In this document: positions 1-64,000 of the stretch, one piece after another
Position numbering within the stretch: the stretch's first letter is position 1
Layout of the letters: the number at the start of each line of letters is the position of its first letter
Source of the DNA: Blautia sp.
GTDB taxonomy: Bacteria > Bacillota > Clostridia > Lachnospirales > Lachnospiraceae
Assembly (NCBI GenBank): GCA_026169535.1
Contig: JAPFCU010000043.1
Location: 1 to 64,000, forward strand
DNA: 64,000 nt
Reading direction: 5' to 3'
Notes under the pieces: generated by a model
What the model was told of the DNA's origin: nothing
The model's database searches: none
The model's input: the letters and a program-made list of their open reading frames with translations, nothing else
Position numbers and translations under genes: made by a program

Positions 1-1
1 A

Positions 2-562
2 ATATATACAATGAAGACTGTTCCGGATTATCATGGAAAGCAGATAACGCTTGGTGATGTTATGGAAACTGGAGCGGTAGAAGAACAGTATTTTATCCCA
101 GAAGAAAAATTGTATTATACGAATCCTGCGGTTACACATAGTGATGAAACTGAACAGCGTCTTCCAAAGGAGGATAGACAGACATGGCAGTACCTGAAAG
201 GGGCAAAAAAATTGTTACGTACAAGTTCGACAGGTCATGAATATGTATTCTCAGAGGGTGCTATTTCTATGATTGATCAGGAAGATAAACCGGCACGTAC
301 AATGCTGACATCAGAAGGTGGATTCAGTAGAACAACTCATATTGTGAAAGATAAGATGACTGGAAGAGTGAGACTGCTTACCGCAACAGAAGCAGAACGA
401 ATCCAGGGATTTCCTACAGACCATACAAAGTACTGTCTGGTTAAGGGAGAAACAGTGGAGATGCCATTGAGAAAACGTAGATTTATGATGGGAAATGCAC
501 TGGTGGTTAATCTGGTGGCAGATATGGAGAAGACATTGGATAAAATTTTCAAAAAGGAATAA
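2..562 (+). CDS. DNA (cytosine-5-)-methyltransferase, C-terminal part (5' end outside window)
   Basis: The frame is open to the left edge, so this is the C-terminal part of a longer gene. The protein carries the closing motifs of cytosine-5 DNA methyltransferases: a KPARTM segment, then RLLTATEAERIQGFP (motif IX region) and a late GNALVVNLV (motif X), which together form the AdoMet-side cap and target-recognition boundary. The catalytic PC and ENV motifs would lie upstream, outside the window. The enzyme methylates C5 of cytosine in a specific sequence. It is followed within 22 bp by an AT-rich cassette (DUF6414-like, DUF262, HEPN), so it may be the protective methylase of a restriction-like defence locus. 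The family call is firm; its role in the cassette is inference. Confidence 0.9.
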   Translation: MYTMKTVPDYHGKQITLGDVMETGAVEEQYFIPEEKLYYTNPAVTHSDETEQRLPKEDRQTWQYLKGAKKLLRTSSTGHEYVFSEGAISMIDQEDKPARTMLTSEGGFSRTTHIVKDKMTGRVRLLTATEAERIQGFPTDHTKYCLVKGETVEMPLRKRRFMMGNALVVNLVADMEKTLDKIFKKE

Positions 563-583
563 ACGGAAGTGAGATAGGGAAAA

Positions 584-1450
584 ATGAACAAACATAGTTT
601 GGAAATTCCATTATATTTAAACCAAAAAATAGTATTTGATTTACTGGCATCAATTAATGATGGAATATCACAAGTGACCAAAATAAGAACTGCATCTAAG
701 TCAAATGGGGAAATTGAGGCAGGGGTAGATGCTGATTTGGGAAATAAAAATATTTTTACTTTGATGGCGGTAAAATTAAAGGGAAAAGTTGGGGCCGAAA
801 GGAACAATGAACAGGAACAAGAAAAAATTCATACACCTTCATCGTTGTTCAACAATCTAAAAGATAGATTGTTTAAAGATAAAATGGTAAAAAAGGTGAC
901 TAATAATTTGAATGGCATTCAAGCTGGCGAGTTTGTTGAGGTGACGGGAGTTTTAAAAATAAATCCATTGATTTCTATGATGGAAAATATGATTCAGCTG
1001 ATGGAATTGGCTACGGCAATAAATGGAGATGGCACAGGAAAAAAAGCAAAACAGCAAAATTTAGAAGATAAAATAACTATCAATCAGATGAAAGCATTTA
1101 CAAATGGACTCAAAGTTGATGGAATGGTAGATATGATTTGTGAATTGGATGACTTTGCAGGTGGAAAAGCTGTTTTGCCTATCTATATGGATTATTTCTT
1201 TAATGGAAATAGCGTAGAAGTTATTGATGGAAAGTTTAAAGTGTTGGGAAAAGTTGCAAAGGTATGTGATGAAAACAGTAAAATAGATTTACTGAGAAAT
1301 ACAAGCTTAAGCTTATTCAAAGAGAATATTTTGGGAAAAATGCTAGATGTGTTTAACAATGAACTTAATCAAGACATAAATGTAGGGGAAATAGAAACTA
1401 TTATCAAAGGACCGGCACTGCTTATTATTCCTATTGCGATTTATTTATAA
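584..1450 (+). CDS. DUF6414-like protein of a putative defence cassette
   Basis: This encodes 288 residues with no membrane segment apart from a short hydrophobic C-terminus. The N-terminus (YLNQKIVFDLLASINDG) resembles the DUF6414 family, proteins of unknown function often found in mobile or defence regions; I made this match by eye. The gene starts 21 bp after the methyltransferase and ends 22 bp before the DUF262 start, so co-transcription is likely. The base composition is clearly more AT-rich than the genes after 3.7 kb, and lysine/asparagine codons dominate, which fits horizontal acquisition. No catalytic motif is recognisable. It could be a sensor or specificity subunit, but nothing in the sequence proves this. 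Confidence 0.6.
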   Translation: MNKHSLEIPLYLNQKIVFDLLASINDGISQVTKIRTASKSNGEIEAGVDADLGNKNIFTLMAVKLKGKVGAERNNEQEQEKIHTPSSLFNNLKDRLFKDKMVKKVTNNLNGIQAGEFVEVTGVLKINPLISMMENMIQLMELATAINGDGTGKKAKQQNLEDKITINQMKAFTNGLKVDGMVDMICELDDFAGGKAVLPIYMDYFFNGNSVEVIDGKFKVLGKVAKVCDENSKIDLLRNTSLSLFKENILGKMLDVFNNELNQDINVGEIETIIKGPALLIIPIAIYL

Positions 1451-1472
1451 TGAGAAGAAAGGAGTCTATAAT

Positions 1473-2591
1473 ATGGATACCAAGGTGACGTTAAAAGAAA
1501 ATTTATCAGAACTTCAGGAATTGGCGAAAGAAAGAACGGTAAAAACACAAAATATAGAATATGATTTGGAAACTTTAGTGAAAAAAATAAAAAAGAGAAT
1601 TATAAAATTAAATCCAGATTATCAAAGAAACCATAGATGGGACAATCAAGAGTCATCAAAACTTATAGAAAGTCTAATATTGAATATCCCTATTCCTACA
1701 ATATATTTATCTCAGGATGTAGACGTGGATGAAGAAGTAGAAGATGGAGTGTCAAGGTATTCTGTTATAGATGGGCAGCAGCGATTAACAGCAATTTATG
1801 GATTTATGAAGAATACCTATGCGTTAGAAGGATTAGAAGTATTACATCCATTAAATGAAGCATATTATAAAGATTTACCGCCTTTTTTGGTGCGACGATT
1901 AGAAGAAAGAACCATTAAATGTTTAAGGATAGATTCGACAGTTGATCCGCAAGTAAAATATGACGTTTTTGAAAGACTTAATTCTGGAGCAGTTCAGTTA
2001 GAAGCGCAAGAACTTAGAAACGCAGTATATAGGGGCAAATTTAATGATTTGATTAAATCACTAGCAAAAAATGAGAAATTCATGAAATTGTTGAATATAA
2101 ATATAAAACACGTATCAGAGGATAATAAAGTAAAAAAGATGCAAAATGTTGAATATGTATTGCGTTTTTTTGCATTTGATAATTATGAGATTGCAAATAT
2201 GAAAAAATCTCTGAAAAAATTTTTATCAGATCAAATGGACAAATTCAACTCATCTGATGATAAAAAACTGAAAAAGATGTCGGAACATTTTCTTTTAGTT
2301 ATAGACTATATATATGACAATATGGGAGAAAAAGCTTTTGCTAAATACAAAGTCGAAGATGGAGAACTAAAACTTCAATCAAAATTTAATGCAGCAGTGT
2401 ACGATGCATTGATTATTGCAGTTTCTGAAGGAATGCGAGAAGGAACATTAAAATTTAGTAGTCAGACCAAAAATAAAATATTAGATTTGTATAAAAATCC
2501 TAAATTCATTGACAGCATTAATGGAAGTACTACTGATAAGTCTAAAATTTCGATACGTATTGAAATGATGAAAGAGGTATTGACGAAATGA
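1473..2591 (+). CDS. DUF262 domain protein (GmrS-like, ParB/sulfiredoxin-fold), without HNH domain
   Basis: This encodes 372 residues starting at the ATG preceded by AAAGGAG at 1458-1464. An upstream in-frame start at 1434 lies inside the previous gene and is less likely. Near the N-terminus is the DUF262 hallmark: PDYQRNHRWDNQ around residues 48-59, then VIDGQQRLTAIYGF around 98-111. DGQQR is the nucleotide-binding or hydrolysing signature of GmrS-type proteins. In GmrSD type IV restriction enzymes this domain is joined to a DUF1524 HNH nuclease, but no such H-rich nuclease motif is visible in the remaining 260 residues. Its stop overlaps the HEPN gene start (ATGA), suggesting translational coupling and a joint complex. 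Confidence 0.85.
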   Translation: MDTKVTLKENLSELQELAKERTVKTQNIEYDLETLVKKIKKRIIKLNPDYQRNHRWDNQESSKLIESLILNIPIPTIYLSQDVDVDEEVEDGVSRYSVIDGQQRLTAIYGFMKNTYALEGLEVLHPLNEAYYKDLPPFLVRRLEERTIKCLRIDSTVDPQVKYDVFERLNSGAVQLEAQELRNAVYRGKFNDLIKSLAKNEKFMKLLNINIKHVSEDNKVKKMQNVEYVLRFFAFDNYEIANMKKSLKKFLSDQMDKFNSSDDKKLKKMSEHFLLVIDYIYDNMGEKAFAKYKVEDGELKLQSKFNAAVYDALIIAVSEGMREGTLKFSSQTKNKILDLYKNPKFIDSINGSTTDKSKISIRIEMMKEVLTK

Positions 2592-3367
2592 GTACATTTG
2601 CATCAGATTTTATAGAGGGTTTTGATGCGAGATGGAGTGAAGTGAATACATTGATTGACATGGCACAGGGGCTAGATGATGGTGATAAAGAGTATTGTGC
2701 ATTATGTAGAGCAACAATTGTTTTGATAGTAGCAAATTTTGAGGGATTTATATATGAGGCAATGCGCTGCTTTATTAATGATGTTAATAGTAATAATGCA
2801 TTTTCAATGACATCAGAAAAAATGAAAATGACATATTGCACTCAATTTATTACTCCAGAAAAAGGAAATGAAAGAAAGCTTAGGAAATTAGTAGATGTTT
2901 TCAACGAATTAGATACGAAATACGCAATAGAACCTTTTTTGTATGAAAATAATAAGAATCCAAAGGCAACAGTTATAGAAAAATATTTTGAGGAAGTTGG
3001 TGGAAAGAATTTTTGGAAATATATATCGGAATGTGAAATAGATAAAGTTTTTGAAAATGACAGTAGCATAGGGGCAAATTTGATTGAAAAAATGAAGGAT
3101 GTATTAAGAAATGGAACATTGGACTTCCCATATCAATTTAATTGTGAAGATATTGGCTTTAATATGACTAATAATTCTTCGAGTATTGAAAGTTTATGGA
3201 AAGTATTTCTGAACCAAACACTGAAAGCCCGTCATGATGTTGCGCATGGCATTTCGTTGGATAATACAATGCCTTTATCGGAGATTATATTAACTGAGGA
3301 AAAAGTGAAAATTTTGGAATTATCATTTGCTATATTAATGCTAAAAGCTGGAATGAACCAACTGTGA
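2588..3367 (+). CDS. HEPN-domain putative ribonuclease (MAE_28990/MAE_18760-like)
   Basis: This encodes 259 residues and starts within the ATGA overlap with the DUF262 gene. The N-terminal half is helical and matches the general look of MAE_28990/MAE_18760-like HEPN proteins (ANFEGFIYEAM near residues 43-53). Near residue 213 is RHDVAHG, which is R-x4-H, the catalytic motif of HEPN endoribonucleases found in toxins and abortive-infection systems. The sequence is AT-rich like the two genes before it. As the last gene of the cassette it is the best candidate for the effector. The family assignment was made by motif; the target RNA is unknown. Confidence 0.75.
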   Translation: MSTFASDFIEGFDARWSEVNTLIDMAQGLDDGDKEYCALCRATIVLIVANFEGFIYEAMRCFINDVNSNNAFSMTSEKMKMTYCTQFITPEKGNERKLRKLVDVFNELDTKYAIEPFLYENNKNPKATVIEKYFEEVGGKNFWKYISECEIDKVFENDSSIGANLIEKMKDVLRNGTLDFPYQFNCEDIGFNMTNNSSSIESLWKVFLNQTLKARHDVAHGISLDNTMPLSEIILTEEKVKILELSFAILMLKAGMNQL

Positions 3368-3485
3368 TAACACCATGATAACAAAATCCCAAAAAACCAC
3401 ACGGACACCATGGAAAATCCGGATTTTTCCCCACGAATCACACGAAAAATCACCATTTGTACACCGCAATACATCGGTCTGATAT
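3368..3485. other. Gap between defence cassette and tuf fragment
   Basis: About 118 bp follow the HEPN stop. I see no open frame or RNA gene here. The stretch holds several CACACG/CACGAA-like words and GGATTTTTCC, but no clear terminator. The short word GGTCTGA near 3475 is also what a tuf gene would carry a few codons before the preserved EF-Tu end, so the tuf-derived part may begin slightly earlier with a small deletion. This is too short to prove. Confidence 0.4.
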
Positions 3486-3539
3486 CGTGAAGGTGGACGT
3501 ACTGTAGGATCAGGCCGTGTTGCTACAGTTATCGAGTAA
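3486..3539 (+). pseudogene. tuf: 3'-terminal fragment of tuf (elongation factor Tu)
   Basis: The 18 codons read REGGRTVGSGRVATVIE and a TAA stop, which is the conserved C-terminus of bacterial EF-Tu (compare REGGRTVGSGVV...). Directly upstream the same frame has a stop (TGA at 3480-3482) and no EF-Tu coding sequence, so the rest of the gene is missing here. An island that integrates in the 3' end of a gene leaves such a displaced tail at its far end, and the AT-rich cassette lies exactly upstream. An alternative is a deletion of a second tuf copy. The identity of the fragment is nearly certain; the mechanism is inference. Confidence 0.85.
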
Positions 3540-3595
3540 TTAAATCTTAATATAGATTAGAGCAGTAATGCTCATTGTGTCCAAGCGTAAGATTA

Positions 3596-3625
3596 CCCCG
3601 GAGCCGAAAGGCTTCCGGGGTTTTT
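3596..3625 (+). terminator. Rho-independent terminator behind the tuf fragment
   Basis: CCCCGGAGCC, a GAAA loop and GGCTTCCGGGG form a stable hairpin followed by TTTTT. It sits 57 bp after the EF-Tu stop and is probably the original tuf terminator. Confidence 0.9.
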
Positions 3626-3761
3626 CTGTTGCGTGGAAATAAAAATAAATTTTCTTTCTACTTCCAGAACCAAATCCCCCCTGCCTGCATCTAATTAGTG
3701 TAAAATAAAAGAAATAAACGCGCGCAAACTACTCCGGTCGGACAGAAGGAGACAACCAACA

Positions 3762-4277
3762 ATGACAAGAGATGTATTTATCAGAGAAATACGGCAGTCA
3801 GAATCCATGCTGTATCATGTGGCAAAGTCTATTCTGAAAAATGATTCAGACTGTGCAGATGCCGTACAGGAAACACTTTTGAAAGCTTATGAAAAACTGC
3901 ATACATTGAAACAGGATCAGTTTTTTCGAACCTGGATTACACGGATACTGATCAACGAGTGCAATGGGGTGCTGCGAAAAAGGAAATGTGTAATTTCCTA
4001 CGAGGAATATATGGAAAATGCAGGTACAGCAGAAAATAAAAAATATACACATTTGTATATGGCTATTCTGAATCTTCCGGAAGAGCTGAGGATTCTGGTA
4101 ACGCTGTATTATATAGAAGGTTTTTCTCAAAAGGAGATTGTAGAAATCCTGCATACGCAGGAAGGAACAATCAAAAGCAGACTTTCACGGGCAAGAGCTC
4201 TTTTGAGGGAACAGCTTACAGAAGAGAGAAGCCGTCCCTCAATAAAAGCAGCAGGAACTAAGATGCAGTTACGGTAG
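3762..4277 (+). CDS. ECF-type RNA polymerase sigma factor
   Basis: This encodes 171 residues with the two-domain layout of ECF sigma factors. Region 2 includes DCADAVQETLLKAYEKL and FRTWITRILINEC (about residues 30-68). Region 4 is a helix-turn-helix with FSQKEIVEILHTQEGTIKSRLSRAR near 125-150. It would direct RNA polymerase to a small extracytoplasmic stress regulon. A good Shine-Dalgarno (AGAAGGAGAC) precedes the ATG. The next gene, 14 bp downstream, encodes a membrane protein of the DUF4179 type that should be its anti-sigma factor. A second, paralogous pair follows at 5.5 kb. The specific stimulus cannot be read from the sequence. Confidence 0.92.
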   Translation: MTRDVFIREIRQSESMLYHVAKSILKNDSDCADAVQETLLKAYEKLHTLKQDQFFRTWITRILINECNGVLRKRKCVISYEEYMENAGTAENKKYTHLYMAILNLPEELRILVTLYYIEGFSQKEIVEILHTQEGTIKSRLSRARALLREQLTEERSRPSIKAAGTKMQLR

Positions 4278-4291
4278 AAGGAGGAGCAATT

Positions 4292-5398
4292 ATGTCAGAT
4301 CATAACTGGAAAAAAGCAGCGCCGGAAGTACCGGAAGAATTTCATATGAAATTCGAGGAAACGTTAAAGCAGATTGAAAATAATAAAATCATTCATTATA
4401 AAAAGAAAAGCAGAAAAATGATGATACGGATACTTGCCACAGCGGCCATACTATGCAGTCTTGCAGTCACTACCATTGTGGCAGGGGAGCTTTTTCAGTG
4501 GAACGATGTGTTAAAGAAAAGGCTGAATCCATCAAAAGAACAGCAGGAGTTTCTGGCAGATCAGGGATATATCAAAGGAATTGGCCAGTCCCAGACACAG
4601 AATGGAGTGACTATCACGCTTGTAAATACAGTTCAGGATCAGAATCTTCTGTATGCACTATTTAAAATAGAAACAGACGACAGTATTTCTATGGATGATA
4701 CCATATCCTTTGAGGATGGTCTGAATATTAAAATTGACGGAACCTCCACATATGACATGGATGAACTGGGAAGCTATGGGGCAGGGGCCGGACTGGCGTA
4801 TCCTGAGGGAATATCGGATATCTCCCCACACTTGCAGTATTATGAAGTTTCTCTGTCATATAATGGCGATTATGACCTCAGTGGTAAAACTGTTCAGATG
4901 GAGCTGAAGAACCTGACCCAGGGAGGGGATAAAACAGAGGATGGAGAAGTAGTGGCGGAAGGTGTCTGGAAATTTGAATGGACGCTGGATGAGATCCGAT
5001 CCATGATGAAGCTGGATGTAAACCGGAAGTGTGATTTTGGAGGATATGAGATCACAGTAGATGCCATGGAGCTTTCTCCTTTGAAATATACTCTTTATAT
5101 GGATTATGAGGAGGCCATGAAGGTGTATGAGGATGAAAGAAACCGGTTTGAATATAATGGTGATGATCCCGGCATGGATCTTACAGGAAGAACACATATA
5201 GACCAGGTTCGCTACGAAGACGGTACGGTTGTAAAAATGGATTATGAATCCGGCGGCGGCATTGGCGGCGGCGAAGAAAAATGGGATGAGGAAAAAGGGA
5301 TTGTAAAAATTTCTGGAGGATTTGCGCAGGTGATCGATGTAGACAAACTGGAGGCAGTACATTTTGGAAACGTAGATTCCTGGCTTACAGTAAGATAG
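4292..5398 (+). CDS. DUF4179-type membrane anti-sigma factor
   Basis: This encodes 368 residues. A cytoplasmic N-terminal segment of about 45 residues with a basic stretch (YKKKSRKMM) precedes one transmembrane helix (about 46-67, ILATAAILCSLAVTTIVAG) and a large extracytoplasmic domain. This layout and the FQWNDVLKKRLNPSKEQQEFL region match DUF4179 anti-sigma-like proteins encoded beside ECF sigma factors in Clostridia. It probably holds the sigma factor of 3762-4277 at the membrane and releases it on a cell-envelope signal. The gene is 14 bp behind the sigma gene with an AGGAGG site. The ligand of the outer domain is unknown. Confidence 0.75.
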   Translation: MSDHNWKKAAPEVPEEFHMKFEETLKQIENNKIIHYKKKSRKMMIRILATAAILCSLAVTTIVAGELFQWNDVLKKRLNPSKEQQEFLADQGYIKGIGQSQTQNGVTITLVNTVQDQNLLYALFKIETDDSISMDDTISFEDGLNIKIDGTSTYDMDELGSYGAGAGLAYPEGISDISPHLQYYEVSLSYNGDYDLSGKTVQMELKNLTQGGDKTEDGEVVAEGVWKFEWTLDEIRSMMKLDVNRKCDFGGYEITVDAMELSPLKYTLYMDYEEAMKVYEDERNRFEYNGDDPGMDLTGRTHIDQVRYEDGTVVKMDYESGGGIGGGEEKWDEEKGIVKISGGFAQVIDVDKLEAVHFGNVDSWLTVR

Positions 5399-5503
5399 AA
5401 ACAGAAAAAGGTACTTTCATTTGCAAATCAGGGGATATTTCTGAATCAGCAGCGTCTAATATACAGAAACACATTACCGGCCGGTAAGGAAAGGAGCAGA
5501 GAA

Positions 5504-5989
5504 TTGACAAAAGAAAATCTTGGCAGGCTGATTCTGGAATCAGAACGCCAAATGTACCTGACTGCAAAAACAATTCTGCACAACGACCAGGACTGTGGAG
5601 ATGCGATTCAGGAAGCTATTGTAAAGGCGTTTCAGAAAATAGATACGTTAAGACAGGAGAAGTATGCAAAAACCTGGCTGATGCGGATACTGATCAACGA
5701 GTGTTACAGCCTGCTCCGCCGGGAAAGCCGATATGTTTCCATGGAGGAGATAAAGGAATTTTCATCTGGGGAAGCAGAGGAGAAAAGGGATTACAGTGAT
5801 CTTTATTCAGCTGTGAACTCTCTAAAGGAGGAACTTCGGATTCCGGTGATCCTGTATTATGGAGAGGATTTCAGTATCAGGGAAATCGCACAGATTCTGG
5901 AAATTACAGAAGGGGCGGTACAGAAACGGCTTTTTCGGGCGCGGATGCAGCTAAGGGACAGACTTACGCAAATGGAGGTACCCATATGA
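5504..5989 (+). CDS. ECF-type RNA polymerase sigma factor (second copy)
   Basis: This encodes 161 residues starting at TTG, chosen because AAGGAAAGGAG lies just upstream (5486-5496). Sigma region 2 (DCGDAIQEAIVKAFQKI, KTWLMRILINECY) and region 4 (FSIREIAQILEITEGAVQKRLFRAR) are clear. It is evidently a paralogue of the sigma factor at 3762-4277, sharing the ILINEC core and gene order. Its last bases overlap the start of the next gene (ATGA), so sigma and anti-sigma are translationally coupled. Two such pairs in tandem suggest local duplication followed by divergence of the sensor protein. Confidence 0.92.
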   Translation: MTKENLGRLILESERQMYLTAKTILHNDQDCGDAIQEAIVKAFQKIDTLRQEKYAKTWLMRILINECYSLLRRESRYVSMEEIKEFSSGEAEEKRDYSDLYSAVNSLKEELRIPVILYYGEDFSIREIAQILEITEGAVQKRLFRARMQLRDRLTQMEVPI

Positions 5990-7461
5990 GACTGGAAGAG
6001 ATTAAAAAAGAGCTGCCTGAGACTCCTGATTTTATCCACAGGATGATCGTGGAGGAGGTAGAAAACCAACTGGGGAAAAAAGGCACGGCAGTCAGCATAA
6101 GAACTCCCCGGAAAAAAAGAAAATGGAGCCCTGCTCGTGTGGCTGCTGTGGCAGCTCTGTGCGCTCTTGGATTTTCCACAGTGGCTTACGCAGGATATCA
6201 GTTATACACCATGTATGTGGAAAAACAGGGGAAATATGGAATTTCTGCGGGGATAACCATGGAAAAAGCCTACGCTTCCCTTATAGTTCCAGATGAAATC
6301 CCACAGGTGAAGATTCAGGCCGGATATATTCCGGAAGGAATGGAATGGGTAGATGACGCTTCTGGAAAAAAAAGGCTTTTTTACTCAGAAACACCGGATC
6401 AGGGAGGGATTTCCATAGGGACGGTGCTTCTGGACAGTGATGACACGGATCAGATTCTTACGGAAACAGGAGTAATAGAAAGTGAGAAAAGAATTTTTGG
6501 CAGCAGAGAGGGAATTTACCTGAGATTTCAGGATCTGGAGCAGGATAAAACTTTTAACCAGGTAATCTATCTTCTGTGCCCGGAGGAATACCAGGTTGTC
6601 ATCATGAACATCGGAGATGATGTGACAAAAGAAGATGCGGTAAAATTTGCAGAAAATCTTTCTTTTGTGAAGACAGGTGAAATGGAGAAAACAGAAAACC
6701 TGTATTCCTGGAGTGAATACGTTTCACCGGAAACGGAAGAGGCGGAGCCTTTGGAGACTTCCATAGCAGAGAACGAGCTTTCTGTAGTAAAACCGGGGGA
6801 ATGGCTGGAACAGAGAGTAACAGGTGAAACAGAAAACGGAGAATATCTGGAGCTGAATGAGATTCAGATGAGGGTAGATTCTGTACAGGTTTCTGACAAT
6901 CTCAGTCTTCTGGATGGCGCAGTGCTTCCGGACGGATGGAAGGAGGCTCTGGGAAGCGATGGAAAACTTGCAGTTAATAACCTGTCTTATATAAAAAGAG
7001 GAGACGGTGTGGAAACCCTGGATCAGGTGGTAAAAACGGAAACTATAGATCAGAAGCTGCTCTATGTGACTGTAACTTACAAAAATCCCATGGAAACACC
7101 AATTTATCATATGCTGTATCATGGATGTCTGATGCTGATTGATAAAAAGGACGGAATGTATTCGGTCAGAGATGTTGAAGCTGAAAATTTTCAGAAAGAC
7201 GGTGTGGAATACGATTTTGTAACAGGAGACGGCGTGGCCTCCAGCACAGAGATGACTTACTACAGTATTCACGATGAATATGGAAACGGCGGAAATTATA
7301 TTCCTGTGCTGAAAGCAGGAGAAGAGGTGCAGGTGGACATGGCATGGATCGTAAACGAACAGGATCTTTCCAGGGCGTTTCTCAACCTTTCCGGAGAAGG
7401 TTCCTGCTGGGAATTTACAGAGACGGTAAGAGAAACCGGACTGGTGGATATCCGACAATAG
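5986..7461 (+). CDS. Membrane anti-sigma-like protein with large outer domain (DUF4179/DUF4367-like)
   Basis: This encodes 491 residues: a short N-terminal cytoplasmic part, a basic RTPRKKRK patch, one transmembrane helix (about 50-69) and about 420 outer residues. The first outer segment (PQVKIQAGYIPEGMEW) resembles DUF4367 domains; the second half (about 260-480) looks like a separate beta-rich domain. It overlaps the upstream ECF sigma gene by 4 bp, as expected for its cognate anti-sigma factor. It is longer than the partner at 4292-5398, so the two systems probably sense different signals. Domain names are from eye comparison. Confidence 0.7.
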   Translation: MRLEEIKKELPETPDFIHRMIVEEVENQLGKKGTAVSIRTPRKKRKWSPARVAAVAALCALGFSTVAYAGYQLYTMYVEKQGKYGISAGITMEKAYASLIVPDEIPQVKIQAGYIPEGMEWVDDASGKKRLFYSETPDQGGISIGTVLLDSDDTDQILTETGVIESEKRIFGSREGIYLRFQDLEQDKTFNQVIYLLCPEEYQVVIMNIGDDVTKEDAVKFAENLSFVKTGEMEKTENLYSWSEYVSPETEEAEPLETSIAENELSVVKPGEWLEQRVTGETENGEYLELNEIQMRVDSVQVSDNLSLLDGAVLPDGWKEALGSDGKLAVNNLSYIKRGDGVETLDQVVKTETIDQKLLYVTVTYKNPMETPIYHMLYHGCLMLIDKKDGMYSVRDVEAENFQKDGVEYDFVTGDGVASSTEMTYYSIHDEYGNGGNYIPVLKAGEEVQVDMAWIVNEQDLSRAFLNLSGEGSCWEFTETVRETGLVDIRQ

Positions 7462-7497
7462 AAAAATACGATTTTGGAGAGTTTTTCCGAGAAAAGC

Positions 7498-7528
7498 TTG
7501 ACTTTATACTTACTACAACCCTTATAAT
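7498..7528 (+). promoter_or_regulatory. MerR-type promoter with 19-bp spacer
   Basis: TTGACT (7498-7503) and TATAAT (7523-7528) are separated by 19 bp instead of 17. Over-long spacers are the hallmark of promoters that MerR-family activators twist into shape. It lies 81 bp before a MerR-family gene, so autoregulation is likely. The operator dyad is less clear than at 15731. Confidence 0.6.
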
Positions 7529-7609
7529 GAAGCCATAAAATCACAGTGATTGAAAAATGGCGCTATCAGAAACACAAAGATCAGGTGAAAAAGGAGTGGA
7601 GTAAGTATT

Positions 7610-8515
7610 ATGAATATTAAGGAAGCAGAAAATCTCAGCGGTATTTCCGGTCAGAATATCCGCTATTATGAAAAACAGGGACTGATCAGTCCAAAAAGGA
7701 ATCGGATCAATTCCTACAGGGAATATGGAGAAGAGGATATCCGGATATTAAAGACCATTCGTATGCTGAGGATGCTGGATATGCCTATTGAGCAGATACG
7801 ACTGATTCTTAAGGGAGATTTGTCTATGGGAGATGCCTTAGATATGCAGAAAGTGAGGTTGGAAGTACAGGCAAAGAAACTGCAGTCCGCCATTAGTTTC
7901 TGTGAGCAGATGGGTAAAGAGAAAAGAACCCTGAAGGAACTGGATATAGACAGCTGCCTGGAACAAATGGAAAAGAATACTGCCAGAGACGGATATTTTA
8001 CCCGTTGGGTGGAGGATTACAAAAAGATCGCACGGGAAGAGGCGCAGAGGGTCTTTACCTTTATACCGGATGATGCGGTGACAAATCCCCGGGAGTTTAC
8101 AAATGCGCTTCTGGCATATGCAAAAGAAAAGAATCTGAATCTGGTGATTACAAAAGAAGGAATGTATCCGGAATTTGAGATTGACGGAGTGGAGTACAGG
8201 GCAGAACGAAATTATGGACGGGCCTATCGGGTACCGGTAGCCGTGATCCATTGTGAAATGATCCATCCGGAATTGTATGAAACAGAGATGGAGCCGAAAC
8301 GCCGCCGTTGGGTAAAGATTTTGTATCATTCTCTTCCTGCACTGGGGTTCATTTTTCTGATTTTTCTTATGATGGGCGGTACAGGAGGACTTTCTCTTTC
8401 AGAGTTTTTTACCACAAAAGAAGGCGTGATCCTTTTGATCCTGATCGTTATTCTGGGAATCTCAGAATTCATGCATTTTTATCTTCTTTACCGAAATATG
8501 GACGGACCGAGATAG
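7610..8515 (+). CDS. MerR-family regulator with C-terminal membrane segments
   Basis: This encodes 301 residues. The N-terminal winged helix is typical MerR (NIKEAENLSGISGQNIRYYEKQGLI, residues 2-26), followed by the dimerisation coiled coil (about 80-125). A middle region (about 140-225) of mixed structure could bind a ligand. The last 70 residues hold two hydrophobic helices (about 242-260 and 274-293) separated by a short loop, so the protein is probably anchored in the membrane. That is unusual for MerR proteins, which are normally soluble. It is preceded by a promoter with a 19-bp spacer. The target genes are unknown; no effector gene is directly beside it. Confidence 0.85.
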   Translation: MNIKEAENLSGISGQNIRYYEKQGLISPKRNRINSYREYGEEDIRILKTIRMLRMLDMPIEQIRLILKGDLSMGDALDMQKVRLEVQAKKLQSAISFCEQMGKEKRTLKELDIDSCLEQMEKNTARDGYFTRWVEDYKKIAREEAQRVFTFIPDDAVTNPREFTNALLAYAKEKNLNLVITKEGMYPEFEIDGVEYRAERNYGRAYRVPVAVIHCEMIHPELYETEMEPKRRRWVKILYHSLPALGFIFLIFLMMGGTGGLSLSEFFTTKEGVILLILIVILGISEFMHFYLLYRNMDGPR

Positions 8516-8521
8516 AATGTC

Positions 8522-8560
8522 AAAAGGCTGTTGGTAAACGGATTACCGACAGCCTTTGTT
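8522..8560. terminator. Bidirectional terminator between convergent genes
   Basis: AAAGGCTGT-TGGTAA and TTACCG-ACAGCCTTT form a hairpin (8523-8557) with an A-run on the left and T residues on the right. It serves the MerR gene on the plus strand and the XRE gene, whose stop lies inside it, on the minus strand. Confidence 0.8.
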
Positions 8561-9268
8561 GTCTACAAGGAGCATATTTAATTTTTTCCAACGGCGAAGT
8601 TCTTTAGCGGTGAAAAATAAATGCTGCTTCAGTTCTTCTGTAGGCTCCTGAGGGGTCAGAGTTACCAGACATCTAAAAGCGCAGGGCATATAATCGGCAC
8701 TGGAAATGCCGCAGAGCAGTCCCTCTGTAAAATCACGAAGCTCCAGAGGATTAAAAATATAAAGAAGATCTTCCTCCAGGCTGTTGTACTGGTTTACGAA
8801 GGAAAAACGGATCAGCATATCACTGTAGACCACTTTGCCTGTATAGTAGATCTCACTGCTCCGTCCGGTAGGAGTTACGGCGCTGATGGACAGAGAGGCC
8901 TCATACTGACTGCCGTCCTCGCTTTGATGAATATGTATCACTCCGTCTTTCAGGCGCTTATACCTTCCATCGTAAAAATAGAAATAAAGCTTACGGGCCT
9001 GATAAAAAGGGCTTTTTATTTTATGTTCAGAGATGGGGGCTGTGAAAGGCCGTTCCGGCTGGTAATCCATAATCTGTGTTACATCAACGTGAAGGGCGGC
9101 TGCAATGTCGTAGAGGGTTTCTACATCCACAGTAATCTCCCCGGTTTCATATTTGCTGAGAGTTGCGCGGCTTTTATGAATAAGGTCTGCCAGCTGCTGA
9201 AGCGTCATCCCCTGATTTTTTCTGTGATTGCGGATACGTCCGCCAATATGTTTACTGATCTGGCTCAA
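8543..9268 (-). CDS. XRE-family helix-turn-helix regulator with C-terminal sensor-like domain
   Basis: This encodes 241 residues. Residues 5-65 are a Cro/CI-type helix-turn-helix (GMTLQQLADLIHKSRATLSKYETGE) followed by DVETLYDIAAALHV. The remaining 170 residues are beta-rich with many aromatic residues (FYQARKLYFYFYDGRYKR) and resemble no domain I can name; they may sense a ligand. The gene is divergent from the sodium-dependent transporter at 9572, with 303 bp between them that contain two tandem operator-like repeats, so it probably controls that transporter. The control link is inference from layout. Confidence 0.85.
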   Translation of the reverse strand: MSQISKHIGGRIRNHRKNQGMTLQQLADLIHKSRATLSKYETGEITVDVETLYDIAAALHVDVTQIMDYQPERPFTAPISEHKIKSPFYQARKLYFYFYDGRYKRLKDGVIHIHQSEDGSQYEASLSISAVTPTGRSSEIYYTGKVVYSDMLIRFSFVNQYNSLEEDLLYIFNPLELRDFTEGLLCGISSADYMPCAFRCLVTLTPQEPTEELKQHLFFTAKELRRWKKLNMLLVDNKGCR

Positions 9269-9351
9269 TTTGATTCACCTTGTTTCGTAAGAATATACAC
9301 TGTCTGCGTTTTAACAGTTAAAAAATCTATAATATACAGAAATGCATCTAA

Positions 9352-9401
9352 ATTCTATCATAAAGAAACTTTTTGCGTCAAGATTCTATTATAAAGAAAC
9401 T
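9352..9401. promoter_or_regulatory. Tandem operator-like repeats in the divergent intergenic region
   Basis: ATTCTATCATAAAGAAACT (9352-9370) and ATTCTATTATAAAGAAACT (9383-9401) differ by one base and start 31 bp apart, about three helical turns. Each contains a partial dyad TTCT...AGAA. They lie between the XRE gene (starts 9268) and the NSS transporter (starts 9572). This is a probable double binding site for the XRE regulator. The rest of the 303-bp gap shows no open frame. Confidence 0.6.
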
Positions 9402-9571
9402 TATGGAAATTTGCCCATTTTACTGTAATTGCCTATAATGGGCTGGTGCGGCAGATCTTAATAGTCTGTAGAAAGTGGTAAGCATATCTTTCTGTACAGG
9501 AATTACAGATCGCTGTCTCTGATTCCTCAGAATAGAGAAATCAAGTATTACAGTAAAGTGAGGACATATTT

Positions 9572-10963
9572 ATGGAAAAGAAAGCAGGAAGCTTCAGCGG
9601 ATCTCTGGGATTTGTACTGGCGGCAGCGGGAAGCGCTGTAGGAGTTGGCAACATATGGCGTTTTCCTTATCTGGCAGCTCAGGATGGAGGCGGACTTTTT
9701 ATTCTTGTATATCTGGTTCTGGTACTGACATTTGGCTTTACGCTTCTTACAACGGACATTGCTATTGGACGAAGAACAAAAAAGAATGCGTTGTATGCTT
9801 TTGGTGCGATTTCTCCAAAGTGGAATTTTCTCGGAAAACTGACATTTCTTGTTCCGGCTCTGATCATGACATACTATTCTGTGATTGGCGGATGGGTTAC
9901 CAAATATGCGGTGACATATCTGAGCGGAAAGAGCAGTGCAGCAGCTGAAGACTCATATTTTACTGACTTTATTACAGCTCCTGTCGCTCCTATTGTATTT
10001 ATGCTTGTTTTTCTTGCAATTACAGCATTTGTAGTATATGCCGGTGTGGATAAAGGAATTGAGCGTTTCTCAAGACTGGTAATGCCCGGGCTTCTTATTA
10101 TGATTATCTGTATTGCAGTTTTTTCGCTTACACTGAAGCATACAGATGAAAGCGGAAACGTACGCACAGGAATTCAGGGTCTGGCGGTTTATCTTATTCC
10201 CAATTTTGAAGGTCTTACTTTCTCAAAGTTTCTGAAGATTCTTCTGGATGCAATGAGCCAGCTGTTTTTCTCATTAAGTGTGTCCATGGGAATTATGATC
10301 ACCTATGGTTCTTATGTAAAAAAAGATGTGGATCTGAACAAATCTATCCGTCAGATAGAATTTTTTGATACGGGTGTAGCTCTGCTGGCAGGTATGATGA
10401 TCATTCCGGCAGTATATGTATTTTCCGGTACAGAAGGCATGGCTTCCGGCCCAAGTCTGATGTTTGTATCTCTCCCTAAGGTATTCCATGCAATGGGAAA
10501 GGCAGGGATTATCGTAGGAATTGCATTTTTTATCATGGTTGCTTTTGCAGCTCTGACCTCCTGCGTATCGATTATGGAAACACTGGTGGCAAGCTGCATG
10601 ACACTGTTCAAAACAACAAGGAAAAAAATGAGTCTGATCATCGGAGTGATTTCTGCAGCAGCCGCCATAGTGATATGCCTTGGCTACAATGTATTTTACT
10701 TTGAACTTGCACTTCCAAACGGACAGACGGCACAGCTTCTGGATGTTATGGACTATATCAGCAATTCCTTCCTGATGCCTTTGATTTCTTTTCTTACCTG
10801 TATTTTTGTGGGATGGGTTATCAAGCCAAAATGGATACAGGAAGAAATGGAATCCAGCGGTCACGTATTTCAGCGTAAAAAACTGTATTCCTTTATGATC
10901 CGATATGTGGCGCCTGTGATCATGGCAGTACTTTTCCTGCAGTCCACAGGACTTCTGAAATAA
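9572..10963 (+). CDS. Sodium-dependent transporter, NSS (SNF) family
   Basis: This encodes 463 residues with about 11-12 hydrophobic helices, the usual length of bacterial neurotransmitter:sodium symporters of the LeuT/MhsT type. TM1 contains the family signature GSAVGVGNIWRFPY near residues 17-30 with the unwound NIWRFPY sodium/substrate site; the DGGGLF segment follows. It should import an amino acid with sodium; the substrate cannot be told from the sequence. It stands alone as a transcription unit, with a divergent XRE regulator upstream. Its 3' end converges on the remnant of a tetR gene. Family call very firm. Confidence 0.95.
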   Translation: MEKKAGSFSGSLGFVLAAAGSAVGVGNIWRFPYLAAQDGGGLFILVYLVLVLTFGFTLLTTDIAIGRRTKKNALYAFGAISPKWNFLGKLTFLVPALIMTYYSVIGGWVTKYAVTYLSGKSSAAAEDSYFTDFITAPVAPIVFMLVFLAITAFVVYAGVDKGIERFSRLVMPGLLIMIICIAVFSLTLKHTDESGNVRTGIQGLAVYLIPNFEGLTFSKFLKILLDAMSQLFFSLSVSMGIMITYGSYVKKDVDLNKSIRQIEFFDTGVALLAGMMIIPAVYVFSGTEGMASGPSLMFVSLPKVFHAMGKAGIIVGIAFFIMVAFAALTSCVSIMETLVASCMTLFKTTRKKMSLIIGVISAAAAIVICLGYNVFYFELALPNGQTAQLLDVMDYISNSFLMPLISFLTCIFVGWVIKPKWIQEEMESSGHVFQRKKLYSFMIRYVAPVIMAVLFLQSTGLLK

Positions 10964-11264
10964 AAGCAGAGTAAAATAAGATAAGAGCATGATTTTCTGT
11001 ACCTTTTTCTAGAAGTGCGATCAGTCCCCTGATGGTTTCTCCAATTTCTTCAGGAGTGGAGGGAACCAGGGTATTGTCCAGCTTGATAGAAAGCACGATC
11101 AATACAATCTCTGCCAGGGCAGCAGGATAGTCAAAGTGAATCTCACCGTTATCAATGCCCTGCTGGATGATTTGGGTCAGAGTGGGTTTCAGCTTACTGA
11201 TTAGATGTTTGAGATATTGATGGTGGAGAAAGGTTTCAGCTTGAGCGCTTTCTGCTTTTCCGGT
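10920..11264 (-). pseudogene. TetR-family regulator, 3' remnant
   Basis: Read leftwards from about 11264, the minus strand encodes roughly TFLHHQYLKHLISKLKPTLTQ, then QQGIDNGEIHFDYPAALAEI and, near the end, GLIALLEKG. This is the ligand-binding C-terminal half of a TetR-type repressor (compare the QG...G.. and GLL.LL endings). The DNA-binding N-terminus is missing: the frame meets two stop codons at 11271-11276, where an acyl-CoA ligase fragment begins on the other strand. The recognisable part ends near 10990; the frame then runs into the 3' end of the NSS transporter gene. Confidence 0.75.
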
Positions 11265-11266
11265 GG

Positions 11267-11563
11267 AATCTTATTACAAAAAATGGTGAAAATGTTTCTC
11301 CGGAAGAACTGGAAAATAAGATCGGTGAACATCGTCTGGTGCAGGAAATTCTGGTAAGGGAAAGTAATGGCGTCATTGAGGCGGAGATCTTCCCGGATTA
11401 TGAGTACGCAAAGAAAAAAGAAATTACAGAGATCCAGACTGTGCTGCAGGAAGTGGTGGATGATTATAACAAGACTGCACCTGCTCATAAGAGAGTTTAC
11501 AGCCTTAAAGTCAGAGAGACAGAATTTGAAAAAACACCTTCCAAAAAAATAAAAAGATATTAA
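11267..11563 (+). pseudogene. Long-chain acyl-CoA synthetase (AMP-binding enzyme), 3' remnant
   Basis: The frame encodes NLITKNGENVSPEELENKIG, then AEIFPDYEYAKKK and ends with EFEKTPSKKIKRY and TAA. These are the C-terminal hallmarks of AMP-forming acyl-CoA ligases (the ITKNGENVSPEE hinge region and the EFEKT..KKIKR end with the catalytic lysine). About 80 percent of the enzyme is missing. The fragment starts exactly where the TetR remnant ends, and the two would have been divergent neighbours, so one deletion removed both 5' ends and the shared promoter. It is not expected to be functional. Confidence 0.85.
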
Positions 11564-11569
11564 GGAATA

Positions 11570-11602
11570 AATCTCCGGAACAGATTGTTTCCGGGGATTT
11601 TT
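11570..11602 (+). terminator. Terminator behind the acyl-CoA ligase remnant
   Basis: AATCTCCGGAA and TTCCGGGGATT flank an 8-base loop and are followed by TTTT. It lies 7 bp after the remnant stop codon and is probably the old gene terminator. Confidence 0.8.
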
Positions 11603-11608
11603 GTCTTC

Positions 11609-11637
11609 TTGATTTTTCTCTTCTGATACCATACAAT
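11609..11637 (+). promoter_or_regulatory. Sigma-A-like promoter of the ABC exporter operon
   Basis: TTGATT (11609-11614), 17-bp spacer, TACAAT (11632-11637), 45 bp upstream of the first ABC gene start. Confidence 0.55.
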
Positions 11638-11682
11638 AAGATTGAAAGACATATTTTGTGAAAGAAAATTGGAGCAGAAAAG

Positions 11683-13497
11683 ATGAAAAAACACAGACGA
11701 TTACAGCTGATCTCCCGTTTTTTTGTGGGAGCCAGAGGCGCTTTTGCGGCAGCAGTGGCTGCCTCTTTTATTACTACCATATTAAATTCTCTGACGCCCC
11801 AGATATTCCGGTTTACCATTGATTCGGTGCTGGGAAGCAGCAGATATTCGTATTTGTCAGAGCATTTGTGGGTGATGGCGCTGATCCTGGCGGCAGTAGC
11901 TCTTCTTTCCGGCGCCGCCATGTTTATAAGTAGATATCAAACTGCCAGAGCAGGAGAGAATTTTGCCAAAAATATGAGGGATACTTTGTTTACCCATGTA
12001 CAGAAACTTCCTATGAGCTGGCATGATAAAAACCAGACAGGAGATATCATCCAGCGTTGTACTTCCGATGTGGAAGTGATACGGAACTTTGTTGTCACTC
12101 AGCTTCTGGAAGTATTCCGTACGATTTTTCTGGTGGCGGTTTCCTTTGGGATGATGGTGTCCATGAATGTGAAGCTTTCCATGATCGTCCTTTTATTTGT
12201 GCCTCTGGTAGTTGTGTATTCGGCTGTTTTTTACCGGTTGATCGCAAGGCGTTTTACGGATGCAGACGAGGCAGAGGGAGAATTATCCACAGTGGTGCAG
12301 GAGAATGCCACAGGTGTCCGGGTTGTCCGGGCCTTCGGGCGGGAAAAGTATGAGATGGACCGGTTTCTGGAGAAAAATAAAGCTTTTGCAAATTTATGGA
12401 TCCGTCTGGGAACTCTTTCCGGTCTTTACTGGGGCGTGGGGGACCTGATCACAGGTCTTCAGGTTGTTACGATCATTGTACTGGGAGCTGTGGAAGCAGT
12501 ACATGGAAATATTTCCGTAGGAGAATTTGTGGCTTTTGCTTCCTATAATACTGCTCTGGTATGGCCAATCCGGGGACTGGGAAGGATCTTATCTGACATG
12601 AGTAAGGCCGGTGTGTCCTTTGACCGTGTAGACTACATACTGGGCAGTCAGGAGGAGGGATATCAGAAAGAGCCTTCTTCTGAAGTTTTCGTGAAACATG
12701 TGGAAAGAGGCGGGGAACTGTGGAAATCTTATGATATTTCCTTCAGTCATGTGGATTTTCAGTATGAGGATGGCAAAAAGGTGCTGGATGATGTATCTTT
12801 TCACATTCCTCAGGGAGCTACTTTTGGGATTCTGGGAGGTACAGGAAGTGGAAAATCTACGATTGTACAGCTGCTGGAAAGGTTTTATTCCCTGAAGGAC
12901 CAGAGGAGTTCCATCACCATTGGAGGAAAGGATATCCGGGAGATTCCTCTGGAACAGCTGCGCCGTAATATTGGCATGGTGCTTCAGGAGCCATTTCTTT
13001 ATTCCAGAACCATCCGGGAAAATATTGCTGCCTCCAGACCGGACGCGACGATGGAGGAAATCCGTGAAGCGGCCCGGATCGCCTGTGTGGATGATGCTGT
13101 CATGAGCTTTCCGGACGGATATGAAACCCTGGTCGGTGAAAGGGGCGTTACTCTTTCAGGAGGACAGAGGCAGCGTGTCGCCATTGCCCGGATGCTTCTT
13201 CAGAAAGCGCCGATCATGGTATTTGACGATTCCCTTTCTGCTGTGGATTCAGAGACAGACCACAAGATCCGTCAGGCTCTGAAGGAGTGTATGAAGAATA
13301 CTACAGTAATCCTGATCTCTCATCGTATCACGACACTTATGGGGGCTTCTCAGATTCTGGTTCTGAATCAGGGAAAAATGGAAGAAATGGGAACCCATCA
13401 GGAGCTGATAGAAAGAAACGGGATCTACCGGCAGGTTTATGAGATACAGATGAGTCATGACGACAGAAAAGAGGTGAGAAGCAATGGCAGCTTATGA
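11683..13497 (+). CDS. ABC exporter half-transporter, subunit with degenerate Walker B
   Basis: This encodes 604 residues: six transmembrane helices (about 1-310) and an ATP-binding domain (about 350-595). Walker A is GGTGSGKST, the signature is LSGGQRQR, and the H-loop is ISHRI. The residue after Walker B is Asp (MVFDDSLSAVD) where the catalytic Glu normally stands. The partner gene at 13484 has a normal Glu but an altered signature. This is the arrangement of heterodimeric exporters such as BmrCD or TM287/288, so the two subunits form one export pump, probably for drugs or lipid-like compounds. The genes overlap by 14 bp. Confidence 0.92.
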   Translation: MKKHRRLQLISRFFVGARGAFAAAVAASFITTILNSLTPQIFRFTIDSVLGSSRYSYLSEHLWVMALILAAVALLSGAAMFISRYQTARAGENFAKNMRDTLFTHVQKLPMSWHDKNQTGDIIQRCTSDVEVIRNFVVTQLLEVFRTIFLVAVSFGMMVSMNVKLSMIVLLFVPLVVVYSAVFYRLIARRFTDADEAEGELSTVVQENATGVRVVRAFGREKYEMDRFLEKNKAFANLWIRLGTLSGLYWGVGDLITGLQVVTIIVLGAVEAVHGNISVGEFVAFASYNTALVWPIRGLGRILSDMSKAGVSFDRVDYILGSQEEGYQKEPSSEVFVKHVERGGELWKSYDISFSHVDFQYEDGKKVLDDVSFHIPQGATFGILGGTGSGKSTIVQLLERFYSLKDQRSSITIGGKDIREIPLEQLRRNIGMVLQEPFLYSRTIRENIAASRPDATMEEIREAARIACVDDAVMSFPDGYETLVGERGVTLSGGQRQRVAIARMLLQKAPIMVFDDSLSAVDSETDHKIRQALKECMKNTTVILISHRITTLMGASQILVLNQGKMEEMGTHQELIERNGIYRQVYEIQMSHDDRKEVRSNGSL

Positions 13498-15325
13498 AGA
13501 ACAGGAGTATACGAAGCCTTTTCAGTTTAAAATCTGGGCAAAAATGCTGCCCTACTTCAAACCCTATAAAAAATATTTTTTTATCACCTTCAGCCTGAAT
13601 ATTCTTCTGGCAGGAGTGGATGTGCTGGTTCCTTTGTTCCAGAGTTATGCCATCGATCATTTTATCATTCCGGATTCTCTGAAAGGGATCCATGCCTTTG
13701 CTCTGGTATATGTGGCAGTGATCGTGGCGCAGACCATCAGCGTGTATCTGTCTGTACATGCAGCGACAACTATTGAAATGAATATAGGAAAGGATCTGAA
13801 ATGGGCGCAGTTCAGACATCTGCAGACCTTATCTTTTTCTTATTATAATACCACTCCGGTGGGATATATTCACGCTCGTGTTATGAGTGATACGCTGCGC
13901 ATTGCAGGAATGATCGCCTGGGGGCTGGTGGATATGTTCTGGGCGTTGATCTATGTGGCAGGAGTGTTCGCCATTATGTTCTTTCTGAATGCCCGGCTTG
14001 CTTTTCTGCTTCTTCTGATCGTGCCCTGTATTGCTGTGCTGACTGTGTTTTTTCAGAATCGAATCCTTCACTGGAACAGAAAGGTCCGTAAGATCAATTC
14101 ACAGATCACAAACGCTTATAATGAGGGAATCACTGGAGTAAAAACCTCTAAAAGCATGGTCATTGAGAAAGATAATGAACAGGCATTTTTTAAGATCACA
14201 GAAGGTATGAGATACGCGGGATGCAGGGCGGCGAAGCTGAATGCGATCTTTATTCCAACAATCCTTTTTTTCAGTTCGGTAGCTTCAGCTCTGGTTCTTT
14301 CCAGAGGCGGTTACATGGTACAGAAGGATCTGATTCAGCTGGGAACGCTGTCTGTATTTATCTCCTATGCGGTGGTTATTTTTGAACCGATCCAGCAGCT
14401 GGCAAGGCTTCTTGCAGATCTGATTTCCTGTCAGGCTAATATTGAGCGTGTTATGGATCTTTTAAGCCAGGAGCCAAATGTAGTGGACGGCAAGGAAGTA
14501 CAGGAAAAATATGGAGATAATTTCCAGCCTAAAAAAGAAAACTGGGAAAAAATCAGGGGCGACATTGTATTTGAAGATGTTTCCTTTCGATATCCGGACG
14601 GAAAGGAGTATGTGCTGGAGCATTTTAACCTTCATGTCCCGGCAGGGATGAATGTTGCTATTGTAGGAGAAACGGGAGCCGGAAAATCTACCCTGGTAAA
14701 TCTTGCCGGGCGTTTTTTTGAACCGACAAGCGGGCGTATCCTGATTGACGGTGTAGATTATCGGGAACGTTCCCAGCTCTGGCTTCACAGCCAGATTGGA
14801 TATGTACTGCAAAATCCTCATTTGTTCAGTGGAACAGTAAAAGAAAATATCCGGTATGGGCGCCTTGACGCCACAGATGAGGAAATTATTCAGGCTGCCA
14901 GAAGCGTATCTGCGGATGTGGTGGTCAATAAACTGGAAAAGGGTTATGACAGTGATGTGGGAGAAAGCGGCGGCAGACTTTCCACCGGGGAAAAGCAGCT
15001 GATCTCCTTTGCCCGCGCCATTCTGGCTGATCCGGCTATTTTTGTACTGGATGAGGCAACCTCTTCCATTGATACAGGAACCGAGCAGCTGATCCAGAAG
15101 GCTACAGAGAAACTCCTGAAAGGGCATACTTCCTTTGTGATCGCCCATCGCCTTTCTACCATCCGTAATGCGGATCTGATTCTGGTGGTAAAGGATGGAA
15201 AGATCATTGAGCAGGGAACCCATAAGGAGCTGCTGGCAGAAAAAGGTTATTATCATGACCTGTATTATATGCAGTTTGAGGAAGAAGCTGCGATGCAGGT
15301 GTTTGCGGAGCAGGACGGAATATGA
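13484..15325 (+). CDS. ABC exporter half-transporter, partner subunit
   Basis: This encodes 613 residues: six transmembrane helices (about 25-320), then an ATPase domain with Walker A GETGAGKST, Walker B FVLDEATSS with the catalytic Glu, H-loop IAHRL, and a non-consensus signature LSTGEKQ. In the heterodimer its Walker A/B pairs with the intact LSGGQ of the first subunit to make the active ATP site, while its own altered signature faces the Asp-bearing Walker B of the partner. Start ATG lies inside the end of the upstream gene with GAGGTGAG before it. The substrate cannot be predicted. Confidence 0.92.
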   Translation: MAAYEEQEYTKPFQFKIWAKMLPYFKPYKKYFFITFSLNILLAGVDVLVPLFQSYAIDHFIIPDSLKGIHAFALVYVAVIVAQTISVYLSVHAATTIEMNIGKDLKWAQFRHLQTLSFSYYNTTPVGYIHARVMSDTLRIAGMIAWGLVDMFWALIYVAGVFAIMFFLNARLAFLLLLIVPCIAVLTVFFQNRILHWNRKVRKINSQITNAYNEGITGVKTSKSMVIEKDNEQAFFKITEGMRYAGCRAAKLNAIFIPTILFFSSVASALVLSRGGYMVQKDLIQLGTLSVFISYAVVIFEPIQQLARLLADLISCQANIERVMDLLSQEPNVVDGKEVQEKYGDNFQPKKENWEKIRGDIVFEDVSFRYPDGKEYVLEHFNLHVPAGMNVAIVGETGAGKSTLVNLAGRFFEPTSGRILIDGVDYRERSQLWLHSQIGYVLQNPHLFSGTVKENIRYGRLDATDEEIIQAARSVSADVVVNKLEKGYDSDVGESGGRLSTGEKQLISFARAILADPAIFVLDEATSSIDTGTEQLIQKATEKLLKGHTSFVIAHRLSTIRNADLILVVKDGKIIEQGTHKELLAEKGYYHDLYYMQFEEEAAMQVFAEQDGI

Positions 15326-15416
15326 GTTTGTGTCTGTAAAGGACATGCAGGAGTGGATTCTTCTGTTACAGAAGCTGGTTCGAGCCTTGGAAAATTCTAA
15401 GCCTCTGCATCTTTGC

Positions 15417-15716
15417 AAAAAACGATTCCCCGAATGCTGAACTCGTCTGCGACTCAGACATCAGCATCCGGGGGATCAATGCAAATACGCAGAAGACAAG
15501 AATTTTTTACCAAGTCTCTCAATGCTACTGCCCCAGAAGAATCTATTCCTGCATTGCATTTTCCAGACAGTAAATTTATATTCCTTTTGTTTTTCCTGGT
15601 CTCGGTCGGGAACCACGGGGGTACAGGCTTTCTGGCAAATCTAAGGCGGGTAGTCAGCCTGTGGCCGACAATTGACACTTGGATTTCTGTTTGTTGTTAC
15701 CCTCACAAACAGAAAT
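15417..15716 (-). ncRNA. Probable structured noncoding RNA, about 300 nt
   Basis: The 505-bp gap between the ABC genes and the next regulator holds no convincing gene but is rich in RNA-like structure on the minus strand. It begins with a perfect 12-bp hairpin (15683-15694 with 15705-15716, ATTTCTGTTTGT arms), runs through GC-rich segments that can pair (GTCGGCCACAGGC region with CCCGTGGTTCCCGAC, about 15595-15672), and ends with a large hairpin CCCCGGATGCTGA / TCAGCATTCGGGG (15428-15473) followed by a U-run (15417-15422). That is an intrinsic terminator for minus-strand transcription. Clostridial RNAs such as the raiA motif or Clostridiales-1 are possible identities, but I cannot confirm either. 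Confidence 0.5.
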
Positions 15717-15730
15717 GTATCTTAAAATAC

Positions 15731-15761
15731 TTGACTCTGCACCAGGTTCAGGGTTTATAAT
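15731..15761 (+). promoter_or_regulatory. MerR-type promoter/operator, 19-bp spacer with dyad
   Basis: TTGACT (15731-15736) and TATAAT (15756-15761) are 19 bp apart. Between them ACTCTGCACC-A-GGTTCAGGGT (15734-15754) is an inverted repeat matching at 8 of 10 positions, centred in the spacer. This is the textbook layout of a MerR-family target promoter, 70 bp before a MerR-family start codon, so autoregulation is very likely. Confidence 0.8.
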
Positions 15762-15830
15762 TTCCACAATTTCAAGGAAAAAGCTTCTGCAGAAGGAATG
15801 ATTTCAGAAGCAAAAAAGGGGGAAGTTATT

Positions 15831-16490
15831 ATGAAGATCAGTGAAGCAGCAAAACTGACAGGACTAAATGTAAGCAGTATCCGTTTTTATGAAAGAAAAG
15901 GACTTCTGGTGCCACAGCGGGAAAATGGAAGTAAATATCGGGATTATACAGAAGCTGATGTGCAGCGCATGAAACAGATCCTTCTGTATCGAAAGATGGG
16001 AATTGCAGTAGAGACCATTGAATTGATTTTGAAAGGAAAATCGGATCTAAGGGAGGTTCTGACAGAACAGAAAAGATCTCTGGAAAAGCAGATTGCTGAT
16101 CTGAAAGGAGCTGCAGAGCTATGCGGATTAGTCATGCAGGAATCAGAAATACCTGAGAATGAGAAATTGGAAGAGTATCTCAATTATGTTTATCAGGAAG
16201 AAAAGAAAGGCAGGAAATTTGCTGAGGTTCAGGAATTGTTGGAAGATATTGGAGACTATTCACGCATAGTAGGAGTGTGGGGACTTCCATATATTGGTAT
16301 CAAAACCTGGCTAGTTGGCGCGGCTGTTGTAGGAGTATGGATCTTTATGACTGTTATTTTTGTTATGCGTGTCCAGCAGGCAGTGCATGATTTGAATTCC
16401 TATTCCGTTGGTGCGGCGGTTATCTGGGGAATGCTTGTGACTGCTTATGGTTCTGGATTTCTGAATTATTTGAGAAGCCGTCGAAGATAA
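15831..16490 (+). CDS. MerR-family regulator with C-terminal membrane hairpin (second)
   Basis: This encodes 219 residues; ATG at 15831 is preferred because AAAAAGGGGGAAG precedes it, while the in-frame ATG at 15798 has no ribosome site. The N-terminus is a MerR winged helix (MKISEAAKLTGLNVSSIRFYERKGLL) followed by a coiled coil (about 75-115). The last 65 residues hold two hydrophobic helices (about 162-182 and 195-213). Like the regulator at 7610 it should be membrane-bound. The upstream promoter contains a MerR-type operator. No obvious target gene other than itself is visible. Confidence 0.88.
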   Translation: MKISEAAKLTGLNVSSIRFYERKGLLVPQRENGSKYRDYTEADVQRMKQILLYRKMGIAVETIELILKGKSDLREVLTEQKRSLEKQIADLKGAAELCGLVMQESEIPENEKLEEYLNYVYQEEKKGRKFAEVQELLEDIGDYSRIVGVWGLPYIGIKTWLVGAAVVGVWIFMTVIFVMRVQQAVHDLNSYSVGAAVIWGMLVTAYGSGFLNYLRSRRR

Positions 16491-16613
16491 GTTCTTGTTA
16501 CTGTTCATTTTAAACTGCTATATTAAGAACTTTTTCCTTGTGTTTACCGAGCTGGCAGTTTATAGTAAAAATATAATTGAGGGCCAGTTTTGCAGTAATA
16601 AGGAGGGGTGTCC

Positions 16614-16874
16614 ATGCTTACTTTTTTTAATTCTGAAAGTCTGTGGATTGGAACAGACATGAAGCGGTTTAATCAGCTTCGGGATGTTCTGGAGCGTGAA
16701 GGTATTGCTTATCGTCACAAGGTAAAAAACCGTATGGGACAGTGGAGCGGCAGCGGATCTATGAGAGGAAGGACGGGAAGCGCAGGGATGCCTGCAGGCG
16801 ATACCTATGAATATGAAATCCTGGTATATAAAAGAGACTGGGAAAAAGCAAAAAAACTTACAGGGACAGAGTGA
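16614..16874 (+). CDS. Small conserved-type protein, function unknown
   Basis: This encodes 86 residues. AGGAGGGG at 16601-16608 fits the ATG at 16614 (a GTG at 16608 overlaps the site itself). The N-terminal half (TFFNSESLWIGTDMKRFNQ) suggests a small alpha/beta fold; the layout loosely recalls the DUF2007 group of putative signalling proteins, but the match is weak. A glycine/serine-rich loop (GSGSMRGRTGSAGMPAG) lies in the middle. It has no membrane segment. It stands alone, with a strong terminator directly after it. Confidence 0.65.
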   Translation: MLTFFNSESLWIGTDMKRFNQLRDVLEREGIAYRHKVKNRMGQWSGSGSMRGRTGSAGMPAGDTYEYEILVYKRDWEKAKKLTGTE

Positions 16875-16884
16875 TCTTAACGGG

Positions 16885-16938
16885 ATCTCCTCAATACTGC
16901 GGTAATTGATGATTGCAGTATTGGGGAGATCTTTTTTT
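16885..16938 (+). terminator. Strong rho-independent terminator
   Basis: ATCTCCTCAATACTGC (16885-16900) pairs with GCAGTATTGGGGAGAT (16915-16930), followed by TTTTTTT. It separates the small gene from the phosphate operon. Confidence 0.92.
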
Positions 16939-17011
16939 ACAAAAACATCAAAGTTTTTTACAAAGATTTTACTCAACCAGGATTTTGAACTTAACTTTTT
17001 CTTCTTATAAT
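16936..17011 (+). promoter_or_regulatory. pst operon promoter with possible PhoP box repeats
   Basis: TATAAT at 17006-17011 has a poor -35 (TTGAAC 15 bp upstream), typical of an activated promoter. Upstream stand TTTACA-like words at 16936, 16957 and 16968 and TTAACT at 16991, spaced 21, 11 and 23 bp, close to multiples of the 11-bp period of PhoP direct repeats. Control by phosphate starvation is likely from the operon content. Confidence 0.5.
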
Positions 17012-17068
17012 GACACTTGTCAATGAGAAAAACAAATAAAAAATTTCATAAAAAAGAGGAGACTTATC

Positions 17069-17929
17069 ATGAAGAAAAAAATCGTTGGAATCTTAGCAGC
17101 AGCAGTAATCGGAACAACCGCATTTGCAACAGCAGCAAGTGCAGCAAGCGGAACAATTAATGTTATTTCCCGTGAGGATGGTTCCGGAACAAGAGGCGCT
17201 TTTATTGAACTGTTTGGCATTCAGGAAGAAAAAGACGGAGAAAAGGTTGATATGACAACTGAAGATGCAAGCATCACAAACAGCACATCCGTAATGATGA
17301 CAACAGTAGCTGGTGACGAGAATGCCATTGGTTATATTTCTCTTGGTTCTCTGAACGATACCGTAAAAGCAGTTAAGATTGATGGTGCAGAGGCTACTGC
17401 TGAGAATGTTGCAGATGAAAGCTATAAAGTGTCCCGTCCGTTCAACATTGTAACTGGTGAAAAAGCAAGTGAAGCTGCACAGGATTTTGTAAGCTATATT
17501 ATGAGTGCAGACGGACAGCAGATCATTGAGGATAACGGTTATATCAAAGCAGATGCAGAGGCTGGCGCTTACGAGGCAACAGATGCAGAGGGCAAGGTTG
17601 TTGTTGCAGGTTCTTCTTCTGTATCTCCTGTAATGGAAAAACTGAAAGAGGCTTATGAGGCAGTAAACAAGAACGTAACTGTTGAAGTTCAGCAGAGTGA
17701 TTCTACAACAGGAGTAACATCTGCAGCAGAAGGAATCTGTGATATCGGAATGGCTTCCCGTGAACTGAAAGATGAGGAAAAAGAACTTGGCCTTACAGCT
17801 ACCGTAATCGCACAGGACGGAATTGCAGTGGTTGTAAATACATCTAATGAGACTGAGGATCTTACAAGCGATCAGGTAAAAGCAATCTTTACTGGTGAGA
17901 CAACTGAGTGGGAAGATCTTGCAAAATAA
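17069..17929 (+). CDS. pstS: Phosphate-binding protein PstS, halves in swapped order
   Basis: This encodes 286 residues with a signal peptide (about 1-26, ending AASAAS) that has no lipobox cysteine. It binds phosphate outside the cell for the PstCAB importer. All PstS signature segments are present but in reversed order. The protein begins with NVISREDGSGTRGAF (normally in the second half), runs to SYIMSADGQQIIEDNGYI, and only then, from about residue 177, has VVVAGSSSVSPVMEKL, DIGMASRELK and LTSDQVKAIFTGETTEWEDL (normally the first half). It ends where a normal protein would cross into DGSGT. It therefore looks like a circular permutation with an intact binding site. First gene of the pst operon. 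Confidence 0.9.
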   Translation: MKKKIVGILAAAVIGTTAFATAASAASGTINVISREDGSGTRGAFIELFGIQEEKDGEKVDMTTEDASITNSTSVMMTTVAGDENAIGYISLGSLNDTVKAVKIDGAEATAENVADESYKVSRPFNIVTGEKASEAAQDFVSYIMSADGQQIIEDNGYIKADAEAGAYEATDAEGKVVVAGSSSVSPVMEKLKEAYEAVNKNVTVEVQQSDSTTGVTSAAEGICDIGMASRELKDEEKELGLTATVIAQDGIAVVVNTSNETEDLTSDQVKAIFTGETTEWEDLAK

Positions 17930-17959
17930 GATCAGTACAACATGAAGGAACGCAAAGGG

Positions 17960-17975
17960 GCCCGGCTTACCGGGC
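17960..17975 (+). other. Hairpin between pstS and pstC
   Basis: GCCCGG-CTTA-CCGGGC forms a compact stem in the 88-bp gap, followed only by a weak T-stretch. Such hairpins commonly stabilise the pstS part of the message or let only part of transcription pass, giving more PstS than permease. Confidence 0.55.
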
Positions 17976-18017
17976 TTCTGTTCTGTAATCATGAAGTCAG
18001 AGAGGAAGATATCTTTT

Positions 18018-18905
18018 ATGAGTATAAAAAATACATCTAAGGTTTCTATAGACAGGATCAAAGAGCAGGGAATGAAAACAGTGTTCATGGTGGCAGCCTG
18101 CGTTTCTGTTCTTGCAGTGCTTTTGATCTGTCTGTTTCTTTTTGCCAGTGGAATTCCGGCGATCGGAGAAATCGGTCCAACGAAATTCCTTTTTGGAACA
18201 ACATGGAAACCATCAAATAATCTGTATGGGATTTTTTCCATGATCGTAGCCAGCATTTATGTAACCGGAGGTGCTATTCTGGTAGGTGTTCCAATTGCTC
18301 TCTTTACCTCTGTGTTTATGGCGCGTTACTGCCCGAAAAAAATCTACAGACCGCTGAAATCAGGCATTGAGCTGATGGCAGGAGTTCCCTCTATTGTATA
18401 TGGATTTTTCGGTTTGGTAGTGATGGTTCCGTTTATCCGAAATACATTTGGAGGCACAGGAACCAGCTGGCTTGCAGCCTCTCTGCTTCTTGGAATCATG
18501 ATCCTTCCCACTATCATAGGCCCTACGGAATCTGCACTTAGAAGTGTACCTGAGAGCTATTATGAGGGCTCGCTGGCTCTTGGGGCAACAAAGGAACGCA
18601 GTATTTTCTGCGTGATGCTTCCTGCAGCAAAATCAGGTATTCTTGCAGCAGTTGTTCTTGGCATCGGTCGTGCCATCGGAGAGACTATGGCAGTGATCAT
18701 GGTAGCAGGAAACCAGGCAAGAATGCCTCAGGGAATCCTGAAAGGACTCCGTACGATGACAGCAAATATTGTTACAGAAATGGGATATGCAACAGGCCTT
18801 CACAGAGAAGCTCTGATTGCTACCGGTGTGGTACTGTTTGTATTTATCCTCATTATAAATCTCAGTCTTTCACTTCTGAACAGGAGGGCGGAAAATGCAA
18901 ACTAA
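18018..18905 (+). CDS. pstC: Phosphate ABC transporter permease PstC
   Basis: This encodes 295 residues; the start at 18018 is preceded by GAGGAAG, whereas the ATG at 17991 lacks a ribosome site. Six hydrophobic helices and the permease EAA-like loop (ALGATKERSIFCVMLPAAKSG) are clear, as is the family segment PFIRNTFGGTGTSWLAA. It forms the membrane channel with PstA. Its end overlaps pstA by 11 bp. Confidence 0.95.
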   Translation: MSIKNTSKVSIDRIKEQGMKTVFMVAACVSVLAVLLICLFLFASGIPAIGEIGPTKFLFGTTWKPSNNLYGIFSMIVASIYVTGGAILVGVPIALFTSVFMARYCPKKIYRPLKSGIELMAGVPSIVYGFFGLVVMVPFIRNTFGGTGTSWLAASLLLGIMILPTIIGPTESALRSVPESYYEGSLALGATKERSIFCVMLPAAKSGILAAVVLGIGRAIGETMAVIMVAGNQARMPQGILKGLRTMTANIVTEMGYATGLHREALIATGVVLFVFILIINLSLSLLNRRAENAN

Positions 18906-19797
18906 TGCGGCAGTTGCCAATTCAGAAATTCAGACAAAAAAGAGAAACAGCTCTTCTGCAGGCAGTCAGCTGAAATCTTATCTTCGCCATCCGGGTTCAG
19001 GAATCCTTGCATTGTTAACCGGAGTGGCGGCAGTCCTTACTTTTGCAGTGCTGCTGTTTCTGGTAGGATACATTCTGGTAAAGGGTATTCCTTATCTGAC
19101 TCCATCTCTGTTCAGTCTGGAGTATAATTCAGAGAATGTGTCTCTGATGCCGTCTCTTATCAATACCTTTATTATGACGGTGATGACTCTTCTGATCGCA
19201 GCGCCGATCGGGATTTTTGCAGCAATTTATCTTGTAGAATATGCAAAAAAAGGAAATCGACTGGTGAAGGTTATCCGTATCACCGCAGAGACACTTTCCG
19301 GTATTCCATCTATTGTATTCGGACTTTTCGGTATGCTGTTTTTTGTAACTGCAATGAACTGGGGAATGTCTCTTATGGCAGGTATTTTTACCCTGGTGAT
19401 CATGGTTCTTCCTTTGATCATGCGTACATCTGAGGAAGCCTTAAAGGCAGTTCCGGATTCTTACAGAGAGGCCAGCTTTGGTCTTGGCGCCGGAAAATTA
19501 AGAACTATTTTTACAATCGTGCTTCCTTCAGCAGTACCTGGCATTCTGGCCGGAATCATTCTGGCCATCGGACGTATTATCGGAGAAACAGCTGCACTTC
19601 TTTATACTTCCGGAACAGTAGCCCAGATACCGGATCTGATGGGATCGGGACGTACACTGGCTCTTCATATGTATGTGCTTTCCAGTGAGGGACTGCACAT
19701 GAATCAGGCTTCTGCTACGGCAGTGGTGATCCTTGTTTTTGTACTGATCATCAACTGGCTTTCCGGCAAAGCAGCAAAAAGAATTGCGAAAGGATAA
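18895..19797 (+). CDS. pstA: Phosphate ABC transporter permease PstA
   Basis: This encodes 300 residues with six predicted helices. Family landmarks are AIYLVEYAKKG, the GIPSIVFGLFG segment and the coupling loop ASFGLGAGKLRTIFTIVLPSA, which contacts PstB. Start within pstC (AGGAGGGCGGAAA site). It pairs with PstC to form the channel. The first 35 residues are polar and cytoplasmic. Confidence 0.95.
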   Translation: MQTNAAVANSEIQTKKRNSSSAGSQLKSYLRHPGSGILALLTGVAAVLTFAVLLFLVGYILVKGIPYLTPSLFSLEYNSENVSLMPSLINTFIMTVMTLLIAAPIGIFAAIYLVEYAKKGNRLVKVIRITAETLSGIPSIVFGLFGMLFFVTAMNWGMSLMAGIFTLVIMVLPLIMRTSEEALKAVPDSYREASFGLGAGKLRTIFTIVLPSAVPGILAGIILAIGRIIGETAALLYTSGTVAQIPDLMGSGRTLALHMYVLSSEGLHMNQASATAVVILVFVLIINWLSGKAAKRIAKG

Positions 19798-19803
19798 GGA
19801 TAC

Positions 19804-20562
19804 ATGAGTAATAATACAAAGCTTTTGATTGAAAATATGAACCTTCATTACGGAAATTTTCATGCTCTGAAGGATATTAATATGCACATTCCGGAAAAGG
19901 AGATCACTGCATTTATCGGACCCAGCGGCTGTGGAAAATCCACACTTCTGAAATCCTTAAACAGAATGAATGACCTTGTAGAGGGCTGTGTGATCACTGG
20001 AAAGGTGGAGCTTGACGGACAGGATATTTACGGAGATATGGATGTAAATCTTCTGAGAAAAAGAGTGGGAATGGTTTTTCAGAAACCAAATCCTTTTCCA
20101 ATGAGTATTTATGATAATATTGCATACGGACCAAGAACACATGGTATCCGCTCCAAGGCAAAACTGGATGATATCGTGGAAAAATCTCTTCGTGACGCTG
20201 CTATCTGGGACGAGGTAAAAGACCGTTTGAAAAAAAGTGCTCTTGGAATGTCAGGCGGACAGCAGCAGAGGCTTTGTATTGCAAGGGCGCTGGCAGTGCA
20301 GCCGGAGGTGCTTCTGATGGATGAGCCGACTTCCGCTCTTGATCCCATTTCCACTTCCAAGATCGAGGAGCTGGCAATGGAACTGAAAAAGGACTATACA
20401 ATCGTAATGGTAACCCATAATATGCAGCAGGCAACCCGTATATCAGATAAAACTGCTTTTTTCCTTCTGGGAGAAGTGATAGAATTCAATGATACAGATA
20501 CCTTATTCTCCATGCCGACGGATAAGAGGACAGAGGATTATATTACAGGGAGGTTTGGATGA
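19804..20562 (+). CDS. pstB: Phosphate ABC transporter ATP-binding protein PstB
   Basis: This encodes 252 residues, the standard length. It carries Walker [10 protein letters not shown], signature MSGGQQQR, Walker [12 protein letters not shown] and the PstB-specific NRMNDL segment after Walker A plus the [17 protein letters not shown]-loop region. It powers phosphate import. It begins 6 bp behind pstA and its TGA is followed one base later by the phoU start. Confidence 0.97.
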
Positions 20563-20563
20563 T

Positions 20564-21235
20564 ATGACGACACGTTTTGAAAGACAGCTGGAGGAGCTGC
20601 ATGTACAGATCATTACAATGGGAAGTCTCTGTGAAAAAGTAATTGCTTTTTCTGCAAAGGCCATACAGGGCGTGAATTGTTCCAAAGAGATTTTTGACAC
20701 GGACAGAGAAATCGATGCAAAAGAAAGAGAAATAGAAAATATCTGTATGCGTCTTCTCTTGCATCAGCAGCCGGTAGCAAGGGATTTAAGAGAAATCTCT
20801 GCTGCTCTTAAGATGATCTCGGATATGGAGCGTATTGGCGATCAGGCAGCAGACATTGCGGATCTGGCAAGATTTATTGACAGAAACAGTGTGGAAATAC
20901 CGAAAGAAATTGAAAAAATGGCAGATCAGACAGTTCGTATGGTGACAGAAAGCATTGATTCTTTTGTAAAAGCGGATTTGGATCTGTGCAGAAAAGTTAT
21001 CAATGACGATGATATGGTAGATGAGAGCTTTGAACAGGTCAAGACAGAACTGACAGAGATGATCTACCACAGAAGTATTGATGCAAAAATGGCTCTTGAT
21101 CTTCTTATGACGGCAAAATACATGGAACGTATTGGAGATCATGCAGTAAACATTGCAGAATGGGTAGAGTACTCGATCACTGGAATCCATAGAAATAATG
21201 AACATCAGAATCGGACCGGAGGAATCATAAATTGA
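20564..21235 (+). CDS. phoU: Phosphate transport regulator PhoU
   Basis: This encodes 223 residues from the ATG at 20564 (GGGAGG upstream, 1 bp after the pstB stop); a longer in-frame start lies inside pstB and is unlikely. The protein is all-helical with the two PhoU repeats, each containing an E/D-x-x-x-D metal-binding patch (ISDMERIGDQAADIADLA and MERIGDHAVNIAEW). It mediates signalling between PstB and the sensor kinase PhoR so that the Pho response is off when phosphate is plentiful. The stop overlaps the phoR start. Confidence 0.95.
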   Translation: MTTRFERQLEELHVQIITMGSLCEKVIAFSAKAIQGVNCSKEIFDTDREIDAKEREIENICMRLLLHQQPVARDLREISAALKMISDMERIGDQAADIADLARFIDRNSVEIPKEIEKMADQTVRMVTESIDSFVKADLDLCRKVINDDDMVDESFEQVKTELTEMIYHRSIDAKMALDLLMTAKYMERIGDHAVNIAEWVEYSITGIHRNNEHQNRTGGIIN

Positions 21236-22902
21236 CAAAAAAGATTTTTAAATCTACGGTGCTTGTATCTGCTTCTGTGCTGATTCTGGGGATTGCTTTT
21301 GTTCTGGGAATTCTGTACCAGTATTTTGGAAAACAGCTGGATACGGAACTTGCCAGAGAGGCCAGCTATCTTGCCTATGGAGTAGAGCAGCAGGGTGAAG
21401 AATATCTGCAGCAGCTGAAAGATACAGATTCAAGAATTACCTATATTGGAGAAGACGGAACGGTAATTTATGATAATGAGGCTGATGCAGCTGAAATGGA
21501 AAATCATAAGGATCGTGAGGAATTTCAGGAGGCGCTTGCTACAGGAGCAGGAGAGGCGCAGCGTATGTCCAGTACTTTGTCTGAAAAAACCGTTTATTAT
21601 GCAAAAAGACTTTCGGATAATTCTGTACTTAGAGTATCCAGTACACAATATTCAGCTTTTGCCCTGGTGCTTCAGCTGATACAGCCGGTACTGTGCATTA
21701 TATTTGTGATGCTGATCCTTGCAGGAGTTTTTGCTTCTAAGATAGCGGGAAAAATTGTAGAGCCGATTAATGAGCTTGATCTGGAAAAACCGGATGAAAA
21801 TGAGATTTACGAAGAGGTGGCTCCTCTTCTTGGAAAGATCAACCGTCAGAATCGTCAGATCCGTACACAGCTTGAAGAGGCAAGAAGAAATCAGGAGGAA
21901 TTCTCTATTATTACAGAAAATATGCAGGAAGGACTTCTGGTCATTGATTCCTATACAATGATCCTGTCCGGAAATTCCAGTGCCTGGAAGATTTTTCAGG
22001 TGGATAAGCCAGGAACGGGACGCAGCGTATATTCCCTGGACAGAAATGAAGATTTCCGAAAAGTAATCGAAACTGTGCTGGAGGGAAAACATGGAAGTGC
22101 CCTTCTTCATCTGGATAATGAGTTTGTACAGCTGATTGCCAATCCGGTAAACAGAGATGGAAAGACAGTTGGTGCAGTTCTTCTTCTGATGAATGAAACA
22201 GAGAAAGTGCAGAGAGAAAACCTCAGAAGAGAATTTTCTGCAAATGTTTCCCACGAACTGAAGACTCCTCTGACTTCCATTTCCGGCTTTGCAGAGATTA
22301 TTCAGGATGGTTTTGTAAAAGAAGAAGATGTTAAGAAATTCGCCGGAAGAATTTATAAGGAAGCCCAGAGGCTGATCCAGCTTGTAGAGGATACTATTCG
22401 GATCTCCCAGCTGGATGAAGGAGAGAATCCGTATGAATGGGAGAATATTGATCTTTATACAGTGGCGAAGGACGTATGCGGAAACCTGAATGAAGCTGCA
22501 AAGAAAAAGAATGTTCATCTGTATATCGAGGGAGAACGGCTGATCTGCCGTACAGTTCGTCCTATCCTGGAAGAAATTCTTTATAACCTTTGCGATAATG
22601 GTATCAAATACAATAAGGATAATGGCATAGTCAGTATTCTTATCAAGGATCTTGGCAATGAAGTCCAGTTGTCTGTGGAGGACAATGGTATTGGAATCCC
22701 ACGGGAAGACCGGAAGAGAGTTTTTGAACGTTTTTACAGAGTGGATAAAAGCCATTCAAAGGAGATTGGAGGAACCGGACTTGGTCTTTCCATTGTAAAA
22801 CATGGAGTTACTTTCCTTGGAGGAACACTGAATCTTGTCAGTGAAGTGGATAAAGGAACTGAAATTACGGTGACTTTGCCGAAAAACAAAAGTGAGAAAT
22901 AG
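21232..22902 (+). CDS. phoR: Phosphate-type sensor histidine kinase PhoR
   Basis: This encodes 556 residues starting at TTG in a TTGA overlap with phoU, with GGAGG at 21218. Layout: transmembrane helix 1 (about 8-31), an extracytoplasmic domain, transmembrane helix 2 (about 141-165), a PAS-like domain (about 225-315), HisKA with the phosphorylated His in VSHELKTPLTS (about 340), and an HATPase domain with DNGIKY, DNGIGI and GGTGLGLSIV. It is placed as the last gene of the pst operon, so it is the likely phosphate sensor kinase. The matching response regulator is not encoded next to it in this window. Confidence 0.9.
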   Translation: MTKKIFKSTVLVSASVLILGIAFVLGILYQYFGKQLDTELAREASYLAYGVEQQGEEYLQQLKDTDSRITYIGEDGTVIYDNEADAAEMENHKDREEFQEALATGAGEAQRMSSTLSEKTVYYAKRLSDNSVLRVSSTQYSAFALVLQLIQPVLCIIFVMLILAGVFASKIAGKIVEPINELDLEKPDENEIYEEVAPLLGKINRQNRQIRTQLEEARRNQEEFSIITENMQEGLLVIDSYTMILSGNSSAWKIFQVDKPGTGRSVYSLDRNEDFRKVIETVLEGKHGSALLHLDNEFVQLIANPVNRDGKTVGAVLLLMNETEKVQRENLRREFSANVSHELKTPLTSISGFAEIIQDGFVKEEDVKKFAGRIYKEAQRLIQLVEDTIRISQLDEGENPYEWENIDLYTVAKDVCGNLNEAAKKKNVHLYIEGERLICRTVRPILEEILYNLCDNGIKYNKDNGIVSILIKDLGNEVQLSVEDNGIGIPREDRKRVFERFYRVDKSHSKEIGGTGLGLSIVKHGVTFLGGTLNLVSEVDKGTEITVTLPKNKSEK

Positions 22903-22903
22903 G

Positions 22904-22949
22904 AATCGGGCAGGAGACAGATGATTTTTTATCTGTCTCCTGCCCGATT
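22904..22949. terminator. Bidirectional terminator, 19-bp perfect stem
   Basis: AATCGGGCAGGAGACAGAT (22904-22922) and its exact complement (22931-22949) surround a T-containing 8-base loop. It ends the pst operon and serves the convergent yitT gene. Confidence 0.85.
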
Positions 22950-23007
22950 GAGCTTTAGTAGCAGTATGCACCCACAGTTTCCGCAGGCGCTGCGGTCATC
23001 CTCCTTT

Positions 23008-23892
23008 TTAATAGTCGGTTTTATAATAAAACCTTCCGTTGATAAAATCCGTTTTGATTATGTTTACAAAGGCCCGGGGATCTACCTCGGCAACCTTTTT
23101 TACAAGAAGCTTGGCCTCTTCGCGGGAGACAACAGAATAGATCATGGCAGTATTATCACCGCTGTAGCAGCCGGTTCCGTCCAGCCTTGTGGCAGAGTGA
23201 TGAGACAGCTTGGAAATTTCTTCATAAACCTCATCAGGATGTCTGGTGATAATAAACAAAGTATGTTTTTTGTATCTTTGGTGGAGCATCTGAACCATCT
23301 GGGTGGATGTAAACTGAAAGATGATCGAATAAAGTGCCTTATCCCATCCAAACAGAAGACCTGCAGCTACCAGGATCACTGCGTTGCCGCAGAGGATGTA
23401 ATTCCAGATATCCTGTCCGTTTTTTTCGGAAAAATAAATGGCAATAAAATCCGTTCCTCCGCTGCTGGTATTTCCGATCAGGCACAGACTTACCACGAAA
23501 CCATTGATGAGACCTCCGAAAATACTGATCAGAAGAGGATCATAGGTTATGGGCTGCGAAGGAATAAGGTCTGTCAGGATACTGGACAGTACGATCACAA
23601 CACAGGAACTCAAGGTGAACTTTATTCCGATATATTTCAGTCCTATCAGTACAGGAATCGCATTCAGGGCCACGTTGATCAGTGTATAGGGAATTTCCAT
23701 ACCGGCAAATTCCCTGAAAATTCCCTGAATAAGAAGGGTCAGCCCGTTAAATCCTCCCGGATAAAGTCCTCCGGCTCTTACAAAGGTTTTGATATTCACG
23801 GCAAAGATCACAGCCGCAATTACGGCACAGCCGTACCGTTTCACCTCAACTTTTGCATCCATATCCTTAAAGGCTGAAGAAATACTGCTCAT
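23008..23892 (-). CDS. YitT family membrane protein
   Basis: This encodes 294 residues; the start at 23892 has GGAGGGA just before it, and an upstream ATG at 23907 overlaps that site. Five to six hydrophobic helices form the YitT (DUF161) part, including FVRAGGLYPGGFNGL and IGNTSSGGTDFIA; the last 85 residues are the soluble DUF2179 domain (YKKHTLFIITRHPDEVYEE). The family is common in Firmicutes and its transport role is unproven. It lies 33 bp downstream of the methyltransferase gene, probably in one transcript. Confidence 0.92.
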   Translation of the reverse strand: MSSISSAFKDMDAKVEVKRYGCAVIAAVIFAVNIKTFVRAGGLYPGGFNGLTLLIQGIFREFAGMEIPYTLINVALNAIPVLIGLKYIGIKFTLSSCVVIVLSSILTDLIPSQPITYDPLLISIFGGLINGFVVSLCLIGNTSSGGTDFIAIYFSEKNGQDIWNYILCGNAVILVAAGLLFGWDKALYSIIFQFTSTQMVQMLHQRYKKHTLFIITRHPDEVYEEISKLSHHSATRLDGTGCYSGDNTAMIYSVVSREEAKLLVKKVAEVDPRAFVNIIKTDFINGRFYYKTDY

Positions 23893-23925
23893 ATAGGCTC
23901 CCTCCATATCTTTTGGTAGTTATCT

Positions 23926-24786
23926 TTATCTGGCTTCCCAACGTCCGGAAGCACCGCATGGAAGAACAAGTCCGCTGGAAGTAACCGGAAGTCCGATTTC
24001 CTGTGAATCGACAGTTCCGTTATACTGTTTCAGTTCTGTTGCCAGCATGTAGGTGAGAACAGCAGGAGCAAGTCCTGTTGTATAGGAATTGATAAGGAAA
24101 AACAGCGGATCCGGGCTGAGAAGCTTCGCACACAGCTTCACAAGAGGATGGATGGCATCCTCAATCTTCCAGATTTCTCCCTTGGGTCCTCTTCCATAGG
24201 AAGGTGGATCCATAATAATGGCATCGTAATGGTTTCCTCTTCGGATTTCACGTTCTACAAATTTTACACAGTCATCTACCAGCCAGCGGATAGGCGCTTC
24301 AGCCAGACCGGAGGCTGCTGCGTTTTCTTTGGCCCAGGTGACCATACCCTTGGATGCGTCTACATGAGTAACGCTGGCTCCTGCGGCAGCGGCTGCCAGA
24401 GTTGCGCCCCCTGTATAGGCAAAAAGGTTCAGAACTTTTACCGGGCGTCCGGCATTACGGATCTTATCTCCAAACCAGTCCCAGTTCACAGCCTGTTCCG
24501 GAAAAAGTCCGGTATGCTTAAAGCTGAACGGCTTCAGATGGAAGGTCAGGTGTTTATAGTGAAGATCCCACTGCTGGGGAAGATCAAAAAACTCCCATTC
24601 ACCCCCGCCTTTTTTACTGCGGTGATAGTGGGCATTCATATTTTTCCAGCCCCGGCTTGCTTTTGGGGTATCCCAGATTACCTGAGGATCCGGACGGACC
24701 AGTATATATTTTCCCCAGCGTTCCAGCTTTTCACCGCCGGAAGCGTCAATTACTTCGTATTCTTTCCATTGATCTGCAATCCACAT
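23926..24786 (-). CDS. Class I SAM-dependent methyltransferase, RlmI/RlmK-like
   Basis: This encodes 286 residues. The AdoMet-binding core is clear: VLNLFAYTGGATLAAAAAGA (motif I), VTHVDASKG, and the catalytic-type motif IIMDPPSYGRG. This arrangement is that of the RlmI/RlmK group of 23S rRNA methyltransferases, but the PUA domain those have at the N-terminus is not obvious here; residues 1-110 contain instead a segment with HYHRSKKGGG and FKHTGLFPEQ. An RNA base is the likely substrate. It is the first gene of a two-gene minus-strand unit with yitT. Confidence 0.85.
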   Translation of the reverse strand: MWIADQWKEYEVIDASGGEKLERWGKYILVRPDPQVIWDTPKASRGWKNMNAHYHRSKKGGGEWEFFDLPQQWDLHYKHLTFHLKPFSFKHTGLFPEQAVNWDWFGDKIRNAGRPVKVLNLFAYTGGATLAAAAAGASVTHVDASKGMVTWAKENAAASGLAEAPIRWLVDDCVKFVEREIRRGNHYDAIIMDPPSYGRGPKGEIWKIEDAIHPLVKLCAKLLSPDPLFFLINSYTTGLAPAVLTYMLATELKQYNGTVDSQEIGLPVTSSGLVLPCGASGRWEAR

Positions 24787-24968
24787 AAATTGTAACCTCT
24801 CATTAGTCTTTATGATGCCAGGTTAAAAAGCGTCTTTTAATCCCAGCATCTCTTTATAGAATCAGTATAGGATAATGAATGAAAATCTGCAAGTGGAAAT
24901 CAAGGGAGTTTTAGATATCCTGTATAAAATAAGGATGTTATTTTTAACAAATACAGTGATTACAGGAC

Positions 24969-24998
24969 TTGACAACGGGGACTTTAGCATACTAAAAT
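24969..24998 (+). promoter_or_regulatory. Sigma-A-like promoter for the aminotransferase
   Basis: TTGACA (24969-24974), an 18-bp spacer and TAAAAT (24993-24998), 72 bp before the start codon. Confidence 0.65.
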
Positions 24999-25069
24999 AG
25001 ACGAGATAGCAAATTTCAGCAGTTTAAAATAAAAAAGTCCGAAAGGAAAGCGGAACGAGGAGGATAAAG

Positions 25070-26353
25070 ATGGAGAAATATAGTGAAATGAGCAGAGAAC
25101 AGCTTCTTACTTTGAAAAAAGAGCTGGAGCATCAGTACGCAGATATCAAGGCACAGGGACTTAATCTGGATATGTCCCGCGGTAAACCGGGAACAGAACA
25201 GCTTGACCTCTCCATGGGCATGATGCAGGTTCTTGCAAACCGGGAAGAACTGAAATGTGAAACTGGTGTAGACTGCCGTAATTATGGTGTGATCGATGGA
25301 ATTCCAGAAGCAAAACGTCTTCTGGGACAGATTTCCGAGGTGGATCCGGAGCATATCATTATTTATGGAAACTCCAGCCTGAATGTTATGTTCGATTCTA
25401 TCGCACGTTCTATGACACATGGTGTAATGGGAAATACTCCATGGTGTAAGCTGGACAAAGTCAAATTCCTCTGCCCGGTACCGGGATACGACCGTCATTT
25501 CAAGATTACGGAGTTTTTTGGTATTGAAATGATCAATGTACCGATGTCTCCGGAAGGTCCGGATATGGATATGGTGGAAAAGCTTGTCAGTGAAGATGAT
25601 TCTATTAAAGGTATCTGGTGCGTACCAAAATATTCCAATCCACAGGGACATACCTATTCCGCAAGAACTGTCCAGAGATTTGCAAATCTGAAACCGGCAG
25701 CTCCGGATTTCCGTATTTACTGGGATAATGCCTACAGTGTACATCATCTTTATGATGAGGATCAGGATTTTCTTCTTGAGATCCTTACCGAGTGTGCAAA
25801 AGCCGGAAATCCGGATATTGTATACAAATTTACTTCCACATCCAAGATCAGTTTTCCTGGCTCCGGTATCGCAGCAGTTGCAGCATCCAAGGCAAATCTG
25901 GATGATTTCCGCAAATATATGCAGATTCAGACCATCGGTCATGATAAGCTGAACCAGCTCCGTCATGTGAAATTCTTTAAGAATCTGGAAGGAATTCATG
26001 CACACATGAGAAAACATGCGGATATTATCCGTCCGAAGTTTGAACTGGTGCTGAATATCCTGGAAAGGGAACTTGGCGGTCTGGGAATCGGAGAATGGAC
26101 AAATCCCAAGGGTGGATATTTTATCTCTTTTGATTCTATGGAAGGCTGCGCAAAAAATATTGTAACGAAAGCAAAAGAAGCAGGAGTTGTGATGACCGGA
26201 GCAGGAGCTACTTATCCATACGGAAAGGATCCAAAAGACTCCAATATCCGTATCGCACCTACATTCCCGTCTATGGAAGAGCTGGAAAAAGCAGCCAATG
26301 TATTTGTTGTCTGTGTGAAGCTTGCAAGTGTGGAAAAGCTTCTGGCAGAATAA
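25070..26353 (+). CDS. Aminotransferase class I/II, probable aspartate aminotransferase of the PF12897 group
   Basis: This encodes 427 residues. The N-terminus (GLNLDMSRGKPGTEQLDLS) and the PLP-lysine site STSKISFPGSG (near residue 258) are typical of the MocR-like/class Ic aspartate aminotransferases. YWDNAYSVHHL holds the cofactor-binding Asp and Tyr. It should transfer amino groups between aspartate or another amino acid and 2-oxoglutarate in the cytoplasm. The gene has AGGAGG upstream, its own promoter, and is followed 39 bp later by the transpeptidase-like gene. Exact substrate is not certain. Confidence 0.9.
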   Translation: MEKYSEMSREQLLTLKKELEHQYADIKAQGLNLDMSRGKPGTEQLDLSMGMMQVLANREELKCETGVDCRNYGVIDGIPEAKRLLGQISEVDPEHIIIYGNSSLNVMFDSIARSMTHGVMGNTPWCKLDKVKFLCPVPGYDRHFKITEFFGIEMINVPMSPEGPDMDMVEKLVSEDDSIKGIWCVPKYSNPQGHTYSARTVQRFANLKPAAPDFRIYWDNAYSVHHLYDEDQDFLLEILTECAKAGNPDIVYKFTSTSKISFPGSGIAAVAASKANLDDFRKYMQIQTIGHDKLNQLRHVKFFKNLEGIHAHMRKHADIIRPKFELVLNILERELGGLGIGEWTNPKGGYFISFDSMEGCAKNIVTKAKEAGVVMTGAGATYPYGKDPKDSNIRIAPTFPSMEELEKAANVFVVCVKLASVEKLLAE

Positions 26354-26392
26354 GAAAAGAGAAAGTTTTCAGAGAATATAAAAGGAGATCCC

Positions 26393-27829
26393 ATGGAAGA
26401 AGAAAAAACAGGTATGAGCACTGGCAGAAAGATTCTGATCAGTCTGATCGCAGTGTTGTTTCTGCTCACGGCGGCAGCTTATGGTTACGGAGTTTATTAT
26501 TTTTCCGGACATTTTCTTCCGGGATCTCTTGTAAACGGGTTTAACTGTTCCTATATGGACCAGAAAGAGGCAGAAAAGCTTTTATCCAGGAAAACAGCTG
26601 CATATGTCCTTGCTGTAAGGACAAGAGGAAACGGGCAGGAAAGTATTTCAGCAGAGGAAATCGCTCTTGCATATAAGCCGGACGGTAGTATAAAAAAACT
26701 GATGCACGATCAGAATCGTTTTTTGTGGTTTATGGCTTTCAGCCAGCACAGCAATATGGAAACAGCATCTTCCGTCACTTATGATAAAGATCTTTTCCAG
26801 CAAAAATTTTCAACTCTGAAATGCCTGCAGGATAATCAGCAGCCGGCAGATGCATACATTGAAGATGATGGAAAAGAATTCGTGGTCGTTCCAGAAATAC
26901 AGGGTACCCTCGTAGATCAGGAAAAACTGGAAAAAACAGTGATAAAAGCAGTGACAACAGGTGATCCGGTTGTCGATCTCGAAAAAGACGGATGTTATAT
27001 AAACCCGGAAATTTATCAGGATGATGAACGTCTTGCAGCAGACTGCCGGCAGATGAATGAGCTGACAGATGTGGTAGTCACTTATGATTTCAGTGACCGT
27101 AAGGAAACGGTTGACAGAAATGTGATCCGGTCCTGGCTTACAAGAAATAAAGAAGAGGATCTTGTTCTTGATAAAGAAAAGATTGCTTCTTACATAAAGA
27201 CATTGGCGGAAAAATATGATACAATAGGTGCGCAGCGAAGCTTTGCCACTTACGATAACAGGAATATTTCTGTCATGGGCGGAGACTACGGATGGATAAT
27301 TGATCAGAAAAAGGAAACAGAAGCACTTTACAAGGCTGTTTCAGAAAAAGTAACTCAGGTTCGGGAACCGATATATCTTCAGACGGCAATGAGCCGTAAC
27401 GTAAATGATATCGGATACACTTATGTTGAAATTGATCTTCCCCGCCAGAGACTGGTTGTTTATCATGACGGAAATCCTGTGGCAGATACAGGAATCTATG
27501 CATCCGGTGAAACGGAGACAGGCGTTTATAAGGCAGGTGAGCTGCAGTCTCCGGCAGACTTAAGTGGGGGAATGGTCAATTTTCTGATTCCTTACGGGGA
27601 AGGAAGGGGAATTGTTGATAATCCTGCACTGACACAGAGTGATGTGAGAGGCTGGACTGGAGAAATTCTGGATGAAGAAATCCTGGCTGATTTCGGCTCA
27701 GGGGAAGGTTCAGGAGATAGTTCCGGATTATGGTCAGCTTCAGCCGGATATATTGAAGTTCCGGGGGACAGGGCGTCAGAAGTATATCAATATGTAAAAT
27801 CCGGGATGCCTATTGTGATTTATAAATAA
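26393..27829 (+). CDS. L,D-transpeptidase-like cell wall protein, catalytic residues missing
   Basis: This encodes 478 residues: N-terminal membrane anchor (about 13-35), two PG_binding_4-like domains (about 60-330) and a C-terminal YkuD-type L,D-transpeptidase fold (about 340-478, beginning YVEIDLPRQRLVVYHDG). Active enzymes of this class end with a SHGC motif holding the catalytic Cys. Here the aligned segment is SASAGYIEVP (448-457), so both the His and the Cys are replaced (Ala451 and Tyr453). The upstream GxHD histidine is also absent (GIVDN). It should bind but not cross-link peptidoglycan. Neighbours ddl and murF make wall precursors. Confidence 0.85.
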   Translation: MEEEKTGMSTGRKILISLIAVLFLLTAAAYGYGVYYFSGHFLPGSLVNGFNCSYMDQKEAEKLLSRKTAAYVLAVRTRGNGQESISAEEIALAYKPDGSIKKLMHDQNRFLWFMAFSQHSNMETASSVTYDKDLFQQKFSTLKCLQDNQQPADAYIEDDGKEFVVVPEIQGTLVDQEKLEKTVIKAVTTGDPVVDLEKDGCYINPEIYQDDERLAADCRQMNELTDVVVTYDFSDRKETVDRNVIRSWLTRNKEEDLVLDKEKIASYIKTLAEKYDTIGAQRSFATYDNRNISVMGGDYGWIIDQKKETEALYKAVSEKVTQVREPIYLQTAMSRNVNDIGYTYVEIDLPRQRLVVYHDGNPVADTGIYASGETETGVYKAGELQSPADLSGGMVNFLIPYGEGRGIVDNPALTQSDVRGWTGEILDEEILADFGSGEGSGDSSGLWSASAGYIEVPGDRASEVYQYVKSGMPIVIYK

Positions 27830-27837
27830 AAAATAAA

Positions 27838-27876
27838 TGCTGCAGAGATGCCGGAAGGTTCTTTGCAGCAGTTTTT
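27838..27876 (+). terminator. Terminator behind the transpeptidase-like gene
   Basis: TGCTGCA (27838-27844) and TGCAGCA (27864-27870) form a stem followed by GTTTTT. Confidence 0.75.
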
Positions 27877-27898
27877 GCATTGAAGAGGGAGAATCATT

Positions 27899-28930
27899 AT
27901 GAGGATTGTTGTATTAGCAGGCGGAACAAGCACAGAAAGAGATGTTTCTATTGTTTCTGGAGCAGGAATATGCAATGGATTGAGGGCAAAGGGGCACAAC
28001 GCTGTGCTGATCGATGTTTTTTGCGGAATAAACCAAGTAAACTGGGAAGATCCTTTTCCTGAGGAGTATGATGTAGAGGCTGCTGTAGACTACATCAGAA
28101 GCTTTAATAAAGATATTGAGACGCTGAAAAAAGAAAGAAGAGAATTCTTTGGTCCGAACGTGCTGGAATTGTGCAAAAAAGCAGAGTTTGTATTTTTGGG
28201 GCTTCATGGAGCCAATGGAGAAGACGGAAGAGTGCAGGCAGCCTTTGATCTTCTGGGAATCAAATACACCGGCACCGGATATCTCAGCAGTGCCATGGCA
28301 ATGGATAAAGGCGTGACCAAATGGATGTTCCAGATGTATGATGTTCCGGTTCCGGGCGGTACGACCATGAAAAGACAGGAACGGAAGGACCAGCTTGAAG
28401 AGGGGCTTTCATTTCCGGTAGTGGTAAAAACCTGCTGCGGAGGTTCCAGCATCGGTGTTTATATTGTGCATGACCAGAAAGAATATACCAGAGCTCTTGA
28501 TGCGGCTTTTTCTTATGAAGAGGAAGTGGTCATTGAAGAATATATCCAGGGCACGGAATACACAGTTGCAGTTGTAGACGGCAAAGCATATCCTGTAGTC
28601 CAGATTGTTCCCTGTGAAGGATTTTATGATTATGAAAACAAATATAAACCAGGTGCGGTAAAGGAAACCTGTCCGGCTCCTATTTCTGAAGAGCTGACCA
28701 GACGTCTGCAGGAGAATGCAGTCAAAGGATATCGTGCTCTTGGGCTGGAAAGCTATGCAAGACTTGATTTTATTGTAACGGAAGATGAAAAGATCTACTG
28801 TCTGGAAGCAAATACTCTTCCGGGAATGACGCCTACAAGCCTGATCCCTCAGGAAGCGGCTGTTCTTGGAATGGATTACCCTACACTTTGTGAGGAGCTG
28901 ATCCGGGTATCTGAGAAAAAATATCAGTAG
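27899..28930 (+). CDS. ddl: D-alanine--D-alanine ligase
   Basis: This encodes 343 residues of the ATP-grasp family. It joins two D-alanines for the peptidoglycan stem peptide. Landmarks are VLAGGTSTERDVSIVSG at the N-terminus, LHGANGEDGRVQAAFDLLGI, the ATP-grasp segment PVVVKTCCGGSSIGV, and the metal-binding end EANTLPGMTPTSLIPQEA. The start ATG has GAGGGAG upstream. It is followed 46 bp later by murF, whose enzyme uses the dipeptide product directly. Confidence 0.96.
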   Translation: MRIVVLAGGTSTERDVSIVSGAGICNGLRAKGHNAVLIDVFCGINQVNWEDPFPEEYDVEAAVDYIRSFNKDIETLKKERREFFGPNVLELCKKAEFVFLGLHGANGEDGRVQAAFDLLGIKYTGTGYLSSAMAMDKGVTKWMFQMYDVPVPGGTTMKRQERKDQLEEGLSFPVVVKTCCGGSSIGVYIVHDQKEYTRALDAAFSYEEEVVIEEYIQGTEYTVAVVDGKAYPVVQIVPCEGFYDYENKYKPGAVKETCPAPISEELTRRLQENAVKGYRALGLESYARLDFIVTEDEKIYCLEANTLPGMTPTSLIPQEAAVLGMDYPTLCEELIRVSEKKYQ

Positions 28931-28976
28931 GGATTCCCGGAATACGCAGAGAATCTTTGGGAAAGCAGGAAAACGC

Positions 28977-30350
28977 ATGATGAAAAATCTTACATTAAGA
29001 AATATAACAAAGGTATGCTGTGGAATCTATCATGGTCCGGAGGAATTTCTGGATCAGGAGGTGACTTCCATTACCACAGACAGCCGTAAGGCAGAGAGTG
29101 GCGGACTGTTTGTTCCTATTGTGGGAGAACGTGTGGACGCTCATAAATTTATTCCGGATGTTATGGAGAAAGGCTGTCTGGCTGCTCTTTCAGAACGAGT
29201 GCTTGCGGATGCGGAATATCCTTATATTCAAGTCAATTCTTCTTTGCAGGCGGTAAAAGATATTGCGGAATTTTATCTGGAACAGCTTCATATTCCTGTT
29301 GTGGGAATTACAGGAAGTGTTGGAAAAACAAGTACAAAAGAGGTAATTGCCTCTGTACTGAAAGAAAAATACCGTACTTTGAAAACACAGGGCAACTTTA
29401 ACAATGAACTGGGACTTCCTCTTACAGTATTCCGTCTTCGGGATGAGGATGAGATTGCAGTTCTTGAAATGGGAATCAGTGATTTCGGTGAGATGACCAG
29501 ACTGGCTAAAATCGCAAAACCGGAGACCTGTGTGATCACTAATATAGGAACCTGCCATCTGGAAAACCTGGGAGACAGAGATGGAGTGCTTAAGGCGAAA
29601 ACAGAGATTTTTGATTCTCTGAGAGAGGGCGGAAATATCGTCCTGAACGGGGATGATGACAAGTTGTCCACGGCAAAAGGATATAAAGGGATCCGTCCGG
29701 TGTTTTTTGGTCTGGAGGCGGACTGTGACGTATATGCAGATGAGATCGAGAGCAAAGGTCTGAAAGGCGTTTCCTGCAGGATCCATCTGGGAGAAGAAAG
29801 TTTTTCTGTTCTGGTTCCTATGCCGGGGATACATATGGTATATAATGCCCTTGCAGCTTCTGCAGTGGGACGGATCTACAATCTTACTGTGGAAGAGATT
29901 AAACGAGGGATAGAAAGCCTGGAAGCCATCAGCGGACGTTTTAAGATGATTGAGACAGATAAGCTTCTGATCGTGGATGACTGCTATAATGCCAACCCTA
30001 TGTCCATGAAAGCTTCTCTGGACGTGCTTCACGACGGAGCCGGACGCAGAGTGGCGATCCTGGGAGATATGGGAGAGCTTGGTGAGAACGAGATCCGCCT
30101 TCATGAAGAGGTGGGGGCACATGCAGCTTCCTGTGGAATTGACTGCTGTATCTGTGTGGGAGAGCTTTCTTATCATATGGCAGAAGCTGCCCGCAAGGCA
30201 GATCCGGGATTTTCTGTGATTTATGTGAAAAACCGTGAACAGCTTCTGGAACACTTGAAGGAATATGTTCAGAAAGGTGATACAGTTCTTGTAAAAGCCT
30301 CTCATTTCATGAAATTTGAAGAGGTAGTAAAGGCTCTTGAGGAATGGTAG
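28977..30350 (+). CDS. murF: UDP-N-acetylmuramoyl-tripeptide--D-alanyl-D-alanine ligase MurF
   Basis: This encodes 457 residues, usual length for MurF. It adds D-Ala-D-Ala to the UDP-MurNAc tripeptide in the cytoplasm. Visible are the N-terminal substrate domain with TTDSRKAESGGLFVPIVGER, the ATP-binding GITGSVGKTSTKE (about 110-122), the LEMGISDFGEM segment and the ligase C-terminal domain with DDCYNANPMSMKASLDVL. It forms an operon-like pair with ddl. Two adjacent ATG codons at the start make the first residue uncertain by one. Confidence 0.97.
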   Translation: MMKNLTLRNITKVCCGIYHGPEEFLDQEVTSITTDSRKAESGGLFVPIVGERVDAHKFIPDVMEKGCLAALSERVLADAEYPYIQVNSSLQAVKDIAEFYLEQLHIPVVGITGSVGKTSTKEVIASVLKEKYRTLKTQGNFNNELGLPLTVFRLRDEDEIAVLEMGISDFGEMTRLAKIAKPETCVITNIGTCHLENLGDRDGVLKAKTEIFDSLREGGNIVLNGDDDKLSTAKGYKGIRPVFFGLEADCDVYADEIESKGLKGVSCRIHLGEESFSVLVPMPGIHMVYNALAASAVGRIYNLTVEEIKRGIESLEAISGRFKMIETDKLLIVDDCYNANPMSMKASLDVLHDGAGRRVAILGDMGELGENEIRLHEEVGAHAASCGIDCCICVGELSYHMAEAARKADPGFSVIYVKNREQLLEHLKEYVQKGDTVLVKASHFMKFEEVVKALEEW

Positions 30351-30447
30351 TTTCCTGGGAGAATTTGACGAACGATTTTTGTTTCCTCCTGAGACCGTAA
30401 GGTGTAGAATGTGAGATATAAGAAATCTGAAGATCAAGGAGGAGATC

Positions 30448-31068
30448 ATGCTGGAACGAATCATGGAGCTGCAGCTCCTGCTCTATGTCATGACTGTACT
30501 GGGCGTGGCAGGAGGAGTAGGAATGCTTGCAGTACACCTTACCTACCGAAGAGCTATGGGAAAAACAAAAGCAGTGATGAATCTGAAAGAAAAATGGCTG
30601 AGTCTCTGGAAGACAAGAGATAAATTGATGAATCGGATGAATCTTCTGGTGTGGCTGCCGTCACTGATGTCTTCCGTCTGTCTGGGTCTGGCGCTGTTTC
30701 TTACTTCCAGACTGAAGCTTCAGGAGGGACTTTCACTTCAGTACCTTTATATAGGGACAGCAGTTCCCATACTTCTGCTTCTGCTACGTCAGGCATTGGA
30801 TTTTACTTACAGAGAGGAACTTGTAATGAACTCTCTGGCAGATTATATACTTCAGGCCAGAGCCAGGAGAGAAGATGCTGTTTCTGCAAGAAAGGCAGAG
30901 CCGGTGGCTGTTTCGGAGAAGATGGATCCTGTTCTTCAGGAAGAGATGGTAGAGAAGATCACTGCCAGTATCAGGCAGACGGCAGCCACAGGGAGCCATT
31001 TCAGCAAAATGCTCAGTCCGGAAGAAGAGGAAATCATGAGAGAGATCATCAGGGAATTTATGGATTAA
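30448..31068 (+). CDS. Membrane protein of unknown function downstream of murF
   Basis: This encodes 206 residues with AAGGAGGAGATC before the ATG. Three hydrophobic segments stand at about 8-30, 67-86 and 92-114, then a polar, highly charged tail (about 125-206) with an EEEEIMREIIREF end. No known domain is recognised. It lies 97 bp behind murF and could belong to the wall-synthesis cluster by position only. Confidence 0.7.
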   Translation: MLERIMELQLLLYVMTVLGVAGGVGMLAVHLTYRRAMGKTKAVMNLKEKWLSLWKTRDKLMNRMNLLVWLPSLMSSVCLGLALFLTSRLKLQEGLSLQYLYIGTAVPILLLLLRQALDFTYREELVMNSLADYILQARARREDAVSARKAEPVAVSEKMDPVLQEEMVEKITASIRQTAATGSHFSKMLSPEEEEIMREIIREFMD

Positions 31069-31114
31069 AGATATTTGTTGGGAGATGCTTCTTGTAGAAT
31101 CAGAGAGTTTTTGT

Positions 31115-31120
31115 TATACT
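31115..31120 (+). promoter_or_regulatory. Possible -10 element before the dehydrogenase
   Basis: TATACT at 31115-31120 with TTGTAG 17 bp upstream (31092-31097), 53 bp before the start codon. The -35 element is weak. Confidence 0.4.
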
Positions 31121-31172
31121 GAGTCTGAATCATGTCAGAGTATTTATCAGTAATCATTAATAGGAGAGATTC

Positions 31173-32147
31173 ATGAGCAAAATAATGAAAATTGTTCTTC
31201 TTGAAGCAAATAATCTGGGTGAAGACATGGTCTTCACCCCTTTTTTTCCTCTTGGGGAAGTGAAAATTTATCCTTCCACATTACCGGAAGAAATGCCGGA
31301 AAGGGTCAGAGATGCGGACATTATCGTGGCTAATAAGCTGCCAATGTGTGAAAAAACACTGAAGGATGCAGAGAATCTGAAGCTGATCTGTCTTACGGCT
31401 ACCGGGATCAATAACCTGGATGGAGAGTATCTGAAAAAACGGGGCATCCGTGCCTGCAATGTGGCTGGTTATTCTACAGATGCGGTAGCACAGCATACCT
31501 TTGCCATGCTGTTTTATGTATGGGAAAAACTGCGTTTTTATGATGATTATGTAAAGTCTGGTGAATATACGAAAAGTGAGGGCTTTTCTTATTTCAAAGA
31601 GAATTTTTATGAGCTGAGCGGAAAGACCTGGGGAATCATCGGAATGGGAGCTATCGGCAGAAAGGTAGCTGATATAGCAGAAGCTTTTGGATGCAGAGTG
31701 ATCTGTTATTCTGCAACCGGAGGAACTTACCAGCTTCCGGAAAACAGAAAACAGGTGGATTTTGAGACTCTTTTAAAAGAGTCAGATATTTTGTCTGTTC
31801 ACGCGCCGTTAAACGAAAAGACTCAGGGTCTGATGGATATGAAAGCCCTTGAGCAGATGAAAAAAACGGCAGTTTTGATCAATGCTGCCCGAGGTCCTAT
31901 TGTGGATCAGGAGGCTCTTTACAGAGCACTCACAGAGGAGATGATTGCCGGAGCCGCTCTTGATGTACTGGAAAAGGAACCTATGGCAGCGGATAATCCC
32001 CTTGCCAGGATCCAGGACAGCAAAAAGCTTTTGATCACTCCCCATATGGCGTGGGCACCGGTGGAGACAAGATTTCGATGCAGGGATGAGGTAGTGAAGA
32101 ATATACAGGCTTTTCTGGCCGGAGAGGACAGGAACAGGGTTTATTGA
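31173..32147 (+). CDS. D-2-hydroxyacid dehydrogenase, hydroxypyruvate/glycerate type
   Basis: This encodes 324 residues. The NAD-binding Rossmann motif is WGIIGMGAIGRKVADIAEAFG (about 148-168); further family signatures are INAARGPIVDQEAL (with the substrate Arg), the Glu in ALDVLEKEP and the catalytic His in ITPHMAWAP. The enzyme interconverts 2-keto and D-2-hydroxy acids, probably hydroxypyruvate and glycerate, but other keto acids are possible. It is closely followed (1 bp gap) by an acyltransferase gene. Confidence 0.93.
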   Translation: MSKIMKIVLLEANNLGEDMVFTPFFPLGEVKIYPSTLPEEMPERVRDADIIVANKLPMCEKTLKDAENLKLICLTATGINNLDGEYLKKRGIRACNVAGYSTDAVAQHTFAMLFYVWEKLRFYDDYVKSGEYTKSEGFSYFKENFYELSGKTWGIIGMGAIGRKVADIAEAFGCRVICYSATGGTYQLPENRKQVDFETLLKESDILSVHAPLNEKTQGLMDMKALEQMKKTAVLINAARGPIVDQEALYRALTEEMIAGAALDVLEKEPMAADNPLARIQDSKKLLITPHMAWAPVETRFRCRDEVVKNIQAFLAGEDRNRVY

Positions 32148-32148
32148 T

Positions 32149-33219
32149 ATGGAGAAAAAACGGATTGTATGGATAGAGCTCCTTCGGATTGCAGCCTGTG
32201 TGGGAGTCCTTGGGATCCATGCGGGATCGCAGCATTTCCGGGATATGCCGGTGGACAGTGCAGTATGGCAGGTATCCAATTTTTATCATGGGATCAACCG
32301 GTTTGCCGTGGCGTGTTTTATTATGATCAGCGGCAGTCTCTATCTCAGCAGTAAAAGGACATGGGATCTGAAAAAACTGTGGCAGCGGAATATCCTTCCT
32401 GTAGCTTCTGCTTATTTATTCTGGCAGCTGTTTTACGGATTTTACAGGATTGCTGTAAATGGAGGTCCCAAGATCGGCAGTATGGAGTTTTTGAAAAAAA
32501 TGCTGGTCTATGTGAGCAAACCGTACTTCCATTTATGGTATCTTCCTATGCTGATCGGACTTTTGATCATTACCCCTCTTGTCTGGGAAATTGTAAACAG
32601 TTCCAGAGGAAAACAATGGTCCCAGTATATGATCCTTCTTTTTCTTGCGTTTCAGATCTTTACTTATACGGCAGGAAGATTTAACCTGCCGTGGAAAGAG
32701 CATGTTCAGTCTTTGATGAATACAGTGCATCCGGAACTGGTCACAGGATATATAGGTTATTTTGTGCTGGGACATTATCTTTATGAATACGGTCTTCCGA
32801 AGAAACTGGAAAAAACAATCTGCATACTTGGACCGGTGCTGATACTTGCGGGAATATGGCTTTGCCGGAAGGAGTCTCTGGAGGCAGGGAAAGCAACCCA
32901 GGCGTTTTATGAGAACTATACACTTTTTACGTTCATGTGGAGCACGGCGGTTTTTCTGTTTTTTAAAGAACAGGTGTCAAAGATAAAGTGGAGTGAGAAG
33001 ATGGAAAAGGTAATATGCAGTTTGGGCGGATGTACTTTTGGTATTTATCTGATCCACGCCTTTGTGCGCGATGTTTTTTATAGAAACGGAATTGACAGCA
33101 TGATGATGAAAAACACCATCCTGGCAATTCCTGTTGTCATGTTCCTGATCTTTTTGGTCAGTTGGTTAATTGTGTATGTTGCAGGAAAAATTCCATTTGT
33201 TAGAAAGTGGATCATGTAG
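32149..33219 (+). CDS. Membrane acyltransferase (acyltransferase 3 family)
   Basis: This encodes 356 residues with about ten hydrophobic helices. The N-terminus RIVWIELLRIAACVGVLGIHAG contains the conserved catalytic-type His of the acyltransferase 3 family, and AVACFIMISGSLYLS follows. These enzymes O-acylate surface sugars, peptidoglycan or lipids. The start is one base after the previous stop, so the two genes are co-transcribed. The substrate is unknown. Confidence 0.9.
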   Translation: MEKKRIVWIELLRIAACVGVLGIHAGSQHFRDMPVDSAVWQVSNFYHGINRFAVACFIMISGSLYLSSKRTWDLKKLWQRNILPVASAYLFWQLFYGFYRIAVNGGPKIGSMEFLKKMLVYVSKPYFHLWYLPMLIGLLIITPLVWEIVNSSRGKQWSQYMILLFLAFQIFTYTAGRFNLPWKEHVQSLMNTVHPELVTGYIGYFVLGHYLYEYGLPKKLEKTICILGPVLILAGIWLCRKESLEAGKATQAFYENYTLFTFMWSTAVFLFFKEQVSKIKWSEKMEKVICSLGGCTFGIYLIHAFVRDVFYRNGIDSMMMKNTILAIPVVMFLIFLVSWLIVYVAGKIPFVRKWIM

Positions 33220-33234
33220 GATAGGAACTGGAGT

Positions 33235-34104
33235 ATGAATGATAAAAGAAGAGAAAAAAAACGCAGGTTAAGAGCTCTTCGAAAAGCAATTGATATGGAG
33301 TTAAGAGAACACAGAAGTACCTTTATTGTATTTTCAATCCTTCGGATCATGGTTCTTGTATGTATGATACGTCAGGTATTTCTTCATAACTATGAAAGTT
33401 TTTTTCTCAGTGTTCTGACACTGGTACTTCTGTATATCCCAAGCTGGCTTCAGGTGAAGCTCAGGATAGAGATTCCCATAGGTCTGGAGATCTCTATTTT
33501 ATGTTTTATTTTTGCAGCAGAGATTCTGGGAGAGATCAATGCATTTTATATTGTGATTCCGGGGTGGGATACGATTCTGCATACTCTTAATGGGTTTTTG
33601 TGTGCAGCAGTAGGCTTTTCTATGGTACTTCTTTTAAATGACAATGAAAACCTGACTTTTGATCTGTCGCCATTTTTTCTGGCGCTGCTGGCATTTTGCT
33701 TTTCTATGACGATTGGCGTACTGTGGGAATTTTTCGAATTTTCTATGGATTATTTCCTGAAATTTGATATGCAGAAAGATATGATACTGCATACGGTAAG
33801 CAGCGTAATGCTGGATCCTAACGGAGCAAATCATCCGGTAGTGATACGGGATATTGCAGATGTGATGATAGTTCATTCAGACGGCACCAAGGAGCTTCTC
33901 GGGCTGGGAGGATATCTGGATGTGGGACTTTACGATACCATGAAAGATCTTTTTGTGAATTTTATCGGTGCTGTGGTATTTTCTGTTATTGGATTTTTCT
34001 ATGCCAGAGGCAGGGGGAAAAAGAGCGTTGTTTCTCTTTTTGTACCCCGCAGAAAAGCTGAAGACAGAGATTATCTTTCTATTACAAACAAAAAAATAAA
34101 GTGA
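33235..34104 (+). CDS. Membrane protein, DUF2238/YjdF-like
   Basis: This encodes 289 residues. A basic N-terminus (RREKKRRLRALRK) is followed by about six hydrophobic helices. The segment IPGWDTILHTLNGFLCAAVGF with a conserved Asp and His, and GVLWEFFEFSMDYF, resemble the DUF2238 (YjdF) family, where such charged residues lie in the membrane. A late loop may be cytoplasmic (ADVMIVHSDGTKELLG). It lies 15 bp downstream of the acyltransferase. Function is unknown. Confidence 0.72.
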   Translation: MNDKRREKKRRLRALRKAIDMELREHRSTFIVFSILRIMVLVCMIRQVFLHNYESFFLSVLTLVLLYIPSWLQVKLRIEIPIGLEISILCFIFAAEILGEINAFYIVIPGWDTILHTLNGFLCAAVGFSMVLLLNDNENLTFDLSPFFLALLAFCFSMTIGVLWEFFEFSMDYFLKFDMQKDMILHTVSSVMLDPNGANHPVVIRDIADVMIVHSDGTKELLGLGGYLDVGLYDTMKDLFVNFIGAVVFSVIGFFYARGRGKKSVVSLFVPRRKAEDRDYLSITNKKIK

Positions 34105-34371
34105 TCAGTCTTCTTCTATGACCTGGATTTCCAGATAGTCGAAGGTGATCTGCTCAATAAAACTGTCCTGGTAAAATCTTGCTCTGGAATGACGTTTAAA
34201 ATCAGAAATAACATTGTCAAGCCAGATAGGATTTTCCAGGTCAAATTCATAACAGATCTCTTCCAGTCCACGGAATATTTTGTGTGTTCTGGAATCTTTT
34301 GAATCATCGCAGATTACAGTATCTTTTACCAGACGATTGTCTTTCCATAATTTTCCCCATAAACGGAACAT
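34105..34371 (-). CDS. Conserved-type protein of unknown function
   Basis: This encodes 88 residues starting at 34371 with GGAGGATCTT upstream. Its stop directly abuts the stop of the convergent gene at 34104. It is soluble, aromatic-rich and acidic at the C-terminus (YLEIQVIEED), with an WLDNVISDFKRHSRARFY core. No domain is recognised. The good ribosome site and codon use support a real gene. Confidence 0.7.
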   Translation of the reverse strand: MFRLWGKLWKDNRLVKDTVICDDSKDSRTHKIFRGLEEICYEFDLENPIWLDNVISDFKRHSRARFYQDSFIEQITFDYLEIQVIEED

Positions 34372-34518
34372 AAGATCCTCCTGTAAAAAATGATATAATA
34401 TAATTAGTATACAGAGACAAGGAGAATAAGTAAAGACTGAGATTTTGACTCATTGCAGTGAACGGATTGAACAGTAACCGATAATTTAAACGACTGGAAG
34501 TACAGAGGAGGCAGAAAA

Positions 34519-35541
34519 ATGCAGGGCAGCGAGAAATATAAAGAAATCATCCATGAAAAAGAGTATACAGAAAAGATGCGTACGACAGTTCTTCCGTATC
34601 TGTCAGCGCGGTGCAGAGATACCTGGATTCCCTGTATTCAGGGAAAAGAGAAGGAAAAGAGGATCCATGTGAAACGTTATCTGGCAGACCAGCCTCAGGG
34701 AGTTGTGGTGATCAGCCATGGATTTTCAGAATCAGCCAGAAAGTATCAGGAGATTATTTATTACTTCTTAAGGGAAGGATATCATGTGTATATTCCGGAA
34801 CACTGCGGACATGGATTAAGCTATCGGTTTACAGAAGATCCCTCTCTGGTACATGTAGATCACTGGAGCAGATACAGCCGTGATTTTCTGCGGGTATCCA
34901 GGCTGGTTCGTAAGGCTCACAGAAGTCTTCCGCTATATCTGTTTGCACATTCTATGGGTGGAGCAGTGGCAGCGATTGCCGCTGCAAGGGATCCTTATAT
35001 GTACAGGAAAGTTATTCTTTCTTCTCCGATGATCCGTCCGCTGACAGGAAGTGTACCCTATCCGGCTGCAGTACGGATAGCCAGGGCTGCCTGCAGGACC
35101 GGAAAGGCAATGGACTATGCGGCAGGCCAAAAGCCTTATGACGGGACAGAAAAATTTGAGACGAGTTCTGGCTTGTCAGAACCAAGATTTGACCGATACA
35201 AACAGATACGAATGGGAAATCTGGCATATCAGACATGGTCTCCTTCTTATGGCTGGGTATACAGCGCTGCAAAAATGAACCGCTATCTTCAGCAGCATGC
35301 CTGGAAGGAGATTGCAGCTCCGGTGCTGCTTTTTCAGGCGGAGACAGATCGTCTGGTGTCAAACAAAGCTCAGGATATTTTTGCGGATAAGATCAACCTG
35401 TATGGGAAGACATCCTGTACTGTTGTGAAAATGACGGGAACAAGACATGAGATTTTTAATGCTCCGGATGATATTCTTGAAATATACTGGGGAAAGGTGT
35501 TTCAATTTTTTGAGGAGGACGGAGATCCATGTACAGAATGA
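34519..35541 (+). CDS. Alpha/beta hydrolase, lysophospholipase-like
   Basis: This encodes 340 residues. GVVVISHGFSESARKY is the oxyanion region, FAHSMGGA the nucleophile elbow (Ser near residue 143), and the late TGTRHEIFNAP supplies the catalytic His; LVSNKAQDIF precedes the third residue region. The layout resembles PldB-type monoglyceride lipases or lysophospholipases. It is cytoplasmic and would cleave ester bonds in lipids. The gene overlaps the next one by 13 bp. Confidence 0.88.
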   Translation: MQGSEKYKEIIHEKEYTEKMRTTVLPYLSARCRDTWIPCIQGKEKEKRIHVKRYLADQPQGVVVISHGFSESARKYQEIIYYFLREGYHVYIPEHCGHGLSYRFTEDPSLVHVDHWSRYSRDFLRVSRLVRKAHRSLPLYLFAHSMGGAVAAIAAARDPYMYRKVILSSPMIRPLTGSVPYPAAVRIARAACRTGKAMDYAAGQKPYDGTEKFETSSGLSEPRFDRYKQIRMGNLAYQTWSPSYGWVYSAAKMNRYLQQHAWKEIAAPVLLFQAETDRLVSNKAQDIFADKINLYGKTSCTVVKMTGTRHEIFNAPDDILEIYWGKVFQFFEEDGDPCTE

Positions 35542-35795
35542 TCTTTCTTTATCTTGCAGTAATGAATTTTACAGCATTCTGTGTATATGGGACAGACAAA
35601 AAAAGAGCGATTCGAAATCAGTGGAGAATCTCGGAAAAAACTCTTCTGATGCTGGCGGTCATAGGCGGAGGTCCGGGTGCTCTTCTGGGAATGAAAGTTT
35701 TTCACCATAAAACAAAAAAGCCAAAGTTCTATCTGGGAATTCCGGTGATCCTGATTCTGGAAGTTTTGGCAGCTGCGTTGTTTTTGACAAAATAG
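35529..35795 (+). CDS. DUF1294 membrane protein
   Basis: This encodes 88 residues with three hydrophobic stretches. The DUF1294 pattern is clear: FTAFCVYGTDKKRAIRNQWRISE, then GGGPGALLGMKVFHHKTKKPKF. GAGGAGGACGGAGATCC precedes the start, which lies inside the end of the hydrolase gene. Function of the family is unknown. Confidence 0.9.
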   Translation: MYRMIFLYLAVMNFTAFCVYGTDKKRAIRNQWRISEKTLLMLAVIGGGPGALLGMKVFHHKTKKPKFYLGIPVILILEVLAAALFLTK

Positions 35796-35826
35796 AAAAA
35801 TGATTTAAAAACAGGAGGAAAGGTAA

Positions 35827-36282
35827 ATGGCAAAAAAGATAGGGATTATTTCAGATACCCATGGACTTTTGAGGCCGGAGGTTATGGAGATCCTGAAAAC
35901 CTGTGACTGTATTTTTCATGGAGGAGATATTAACAGACCGGAAATTCTGGATCAGCTGCGTCCATTGGCATCTATTTATGCTGTAAGAGGAAATAATGAT
36001 AAGGAATGGGCAGAGGGACTTGCGCAAACCCTTCGGTTTACAATAGAAGGCGTAGAGTTTTTTATGACTCATAATAAGAAAGACGTATCCTGGGATCTGG
36101 GGACAGTACAGGTGGTGATTTTTGGCCATACACATAAATATCTGGAACAGAATATTGATGGAAGACTGTGGCTGAATCCGGGAAGCTGCGGAAAACGAAG
36201 ATCTGATCAGGAGATCACCATGGCGGTGATGACTGTAGAGAAGGGAAAGTATCAGACAGAGAAAATTGTGATTCCAGGTTAG
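35827..36282 (+). CDS. Metallophosphoesterase, YfcE/MJ0936 family
   Basis: This encodes 151 residues. The metal-binding motifs are in order: SDTHG (about 10-14), HGGDIN (about 36), GNND (about 60) and GHTH (about 98), with NPGSCGKRR near the end. Members hydrolyse phosphodiesters such as cyclic nucleotides in the cytoplasm. AGGAGGAAAGG stands before the ATG. Third gene of a short unit with the hydrolase and DUF1294 protein. Confidence 0.93.
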   Translation: MAKKIGIISDTHGLLRPEVMEILKTCDCIFHGGDINRPEILDQLRPLASIYAVRGNNDKEWAEGLAQTLRFTIEGVEFFMTHNKKDVSWDLGTVQVVIFGHTHKYLEQNIDGRLWLNPGSCGKRRSDQEITMAVMTVEKGKYQTEKIVIPG

Positions 36283-36322
36283 ATATAAGATAACTTTTTA
36301 CCAAAAACAAAACATATGTTTG

Positions 36323-36336
36323 CGAACAAATATTCG
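36323..36336. promoter_or_regulatory. Possible LexA-type box
   Basis: CGAACAAATATTCG matches the Firmicute LexA pattern CGAAC-N4-GTTCG-like at all but one position (A for G at position 10). It lies 121 bp before a small membrane protein gene. One site alone is weak evidence for SOS control. Confidence 0.3.
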
Positions 36337-36456
36337 AAAAAATGTAGTTCGTCCCGTTCTATTGGACATGCTTTGTGATATAATCATTTTTGAAAGAAAG
36401 AAATGTTCAGAAAATGTGTTCAGAAAATATGTTCTTTAAAATAGGAGGGATATCAA

Positions 36457-36723
36457 ATGCAGTGTGGACAGAGAGCGGACAGAAAAATCATAGCATTTGA
36501 AAGAGGAGAATACGGTGATGAAAGGAACAGATCCAGAAAACCGGGAAAAAAGAAGCTTTCCGGAACAATGGCACTGATCCTGGGAGTGGTTCTGACTCTG
36601 GAGTTTATGATAATGGGAGCTATGCTTTTTCATATTGATTTTCATTCTGCAGACAGGATCACGCTGATTCTTTCGTTTGCAGCTGTGTATTTTGGCATTG
36701 TTGCCGGACTGACAGACAAATAG
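36457..36723 (+). CDS. Small membrane protein of unknown function
   Basis: This encodes 88 residues with AGGAGGG (36443-36449) correctly spaced from the ATG. The first 35 residues are polar and basic, then two hydrophobic helices (about 38-58 and 66-84). No family is recognised. It is followed 10 bp later by the WYL regulator. Confidence 0.7.
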   Translation: MQCGQRADRKIIAFERGEYGDERNRSRKPGKKKLSGTMALILGVVLTLEFMIMGAMLFHIDFHSADRITLILSFAAVYFGIVAGLTDK

Positions 36724-36733
36724 GAAGGTGTTT

Positions 36734-37780
36734 ATGCCCAGATCATTTAATCAAAAACTGAAAATTTTATATATTATGAAAATATTTTGGGACAGAACCG
36801 ACAGAGAACATGCTATATCTGTGAGAGAAATTGTGTCAATTTTACGTTCCTGGGGAATCAGGGCAGAACGGAAGACTATTTATGATGATATAGAAGCACT
36901 TCGGTATTTTGGATTAAAAATAGGGAACAGAAGGCTCAACGGAGCAGGGTATTATCTGGAAGACCGTGCTTTTGAATTACCGGAATTGAAATTTCTGATG
37001 GATGCAGTACAGTCCTCGCGGCTTATTACTGAGGAACAGACGCAGGAACTTGTGAAAAAACTGGAGAAGCTTGCAAGTGATCCGGAAAGACGGAAGCTTC
37101 AGAATCAGATACTGAAAGAAACTGGTGTCAAGACACCGAATAAGGAGATTTACACGAATGTAAAAAAGATTTATGATGCGGCTGCAGAGAACTGTCAGAT
37201 CAGCTTTCAATATTATGAATGGACACTTGCAAAAAAAATGTGTGTAAAAAATAATGGTCAGAGATATCGGGTAAGTCCCTGGAAGATGATGTGGGATCAT
37301 GACAGATATTATCTCCTGGGAATAGATGAGAACAGCGGTATTGCCAGACACTATCGCGTGGACAGGATAAAGGAGGTAAAGCTGGAAAAAGAAAGCCGTA
37401 ACGGTGCGGCGATTTTCCGGGATTTTGATCTGGGAAAATTTTCTGTGGGAACATTTGGAATGTCCGGGAGAAAAGATGCTTTGGTGAAACTGGAATTTGA
37501 GAATTCCGTGATCAGCGAAGTAATGGAACATTTCGGACAGGAGGCGGTAATTTTACCTTCTGATGAGGAGCACTTTACATTTCAGGGGCATGTCTGTGTG
37601 GGACGTGAGTTTTTTGGATGGCTTGCAGGTTTTGGAAAAAGTGTAAAGATTCTTTCACCGGAAAAGATACGCAGAGAATATGGAGTATTTTTAAAACAGG
37701 CACTGGAAGGATATGAGGACAAAGATGGCAGCAAAAAAGACAGTAAGATCCAGACTCTTAGAACTTCTGGAACAAAATAA
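36734..37780 (+). CDS. WYL-domain transcriptional regulator
   Basis: This encodes 348 residues from the ATG at 36734 (a GTG at 36728 overlaps the AGGAAGG site). The N-terminal HTH (SVREIVSILRSWGIRAERKTIYDDIEAL) is of the DeoR/HTH_11 type used in WYL proteins. The middle part (about 145-235, ISFQYYEW ... YRVSPWKMMWDHDRYYLLG) is the WYL sensor domain, and a C-terminal WCX-like part follows. Its 3' end overlaps birA. Ligand and targets are unknown. Confidence 0.9.
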   Translation: MPRSFNQKLKILYIMKIFWDRTDREHAISVREIVSILRSWGIRAERKTIYDDIEALRYFGLKIGNRRLNGAGYYLEDRAFELPELKFLMDAVQSSRLITEEQTQELVKKLEKLASDPERRKLQNQILKETGVKTPNKEIYTNVKKIYDAAAENCQISFQYYEWTLAKKMCVKNNGQRYRVSPWKMMWDHDRYYLLGIDENSGIARHYRVDRIKEVKLEKESRNGAAIFRDFDLGKFSVGTFGMSGRKDALVKLEFENSVISEVMEHFGQEAVILPSDEEHFTFQGHVCVGREFFGWLAGFGKSVKILSPEKIRREYGVFLKQALEGYEDKDGSKKDSKIQTLRTSGTK

Positions 37781-38705
37781 AGGAAAGGTTCTGTCGGGAG
37801 AACGAATCGCGGAGGAACTTTCCTGTACCCGGGCAGCAGTATGGAAGGCAGTGAAAGTACTTCGTGAAGAAGGGTATGAAATTGAAGCCGGATCTAACAG
37901 AGGATATATGCTTTCTGAAGACAGCAACTTGCTTGCAGAAGAGGGAATACGTCCTTTTTTAGATAAACAGGAGGTTTATCTGCAGGTATATCCGGAGGTT
38001 GGTTCTACTAATCGTGCAGCCAAGGAAGCGGCTGTTTCAGGAAAAGCACATCATGGAAGCGCAGTTCTGGCTGATCAACAGAATTCTGGAAGAGGAAGGA
38101 AAGGAAGAGAGTTTTTTTCTCCAAAGGACAGTGGACTCTATCTGAGCGTAATTCTGGAGCCAAAGGGCAGCCTCAGAGAAAATCTGATTCTGACGGCACA
38201 GGCTGCAGCTGCTGTTCATAAGGCAGTAAAGGAGATTACCGGAATCACTCTTGATATTAAATGGGTCAATGATCTTTACCATCAGGGAAAGAAGGTCTGT
38301 GGTATCCTGACAGAAGCGGTGACAGATTTTGAAAGCGGAGAGATCCAGTTTGCGGTTGTTGGAATCGGGCTGAATATTTATAAGCCGGAGAAAGGATTTC
38401 CGGCAGAGCTTGAGGGTGTAGCAGGAGCCTTATATGAAAAACGTGAGGATGCAGAGAGAATAAACAGAAACAAACTTGCAGCAGCTCTTATCAATTGTCT
38501 TTTAGAAGAAACCTGGGAGATCAGAATCCCGCCGGAATATTTTATGAATAATTTAGTGCCCGGACACAGGATACAGATTCTGGACGGTCAGCGGACACGC
38601 TTTGCCGATGCTCTGGAAATCTGTCCGGATGGACGTTTAAAAATACGGGAGGAAGACGGAACAGAGACATTGCTGTGTTATGGAGAAGTATCTCTGAAAA
38701 TATAA
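37713..38705 (+). CDS. birA: Biotin--[acetyl-CoA-carboxylase] ligase / biotin repressor
   Basis: This encodes 330 residues (start 37713, or the ATG at 37725, which has the better-spaced site). An N-terminal winged helix (about 8-65, GERIAEELSCTRAAVWKAVKVLREEGY) makes this the bifunctional repressor type. The ligase domain shows GSTNRAAKEAA, the biotinyl-AMP loop QNSGRGRKGREFFSP, and KWVNDLYHQGKKVCGILTE. It activates biotin and attaches it to carboxylases, and when idle can repress biotin uptake genes. Overlap with the WYL gene implies co-transcription. Confidence 0.95.
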   Translation: MRTKMAAKKTVRSRLLELLEQNKGKVLSGERIAEELSCTRAAVWKAVKVLREEGYEIEAGSNRGYMLSEDSNLLAEEGIRPFLDKQEVYLQVYPEVGSTNRAAKEAAVSGKAHHGSAVLADQQNSGRGRKGREFFSPKDSGLYLSVILEPKGSLRENLILTAQAAAAVHKAVKEITGITLDIKWVNDLYHQGKKVCGILTEAVTDFESGEIQFAVVGIGLNIYKPEKGFPAELEGVAGALYEKREDAERINRNKLAAALINCLLEETWEIRIPPEYFMNNLVPGHRIQILDGQRTRFADALEICPDGRLKIREEDGTETLLCYGEVSLKI

Positions 38706-38757
38706 AATACAGATACTGGCCTATATGTTGATTTATAGACGGTCACGAAACAGAATT

Positions 38758-38790
38758 GGACGATTTGCATAAAAATATCGTCCTTTTTTT
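38758..38790 (+). terminator. Terminator behind birA
   Basis: GGACGAT (38758-38764) and ATCGTCC (38777-38783) form a stem followed by TTTTTTT. Confidence 0.9.
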
Positions 38791-38813
38791 GTGCAAAATA
38801 GTGAAGAAAAATA

Positions 38814-38841
38814 TTGACTTTAGAAAACAAAAGAGTAAAAT
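38814..38841 (+). promoter_or_regulatory. Promoter of the ATP synthase operon
   Basis: TTGACT (38814-38819), 16-bp spacer, TAAAAT (38836-38841). It stands 55 bp before the proposed atpB start. No atpI-like gene lies between. Confidence 0.65.
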
Positions 38842-38895
38842 AAAGAAATCGAAAATTGGTCTTACCGGTCAGACAAACAAGAAGGAGGGAGTGAA

Positions 38896-39582
38896 ACGAA
38901 CAGTTTAACAGAAGTATTAAAAGAAGAACTGAACTGTCGGACGGTGTTTACGATTCCGATAGGAAAGGGCATTCCGGTATTTGAATCTGTAGTTGTCACC
39001 TGGGTGATCATGGCAGTTCTGGTAGTCCTGTCTCTGATCCTTACCAGGAATCTTAAGGTCATGAATCCGGGAAAGAAACAGCTTCTTCTGGAAGCAGGGA
39101 TTGATTCTCTGCGGAAATTCTTTCGGGGAATACTGGGAGAAGAAGGCGACCGTTATATCCCCTATATGATGACCGTCATTATTTTCCTGGGAGTTTCCAA
39201 TGTATCGGGGATTTTTGGAGTGAAGCCACCTACCAAGGATTTGAATGTTACTCTTGCCCTGGCTCTTATGAGCATGTTTCTCATTGAATACTGCGGCATC
39301 CATAAGAAAGGACTGAAAGGCTTTTTTAAGAGTTTTCTGGATCCGATTCCGGTGATGCTTCCCATGAACATCATGGAGGTTTTTATCCGTCCTACAGCGC
39401 TTTGCTTCCGGCTTTTCGGAAACATTCTTGGAGGATTTGTGGTTATGGCACTTGTAGAATTCGTGTGCCCGGCAATATTGCCGATTCCATTCAGCCTGTA
39501 TTTTGATTTTTTTGATGGTTTTATACAGGCGTATATTTTTGTCTTTTTGACATCTATGTTCATGAGTGAGACCATGGACTGA
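38896..39582 (+). CDS. atpB: ATP synthase F0 subunit a, probable ACG start
   Basis: This encodes 228 residues if started at ACG 38896. The frame after that codon reads NSLTEVLKEELNCRTVFTIPIG, AGGAGGGA lies at the right distance (38883-38890), and no ATG, GTG or TTG occurs in frame there; the first is a GTG at 38944, without a ribosome site and 16 codons later. The protein is the proton channel subunit: five to six helices, with the essential Arg in the segment RPTALCFRLFGNILGG and QAYIFVFLTSMF near the end. First gene of atpBEFHAGDC. An ACG start or a sequence error (ATG to ACG) are the two explanations. Confidence 0.93.
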   Translation, partial: TNSLTEVLKEELNCRTVFTIPIGKGIPVFESVVVTWVIMAVLVVLSLILTRNLKVMNPGKKQLLLEAGIDSLRKFFRGILGEEGDRYIPYMMTVIIFLGVSNVSGIFGVKPPTKDLNVTLALALMSMFLIEYCGIHKKGLKGFFKSFLDPIPVMLPMNIMEVFIRPTALCFRLFGNILGGFVVMALVEFVCPAILPIPFSLYFDFFDGFIQAYIFVFLTSMFMSETMD

Positions 39583-39641
39583 CCTGGGCTGATAAGCCTT
39601 AAAAAATACGATATTCATTATGAATCAGGAGGAAAAATATT

Positions 39642-39866
39642 ATGACAAGTTTAATCGCTATTGGAGCAGGTATCGCAGCATTAACCGGTATTGGAGCAGG
39701 TATTGGTATTGGTCTTGCAACATCAAAGGCCGTAGAAGCAATTGCAAGACAGCCTGAGGCAGAAAGTAAGATAAGTAAAAACCTCCTTCTTGGCTGTGCT
39801 CTGGCAGAGGGTACTGCGATTTTTGGTTTTGTTGTAGGTCTTCTGATCGTAGTAATGCTTGGCTGA
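39642..39866 (+). CDS. atpE: ATP synthase F0 subunit c
   Basis: This encodes 74 residues, two helices joined by the polar loop ARQPE. The ion-carrying Glu is in ALAEGTAIFGF. The residues that bind sodium in Ilyobacter-type rings (Gln in helix 1, Ser after the Glu, Tyr further on) are replaced by Ile, Gly and Phe, so the ring should carry protons. Multiple copies form the rotor ring. AGGAGG precedes the ATG. Confidence 0.96.
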   Translation: MTSLIAIGAGIAALTGIGAGIGIGLATSKAVEAIARQPEAESKISKNLLLGCALAEGTAIFGFVVGLLIVVMLG

Positions 39867-39902
39867 TCAATGACTACATAAAGAGAAAGGCAGGTACAGA
39901 CG

Positions 39903-40403
39903 ATGATTCAGATCAATATGAATCTTGTTTTTACCATCATTAACCTGCTGGTTCTTTATCTTCTGATGAAGAAGTTTCTGTTTGGTCCGGTGATCCATGT
40001 CATGGATCAGAGACAGCAGATGCTGGATCAGCAGCTTGAAGAGGCAAAAAAGACAGAAGACAGGGCAAATGAGCTTCAGAAAAAGTATGAAACCGCTCTG
40101 AAATCCGCCAAGGAGGATTCCTGCCGGATCGTGGAGAAAGCAAAGCTGGAGGCAAAAGCTCAGGCAGAGCAGACTGCACAGGCGGCAAGGGCTGAAGCTG
40201 ACAGGATGCTGGCAAAGGCCAGGGATGATATTTCTGCCGAGCGGGAGATGGCAATGAAAGAGATGCAGGGAGAGGTTGGCAGACTGGCTATGGAGGCGGC
40301 CTCCAGAATTCTGGACAGGCAGGTCGGAGCTGATCAGGATCTTGCCATGTATGATCAATTTATAAAAAAAGCAGGTGATCCCCATGACAACAGCAGCTGT
40401 TAA
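39903..40403 (+). CDS. atpF: ATP synthase F0 subunit b
   Basis: This encodes 166 residues: one N-terminal membrane helix (about 6-26) and a long charged coiled coil with alanine-rich heptads, the peripheral stalk that holds F1. The end overlaps the start of atpH by 20 bp. Confidence 0.95.
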   Translation: MIQINMNLVFTIINLLVLYLLMKKFLFGPVIHVMDQRQQMLDQQLEEAKKTEDRANELQKKYETALKSAKEDSCRIVEKAKLEAKAQAEQTAQAARAEADRMLAKARDDISAEREMAMKEMQGEVGRLAMEAASRILDRQVGADQDLAMYDQFIKKAGDPHDNSSC

Positions 40404-40887
40404 TTACGCAAAGGTCCTGTATGAGCTTCCTGTTCCGGAAGAAGCGGTAAAAGAATCCGAAAGACTGCTGGAGGAAAATCCGGAACTGATCCGCTGCCTG
40501 GAAAATCCTCTGATCGCTTTTGAAGCGATGGAGGATATCATCGACAGGATCTTTCCCAAGGAGATCCGTTCTTTTTTGAAGGTGGTTTGCCGGCATAAAA
40601 AGATGGGAGCATGGAAAGAAATTTTCCGGGCTTACAGAAGTATGTGCATGAGAGATAAAAAAATCCTGGAGGCGGAAATTATCTGTGTCACACCGCCGCA
40701 GAAGGAGCAGCTGGAAGGAATACAGACTTTCCTCTGCAGAGAGTTTCATATGAAAACGGCAGAAATCCGGATAACAGAAGATAAAAGCCTGATCGGCGGA
40801 TTTATTTTAAGAGCAGGCGGAAAAGAATTTGACTGGAGTCTGAGGGGACGTTATTTCAGACTTCACCAAAAGCTTACACGGAGGTGA
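40384..40887 (+). CDS. atpH: ATP synthase F1 subunit delta
   Basis: This encodes 167 residues from the ATG at 40384, inside the end of atpF. Helical N-terminal domain ([17 protein letters not shown]) and the C-terminal family signature [21 protein letters not shown]. It links the b stalk to the alpha subunits. Length is slightly below the usual 175-180. Confidence 0.93.
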
Positions 40888-40892
40888 ATCAT

Positions 40893-42407
40893 TTGAGTGC
40901 GATTAATCCAGATGAGATTATTTCAATTTTAAAAGAAGAAATCGAGAATTATGATGAAATAAGCCAGAACCAGGAGGTAGGCACTGTCATTTCCGTGGGA
41001 GACGGAATTGCGGTAGTCTACGGAATCAATCATGCCATGTACGGAGAAGTCGTGGTTTTTGAAAACGGTCTGAAAGGTATGGTACAGGATATCCGTTCCA
41101 ACAGTATGGGATGTATCCTTTTTGGAAGTGATTCCGGTATTCGGGAAGGAACCAGAGTCACCAGAACTGGAAGACAGGCAGGCATCCCGGTAGGAGAAGG
41201 ATTTATTGGCAGAATCGTAAATGCCCTGGGCGCTCCGGTAGACGGGAAAGGAGAAATCCGGGAGGAGGAATATCGTCCGGTAGAATATCCGGCACCAGGT
41301 ATTATTGACCGTAAATCCGTTACTGTGCCTATGGAAACAGGAATCCTGTCCATCGATTCCATGTTTCCAATTGGACGGGGACAGAGAGAGCTGATCATCG
41401 GTGACAGACAGACTGGAAAAACCTCCCTTGCCATTGATACAATCCTGAACCAGAAAGGTAAAGATGTAATCTGCATTTATGTGGCCATCGGACAGAAAGC
41501 TTCTACAGTGGCAAAAGTAGTGTCCACTCTGGAAAAGCATGGCGCCATGGAATATACCACAGTATTTACTTCTACAGCCAGCGATTGTGCTCCGCTTCAG
41601 TATATTGTGCCTTATGCAGGAACAGCTCTGGCTGAATACTTTATGTACAAGGGAAGAGATGTGCTGATCGTTTATGACGATCTTTCCAAACATGCAGTGG
41701 CGTATCGGGCGCTGTCTCTGCTGCTGGAACGTTCTCCGGGACGTGAAGCATACCCGGGAGATGTATTTTATCTTCATTCCAGACTTCTGGAACGTTCCAG
41801 CCGATTAAGCGACAAAGAAGGCGGAGGGTCTATCACTGCGCTTCCTATTATTGAGACTCAGGCAGGAGATGTGTCTGCGTATATTCCGACAAATGTGATT
41901 TCCATTACTGACGGACAGATTTTTTTGGAAAGTGATCTGTTCTTTTCAGGAATGCGTCCGGCAGTCAATGTGGGACTTTCTGTTTCCCGTGTAGGCGGTG
42001 CTGCCCAGGCAAAGGCCATGAAAAAAGCATCTGGAAGTATCCGTATCGATCTGGCACAGTACAGAGAAATGGAAGTATTTACCCAGTTCAGTTCCGATCT
42101 TGATGAGGCTACAAAAGCGCAGCTGCGCTATGGAAGCTGCCTGATGGAGCTTCTGAAGCAGCCTCTGTGCAGTCCGATGAAGCTTCATGAGCAGGTGATC
42201 ACTTTGTGGACAGCCACACATAAGGCGCTGGTTCATGTGGAAACACGTAAGCTGAAAAATTATCAGAAGGAACTTCTGGAGTATTTTGACAACGCTTATC
42301 CTGAAATTGGAAGAGAGATTGACGAGACAAAAGTTCTGTCTGATCAGCTTGGAGAAAAAATTCTCCAGGTAGCGGAAGAGTTTAAAACACGTCAAGCAGC
42401 AGAGTAG
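40893..42407 (+). CDS. atpA: ATP synthase F1 subunit alpha
   Basis: This encodes 504 residues starting at TTG 40893, because GGAGGTG (40880-40886) is spaced 6 bp from it; the in-frame GTG at 40884 is part of that site. Walker A is GDRQTGKTS, with the segment [13 protein letters not shown] late. It forms the regulatory nucleotide sites of the F1 hexamer. Confidence 0.97.
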
Positions 42408-42425
42408 GAGCAGCAGGAGGAAGTT

Positions 42426-44713
<2,288 letters not shown>

Positions 44714-44725
44714 GGAGAGGAGCTT

Positions 44726-45133
44726 ATGGAAAGTACATTTGGTCTGGAAATCTATGCCAGTAATAAGCTGTTTTTTTCCGGAAGAGCCAGATCACTGACT
44801 GTACCGGTTGAAGATGGAGAAAAGGCGTTTCTGGCTCATCATGCCAACCTGATCGCAGCCATTGTCCCAGGTGAAATGCGCTATGAAGACGACGAGGGAA
44901 ATAAGGTTGCCGTAGCGGTAAGCTCAGGGTTTGTAGAAATGATAAACAATCGTGGGAAAATCTTCTGCCTGACAGTGGAACGCCCGGAAGAGATCGACGT
45001 GCGGAGAGCACAGGAGGCAAAAGAGCGTGCGGAGGAACAGCTCAGGCAGAAGCAGAGCATCCAGGAATACAGGATGAGCCAGCTGGCTCTGGCAAGAGCT
45101 ATGACAAGACTGAGGGTTACAAAAGAATTGTAA
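44726..45133 (+). CDS. atpC: ATP synthase F1 subunit epsilon
   Basis: This encodes 135 residues: an N-terminal beta sandwich (VPVEDGEKAFLAHHANLIAAIVPGEM) and a C-terminal helical pair (RRAQEAKERAEEQLRQKQSIQEY). It regulates rotation and couples to the c-ring. Last gene of the operon. Confidence 0.95.
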   Translation: MESTFGLEIYASNKLFFSGRARSLTVPVEDGEKAFLAHHANLIAAIVPGEMRYEDDEGNKVAVAVSSGFVEMINNRGKIFCLTVERPEEIDVRRAQEAKERAEEQLRQKQSIQEYRMSQLALARAMTRLRVTKEL

Positions 45134-45166
45134 ATATCTGTTTGGCTGCTGTTTGCAGTCAGAGAA

Positions 45167-45209
45167 AAAGGCAGGAACCATAGTAGAGTGCTATGGCTCC
45201 TGCCTTTTT
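45167..45209. terminator. Terminator after the atp operon
   Basis: AAAGGCAGGAACCATAG and CTATGGCTCCTGCCTTT form a near-perfect 17-bp stem followed by TT. With A-rich sequence on its left it may serve also the convergent gene at 45224. Confidence 0.9.
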
Positions 45210-45223
45210 GGACAACTATATTT

Positions 45224-45943
45224 TTATTTTTCGTTTGTGGTATTCTCGGCAGATGATACGGCATCTGTTTCGGAAGGTGCAGCATTTTGCTCTGGAGCAG
45301 TGTCTTTTTGGTCAGATACAATTACTTCTGTCTTAGATGCCGCCCTTTCTGCATCCGGTGCAGCGGTCTGCTGATACGGGCGGTAGGGTTCCCAGTAATG
45401 TTCTTCTGCTTTTGCTGTTTCATCCTCGTGATCCAGCTCCAGCTTCTTGCTTTTCAGCAGATGGACTCCTCCGGCGATAATGACGATTGCGATGATAATA
45501 GACGGAAGGGTATAAAAAATATGGCTGAAAAAGCTTACTACGTACTCAGGGAGAATCCAGCGGATCAGATCAGTTACATTATCCCAGAGAATCGAAACAC
45601 CGAAGATGATCAGCAGTATGGCGATGATTTTTTTGTACTTCCGCACAAAATGATCTGTATTGTCAATAAATTGATCCATATGGAGAATGTAGGCATCTTC
45701 TACGGAATAAAAATCTTCTTCTGACAATGATTTCAGATTGTGCACGTTGAAGAAGCTGTAAGCCCATAAAATGGGAAGGAACATAACAAAAAATCCGATT
45801 CCGGAATATCCGGAAAAGAAAATACAGCCCCAGAACAGCAGCATGATGCTGATGCCCTGCTTACGGAAACCCATATACAGCTCACCGGCACCTGGGATCA
45901 GTGAGCAGAGAAAAAGTAAAAATCCCTTTTTTTGTTTTGTCAT
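45224..45943 (-). CDS. Membrane protein with N-terminal TM2-like helices, last gene of sigma operon
   Basis: This encodes 239 residues. The start (KKGFLLFLCSLIPGAGELYMGF) has the PGxGxLYxG pattern of TM2-like domains. Hydrophobic stretches lie at about 8-25, 30-60, 106-122 and 142-162, and the last 70 residues are a low-complexity acidic, alanine/threonine-rich tail. Its start overlaps the anti-sigma gene by 4 bp. It may belong to the signalling operon or be its output. Function is unknown. Confidence 0.75.
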   Translation of the reverse strand: MTKQKKGFLLFLCSLIPGAGELYMGFRKQGISIMLLFWGCIFFSGYSGIGFFVMFLPILWAYSFFNVHNLKSLSEEDFYSVEDAYILHMDQFIDNTDHFVRKYKKIIAILLIIFGVSILWDNVTDLIRWILPEYVVSFFSHIFYTLPSIIIAIVIIAGGVHLLKSKKLELDHEDETAKAEEHYWEPYRPYQQTAAPDAERAASKTEVIVSDQKDTAPEQNAAPSETDAVSSAENTTNEK

Positions 45944-46458
45944 TTTGAAAATCCTCCGTTAAATAATTTATTTGAAAAGTCTTCAATATAGTGAAAACCT
46001 GCATTCAGCCCCCGGGAAAATTCTGAGTTCATGTGTTCTGTAAAACGAGAGATATTGGCAGAAGGCTTTTCTCGTTTTGTGTCTGCAGAATACTCCTGAG
46101 CTTTTGAATAGGAGAAGGTACGAAGTACACTGAAATCCATGCGCTGTACTGTAAACAGGAGAAAAAGTGCTGCAATCACTCCTGTAGCAGTACGAAGTCC
46201 ATAGTAAAATAATTGCATCCGCCGAGATGTTTTTTTCACCATCTGGACAGCCTGGATACCCGGAGCGGCCGCACGCTGCAGGATTTGTTCGGAAAGATAA
46301 ACAGGAGCGGAAGTTTCTGCGCTTTTACTTTCTTCTGCGATCATCTGCTCTAGACAGAAATCACATTGCTCCAGATGTTCCAGAAAAGCGATCATTTCGT
46401 CTGTATTCATCTTATCATTATCTGAAAAATTTTCCAGTGTTTTATCCGGAATATGCAT
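45940..46458 (-). CDS. Anti-sigma factor with HC2-like zinc motif
   Basis: This encodes 172 residues. Near residue 28 is HLEQCDFC, the H-x3-C-x2-C part of a zinc-binding anti-sigma domain (ZAS/HC2). One transmembrane helix follows (about 87-105, TATGVIAALFLLFTVQ), then a short outer region. The gene lies 1 bp behind the sigma gene, and should keep that sigma factor inactive. The match is by motif and context. Confidence 0.8.
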   Translation of the reverse strand: MHIPDKTLENFSDNDKMNTDEMIAFLEHLEQCDFCLEQMIAEESKSAETSAPVYLSEQILQRAAAPGIQAVQMVKKTSRRMQLFYYGLRTATGVIAALFLLFTVQRMDFSVLRTFSYSKAQEYSADTKREKPSANISRFTEHMNSEFSRGLNAGFHYIEDFSNKLFNGGFSK

Positions 46459-46459
46459 A

Positions 46460-46966
46460 TCAACGGCTCCTTTCTTTTATATTTTCTGGTGGTACCAGAA
46501 GTTTTTTCAGCATTGCTTTTGCCCTGTAAAGCTGTGTCTGGATTGTTTTGGGATTTTTCTGAGTCTGCCGGGCGATCTCAGTCACTGACAGCTGCATACA
46601 AAAATGTGAAACAGCAACTTCTTTGTAGGGGCTCTTAAGCTGCTGACACAGAGCGTATACCTGTTGGTCGGAATCTGTTTTCAGATACATGCTCTCTGGA
46701 GCGGATGATGTATCCGGTATCTGAGAAAAATAAATATCTTCCGTAGGGATACTGCGCCGCCCGGCTGCTTTCAGAAAATCCAGGCACTTCCGTACTGCAA
46801 TTTTACTGAGCCATGCTTTTTCGTAAGTACCATCAAAACGGGAAAGATTTTTGTAAGCAGATAAAAATACCTCCTGAGTCAGATCTTCCGCATCGAAAGG
46901 GTTGCCCACAGATTTCAGACAGATGGAGTAGATCAGATTCTGATACTGCTCCAAAAGATATTTCAA
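46460..46966 (-). CDS. ECF-type RNA polymerase sigma factor (third)
   Basis: This encodes 168 residues starting at TTG 46966 with AGGAAG just before. Region 2 shows FDAEDLTQEVFLSAYKNL and EKAWLSKIAVRKCLDFLK, region 4 shows LSVTEIARQTQKNPKTIQTQLYRAK. It belongs to a three-gene minus-strand operon with anti-sigma and membrane protein. It is unlike the two sigma factors at 3.7-6 kb in detail, so probably a separate system. Confidence 0.9.
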   Translation of the reverse strand: MKYLLEQYQNLIYSICLKSVGNPFDAEDLTQEVFLSAYKNLSRFDGTYEKAWLSKIAVRKCLDFLKAAGRRSIPTEDIYFSQIPDTSSAPESMYLKTDSDQQVYALCQQLKSPYKEVAVSHFCMQLSVTEIARQTQKNPKTIQTQLYRAKAMLKKLLVPPENIKERSR

Positions 46967-47314
46967 ATATTCTTCCTGTGAAATATAATCAGCCCCCTTC
47001 TGTATTTTTTGCCGGATGAAGATGGAAGATCATCTCCAGTATTATTTCCCGTTCATATATTATAACGCGGATAAAACAGAAAAGGATTCAGGATCAGTAA
47101 AAAAATCTAAAACCTGAAAAGGAACCCGTTCCATCAAAATGACGAAAAATACTCTGTTTTTCAGCCAAAGGGCAGATTATAAAGAAATTTTCGGTATGCT
47201 ATAATCAGTAATTATAAAAAGGATGTTGTATATCAGCATGACATTATAAAATAAAGGAATATATTTATTCTGGATATACAGTAATTAAGATTTATATTTA
47301 TAAGGAAGTAAAAT
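46967..47314. other. Divergent intergenic region, 348 bp
   Basis: There is no gene here. It holds an inverted repeat GGAAC-CC-GTTCC (47121-47132), whose GGAAC half resembles the -35 element of ECF sigma promoters for the minus-strand operon, and a rightward extended -10 promoter TATGCTATAAT (47194-47204) for the lacI remnant and the hydrolase behind it. I see no further structure. Confidence 0.5.
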
Positions 47315-47480
47315 ATGGCAAGTATCAGAGATGTGGCACAGAAGGCCGGTGTAGGAGTAGGCACTGTATCAAGAGTGATAAACGGCAGCGGCTATGTTGC
47401 AGAAGACACAAAGAAAAAATCGAGCAGGCGATTGAGGAATTAAAATATACGCCAAATGAACTGGCACGCAACCTGTTCAA
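47315..47480 (+). pseudogene. LacI-family regulator, N-terminal remnant with frameshift
   Basis: The frame begins MASIRDVAQKAGVGVGTVSRVINGSG, a LacI helix-turn-helix. In the A-run after EDTKKK (near 47412) one base is missing, so the frame shifts; in the +1 frame the sequence continues IEQAIEELKYTPNELARNLFKN, again LacI. The coding similarity stops at 47480, where a sugar permease fragment begins. The DNA-binding piece alone cannot form a repressor. It is the left half of a deletion joint. Confidence 0.85.
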
Positions 47481-47737
47481 AAACTGTTTATGCAACCGTG
47501 TTTATCCTTGACTTCGTAGCACACTGGAATGACTTTATGTGGCCGTTTCTTGTTATGACAGGTAAAGACAAACGTACCATTCAGCTTGCAGTCCAGTCTT
47601 TCTTTGGAACTCAGCCGGTACATTACAGTGCGATCATGGCAGCTCTGGTTGTTTCTGCGATTCCGATGATTATTATGTTTATTTTTATGCAGAAGTATTA
47701 TGTGGAAGGTATTGCATCTTCCGGAATTAAGGGCTGA
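47478..47737 (+). pseudogene. Carbohydrate ABC transporter permease, C-terminal remnant
   Basis: About 85 residues are preserved: FVAHWNDFMWPFLVM, the coupling end LAVQSFFGTQ and a final membrane helix ending MQKYYVEGIASSGIKG and TGA. This is the C-terminus of a MalG/CUT1-type sugar permease. The rest is deleted and the piece is fused to the lacI remnant. The original operon was probably lacI, binding protein, two permeases and the hydrolase; the transporter genes are gone. Confidence 0.85.
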
Positions 47738-47784
47738 TCGGAAGTATACGATCTGAAAATAAAAGCGAAAGGCGGGATGCTGAT

Positions 47785-49263
47785 ATGACAAGTGAATTAT
47801 TACAGCGTGCAAGACAGTTTGAAGAAGATCACATAAAGGATATCAGTCCGGAAGAACGCCCTCTTTATCATGTAACAGGAGGCACAGGATGGATCAATGA
47901 CCCCAATGGATTTTCCTTTTATAAAGGGGAGTATCATTTGTTCTATCAGTATCATCCTTATTCCAACGAATGGGGGCCTATGCACTGGGGACATGTGGTA
48001 AGCAAAGATCTGATACGCTGGGAACGCAGACCTGTTGTCATGGCTCCGGATCAGGACTATGACAATGCAGGATGTTTTTCAGGCAGTGCTTTGGAACTTC
48101 CGGACGGCCGTCATCTTCTCATGTATACAGGTGTGGGCAGAGTAACGGAAGAGGATGGGAGCCAGAAGGATTATCAGACACAGTGCATGGCAGTTGGTGA
48201 TGGAACAGAATATGAGAAATATGAACAGAATCCTGTTATTACAACAGCAGTCGTTCCGGAAGGCGGAAGCAAAGTAGATTTCCGTGATCCTAAGATATGG
48301 CAGGAAGAAGACGGAACTTTTTATGCAGTTGCGTCAAATGCCACAGATGATGGGAACAGCGCCATTCTTCTGTTTCAGAGCAAAGACGGGTTCCACTGGG
48401 AATTCTGCAGCGTCATTGACAGAAGTGATAAAAAGTTGGGCTGGATGTGGGAATGTCCGGATTTCTTTGAACTGGACGGCAAACATATACTTATGGCAAG
48501 TCCTATGGAAATGATGCCGGACGGGCTGAAATTCCATGTAGGCCATGGAACCATTTATATTCCCGGAACTTATGATAAGGAAACTCATCAGTTTGTTCGG
48601 GAAGATGTTCTTCCCATTGACAGTGGAATTGATTTTTATGCACCTCAGACTATGAAGGCGCCGGACGGACGCCGGATCATGATCGCCTGGATGCAGGCCT
48701 GGAGTACATCCAAATTTGTTCCAAAAGGACAGAAATATTTTGGACAGATGACAGTTCCAAGAGAGCTTTCTCTGAAGGAAGGAAAAATGCTTCAGAAGCC
48801 GGTGCGGGAACTGGAAGCTTTCCGGGGACAAAGAGTTTTCCATAAAAACGTAAAAATTTCGCAGGAGACTTCTCTGGAGGGCGTTTCAGGAAGAGTTCTT
48901 GATATGACTGTTCATCTTAAGGTGGATGGAAAATTCAGGAGTTTTTCCATGAAAACAGCTCAGGATACAGAACATTACACTTTAGTTTCCTATGATCCGG
49001 AAAAAGAGATTCTGTCTCTGGATAGGAGTCATAGCGGTCTTCAGTATGATCTTATCCATACAAGGGAGATTTCAGTGAAACCGGTGGACGGCGAGATCAT
49101 GCTTCGTTGTCTGATGGACAGATTCAGTATGGAAATCTTTATCAATGATGGAAGCCAGACAGCAACTCTTACTGTCTATACACCTCAGAGTGCAGAAACA
49201 ATTTCTTTTGCAGCAGAGGGAGAGGCGGAGATTACTGTTGAGAAGTATGCTCTTTCTTTTTAA
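47785..49263 (+). CDS. Glycoside hydrolase family 32 (sucrose/fructo-oligosaccharide hydrolase)
   Basis: This encodes 492 residues with no signal peptide, so intracellular. All GH32 motifs are present: WINDPNGFSFY (nucleophile Asp), YHPYSNEWGPMHWGH, FRDPKIW (transition-state Asp) and WECPDFF (acid/base Glu); a beta-sandwich domain forms the C-terminus. It hydrolyses sucrose, sucrose-6-phosphate or short fructans. Its neighbouring importer is destroyed by the deletion, so the enzyme depends on another uptake system. Sits 48 bp behind the permease remnant and probably is now read from the lacI promoter. Confidence 0.94.
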   Translation: MTSELLQRARQFEEDHIKDISPEERPLYHVTGGTGWINDPNGFSFYKGEYHLFYQYHPYSNEWGPMHWGHVVSKDLIRWERRPVVMAPDQDYDNAGCFSGSALELPDGRHLLMYTGVGRVTEEDGSQKDYQTQCMAVGDGTEYEKYEQNPVITTAVVPEGGSKVDFRDPKIWQEEDGTFYAVASNATDDGNSAILLFQSKDGFHWEFCSVIDRSDKKLGWMWECPDFFELDGKHILMASPMEMMPDGLKFHVGHGTIYIPGTYDKETHQFVREDVLPIDSGIDFYAPQTMKAPDGRRIMIAWMQAWSTSKFVPKGQKYFGQMTVPRELSLKEGKMLQKPVRELEAFRGQRVFHKNVKISQETSLEGVSGRVLDMTVHLKVDGKFRSFSMKTAQDTEHYTLVSYDPEKEILSLDRSHSGLQYDLIHTREISVKPVDGEIMLRCLMDRFSMEIFINDGSQTATLTVYTPQSAETISFAAEGEAEITVEKYALSF

Positions 49264-49286
49264 TATTTAAAATACCCAACAGAAGG

Positions 49287-49319
49287 GCGCCAGGGATCCA
49301 GGGATTCCCGGCGCTTTTT
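49287..49319 (+). terminator. Terminator behind the GH32 gene
   Basis: GCGCC and GGCGC with internal GGGATCC/GGGATTCCC pairing, followed by TTTTT. Confidence 0.8.
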
Positions 49320-49453
49320 CTGGTTCATGGAGAAAGTAATATATTTTGCGGGGATTATCTCATATAGGCGGGGTGTTCACATTTCGGAGCCTGTGCTATA
49401 ATGTTCTGCAGAAGATTATATGTCTGAAAAATAACAGAAAGAAGGCAGGGGTT

Positions 49454-50605
49454 ATGGTAGAAACGAGAAGACTGTATTATGAAGATGTTTATATAAAAAT
49501 ATTTCCTGCACAGGTAAAAGAATGCAGGAAAGGTGAAAAAGGATATGAAATCCTGCTGGATCAGAGTGCTTTTTATCCGGAAGGAGGAGGACAGCCCTGT
49601 GATCTTGGCGTGCTGGGAGATGTTCCGGTAAAGGATGTCCAGGAAAAAGACGGAGAACTGATCCACTATACCGAGAAGCCTTTTGAACCGGGAACGGAGC
49701 TGATAGGAGAAATTGACTGGGCGCGGAGATTTGATCTGATGCAGCAGCATTCCGGTGAACATATTGTCAGCGGGCTTGTTCATGAAAAATACGGTTATGA
49801 CAATGTGGGATTTCATATGAGCAGTGATGTGATCACGATTGATTTCAGTGGTGTCCTGGATAAAAAGCAGCTTGAGGAAATTGAAGCGGAAACAAACAGA
49901 AAAATATGGGAAAATACGCCGGTTGAGATTTTTTATCCGGAAAAGGAAGACCTGGAGCAGCTTCCATACAGAAGCAAAAAAGAACTGATCGGAAAGATAC
50001 GTCTGGTGCGTTTTCCGGGGGCGGACCTTTGTGCCTGCTGCGGAACCCATGTAACTCATACAGGGGAGATCGGCATGGTGAAGCTGCTTACAGCAGAAAA
50101 TTTTCACGAAGGTGTACGTGTAACGATGATCAGTGGAAAGCGTGTTCTGGAATATCTCAACAGAATTGATGAGCAGAACCGTCAGGTGTCTGTGAAGCTT
50201 TCGGCAAAGATCGGTGAGACGGCTCAGGCTGTGGAACGTCTTCAGGAAGAAAATTACAGACTGAAAGGGCAGCTTCTTCATCTTACGCAGCAATTATGTG
50301 AAACAGAAGCGGCAAGATATGAAGGGGCGGGAAGCGTACTGATTTTTCATGAAGGGCTGGATGGAGACAGTGTGCGTAAAATGGCAGATGCGGTCATGGA
50401 AAAATGTGCCGGCTGCTGTGCGGTTTTTTCAAAAAATCCAGATGGAAGCTATAAATATGCCATAGGTGAGAAGGACGGAGATCTCCGCCAGTTCACAAAG
50501 GAAATGAACATGGCTCTGAATGGCAGAGGCGGAGGAAGACCGTTTTTTGTACAGGGATCTGTGAAGGCAGATGAAGAGCAGATACGTAGATTTTTTGAGA
50601 GATAA
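49454..50605 (+). CDS. Alanyl-tRNA editing protein, AlaX-L type
   Basis: This encodes 383 residues from ATG 49454; the longer frame upstream lacks a ribosome site. The editing domain has the zinc motifs HSGEH (about 98-102) and CACCGTH (about 193-199), and the GGGQPCDLG entrance typical of AlaRS-related domains. A coiled coil (about 255-300) and a DHHA1-like C-terminus (GRGGGRPFFVQGS) follow. It removes wrongly attached serine or glycine from tRNA-Ala. Followed 14 bp later by the amidohydrolase gene. Confidence 0.9.
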   Translation: MVETRRLYYEDVYIKIFPAQVKECRKGEKGYEILLDQSAFYPEGGGQPCDLGVLGDVPVKDVQEKDGELIHYTEKPFEPGTELIGEIDWARRFDLMQQHSGEHIVSGLVHEKYGYDNVGFHMSSDVITIDFSGVLDKKQLEEIEAETNRKIWENTPVEIFYPEKEDLEQLPYRSKKELIGKIRLVRFPGADLCACCGTHVTHTGEIGMVKLLTAENFHEGVRVTMISGKRVLEYLNRIDEQNRQVSVKLSAKIGETAQAVERLQEENYRLKGQLLHLTQQLCETEAARYEGAGSVLIFHEGLDGDSVRKMADAVMEKCAGCCAVFSKNPDGSYKYAIGEKDGDLRQFTKEMNMALNGRGGGRPFFVQGSVKADEEQIRRFFER

Positions 50606-50619
50606 CGAGGGGAGAAATT

Positions 50620-51495
50620 ATGTTTGGCGAGTGTCATGCGCATGTATTGATGGATGGGATCAATTACCGTCAGGCAGTGGAACGCCATAAAGAAAGACCT
50701 GAGGAGAAAGCAGTCAGAAAATGTCTGGAAGCCTATCGGGAAGCCGGGATTTCTTTTGTGCGGGACGGAGGAGATAACTGTGGTGTTTCCCTGCTGGCCA
50801 AAAAACTTGCGCCGGAATACGGGATCGATTACCGAACCCCTGTATTTGCGATTCATAAAGAAGGCCATTATGGAAGTATCGTGGGAAAAGGCTTTTCCAA
50901 TATGAAAGAATACCATAAGCTGGTTCTAGAGGCTGCAGAAAAGGGTGCGGATTTTATTAAGATCATGACGACCGGGCTTCTGGATTTTAACAACCAGGGA
51001 AAGGTGACGGGAACGCCTCTTGACAGAGGCGAGGTAAAAGAAATGGTTCATATTGCACACGAAGAAGGCTTTGCAGTGATGAGTCATACCAATGGTGTTT
51101 ACGGAATACAGGCTGCGTTAGAAGCCGGGGTGGATTCCCTGGAGCATGGAAATTATATGGATGAGGAATGTATTTCCATGCTGGCGGACAGTCAGACAAT
51201 CTGGGTGCCTACTCTTGTGACAGTCCGGAATCTTAAGGGCTGCGGACGGTATGCAGATGAGATCCTTACTCCTATTATCAAAAGCGTGGAAGAAAAACTT
51301 CGTCTTGCCTTTCAAAAAAAGGCACAGGCCGCTCTTGGGAGTGATGCCGGTGCCTATATGGTTCCTCATGGGAGAGGAATTCTGGAAGAGTATGAATCCT
51401 TTTGCAGGATACTGGGAGAGGATCCTTCTGTAGACAGCTGGCTCCGTCAGGGGGAGAAAGCGATCAGAGACCGATTCAGGCATCTTCAATCTTAG
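50620..51495 (+). CDS. Amidohydrolase family protein
   Basis: This encodes 291 residues. Metal-binding elements are ECHAHV at the N-terminus, the Lys in FIKIMTTG, His in MSHTNG, His in LEHGNYM, and the Asp in LGSDAGAY. It is shorter than many amidohydrolases because the small N-terminal beta domain is missing. Substrate cannot be named. It overlaps the convergent lipoprotein gene by 20 bp. Confidence 0.88.
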   Translation: MFGECHAHVLMDGINYRQAVERHKERPEEKAVRKCLEAYREAGISFVRDGGDNCGVSLLAKKLAPEYGIDYRTPVFAIHKEGHYGSIVGKGFSNMKEYHKLVLEAAEKGADFIKIMTTGLLDFNNQGKVTGTPLDRGEVKEMVHIAHEEGFAVMSHTNGVYGIQAALEAGVDSLEHGNYMDEECISMLADSQTIWVPTLVTVRNLKGCGRYADEILTPIIKSVEEKLRLAFQKKAQAALGSDAGAYMVPHGRGILEEYESFCRILGEDPSVDSWLRQGEKAIRDRFRHLQS

Positions 51496-52615
51496 TGCAG
51501 GTGTAAATGTTTGAATCCCGGGAGTCGGCAGGGTTAAAAGTAAGCCGTACACTGCTTCCTGTCAAAAGCCCTCCGGTAGAGGTGTTGACTGCTGTATCGG
51601 TATGAAAGGTCAGAGGGATTCCATCATAGCTTAAGATGGTGACAGTGTTTGCCGTGGAACCGATAATCTCGCCGGATACAGTAAATGCTGCAGCGTTTTT
51701 ATTCTGCGCTTCAGGAATTTCTCCGGTAATTCCAAGTATGCTTATACCTTCCGTGGAGATCCCATTGAATTTACCCGTGTATGTAATCTTTACACGGGCG
51801 CCGGAGGAGAGCCCGCCGCTGAAATGGCAGGGAATGGAGGAGATATCCAGATTCAGTACCGTATCTGAATTAACAGGAGCTACCTGAAGTATATTCATAT
51901 TGACATCCTGGATTATTCCACGGAGCTGCTGCTCTTTCTGCTGTTCTTTTTGATCCTGCGGTGCAGGAGTAGGAGTAGGCTCTGGTATTTTCATGGGATC
52001 TATGTCAGATACACTGAGAACCTTCAGATGACGGGCATTTAACAGATTTGGATCATCGGAAAGCGGTTCGCCGAAGCTGCCTCGAAAATGAAGATAGACC
52101 CATGAACCTGCACGGATTCCTCCCTGATAATATTGTTCAGTTCCTGTGATGGGGTAGACCGCAGTCTTTCCGGAACGGGATTTCAGAGTGATGGTATTTT
52201 CGGTAAATCCCTGTACCTGTCCATAGGTCTTTTTTTCTTTCAATTCTGCCTTATTGTGGTAGGAATCAACTACTTTAAGGGCTTTTACCATGCTGGTATC
52301 GGTGCTGGTCAGCTGACCTTCATAAATAACGTTGATCATGTCTCCGGTAATGATTCCGCCCTGACATTCCAGATCAGCCTGTGATACATCAAAATTATAG
52401 ATGGTTTCATCCTTCACGATGAGCAGATGATTTCCGGTAAAATCTTTTACAATTCCGCGGATCTCATCCATATAAACACGGGGGGCAAGGGAAGGTTCCT
52501 CTGAAATTTCGGGATCCCCGGTATTTACCAGATCCTTAAGTTTATCCTGAACGCCGCAGCCGGCTGCGGAAAAGAGAAAGACTGTACAGAGTAGTGCAGC
52601 AGATAATTTTTTCAT
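51476..52615 (-). CDS. Lipoprotein with four tandem beta-rich repeats
   Basis: This encodes 379 residues from ATG 52615. A signal peptide ends with the lipobox SAAGC, so the protein is lipid-anchored outside the membrane. Four related segments follow (about 52-118, 131-185, 230-300, 315-375). Each has a G-x-[IV] start with a short N-x-[LI]-x-[IVL] strand, a central [QS]GG turn (CQGGII, YQGGIR, FSGGLS, TGGLL) and a V-x-[IV] strand. A proline/glutamine-rich hinge (PEPTPTPAPQDQ) separates repeats 2 and 3. No family is recognised; they look like small beta-barrel (OB-like) modules. Confidence 0.75.
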   Translation of the reverse strand: MKKLSAALLCTVFLFSAAGCGVQDKLKDLVNTGDPEISEEPSLAPRVYMDEIRGIVKDFTGNHLLIVKDETIYNFDVSQADLECQGGIITGDMINVIYEGQLTSTDTSMVKALKVVDSYHNKAELKEKKTYGQVQGFTENTITLKSRSGKTAVYPITGTEQYYQGGIRAGSWVYLHFRGSFGEPLSDDPNLLNARHLKVLSVSDIDPMKIPEPTPTPAPQDQKEQQKEQQLRGIIQDVNMNILQVAPVNSDTVLNLDISSIPCHFSGGLSSGARVKITYTGKFNGISTEGISILGITGEIPEAQNKNAAAFTVSGEIIGSTANTVTILSYDGIPLTFHTDTAVNTSTGGLLTGSSVRLTFNPADSRDSNIYTCTKIEDA

Positions 52616-52664
52616 AATGATCCTCCGGTACAAAAATTACCGGAGGATAGTGATACCGTTTCAG

Positions 52665-52874
52665 TCAATCCTGTTCATCTTCGTCGGAAGGAGGCTTTGC
52701 GGTGAAATCAAATACATCGCGGAAAGCATTCCATTGTTCCCTGTCCCGGGCGACTTTTGGCATCAGTCCTGTACATTCCGTACAGGCATTGGTGTCCAGG
52801 TAATTTTCGTAATATACGTTATAGGGATTCTTTTTTTCCTGAGAGAAAGAATCCTGTTTTTCTTCTTGTTCCAT
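52665..52874 (-). CDS. Small acidic protein with CxxC motif
   Basis: This encodes 69 residues; ATG 52874 follows AAAGGAGGGG directly. The protein is hydrophilic and acidic with CTECTGLMP in the middle, a possible metal or redox site. The family is not recognised. It is the first gene of a likely two-gene unit with the lipoprotein downstream (49 bp gap). Confidence 0.7.
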   Translation of the reverse strand: MEQEEKQDSFSQEKKNPYNVYYENYLDTNACTECTGLMPKVARDREQWNAFRDVFDFTAKPPSDEDEQD

Positions 52875-52992
52875 GATACCCCTCCTTTGCATAGTTGGCA
52901 ATGGTTTTCAGGAATAGTATGGCAAAAAAATGCTTTTTTATACAGGGAATCCCATGGTGTAAAAAGCTTGATAATATTATAACAAAAATATA

Positions 52993-53020
52993 TTGAAATA
53001 TCTGAAAAGTGTGTTATACT
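52993..53020 (+). promoter_or_regulatory. Promoter upstream of the THF riboswitch
   Basis: TTGAAA (52993-52998), 16-bp spacer, TATACT (53015-53020), 19 bp before the riboswitch. Confidence 0.6.
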
Positions 53021-53038
53021 AAGCTTAAAATAAATAAT

Positions 53039-53151
53039 AGCGAAGTAGGGATTTATGCGTTAAGTGTTCATTGGCTGGGGAGTCGCCATGAAACGAAAAG
53101 CTTGTTTACATCTTAAGGAAGGCTTACGATATATTTTCCGCACCCGTTGCT
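53039..53151 (+). promoter_or_regulatory. Tetrahydrofolate (THF-I, folT) riboswitch
   Basis: The leader holds the conserved core: AGTAGG...ATGCGTTAAGTG (53045-53065), a stem with loop TGGGGAGTCG (53076-53085), the ACGAA segment (53093-53097), and the closing CCGCACCCGTTGCT (53138-53151) that pairs with AGCGAAGTAGG at the start. This matches the known THF riboswitch of folT genes and lies 75 bp upstream of a folT-like gene. It should reduce expression when tetrahydrofolate is plentiful. The downstream stretch 53152-53226 contains a hairpin (TGAG/CTCA) and GGAGGG, the likely switch region. Confidence 0.85.
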
Positions 53152-53226
53152 ACATGTGAGAACATCTCATAATGTGGAGGGAATATTATTTATTTCAATG
53201 AATTCCATTATGGAGGTGTTTTTATT

Positions 53227-53790
53227 ATGCAGAAAAACAATCATTCTGTACGTAACGTGAAAACCCTTGTATTTATGGCACTTCTGGTTGCCATGCAGCT
53301 TGTACTTTCCAGGATCTTTGTGATTGAACTGGGACCTTACCGTATCACGGTAGGAACCGTATGTACAGTGCTGGCAGGTCTTTGGATGGGACCTGTGGCA
53401 GGTGGTATCTGCGGCGGCTGCGCGGACATCATTGGATGCTTTATCAAGGGATATGCGGTAAATCCGTTTATTACACTTGCAGCAATTCTCTGGGGGGTAC
53501 TCCCGGCGCTTGCAAAAAGATTTTATGCAAACAAATCCAGAACAGGTAAGACCATAGGGATTTCTCTTTCTATTATCTGTACAGGAGCACTTTGTTCTCT
53601 TGTGCTTACAACAGCAGGACTTGTGATCTTCCTTGGATATTCTTTTTATGCGATCATGCCTGGAAGACTTGTCCAGTTTGCAATTATGATGCCTGTGTAC
53701 TGTGTACTGACCTGTTTGCTGTATTTCAGTCCTCTTACAACGCTGGTGGCAGGAAATACAACACCGCAGGTTATGGGCAAGGCAGCATAA
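53227..53790 (+). CDS. folT: ECF transporter S component for folate (FolT)
   Basis: This encodes 187 residues with five to six hydrophobic helices. The N-terminal LVFMALLVAMQLVLSRIFVIELGPYRIT and the glycine-rich MGPVAGGICGGCADIIG match folate-specific S components. It binds folate and works with the shared EcfT/EcfA module, which is encoded elsewhere. The THF riboswitch upstream supports the folate assignment. Confidence 0.93.
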   Translation: MQKNNHSVRNVKTLVFMALLVAMQLVLSRIFVIELGPYRITVGTVCTVLAGLWMGPVAGGICGGCADIIGCFIKGYAVNPFITLAAILWGVLPALAKRFYANKSRTGKTIGISLSIICTGALCSLVLTTAGLVIFLGYSFYAIMPGRLVQFAIMMPVYCVLTCLLYFSPLTTLVAGNTTPQVMGKAA

Positions 53791-53837
53791 GAAATTTTAA
53801 AAGAAAAATAAATGATAATTACATAACTGATTCCCCA

Positions 53838-53920
53838 TACAGGGACTGACACAGCTGGAGCAGATCAGACTCCAGATGCAGACAGAAATGTCTGGCTTCT
53901 GTGCCGGTTCCTGTATTTTT
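53838..53920 (+). terminator. Three-way-junction terminator behind folT
   Basis: An outer 17-bp stem (TACAGGGACTGACACAG with CTGTGCCGGTTCCTGTA) encloses two hairpins, CTGGAG/CTCCAG (53855-53875) and CAGACA-GAAA-TGTCTG (53879-53894), and is followed by TTTTT. This is more elaborate than a plain terminator and could be a stable small RNA. Confidence 0.6.
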
Positions 53921-54713
53921 ATTTATTAGGAATAGGGCAGTCTGCACCTGGAGCGGAAAGCGGAGATGTAGACTGTACCCGGAACCAGTAAGTATAAAAA
54001 TACTGAAATCCAAGTGAAGAATAGAGATTTTTAGCTGCAGTATTTCCCTTTACAACCTGAAGGTAGGCATGTTCAGACCCTTTTTTGCGGCCTTCTTTTA
54101 AAAGTCCGGTGCAGATCTGGCGGGCAAGCCCCTGGCCGCGATATTCTTCCTTTACATGAATGGCATAAATACCAATATAATCACGATCCAGAATCCCCAG
54201 TCCTGTAGCAACGATCTGATTATTTTTTTTCACACAGGCACAGATGGTGCGCTTAGGAATGGCGTGATACATGGATGGGACCACCGCTCTGTGTACAGGA
54301 TCTGTTGTTCCTTTCAGGTCAAAAAGGCTGGTGATCCAGGAATCGGGAATGTGATCTGTCAGGATGATATCATTACAGCAGGCATCTAAATGGGTATGAG
54401 CCAGATCCAGTGTCATGACCTCTGTAGTATGCTGGATCTCATATCCGCGGTTTTCCAGGGTATAGTCAAGATCAGGAGAAACAAGAGGGCTGATCTTAAA
54501 GACAGCAGGAGTTCCCAGCCTCTGATATTCATGTTCGCAGTAGGGAATTTTTTCTCTCCAGGGAAGGGAGGAGGCTCCGAACTGCTCTACGCTGTTGGTT
54601 CTGTGCGTATAAAAATGAGAAAAACGCAGGATCCAGCCGTCATACAGTTCCATTTTATATGACGGCCATGCATTTAAGGACATATCTTCGATTTTTTTTA
54701 TAGTTGTTTCCAT
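53919..54713 (-). CDS. GNAT family N-acetyltransferase
   Basis: This encodes 264 residues from ATG 54713 with TGGAGGGA upstream; a longer frame exists but lacks a site. The C-terminal half has the acetyl-CoA loop EEYRGQGLARQI and the final segment GNTAAKNLYSSLGFQ typical of GNAT enzymes; the N-terminal half (MELYDGWILRFSHFYTHRTNS) is a second, degenerate GNAT-like domain. The acceptor substrate is unknown. Confidence 0.9.
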   Translation of the reverse strand: METTIKKIEDMSLNAWPSYKMELYDGWILRFSHFYTHRTNSVEQFGASSLPWREKIPYCEHEYQRLGTPAVFKISPLVSPDLDYTLENRGYEIQHTTEVMTLDLAHTHLDACCNDIILTDHIPDSWITSLFDLKGTTDPVHRAVVPSMYHAIPKRTICACVKKNNQIVATGLGILDRDYIGIYAIHVKEEYRGQGLARQICTGLLKEGRKKGSEHAYLQVVKGNTAAKNLYSSLGFQYFYTYWFRVQSTSPLSAPGADCPIPNK

Positions 54714-54874
54714 GATCGGTCCCTCCAGTTCTATTATAAAAATGAATATTATGCATAAAATATGAATTAAATACATATATTATACATAATTGTAAATAAT
54801 TATGCAATATAAAAATTATTTGTAAAAAACAGTAGCTGTTCCGGAAGAACCTGCTGAGAAGCAGAAAAATAATC

Positions 54875-54940
54875 AGTCGAAAACATGTCGAAACTTGAAG
54901 AACGAATTTTCTGGACATATAAAGACGGATACCATATAAT
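54875..54940 (+). promoter_or_regulatory. tad operon promoter with two possible Spo0A boxes
   Basis: TGGACA (54912-54917), 17-bp spacer and TATAAT (54935-54940) form a good promoter. Upstream stand AGTCGAA (54875-54881) and TGTCGAA (54886-54892), 11 bp apart, matching the Spo0A box core TGTCGAA. The 343-bp gap 54714-55056 otherwise contains a leader with the hairpin CCGTC-AAGTCA-GACGG (about 54972-54987). Confidence 0.5.
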
Positions 54941-55056
54941 AAAACTCACCAGAGATCTTCTGGTATATCTGCCGTCAAGTCAGACGGATCTATCCCATTT
55001 TATTTTATTTAAAACAGACATATGAAAGGAGGCAAGGACGAATTTTAATTAAGGAA

Positions 55057-55548
55057 ATGCTGGTGCTGACGATTGCAGGGATTGCGGTTGTAATGGATAT
55101 TTCCAGCATGCGGATCAGCAATGGCTGGATCCTTTGTTCTCTTCTGACTGGATTTTTATACAGTATCAGCGGAAAAGGTCCCTGTTTCAGAGAGTTTGCT
55201 TTTGGAACTCTGATTCCTGCTGCAGTTCTTGGAGGATTGTGTTGGTTCAGGATGCTGGGAGCAGGTGATATTAAACTGATTTGTTCTCTTGGAGGGATTA
55301 TGGGGCCGGAGTCTGTCTGGCGCTGCATGGGAATTTCTTTTTTTATAGGAGCGGTTTTTTCATTGCTGTTTCTTGCCTTATATGGAAACCCGGCAGAAAG
55401 GCTCTGGTATCTGGAATCTTATATAAGAGATTATTTGAGAACAGGGGTCAGGAAACCTTATTACAGGAAAGGATCTGCGCTGGAAAATTTCCATTTTACA
55501 GTTCCGATATTTATGAGTGTAATGCTTTATGCAGGAGGTATATATTGA
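55057..55548 (+). CDS. Prepilin peptidase (A24, TadV/CpaA-like), first copy
   Basis: This encodes 163 residues from ATG 55057. The catalytic aspartates are in VVMDISSMRI and GAGDIKLI (GxGD motif), with about five helices. It cleaves the leader of Flp pilin and pseudopilins at the membrane. The AAAGGAGG site (55025-55032) lies 25 bp before the ATG, so an upstream ATT codon near 55042 could be used as start instead. First gene of the Tad operon; its stop overlaps the next start. Confidence 0.85.
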   Translation: MLVLTIAGIAVVMDISSMRISNGWILCSLLTGFLYSISGKGPCFREFAFGTLIPAAVLGGLCWFRMLGAGDIKLICSLGGIMGPESVWRCMGISFFIGAVFSLLFLALYGNPAERLWYLESYIRDYLRTGVRKPYYRKGSALENFHFTVPIFMSVMLYAGGIY

Positions 55549-56558
55549 AAAAGCATATTTTTGCGATTTGTGATCCGGAGGCGGAGTATGCCCGGAATTT
55601 TATGGATTATCTAAACAGAAAAAAGAACCTGCCATTTGAAGTGCAGGCATTTACCGGATCGGAAAGCCTTGTAGCTTATGGAAAGGAACACAGAATAGAA
55701 CTTCTTCTGATAGCAGAGGAGGCTGTGTGCGGAGAACTTCGTGATCTGGACATTGGTAAGATCATTGTTCTTACAGAAGGAGTAGGTTCTGCGGAAAAAA
55801 GTCCTTATGCAGGAGTTTATAAATATCAGTCTTCAGCTCAGGTAGTACGGGAAGTTATGGCCTGCTATGGAGAAGAAGCCTCAGTTTTGCCGGTACAGTC
55901 GCCTGTTTTGAAAAAAACAACAGAAGTACTGGGAATTTATTCACCGTCAGGACGATGTCTGAAAACCTCTTTTGCTCTTACTCTAGGGCAGCTGCTTGGA
56001 AAAAACAGACCGGTCTTGTATCTGAACATGGAGGAATATTCGGGATTTGACAGTCTTTTTGGGAAGAACTTTCCGGCGAATCTCAGCGATCTTTTATATT
56101 ATGTACGTCAGGGAGAACAGAACCTTACTGCACGGATTAACAGTATGGTGCAGACGGTGGGGCAGCTTGATTTCATTCCTCCGGTACAGTCACCTCTTGA
56201 TATACGAGGAACACCGTGGCAGGACTGGATCTGCCTGATCCGGGAAATTATGCTGCACAGTCCCTATGAGACATTGATACTGGATATTGGAAATGGGCTT
56301 GATGAGGTATTTCAGATCCTGGATATGTGCGGCAGGATTTATATGCCTGTTCTGCCGGATAAGATGTCCTGCTGTAAACTTGCCCAGTTTGAAAATCTGC
56401 TGCGAATTCTTGAGTATCCCCAGATTTTAACAAAGATAAGACGGCTGCAGCTTCCGTTTCACAGTGAACTGGAGAAAAGTGATTTTTATGTGGATCAGCT
56501 TCCATGGAGTAATCTGGGAGATTATGTAAAAGAACTGATCAGGAAGGAAATGATATGA
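55545..56558 (+). CDS. TadZ/CpaE-like pilus localisation ATPase
   Basis: This encodes 337 residues starting at TTG 55545 (AGGAGG at 55533) in a TTGA overlap. The first 130 residues form a receiver-like domain (HIFAICDPEAEYARNFMDYL), followed by a ParA/MinD-like part with a deviant Walker A (IYSPSGRCLKTSFALTLGQLL) and TLILDIGNGLDE. In Tad systems TadZ places the secretion machine at the cell pole. The family call rests on architecture and location, since the sequence is diverged. Confidence 0.8.
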   Translation: MKKHIFAICDPEAEYARNFMDYLNRKKNLPFEVQAFTGSESLVAYGKEHRIELLLIAEEAVCGELRDLDIGKIIVLTEGVGSAEKSPYAGVYKYQSSAQVVREVMACYGEEASVLPVQSPVLKKTTEVLGIYSPSGRCLKTSFALTLGQLLGKNRPVLYLNMEEYSGFDSLFGKNFPANLSDLLYYVRQGEQNLTARINSMVQTVGQLDFIPPVQSPLDIRGTPWQDWICLIREIMLHSPYETLILDIGNGLDEVFQILDMCGRIYMPVLPDKMSCCKLAQFENLLRILEYPQILTKIRRLQLPFHSELEKSDFYVDQLPWSNLGDYVKELIRKEMI

Positions 56559-57745
56559 GCAGAGAAACCTTTCAGATGCTCAGAGAGCTTCTGATGGAAA
56601 AACTGGATATGTCCCGGGAGATGACAGACAGAGAGATCCTGGAAGAGATCGATCATCTTATTTTGAGTCGTTTGCGGGATTCCTGTATTTCACTTAAAGA
56701 AAAAGTCCAGCTGAGACAGGAGCTGTTTCATTCTGTACGCAAGCTGGATGTGCTTCAGGAACTGATTGAAGACGAGACTGTTACAGAAATCATGGTAAAT
56801 GGACCAGAGGCAATTTTTGTGGAAAGAGGAGGAAAACTGGGAAGATGGAATAAATGCTTTACTTCCAGGGAGAAACTTGAGGATGTGATCCAGCAGATTG
56901 CAGGAAGATGCAACCGTGTGATCAATGAATCTATGCCCATTGTGGATGCCCGTCTGGAAAATGGAGCCAGAGTAAATGCAGTGATCAGACCTGTGGCATT
57001 AAATGGTCCGATCCTCACCATACGCAGATTTCCGGACAAGCCGATAACTATGGACAGACTGATCACTTTGGGAAGTGTTACCTGTGAGTGTGCCAGATTT
57101 CTGGAGGCTCTTGTAAAGGCACGGTATTCTATAGTGATCGGAGGTGGAACAGGCAGTGGGAAGACTACGTTTTTAGGTGCATTATCGAATTTTATCCCGG
57201 AGGATGAGAGAATCATTACCATTGAAGATAATGCGGAACTGAAGCTTCAGGGAATCCAGAATTTGGTACGGCTGGAAGCAAAGATGGCAAATATGGAGGG
57301 AGCTGTTTCTGTCAGTATCAGGGATCTTATACGAACAGCACTGAGAATGAGACCAGACAGGATTATTGTTGGAGAAGTCCGGGGAGGTGAGGCGGTGGAT
57401 ATGCTCCAGGCACTTAATACAGGACATGAAGGCAGTCTTAGTACTGCTCATGCGAATTCTGCCCTGGATATGCTGAGTCGTCTGGAAACTATGACACTGA
57501 TGGGAGTAGATCTGCCCCTGGAGGCCATACGCAGGCAAATTGCTTCAGGAGTGGATATTCTGATACATCTTGGACGTATGAGAGATAAGAGCAGAAAAGT
57601 TCTGGAAATTGCTGAGGTCTGTGGATTTAAGGCTAATGAGATAGTTACACAAACGCTTTATCGATGGGAAGAGGGGAAGGGTTTGATGAAGACGGCGGAA
57701 CTCTGTAATCGTGAAAAGCTGATACGGGCAGAGGTGAATATATGA
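56555..57745 (+). CDS. tadA: Tad pilus assembly ATPase TadA/CpaF
   Basis: This encodes 396 residues. The N-terminal part with VTEIMVNGPEAIFVERGG and the ATPase with Walker A GGGTGSGKTT (about 196-205), the RMRPDRIIVGEVRGGEA Walker B/Asp-box and the GHEGSLSTAHAN His-box are typical of CpaF. It powers pilus assembly from the cytoplasm. It overlaps its neighbours on both sides by 4 bp. Confidence 0.95.
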   Translation: MSRETFQMLRELLMEKLDMSREMTDREILEEIDHLILSRLRDSCISLKEKVQLRQELFHSVRKLDVLQELIEDETVTEIMVNGPEAIFVERGGKLGRWNKCFTSREKLEDVIQQIAGRCNRVINESMPIVDARLENGARVNAVIRPVALNGPILTIRRFPDKPITMDRLITLGSVTCECARFLEALVKARYSIVIGGGTGSGKTTFLGALSNFIPEDERIITIEDNAELKLQGIQNLVRLEAKMANMEGAVSVSIRDLIRTALRMRPDRIIVGEVRGGEAVDMLQALNTGHEGSLSTAHANSALDMLSRLETMTLMGVDLPLEAIRRQIASGVDILIHLGRMRDKSRKVLEIAEVCGFKANEIVTQTLYRWEEGKGLMKTAELCNREKLIRAEVNI

Positions 57746-58500
57746 ATCAGGATAATAGAAAGAAAAATTATGAAGAATATCATTTTACAGGAAAGGAAGC
57801 AGTTAAATACTGTTTGCAAAGTACAATGCTGTGCGGGGCGGCAGATTATCTGTTTTATCAAAACTGGTGGTATATGCTGGCAGCAGTTCCGGCAGCAGTG
57901 CTGTTTATCAGAATGAAAAAACGTCAGCGAATTAAAGAGAGAAAGAAAAAACTGAATTATCAGTTCCGAGATGCGCTGAATTCTCTCAGCGTTGCCGTAC
58001 AGGCTGGATATTCCGTAGAGAATGCTGTGACAGCATGCCGAAGAGATATGGAAAGACTTTATCCTGAGGAGGCGGATATTGTACAGGAATTCCGATATAT
58101 GGAAAGTCAGAAAAAAGTCAGTGTTCCTGTAGAGGAATTATTTCTGTCCTTGGGAGAACGAAGCGGCATTGAGGATATTGAAAACTTTGCAGCTGTTTTC
58201 AGTACTGCAAAGCGTACCGGCGGAGATATGGATAAGGTAATACAGACGTCTGCCAGGATGCTTGGGGATAAGATTGACGTTCAGAAAGAAATTGAGGCAA
58301 CTCTTTCTGCCAAGAAAGCGGAGCAGACGATCATGAGCCTTATGCCGGCAGGGATCATATTGTATCTGCAGCTTACATCGCCGGGATTTCTGGAAGTTCT
58401 CTATGGAAATGCATTTGGAATTTTTGCTATGACAGTCTGCCTGGGAATTTACATTCTTTCCTACTGGATGGGGAAAAGAATTGTGGATATTGATGTATAA
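57742..58500 (+). CDS. tadB: Tad inner-membrane platform protein TadB
   Basis: This encodes 252 residues. Two hydrophobic segments near 35-52 and two near the C-terminus (about 190-242) flank the cytoplasmic T2SSF domain (RDALNSLSVAVQAGYSVENAV). It forms the membrane platform with TadC. Starts in the ATGA overlap with tadA. Confidence 0.88.
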   Translation: MNQDNRKKNYEEYHFTGKEAVKYCLQSTMLCGAADYLFYQNWWYMLAAVPAAVLFIRMKKRQRIKERKKKLNYQFRDALNSLSVAVQAGYSVENAVTACRRDMERLYPEEADIVQEFRYMESQKKVSVPVEELFLSLGERSGIEDIENFAAVFSTAKRTGGDMDKVIQTSARMLGDKIDVQKEIEATLSAKKAEQTIMSLMPAGIILYLQLTSPGFLEVLYGNAFGIFAMTVCLGIYILSYWMGKRIVDIDV

Positions 58501-58538
58501 GAGCAGACAGAATGTGGAAAACATACAGGAGACAGAAT

Positions 58539-59564
58539 ATGTGGGTACATATAGTGATTTTTACTGCGGCTTTTGGCCTGGTGCTGTTCAGTAAGGCTGG
58601 GTGGATACACTGGGGACTTCTGGCAGATAAAAAAGGAGTACGATTGTTTCTGACAGTGGCTGTTGGCTGCAATCTTCTGGGGATGCTCCTGACCTGGAAG
58701 GGAGGAGAAAACGCTTACAGCAGCGGACTGAGAATTCCGAGAGATGCGGCTGGCATTTACGAACAGGAATATACGATTTCTGTAGATGGTGAGAGAAGAG
58801 GGACAATGAATATTCAGATTCCTCAAAAAGAAAGCGAACAGGATGATCAGGAACAGTATTTGGAAAAAGAGAATCCGCAGGATCTAAAGAAGCGGGAGTT
58901 TCAGGAGATGCTGGAAAAATATAATCAGGAAAAACAGGATCCGGATTATTATTATCTTCCTTCGCAATGGAAGGGGCATAGACTGGAATGGGAAAGACCG
59001 AAAGAACATACAGGAGAGCTTCTGGCTTCACTGGGCTTTTTTGCAGCGTTTCTTTTACTTTTAAAAGAAACCAAAGAAAAACAGGAGAAAGAGCTCCGGC
59101 GGTCTGAACAGCTTCTTATGGATTACCCGGGGATTATTATGAAATTTGCCCTTTTGATACAGGCGGGAATGACTGCGAGAAAAGCCTTTCAAAAGATTAC
59201 TGCCGATTACAGACGGAGAGGAAATAAAGTATCACATTTTGCATATGAAGCAATGGCTGCAGCCTGTAATGAAATGGACAGCGGTGTGGCAGAAATAGAA
59301 GCTTATAGAAGATTTGGAGAACGATGTAGTCAAATGAAATACAGGACCTTTTCTACCCTTCTTATTCAAAATCTGCAGAAGGGAAGCAGAAGACTGGCAG
59401 AACTGCTGGAAAAAGAAGCTCTGGAGGCCTGGGATGAAAGAAAAAGAAAAGCCCGTGTACTTGGAGAGGCGGCAGCAACTAAGCTTCTGGTACCCATGAT
59501 AATGATGCTTGCAGTAGTGATGGCAGTGATCATGATTCCTGCATTTCTCTCGTTTTATGGATAG
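58539..59564 (+). CDS. tadC: Tad inner-membrane platform protein TadC
   Basis: This encodes 341 residues from ATG 58539, which has AGGAG at 58528; an ATG at 58512 has no site. The T2SSF signature ALLIQAGMTARKAFQKI lies near residue 208, and hydrophobic helices are at about 4-20, 33-48, 168-180 and 318-338. A charged insertion (about 95-160, rich in E, K and Q) is longer than usual. Partner of TadB. Confidence 0.86.
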   Translation: MWVHIVIFTAAFGLVLFSKAGWIHWGLLADKKGVRLFLTVAVGCNLLGMLLTWKGGENAYSSGLRIPRDAAGIYEQEYTISVDGERRGTMNIQIPQKESEQDDQEQYLEKENPQDLKKREFQEMLEKYNQEKQDPDYYYLPSQWKGHRLEWERPKEHTGELLASLGFFAAFLLLLKETKEKQEKELRRSEQLLMDYPGIIMKFALLIQAGMTARKAFQKITADYRRRGNKVSHFAYEAMAAACNEMDSGVAEIEAYRRFGERCSQMKYRTFSTLLIQNLQKGSRRLAELLEKEALEAWDERKRKARVLGEAAATKLLVPMIMMLAVVMAVIMIPAFLSFYG

Positions 59565-59580
59565 AGAGGGAGGTGAGACA

Positions 59581-59760
59581 ATGAAAAAAATACGGGAACT
59601 GGCAAAGAGTTTTATAATGGAAGAAGATGCAGTAGGTGTTGTGGAGATCATTTTAATCCTTGTGGTATTGATTGGTCTTGTGATTATTTTTAAGGAGCAG
59701 CTTACAAGTCTGGTCAAAAATATTCTGGCTAAGATTACAAAACAAAGTAATTCTATTTAA
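59581..59760 (+). CDS. Flp1-like pilin
   Basis: This encodes 59 residues with GGGAGGTGAG before ATG 59581. A short leader ends with EEDAVG, followed by VVEIILILVVLIGLVIIFK, the hydrophobic helix of Flp-type pilins with a Glu near its start; a short basic tail follows. It matches the Flp1-like domain of Firmicutes and is the likely major pilus subunit, cleaved by one of the two prepilin peptidases. Confidence 0.9.
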   Translation: MKKIRELAKSFIMEEDAVGVVEIILILVVLIGLVIIFKEQLTSLVKNILAKITKQSNSI

Positions 59761-59837
59761 AAGTTACAGAGAACAGACGCTTTATGGCACAGCCGTTTTT
59801 ATGATCCGGGAAAGGATATCAGAAAGGAAGGATATTT

Positions 59838-61319
59838 ATGAAAAGAGGCAGTATTACGATATTTTTAGCATTGATATTAAGTCTTCTTCTATCACTGGTA
59901 TGCACCAGTATTGAATCCGTAAGAATGGCTGCTGCCAGAACTCAGATTCTTAACAGTATGGATATTGGTCTGTATTCTTTGTTTGGGCAGTATGACCGTA
60001 TTCTTCTAAAAGATTACGACCTTTTTTTTCTCAATGGATCCGGAAACAAGGGAAAAATTAATCTGTCATCTTTATATGATGAACTGGAAAACTATATGAA
60101 GCCGTTGCTGGAACAGAATAGTCAGAAGCTCGCTGTCAAACAGGGGGGATTTTCTGGATATCGTCTGGCAACTGATCAGGATGGGGAGGTGTTTTTTCGG
60201 CAGGCAGTAACTTATATGAAGAAAACATTAGGGGCTCAGGGGATTCAGAGTCTGATCAATCGGTTTCAGGAACAGGGAGAACGTGTGAGGGAAGCAGAGG
60301 AAACAGGTAATCAGGCGGAAGGAAATCAGTCTATTGAGAGCTACGATGCAGAAATGGAGGCAGCAGCACAGAACAGTGAAGCTGCTCATCAGGAATCGGA
60401 GAATACTTCAGGGGAAAATGGCGGGCAGACCGGGGAGCCGGAAATTTCTGATGGAAACCAGCCGTCTCAGGTAGTGAATCCTATACCGATCCTGAAAAGA
60501 ATCCGCAATATGAGTCTTCTTGATCTTATTGTACCTGCGGAAAAAGGTATCTCGGAAAATACAGTGGAAAAATCTTCATTATGTTCTGGCCGAAGATGTG
60601 AGAAAGGAATGGGCATGTTGGAAGAAGTCAAAAAAGATGATTCTTATATTTCTCAGCTCTTATTTCAGCAGTATCTGGAAAACAGACTGGGATGCTATAC
60701 AGCCCCGGCTGACTGTAATCTGAAATATCAAAAAGAATATCTTCTATGTGGGAAGAACAGCGACAGGGAAAATCTTAAATCAACAGCCAGTCGGCTTCTT
60801 ATGGTGAGAGAAGGAGTCAATGCAGCATATCTTATGACAGATCCGGTAAAGCGGGCGCAGGTACAGAGTATGGCGCTTGCTATTGCATCGGCCTTTCTGG
60901 TTCCACCTGCATCTGTGATCATAGAAGCGGCTCTTCTTCTGTGCTGGTCCTTTGGAGAAAGCCTTTTGGATCTCAGAGAATTATTTCATGGGGGAAAAGT
61001 ACCTTTTGTCAAACATGCTGGAAATTGGCAGCTAGCATTAGAAAATCTGGCTGATCTTATGGAGAATCTGGACAGTGGAAGAAGAAATGATGAAAGCGGA
61101 CTTTCTTATGAAGAATATCTTCAGCTTATGATAGTGTCTGAGTCGAAAAAAAATAAAGTGAGCAGAGGCATGGATATGATAGAGATGTGTATTAGAAGCA
61201 GTACAGGGCAAAAGGGATTCAGATTAGATCACTGTATAGAGGCAATAGAAGCTTCTGTGGATGTAAAGGCAAATCGAAAAAAGATATTTACAGTAAAAAA
61301 ACAGTACAGCTATCTATAA
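59838..61319 (+). CDS. DUF5702-like Tad-associated membrane protein
   Basis: This encodes 493 residues. The N-terminus (KRGSITIFLALILSLLLSLVCTSIESVRMAAAR) is a pilin-like signal anchor with TadE/TadG-like features. A large outer part follows, with a low-complexity linker (about 155-215). Late hydrophobic stretches at about 335-375 may enter the membrane. It resembles the DUF5702 proteins encoded in Tad operons of Clostridia, perhaps a minor pilus component. Confidence 0.75.
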   Translation: MKRGSITIFLALILSLLLSLVCTSIESVRMAAARTQILNSMDIGLYSLFGQYDRILLKDYDLFFLNGSGNKGKINLSSLYDELENYMKPLLEQNSQKLAVKQGGFSGYRLATDQDGEVFFRQAVTYMKKTLGAQGIQSLINRFQEQGERVREAEETGNQAEGNQSIESYDAEMEAAAQNSEAAHQESENTSGENGGQTGEPEISDGNQPSQVVNPIPILKRIRNMSLLDLIVPAEKGISENTVEKSSLCSGRRCEKGMGMLEEVKKDDSYISQLLFQQYLENRLGCYTAPADCNLKYQKEYLLCGKNSDRENLKSTASRLLMVREGVNAAYLMTDPVKRAQVQSMALAIASAFLVPPASVIIEAALLLCWSFGESLLDLRELFHGGKVPFVKHAGNWQLALENLADLMENLDSGRRNDESGLSYEEYLQLMIVSESKKNKVSRGMDMIEMCIRSSTGQKGFRLDHCIEAIEASVDVKANRKKIFTVKKQYSYL

Positions 61320-62156
61320 TTGACCATTGGACATGAAATGAGGTGCAGAAAGGTGTTTTTTCAGAAGAAAAGAAAATTTATAGATGGGAAGGATCAAGAT
61401 TATTGGACAGACAGTAAAAGGAGAGAAAGGATATGTACTCTGTTGCGCTTCTGGCTCCTGTTTCCCCCGATGAACAGGCGAGGCGGTCATTCTTCTGAAA
61501 AGACATCTTTGTGTGCCTCTTTCATAAGAAAAGCCAGTATTGCAGTGGAAACTGCTTTGGTACTGCCGTTATTTTTTCTTGGGATGGTTACTTTAATCTC
61601 CTTTATGGATATTTATAAGATGCAGTCAGAGCATCTTCATGCATTATGTGAACAGGCAAAAGAAGCAGGAATGTACGCATATATGCTGGACGGGAAAGGA
61701 CCAGATGAGCTGACGATACCGGATGTATATTCGTACAGTCCGATAGGGGGGCTGATTCCTTTGCCAAAAGTATGGATGCATAATACTGTTAAGGTTCATA
61801 CATGGACAGGCACAGATCACAGAGCATTCTCCGAAGAAGAAAAACCATCGGAAGAAATGGTCTATGTAACGGAGTCAGGTTCTGTATACCATAGAAATCC
61901 TGGATGCAGATACCTGCACGTGGCTTTGAATCAGATTCCGGGTTCCAGTATAGTTTCAGCTCAGAATGCTCAGGGAGAGAAATATTATGCCTGTGAAATC
62001 TGCAGCAAAAATCAAAAGCCGGCGGGAATAGTTTATATTACAAAAAATGGGAATCGTTATCATAACCGGGAATCCTGCAGTGGTCTGAAGCGGACGGTGC
62101 GTCTTGTGAAAATTTCTGATGTGCATGGAATGGGAGCCTGTGGCTCCTGTGGATAG
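61320..62156 (+). CDS. TadE-like pseudopilin with C-terminal Cys/His repeats
   Basis: This encodes 278 residues if begun at TTG 61320; the true start may be later, as the first 70 residues are basic with no clear ribosome site. The TadE-like anchor is ASIAVETALVLPLFFLGMVTLISF (about 72-95), with the Glu typical of pilin-like segments. The C-terminal third has two repeats, each YHxxxxC ... CxxC (VYHRNPGC ... CEIC and RYHNRESC ... CGSC), which probably bind metal outside the cell. The combination is unusual for a pseudopilin. Lies between DUF5702 and the second peptidase. Confidence 0.75.
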   Translation: MTIGHEMRCRKVFFQKKRKFIDGKDQDYWTDSKRRERICTLLRFWLLFPPMNRRGGHSSEKTSLCASFIRKASIAVETALVLPLFFLGMVTLISFMDIYKMQSEHLHALCEQAKEAGMYAYMLDGKGPDELTIPDVYSYSPIGGLIPLPKVWMHNTVKVHTWTGTDHRAFSEEEKPSEEMVYVTESGSVYHRNPGCRYLHVALNQIPGSSIVSAQNAQGEKYYACEICSKNQKPAGIVYITKNGNRYHNRESCSGLKRTVRLVKISDVHGMGACGSCG

Positions 62157-62169
62157 GGAGAGGGATATA

Positions 62170-62586
62170 ATGAAGATAGAAGAAGTATGCACCATGGTAT
62201 TTTTAGCAGTTAATACAGGGATGGATTTCAGAAAAAAAGAGATTTCACTGCATCTTACCGGGATTTATGCATGTGCAGGCATAATATTCAGTGTTTTATC
62301 TCAACGGGAATTATGGGACATGCTGCTGCCGGTGGCAATCGGTGTATTGTTTTTGCTTTTTTCTTTTATTTCCAAAGGTGCGCTGGGAAATGGAGATGGA
62401 TGGGTTCTTCTTGCTTTGGGACTGATGATGCAAACGGAAGATTATATTAATATGATATGTTTCAGTATGATTATGGCAGCCGGTGTTTCGATATTGCTTC
62501 TGACAATATTCAGAAAGAAAGGAAAAACAGAAATACCGTTTGTACCATTTATATTTCTGGCGTATATGGGAGGTGTATTACTGTGA
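62170..62586 (+). CDS. Prepilin peptidase (A24-like), second copy
   Basis: This encodes 138 residues. The catalytic aspartates are in TGMDFRKKEIS and GNGDGWVLL (GxGD); helices surround them. It is shorter than the copy at 55057 and clearly divergent from it. Two prepilin peptidases in one Tad operon may process pilin and pseudopilins separately. Starts at ATG 62170 with GGGAGAGGG before it, and ends in a GTGA overlap with the next gene. Confidence 0.85.
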   Translation: MKIEEVCTMVFLAVNTGMDFRKKEISLHLTGIYACAGIIFSVLSQRELWDMLLPVAIGVLFLLFSFISKGALGNGDGWVLLALGLMMQTEDYINMICFSMIMAAGVSILLLTIFRKKGKTEIPFVPFIFLAYMGGVLL

Positions 62587-63029
62587 AAGAAATTCGAAGG
62601 TTAAAATTATTAAAAAGAGGAAGCTTTACAATAGAGACTGCTTGCGTAATGTCTTTGGTACTGCTTGCTGTGACAGGAATCCTTTATCTTTGTTTTTTTG
62701 TTCATAACAGAGCATGGCTGACAGCTGCAGCATGCGAATCAGCGTTAGCAGGAAGCATGGAAGGAATCCGGGAGGATGGAAAAGCAGAGGAGGCAGCGGA
62801 AATGCGCAGCAGGGCATTGGGAAATACAGGATTTTTCGGGATGGAAAATCTTAATATACATGTGCAGAAAGGAAAAAATATAAAAGTGACTTACACTGCA
62901 GATACAAATGCTGCTTTTGGAGGTTTTTTATGGAAATTAAAAGCAGAAGGAACATCGAAAGTGATCGATCCGGTTCTTTGGATTCGTAATGTTAAGGTGG
63001 CTGGGGAGATATTGACAGGAGGAGAATAA
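62583..63029 (+). CDS. TadE-like pseudopilin, second
   Basis: This encodes 148 residues starting at GTG 62583 in the overlap with the preceding stop; GGAGGTG precedes it. The N-terminal anchor is GSFTIETACVMSLVLLAVTGILYLCFF with the conserved Glu. A small outer domain follows (HNRAWLTAAACESAL, then a beta-rich tail). It is a minor pilus or secretion component. The stop overlaps the start of the next gene by one base. Confidence 0.82.
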   Translation: MKEIRRLKLLKRGSFTIETACVMSLVLLAVTGILYLCFFVHNRAWLTAAACESALAGSMEGIREDGKAEEAAEMRSRALGNTGFFGMENLNIHVQKGKNIKVTYTADTNAAFGGFLWKLKAEGTSKVIDPVLWIRNVKVAGEILTGGE

Positions 63030-64000
63030 TGCGGACAGAATTCAGAAGAGATATGGATCATAATTATCTGATCCTTCAGGAGGATATTGCTGTGGATACA
63101 TCGGCTTATCAAGTAAGGATGCTGGCAGGAAATGTGATTCCCTCGATTTTAAAATGCCGTATCCAGAGTCTGGATGGCAGTCAGTTTTTTTCTTATGATA
63201 TTACTTCAAAACAACCTTTATCTGTCCTATATGAGGAGAAAAAGTTCCGCATCAAAGATCTCCAGATGGTCCTGGGAGGATTTGTCAATGTTATGGAGGA
63301 ATTGACAGAATTTTTAATGAATCCGGAACAGCTGATTCTCAGACCGGAGTATATTTACCTGGATATAGAATCTCAAAAAGTGTATTTTTGCTGTCTTCCA
63401 GGATTTTACAGAGAAATTCAGCAACAGTTTAGAGAACTGACGGAATATATTCTTCCTAAATTAGACCATGAGGATGAGCAGGCAGTAGTATTAGGATACG
63501 GGATTTACAAAAAGGCACTGGAACCAGGATTTCAGCTGGAAACAGTAAAGGCAGCAGTTTATCGTAAGGAAGAAATAAAAAAGGAGAAGTCAGATTTTCG
63601 TATAAAAGAAAAGCCGGAAAATAAAGCAGAACTGGAAAATGAAGAACAGAAAGCTGTTCAGTGGCAGGAAATATCGGAGCAGAATGAAAAAGAAGAAAAA
63701 AAGAATATTTTCAAAAACAGAAAAATAAAAAGTGCAGCAGTTTGTGCAGCGGGACTCCTGTTGCTTCTGGCTGTCCTGGCAGCCAGTACATTAGGATATA
63801 TTCCATGGCTGTCAGTAGAAACAGCAATAGCAGCAGGAATGCTTATGCTTGGTCTTGGAGCCCTGTCAGTATGGATATTTGAAAAAAAGAAAAGAAAACA
63901 GGAAAATGAAGAAATATGGAAGAAAAAATCGAATAAGACTCTGCCTGAGAGAGAAATGGTGCTGCATGAAGCCAAAAGGAGTGAAGATCTTTCAGAGAAA
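63029..64000 (+). CDS. DUF6382-type protein, partial (runs off the window)
   Basis: The frame stays open to the right edge (324 codons seen). The first 190 residues (MRTEFRRDMDHNYLIL, later QMVLGGFVNVMEELTEFL and YLDIESQKVYFCCLPGFY) look like the DUF6382 domain found with Tad operons. A charged linker and two hydrophobic helices (about 236-252 and 264-283) follow. Such proteins often end in an FHA domain that reads phosphorylated partners; that part would lie outside. No function is proven. Confidence 0.75.
   Translation, partial: MRTEFRRDMDHNYLILQEDIAVDTSAYQVRMLAGNVIPSILKCRIQSLDGSQFFSYDITSKQPLSVLYEEKKFRIKDLQMVLGGFVNVMEELTEFLMNPEQLILRPEYIYLDIESQKVYFCCLPGFYREIQQQFRELTEYILPKLDHEDEQAVVLGYGIYKKALEPGFQLETVKAAVYRKEEIKKEKSDFRIKEKPENKAELENEEQKAVQWQEISEQNEKEEKKNIFKNRKIKSAAVCAAGLLLLLAVLAASTLGYIPWLSVETAIAAGMLMLGLGALSVWIFEKKKRKQENEEIWKKKSNKTLPEREMVLHEAKRSEDLSEK

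Follow-up and report, generated by a model that had tools for sequence, protein, structure and literature searches.

A PstS with its two halves in swapped order heads a pst operon in Blautia sp.

The window (the whole stretch of DNA analysed, 64,000 nucleotides of one Blautia sp. contig) contains a pst operon. The first gene encodes a PstS-type phosphate-binding protein in which the two halves are exchanged; the permease, ATPase and regulatory genes follow on the same strand. The features are:

17054..17061, + strand: ribosome-binding-site-like AAGAGGAG, found by direct reading, with the ATG 7 bases downstream
17069..17929, + strand: permuted pstS gene (P0001), 286 aa, ATG start, from the open reading frame listing and translation
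17069..17143, + strand: signal peptide, aa 1-25, with an AxA (ASA/AS) signal-peptidase-I-like end and no lipobox cysteine, read from the sequence
17150..17548, + strand: what is the second half in ordinary PstS, here aa 28-160 (SREDGSGTR ... QQIIEDNGYI), placed first, by phmmer and blastp
17549..17587, + strand: linker between the former C- and N-termini, roughly aa 161-173, the gap between the two alignment blocks
17588..17926, + strand: what is the first half in ordinary PstS, here aa 174-286 (VVVAGSSSV ... TTEWEDLAK), placed last, by phmmer and blastp
17947..17984, + strand: stem-loop in the pstS-pstC gap, by RNA folding
18018..18905, + strand: pstC, over the TIGR02138 cut-off, start chosen by eye (listed frame from 17991)
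18895..19797, + strand: pstA, over the TIGR00974 cut-off
19804..20562, + strand: pstB, over the TIGR00972 cut-off
20564..21235, + strand: phoU, over the TIGR02135 cut-off, start chosen by eye (listed frame from 20489)
21232..22902, + strand: PnpS/PhoR-like sensor histidine kinase, best NCBIfam match NF046044 PnpS at 307.3 bits, below the cut-off of 400

The segment 17927-17990, which includes the stem-loop, folds at -21.4 kcal/mol (z -3.23); one of 200 shuffles folds equally well. The stem-loop is possibly a partial terminator or a 3' mRNA stabiliser, and its role would be to have the binding protein made in excess over the permease.

Two halves in reversed order are seen in comparison with ordinary PstS. 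In a phmmer search against solved structures, the Clostridium perfringens PstS 4q8r matches the window protein as two crossed blocks: residues 29-160 align with chain residues 119-244 (i-E 2.6e-26), and residues 176-284 with chain residues 5-113 (i-E 2.5e-25). A second C. perfringens PstS structure, 4gd5, likewise gives two blocks in reversed order. In blastp, five PstS of standard order, taken from other genomes, also give crossed blocks; the ten main blocks score 91.7-124 bits each and one additional chance match scores 19 bits (E 0.48). The maximum for 500 shuffled window proteins was 28.9 bits; since the block scores lie far above it and the pattern is crossed, the swap is far beyond chance and the protein is not collinear with ordinary PstS. 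The earlier note, which had placed the second half right behind the signal peptide, was correct on this point. Profile searches behave in the same way. PBP_like_2 (PF12849) gives 122.7 bits against a curated cut-off of 27, as two stretches: the second half corresponds to profile positions 127-266, and the first half to 5-127. TIGR02136 also matches as two stretches, with 183 bits; its whole-protein cut-off is 206.6, so the window protein is missed and is not filed as a member.

There is no indication that the gene is a truncated tandem copy. No second, standard pstS was found in the assembly (89.75% complete, 85 contigs) at the thresholds used, and the permuted gene alone passes the PF12849 cut-off there; two matches elsewhere are weak and sub-threshold. 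The same half order is found in independent records from Blautia sp. XA-2221 (91% identity), B. glucerasea (79%) and Blautia sp. MSJ-19 (82%), none of which carries a MAG label. The genome is a draft, which might suggest an artefact of assembly or annotation. However, the order recurs in independent genomes, in complete plasmid records and in a crystal structure, and an artefact has a negligible probability; artefact and chance were ruled out by the independent records and the 500-shuffle control. Circular permutation of the window gene with retention of the phosphate-contact segments has support from the sequence, from the predicted structure, from conservation and from the operon context.

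The crystal structure is 4H1X, the phosphate-binding protein SP_2084 of Streptococcus pneumoniae, whose chain is named 'pstS 2'. It comes from another species and aligns with the window protein in one collinear block (23-283 to 4-263, phmmer E 7.7e-68), and it has the same fold and the same chain order as the predicted model. The streptococcal relatives L071 and L075 have a lipobox, unlike the window protein. The earlier note knew of no description of such a variant. No text calling PstS or 4H1X permuted was found in the open-licence papers searched (closed papers and preprints lie outside them), which agrees with the note; yet the PDB has had 4H1X since its release in 2012, and permuted PstS is widespread. 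The permuted PstS is real, is neither unique nor new to the PDB, and is apparently without description as permuted.

The position of the cut can be read from ordinary PstS. In 45 of 51 standard-order rows, those in which a pattern allowing 2-12 residues matched both ends, 6-7 residues lie between the W..L that closes the first half and the beginning of the second. The permuted chain starts and ends within the loop between the standard first and second halves. This short loop, just ahead of SRExGSGTR, is where the cut lies, and the linker bridges the former ends; the distance from GYI to GSSSV has a median of 20 residues (range 19-90) in the 128 of 145 permuted rows with both motifs. Two strands of the predicted model, 122-129 and the long one at 243-257, resemble cross-overs and may form the hinge. 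Lobe 1 would be the continuous middle of the chain, one uninterrupted insert inside lobe 2, and lobe 2 would hold both chain ends. This is the reverse of ordinary PstS, where both ends lie in lobe 1 according to the lobe limits of CpPstS (PMC12421899). Ordinary PstS proteins (4q8r and 4gd5 of C. perfringens, 1twy of Vibrio cholerae, 4exl and 4lat of S. pneumoniae PstS1) have homologous halves and the same contact motifs but the opposite half order, with their chain ends in lobe 1 and those of the window protein in lobe 2. The permutation leaves the clamshell fold and the residues that contact phosphate as they are. The property altered is which lobe bears the N-terminal signal or anchor.

That all phosphate-binding segments are kept, as the earlier note stated, is supported by the alignments. 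Arg35 of the window protein aligns with Arg125 of 4Q8R. The columns of R35, S39, G40, T41, S182, S184, S212 and G215 are invariant in 126 permuted rows, and the same residue is found in 47-52 of 52 standard rows. Phosphate would bind in the cleft and then pass to PstC-PstA as with any PstS. The pneumococcus has two PstS proteins (PMC12421899), of which 4exl/4lat is standard by order and 4h1x permuted in phmmer, and phosphate uptake is served by both of its Pst systems (PMC4913102). Since both systems serve uptake and one PstS is permuted, a permuted PstS very likely works in the living cell; an identification of SP_2084 as Pst1 or Pst2 was looked for in PMC4913102 and not found.

Instead of serving phosphate import, the permuted protein might now bind a different ligand or act in sensing, for example together with PhoU and the kinase. 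The missing lipobox of the window protein would fit such a shift, as would several divergent permuted relatives (L160, L162, L163 and others) that adjoin Na/Pi cotransporters and not pstC, which puts the fold to use beyond the ABC importer. The window gene, however, heads pstCAB-phoU, encodes the only PstS found in its assembly and keeps the phosphate-contact motifs that are invariant among its relatives; a shift is therefore very unlikely. An ordinary phosphate-binding role remains the preferred reading.

The cotransporter loci are an observation in their own right. Some genes for divergent permuted PstS-like proteins have, 2-119 bases downstream, a gene for a PhoU-domain Na/Pi cotransporter of the NptA type, where pstC would otherwise stand. 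By a neighbour-gene test the loci are:

L162:5424-8058, + strand: permuted PstS-like protein and NptA-type cotransporter
L160:4914-7647, - strand: permuted PstS-like protein and NptA-type cotransporter
L163:3224-6011, - strand: permuted PstS-like protein and NptA-type cotransporter
L222-L228, L230 and L232: further loci of the same kind

The cotransporter is downstream at 12 of 33 loci tested, 9 of them distinct (L222/L162, L225/L163 and L232/L160 are the same genes); at L236 and L238 it lies upstream of the permuted protein. The pair could be a binding-protein-assisted secondary phosphate transporter.

A lipobox cysteine is the usual means of membrane anchoring for such proteins in monoderm bacteria. 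A pattern search found a lipobox in 117 of 145 permuted rows, a count that, like those of operon context and cotransporter neighbours, contains duplicate rows. It is absent from all 24 rows (L001-L024) of one clade (support 0.961), which includes the window protein and every Blautia-named locus among the best 80 of at least 516 confirmed loci, a set biased to close relatives. A separate pair, L033/L041 (0.981), also has no lipobox. Other pattern misses are L162, which by eye ends in LPGC, and a copy of L165 with an internal stop. The genome of the window matches Lgt and Lsp above their cut-offs, and so presumably makes lipoproteins. The AxA end of the window protein leaves about 5 residues ahead of the first strand, by sequence and model. 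The protein may be either released or held at the membrane by an uncleaved signal peptide.

Permuted and standard PstS occur side by side in the family. The window protein has matches in 66 of 100 family genomes (its own included), which divide as follows by hand count from the match table: 32 have one or more permuted matches in a single block, at E 4.8e-37 or below, 31 have crossed half matches alone, indicating standard order, and three have one half alone (G045, at a contig start, G069 and G078). Both orders are found within one genome in G071, G087 and G093. With these 32 genomes and the independent records, the same order is present in relatives, where the earlier note had suggested looking for it. 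When a divergent permuted protein is the query, matches at E 1e-40 or below turn up in 114 of the 397 genomes of the family, counting its own; in the rows listed, the matches run from residue 55 or before to residue 301 or beyond of 306, with the sole exception of G667 (7-240). At the level of the phylum, at least 14 of 398 genomes (own included) have a permuted match among the matches listed, and the two tandem fusions come on top; since no more than 6 candidates per genome were scored, the true number may be higher. Around one Streptococcus genome, picked because it carries the permuted gene, the gene is present in 9 of 79 genomes of the family, a count that includes the picked one. Named holders among the relatives include Streptococcus, Phascolarctobacterium (binned) and Anaerotignum. 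Complete plasmid records of Treponema saccharophilum and Monoglobus pectinilyticus carry permuted relatives followed by pstC, pstA, pstB and phoU; both are annotated as 'substrate-binding domain-containing protein'. Permuted PstS with 52-71% identity is also encoded by five 'Bacteriophage sp.' contigs of human faecal origin, all of them short and without annotation (MT837962.1, MT837530.1, MT838145.1, MT838544.1 and MT837061.1); the genes may be host DNA or phage-borne. Genome G379 has, on contig C42 (28810-29534, - strand), a second standard-order PstS copy that is a split or broken gene; its halves lie in two separate open frames of 183 and 132 aa, 17 bases apart.

Trees group the permuted proteins together. 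All 126 form one clade in the tree of concatenated halves (support 0.548, full set) and in the second-half tree (0.899, full set). The first-half tree keeps 125 of the 126 together; the exception, L170, is placed beside four divergent standard sequences. These trees omit a fixed list of 18 loci (most fetched twice), one identical row, L160 (which has no splitting motif), early-ending frames (the stop-bearing L165 copy) and single-half rows; stretches L179 and L184 gave nothing usable. The neighbouring PstC draw a clearer picture. From permuted operons 113 of them were extractable, and all fall into a single clade (0.993); next to it stands a PstC from G087, where the operon is standard (0.9), and 22 standard and 2 tandem PstC lie outside the clade. 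This pattern fits a single permutation, after which the complete operon spread between lineages. A single origin is most likely, and the permuted gene would then have spread together with its own pstCAB.

The earlier note had proposed that the swap came about by duplication and loss of the outer halves. By this route an in-frame tandem duplication of pstS would be followed by loss of the outer halves, and a fused tandem is the intermediate that it needs. Such fusions exist in nature, in two genomes (G410 and G453) of one genus:

L172 6632-8224, - strand: tandem-fused PstS-PstS lipoprotein heading a pst operon
L173 6850-8481, - strand: tandem-fused PstS-PstS lipoprotein heading a pst operon

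Each is a frame of 531-544 aa with the halves in the order first-second-first-second and a lipobox, and stands before pstCAB-phoU. The middle of the fusion and the permuted 4h1x match over the full length, and the two repeats of the fusion match standard PstS. Like the window gene, the fusion heads pstCAB-phoU and contains the permuted register, between its repeats; unlike the window protein, it keeps all four halves. Compared half by half, repeats at the same position share 73-82% identity between the two fusion species, and the pair inside one fusion protein shares 72-77%; the fusion therefore probably predates the split of the two species. A third genome of the same order, from another genus, has no PstS-PstS fusion among the matches found. 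A 605-aa frame in G531, considered as a second fusion, turned out to be ordinary separate genes. By identities and trees the fusion is nearest to standard-order PstS and is not sister of the permuted clade, which rules it out as the direct ancestor. The proposed route is consistent with these data and likely, but since the known fusion lies elsewhere in the tree, the route is inferred and not observed.

Gene fission and refusion, or recombination of adjacent separate genes, would give the same product. An in-frame tandem fusion was not found as sister of the permuted clade, adjacent permuted copies occur (L068, L106/L169), and the split copy in G379 has its halves in two frames, all of which speak for this explanation. 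Against it, a stable in-frame fusion exists elsewhere and lone halves are few (the 3 of 66 matching genomes given above). Fission or recombination is unlikely, and in-frame duplication is preferred.

Natural permutation has been described in another binding protein of ABC importers. TpMglB-2 (Tp0684) is a circularly permuted glucose-binding lipoprotein that still binds its ligand, for which 'Type Ic / Cluster Bc' was proposed; its homologues are found mostly in Gram-positives and treponemes (PMC4990184). It resembles the window protein in being a natural permutation, but it has a Type I sugar-binding fold with permuted N-lobe strands and a different cut. TpMglB-2 is absent from the 24 PDB sequence matches and the 50 listed fold-comparison entries of the window protein, which is no proof of absence. 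OpuAC of Bacillus subtilis (2b4m and others) has 12% identity and another ligand, and its weak fold-comparison Z may reflect mere two-lobe likeness. The title of PDB entry 9l8j (Sll0540, Synechocystis) says that the structure 'reveals an evolutionary hotspot'.

With high confidence, the window gene encodes a naturally permuted phosphate-binding subunit of the Pst ABC importer of its operon, most likely of single origin by tandem duplication and spread with pstCAB. The half order, the gene context, the conservation, the match to 4H1X and the clade structure are observed; phosphate binding, transport, the duplication route and any consequence of the relocated anchor are deduced from them. As far as can be told from sequence, its function would be ordinary and its architecture unusual. 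A fuller account is offered tentatively, and as a whole is rather doubtful: an undescribed branch of PstS, arisen by one permutation via a fused tandem, would be tethered by lobe 2; its operon would have spread between phyla, the anchor would have been lost in Blautia, and a second recruitment would have joined it to a Na/Pi cotransporter. The case adds a natural permutation among the binding proteins of ABC importers, with a fold and function that differ from the sugar-binding case. Sequences are abundant, the family also contains relatives of standard order, a crystal structure exists, and the natural tandem fusion can serve to model the intermediate; the set allows tests of how permutations arise and whether a tether on the other lobe matters. 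Because the NCBIfam PstS model scores the permuted form below its cut-off and two annotated relatives have generic names, model-based surveys of phosphate uptake may undercount it in gut bacteria.
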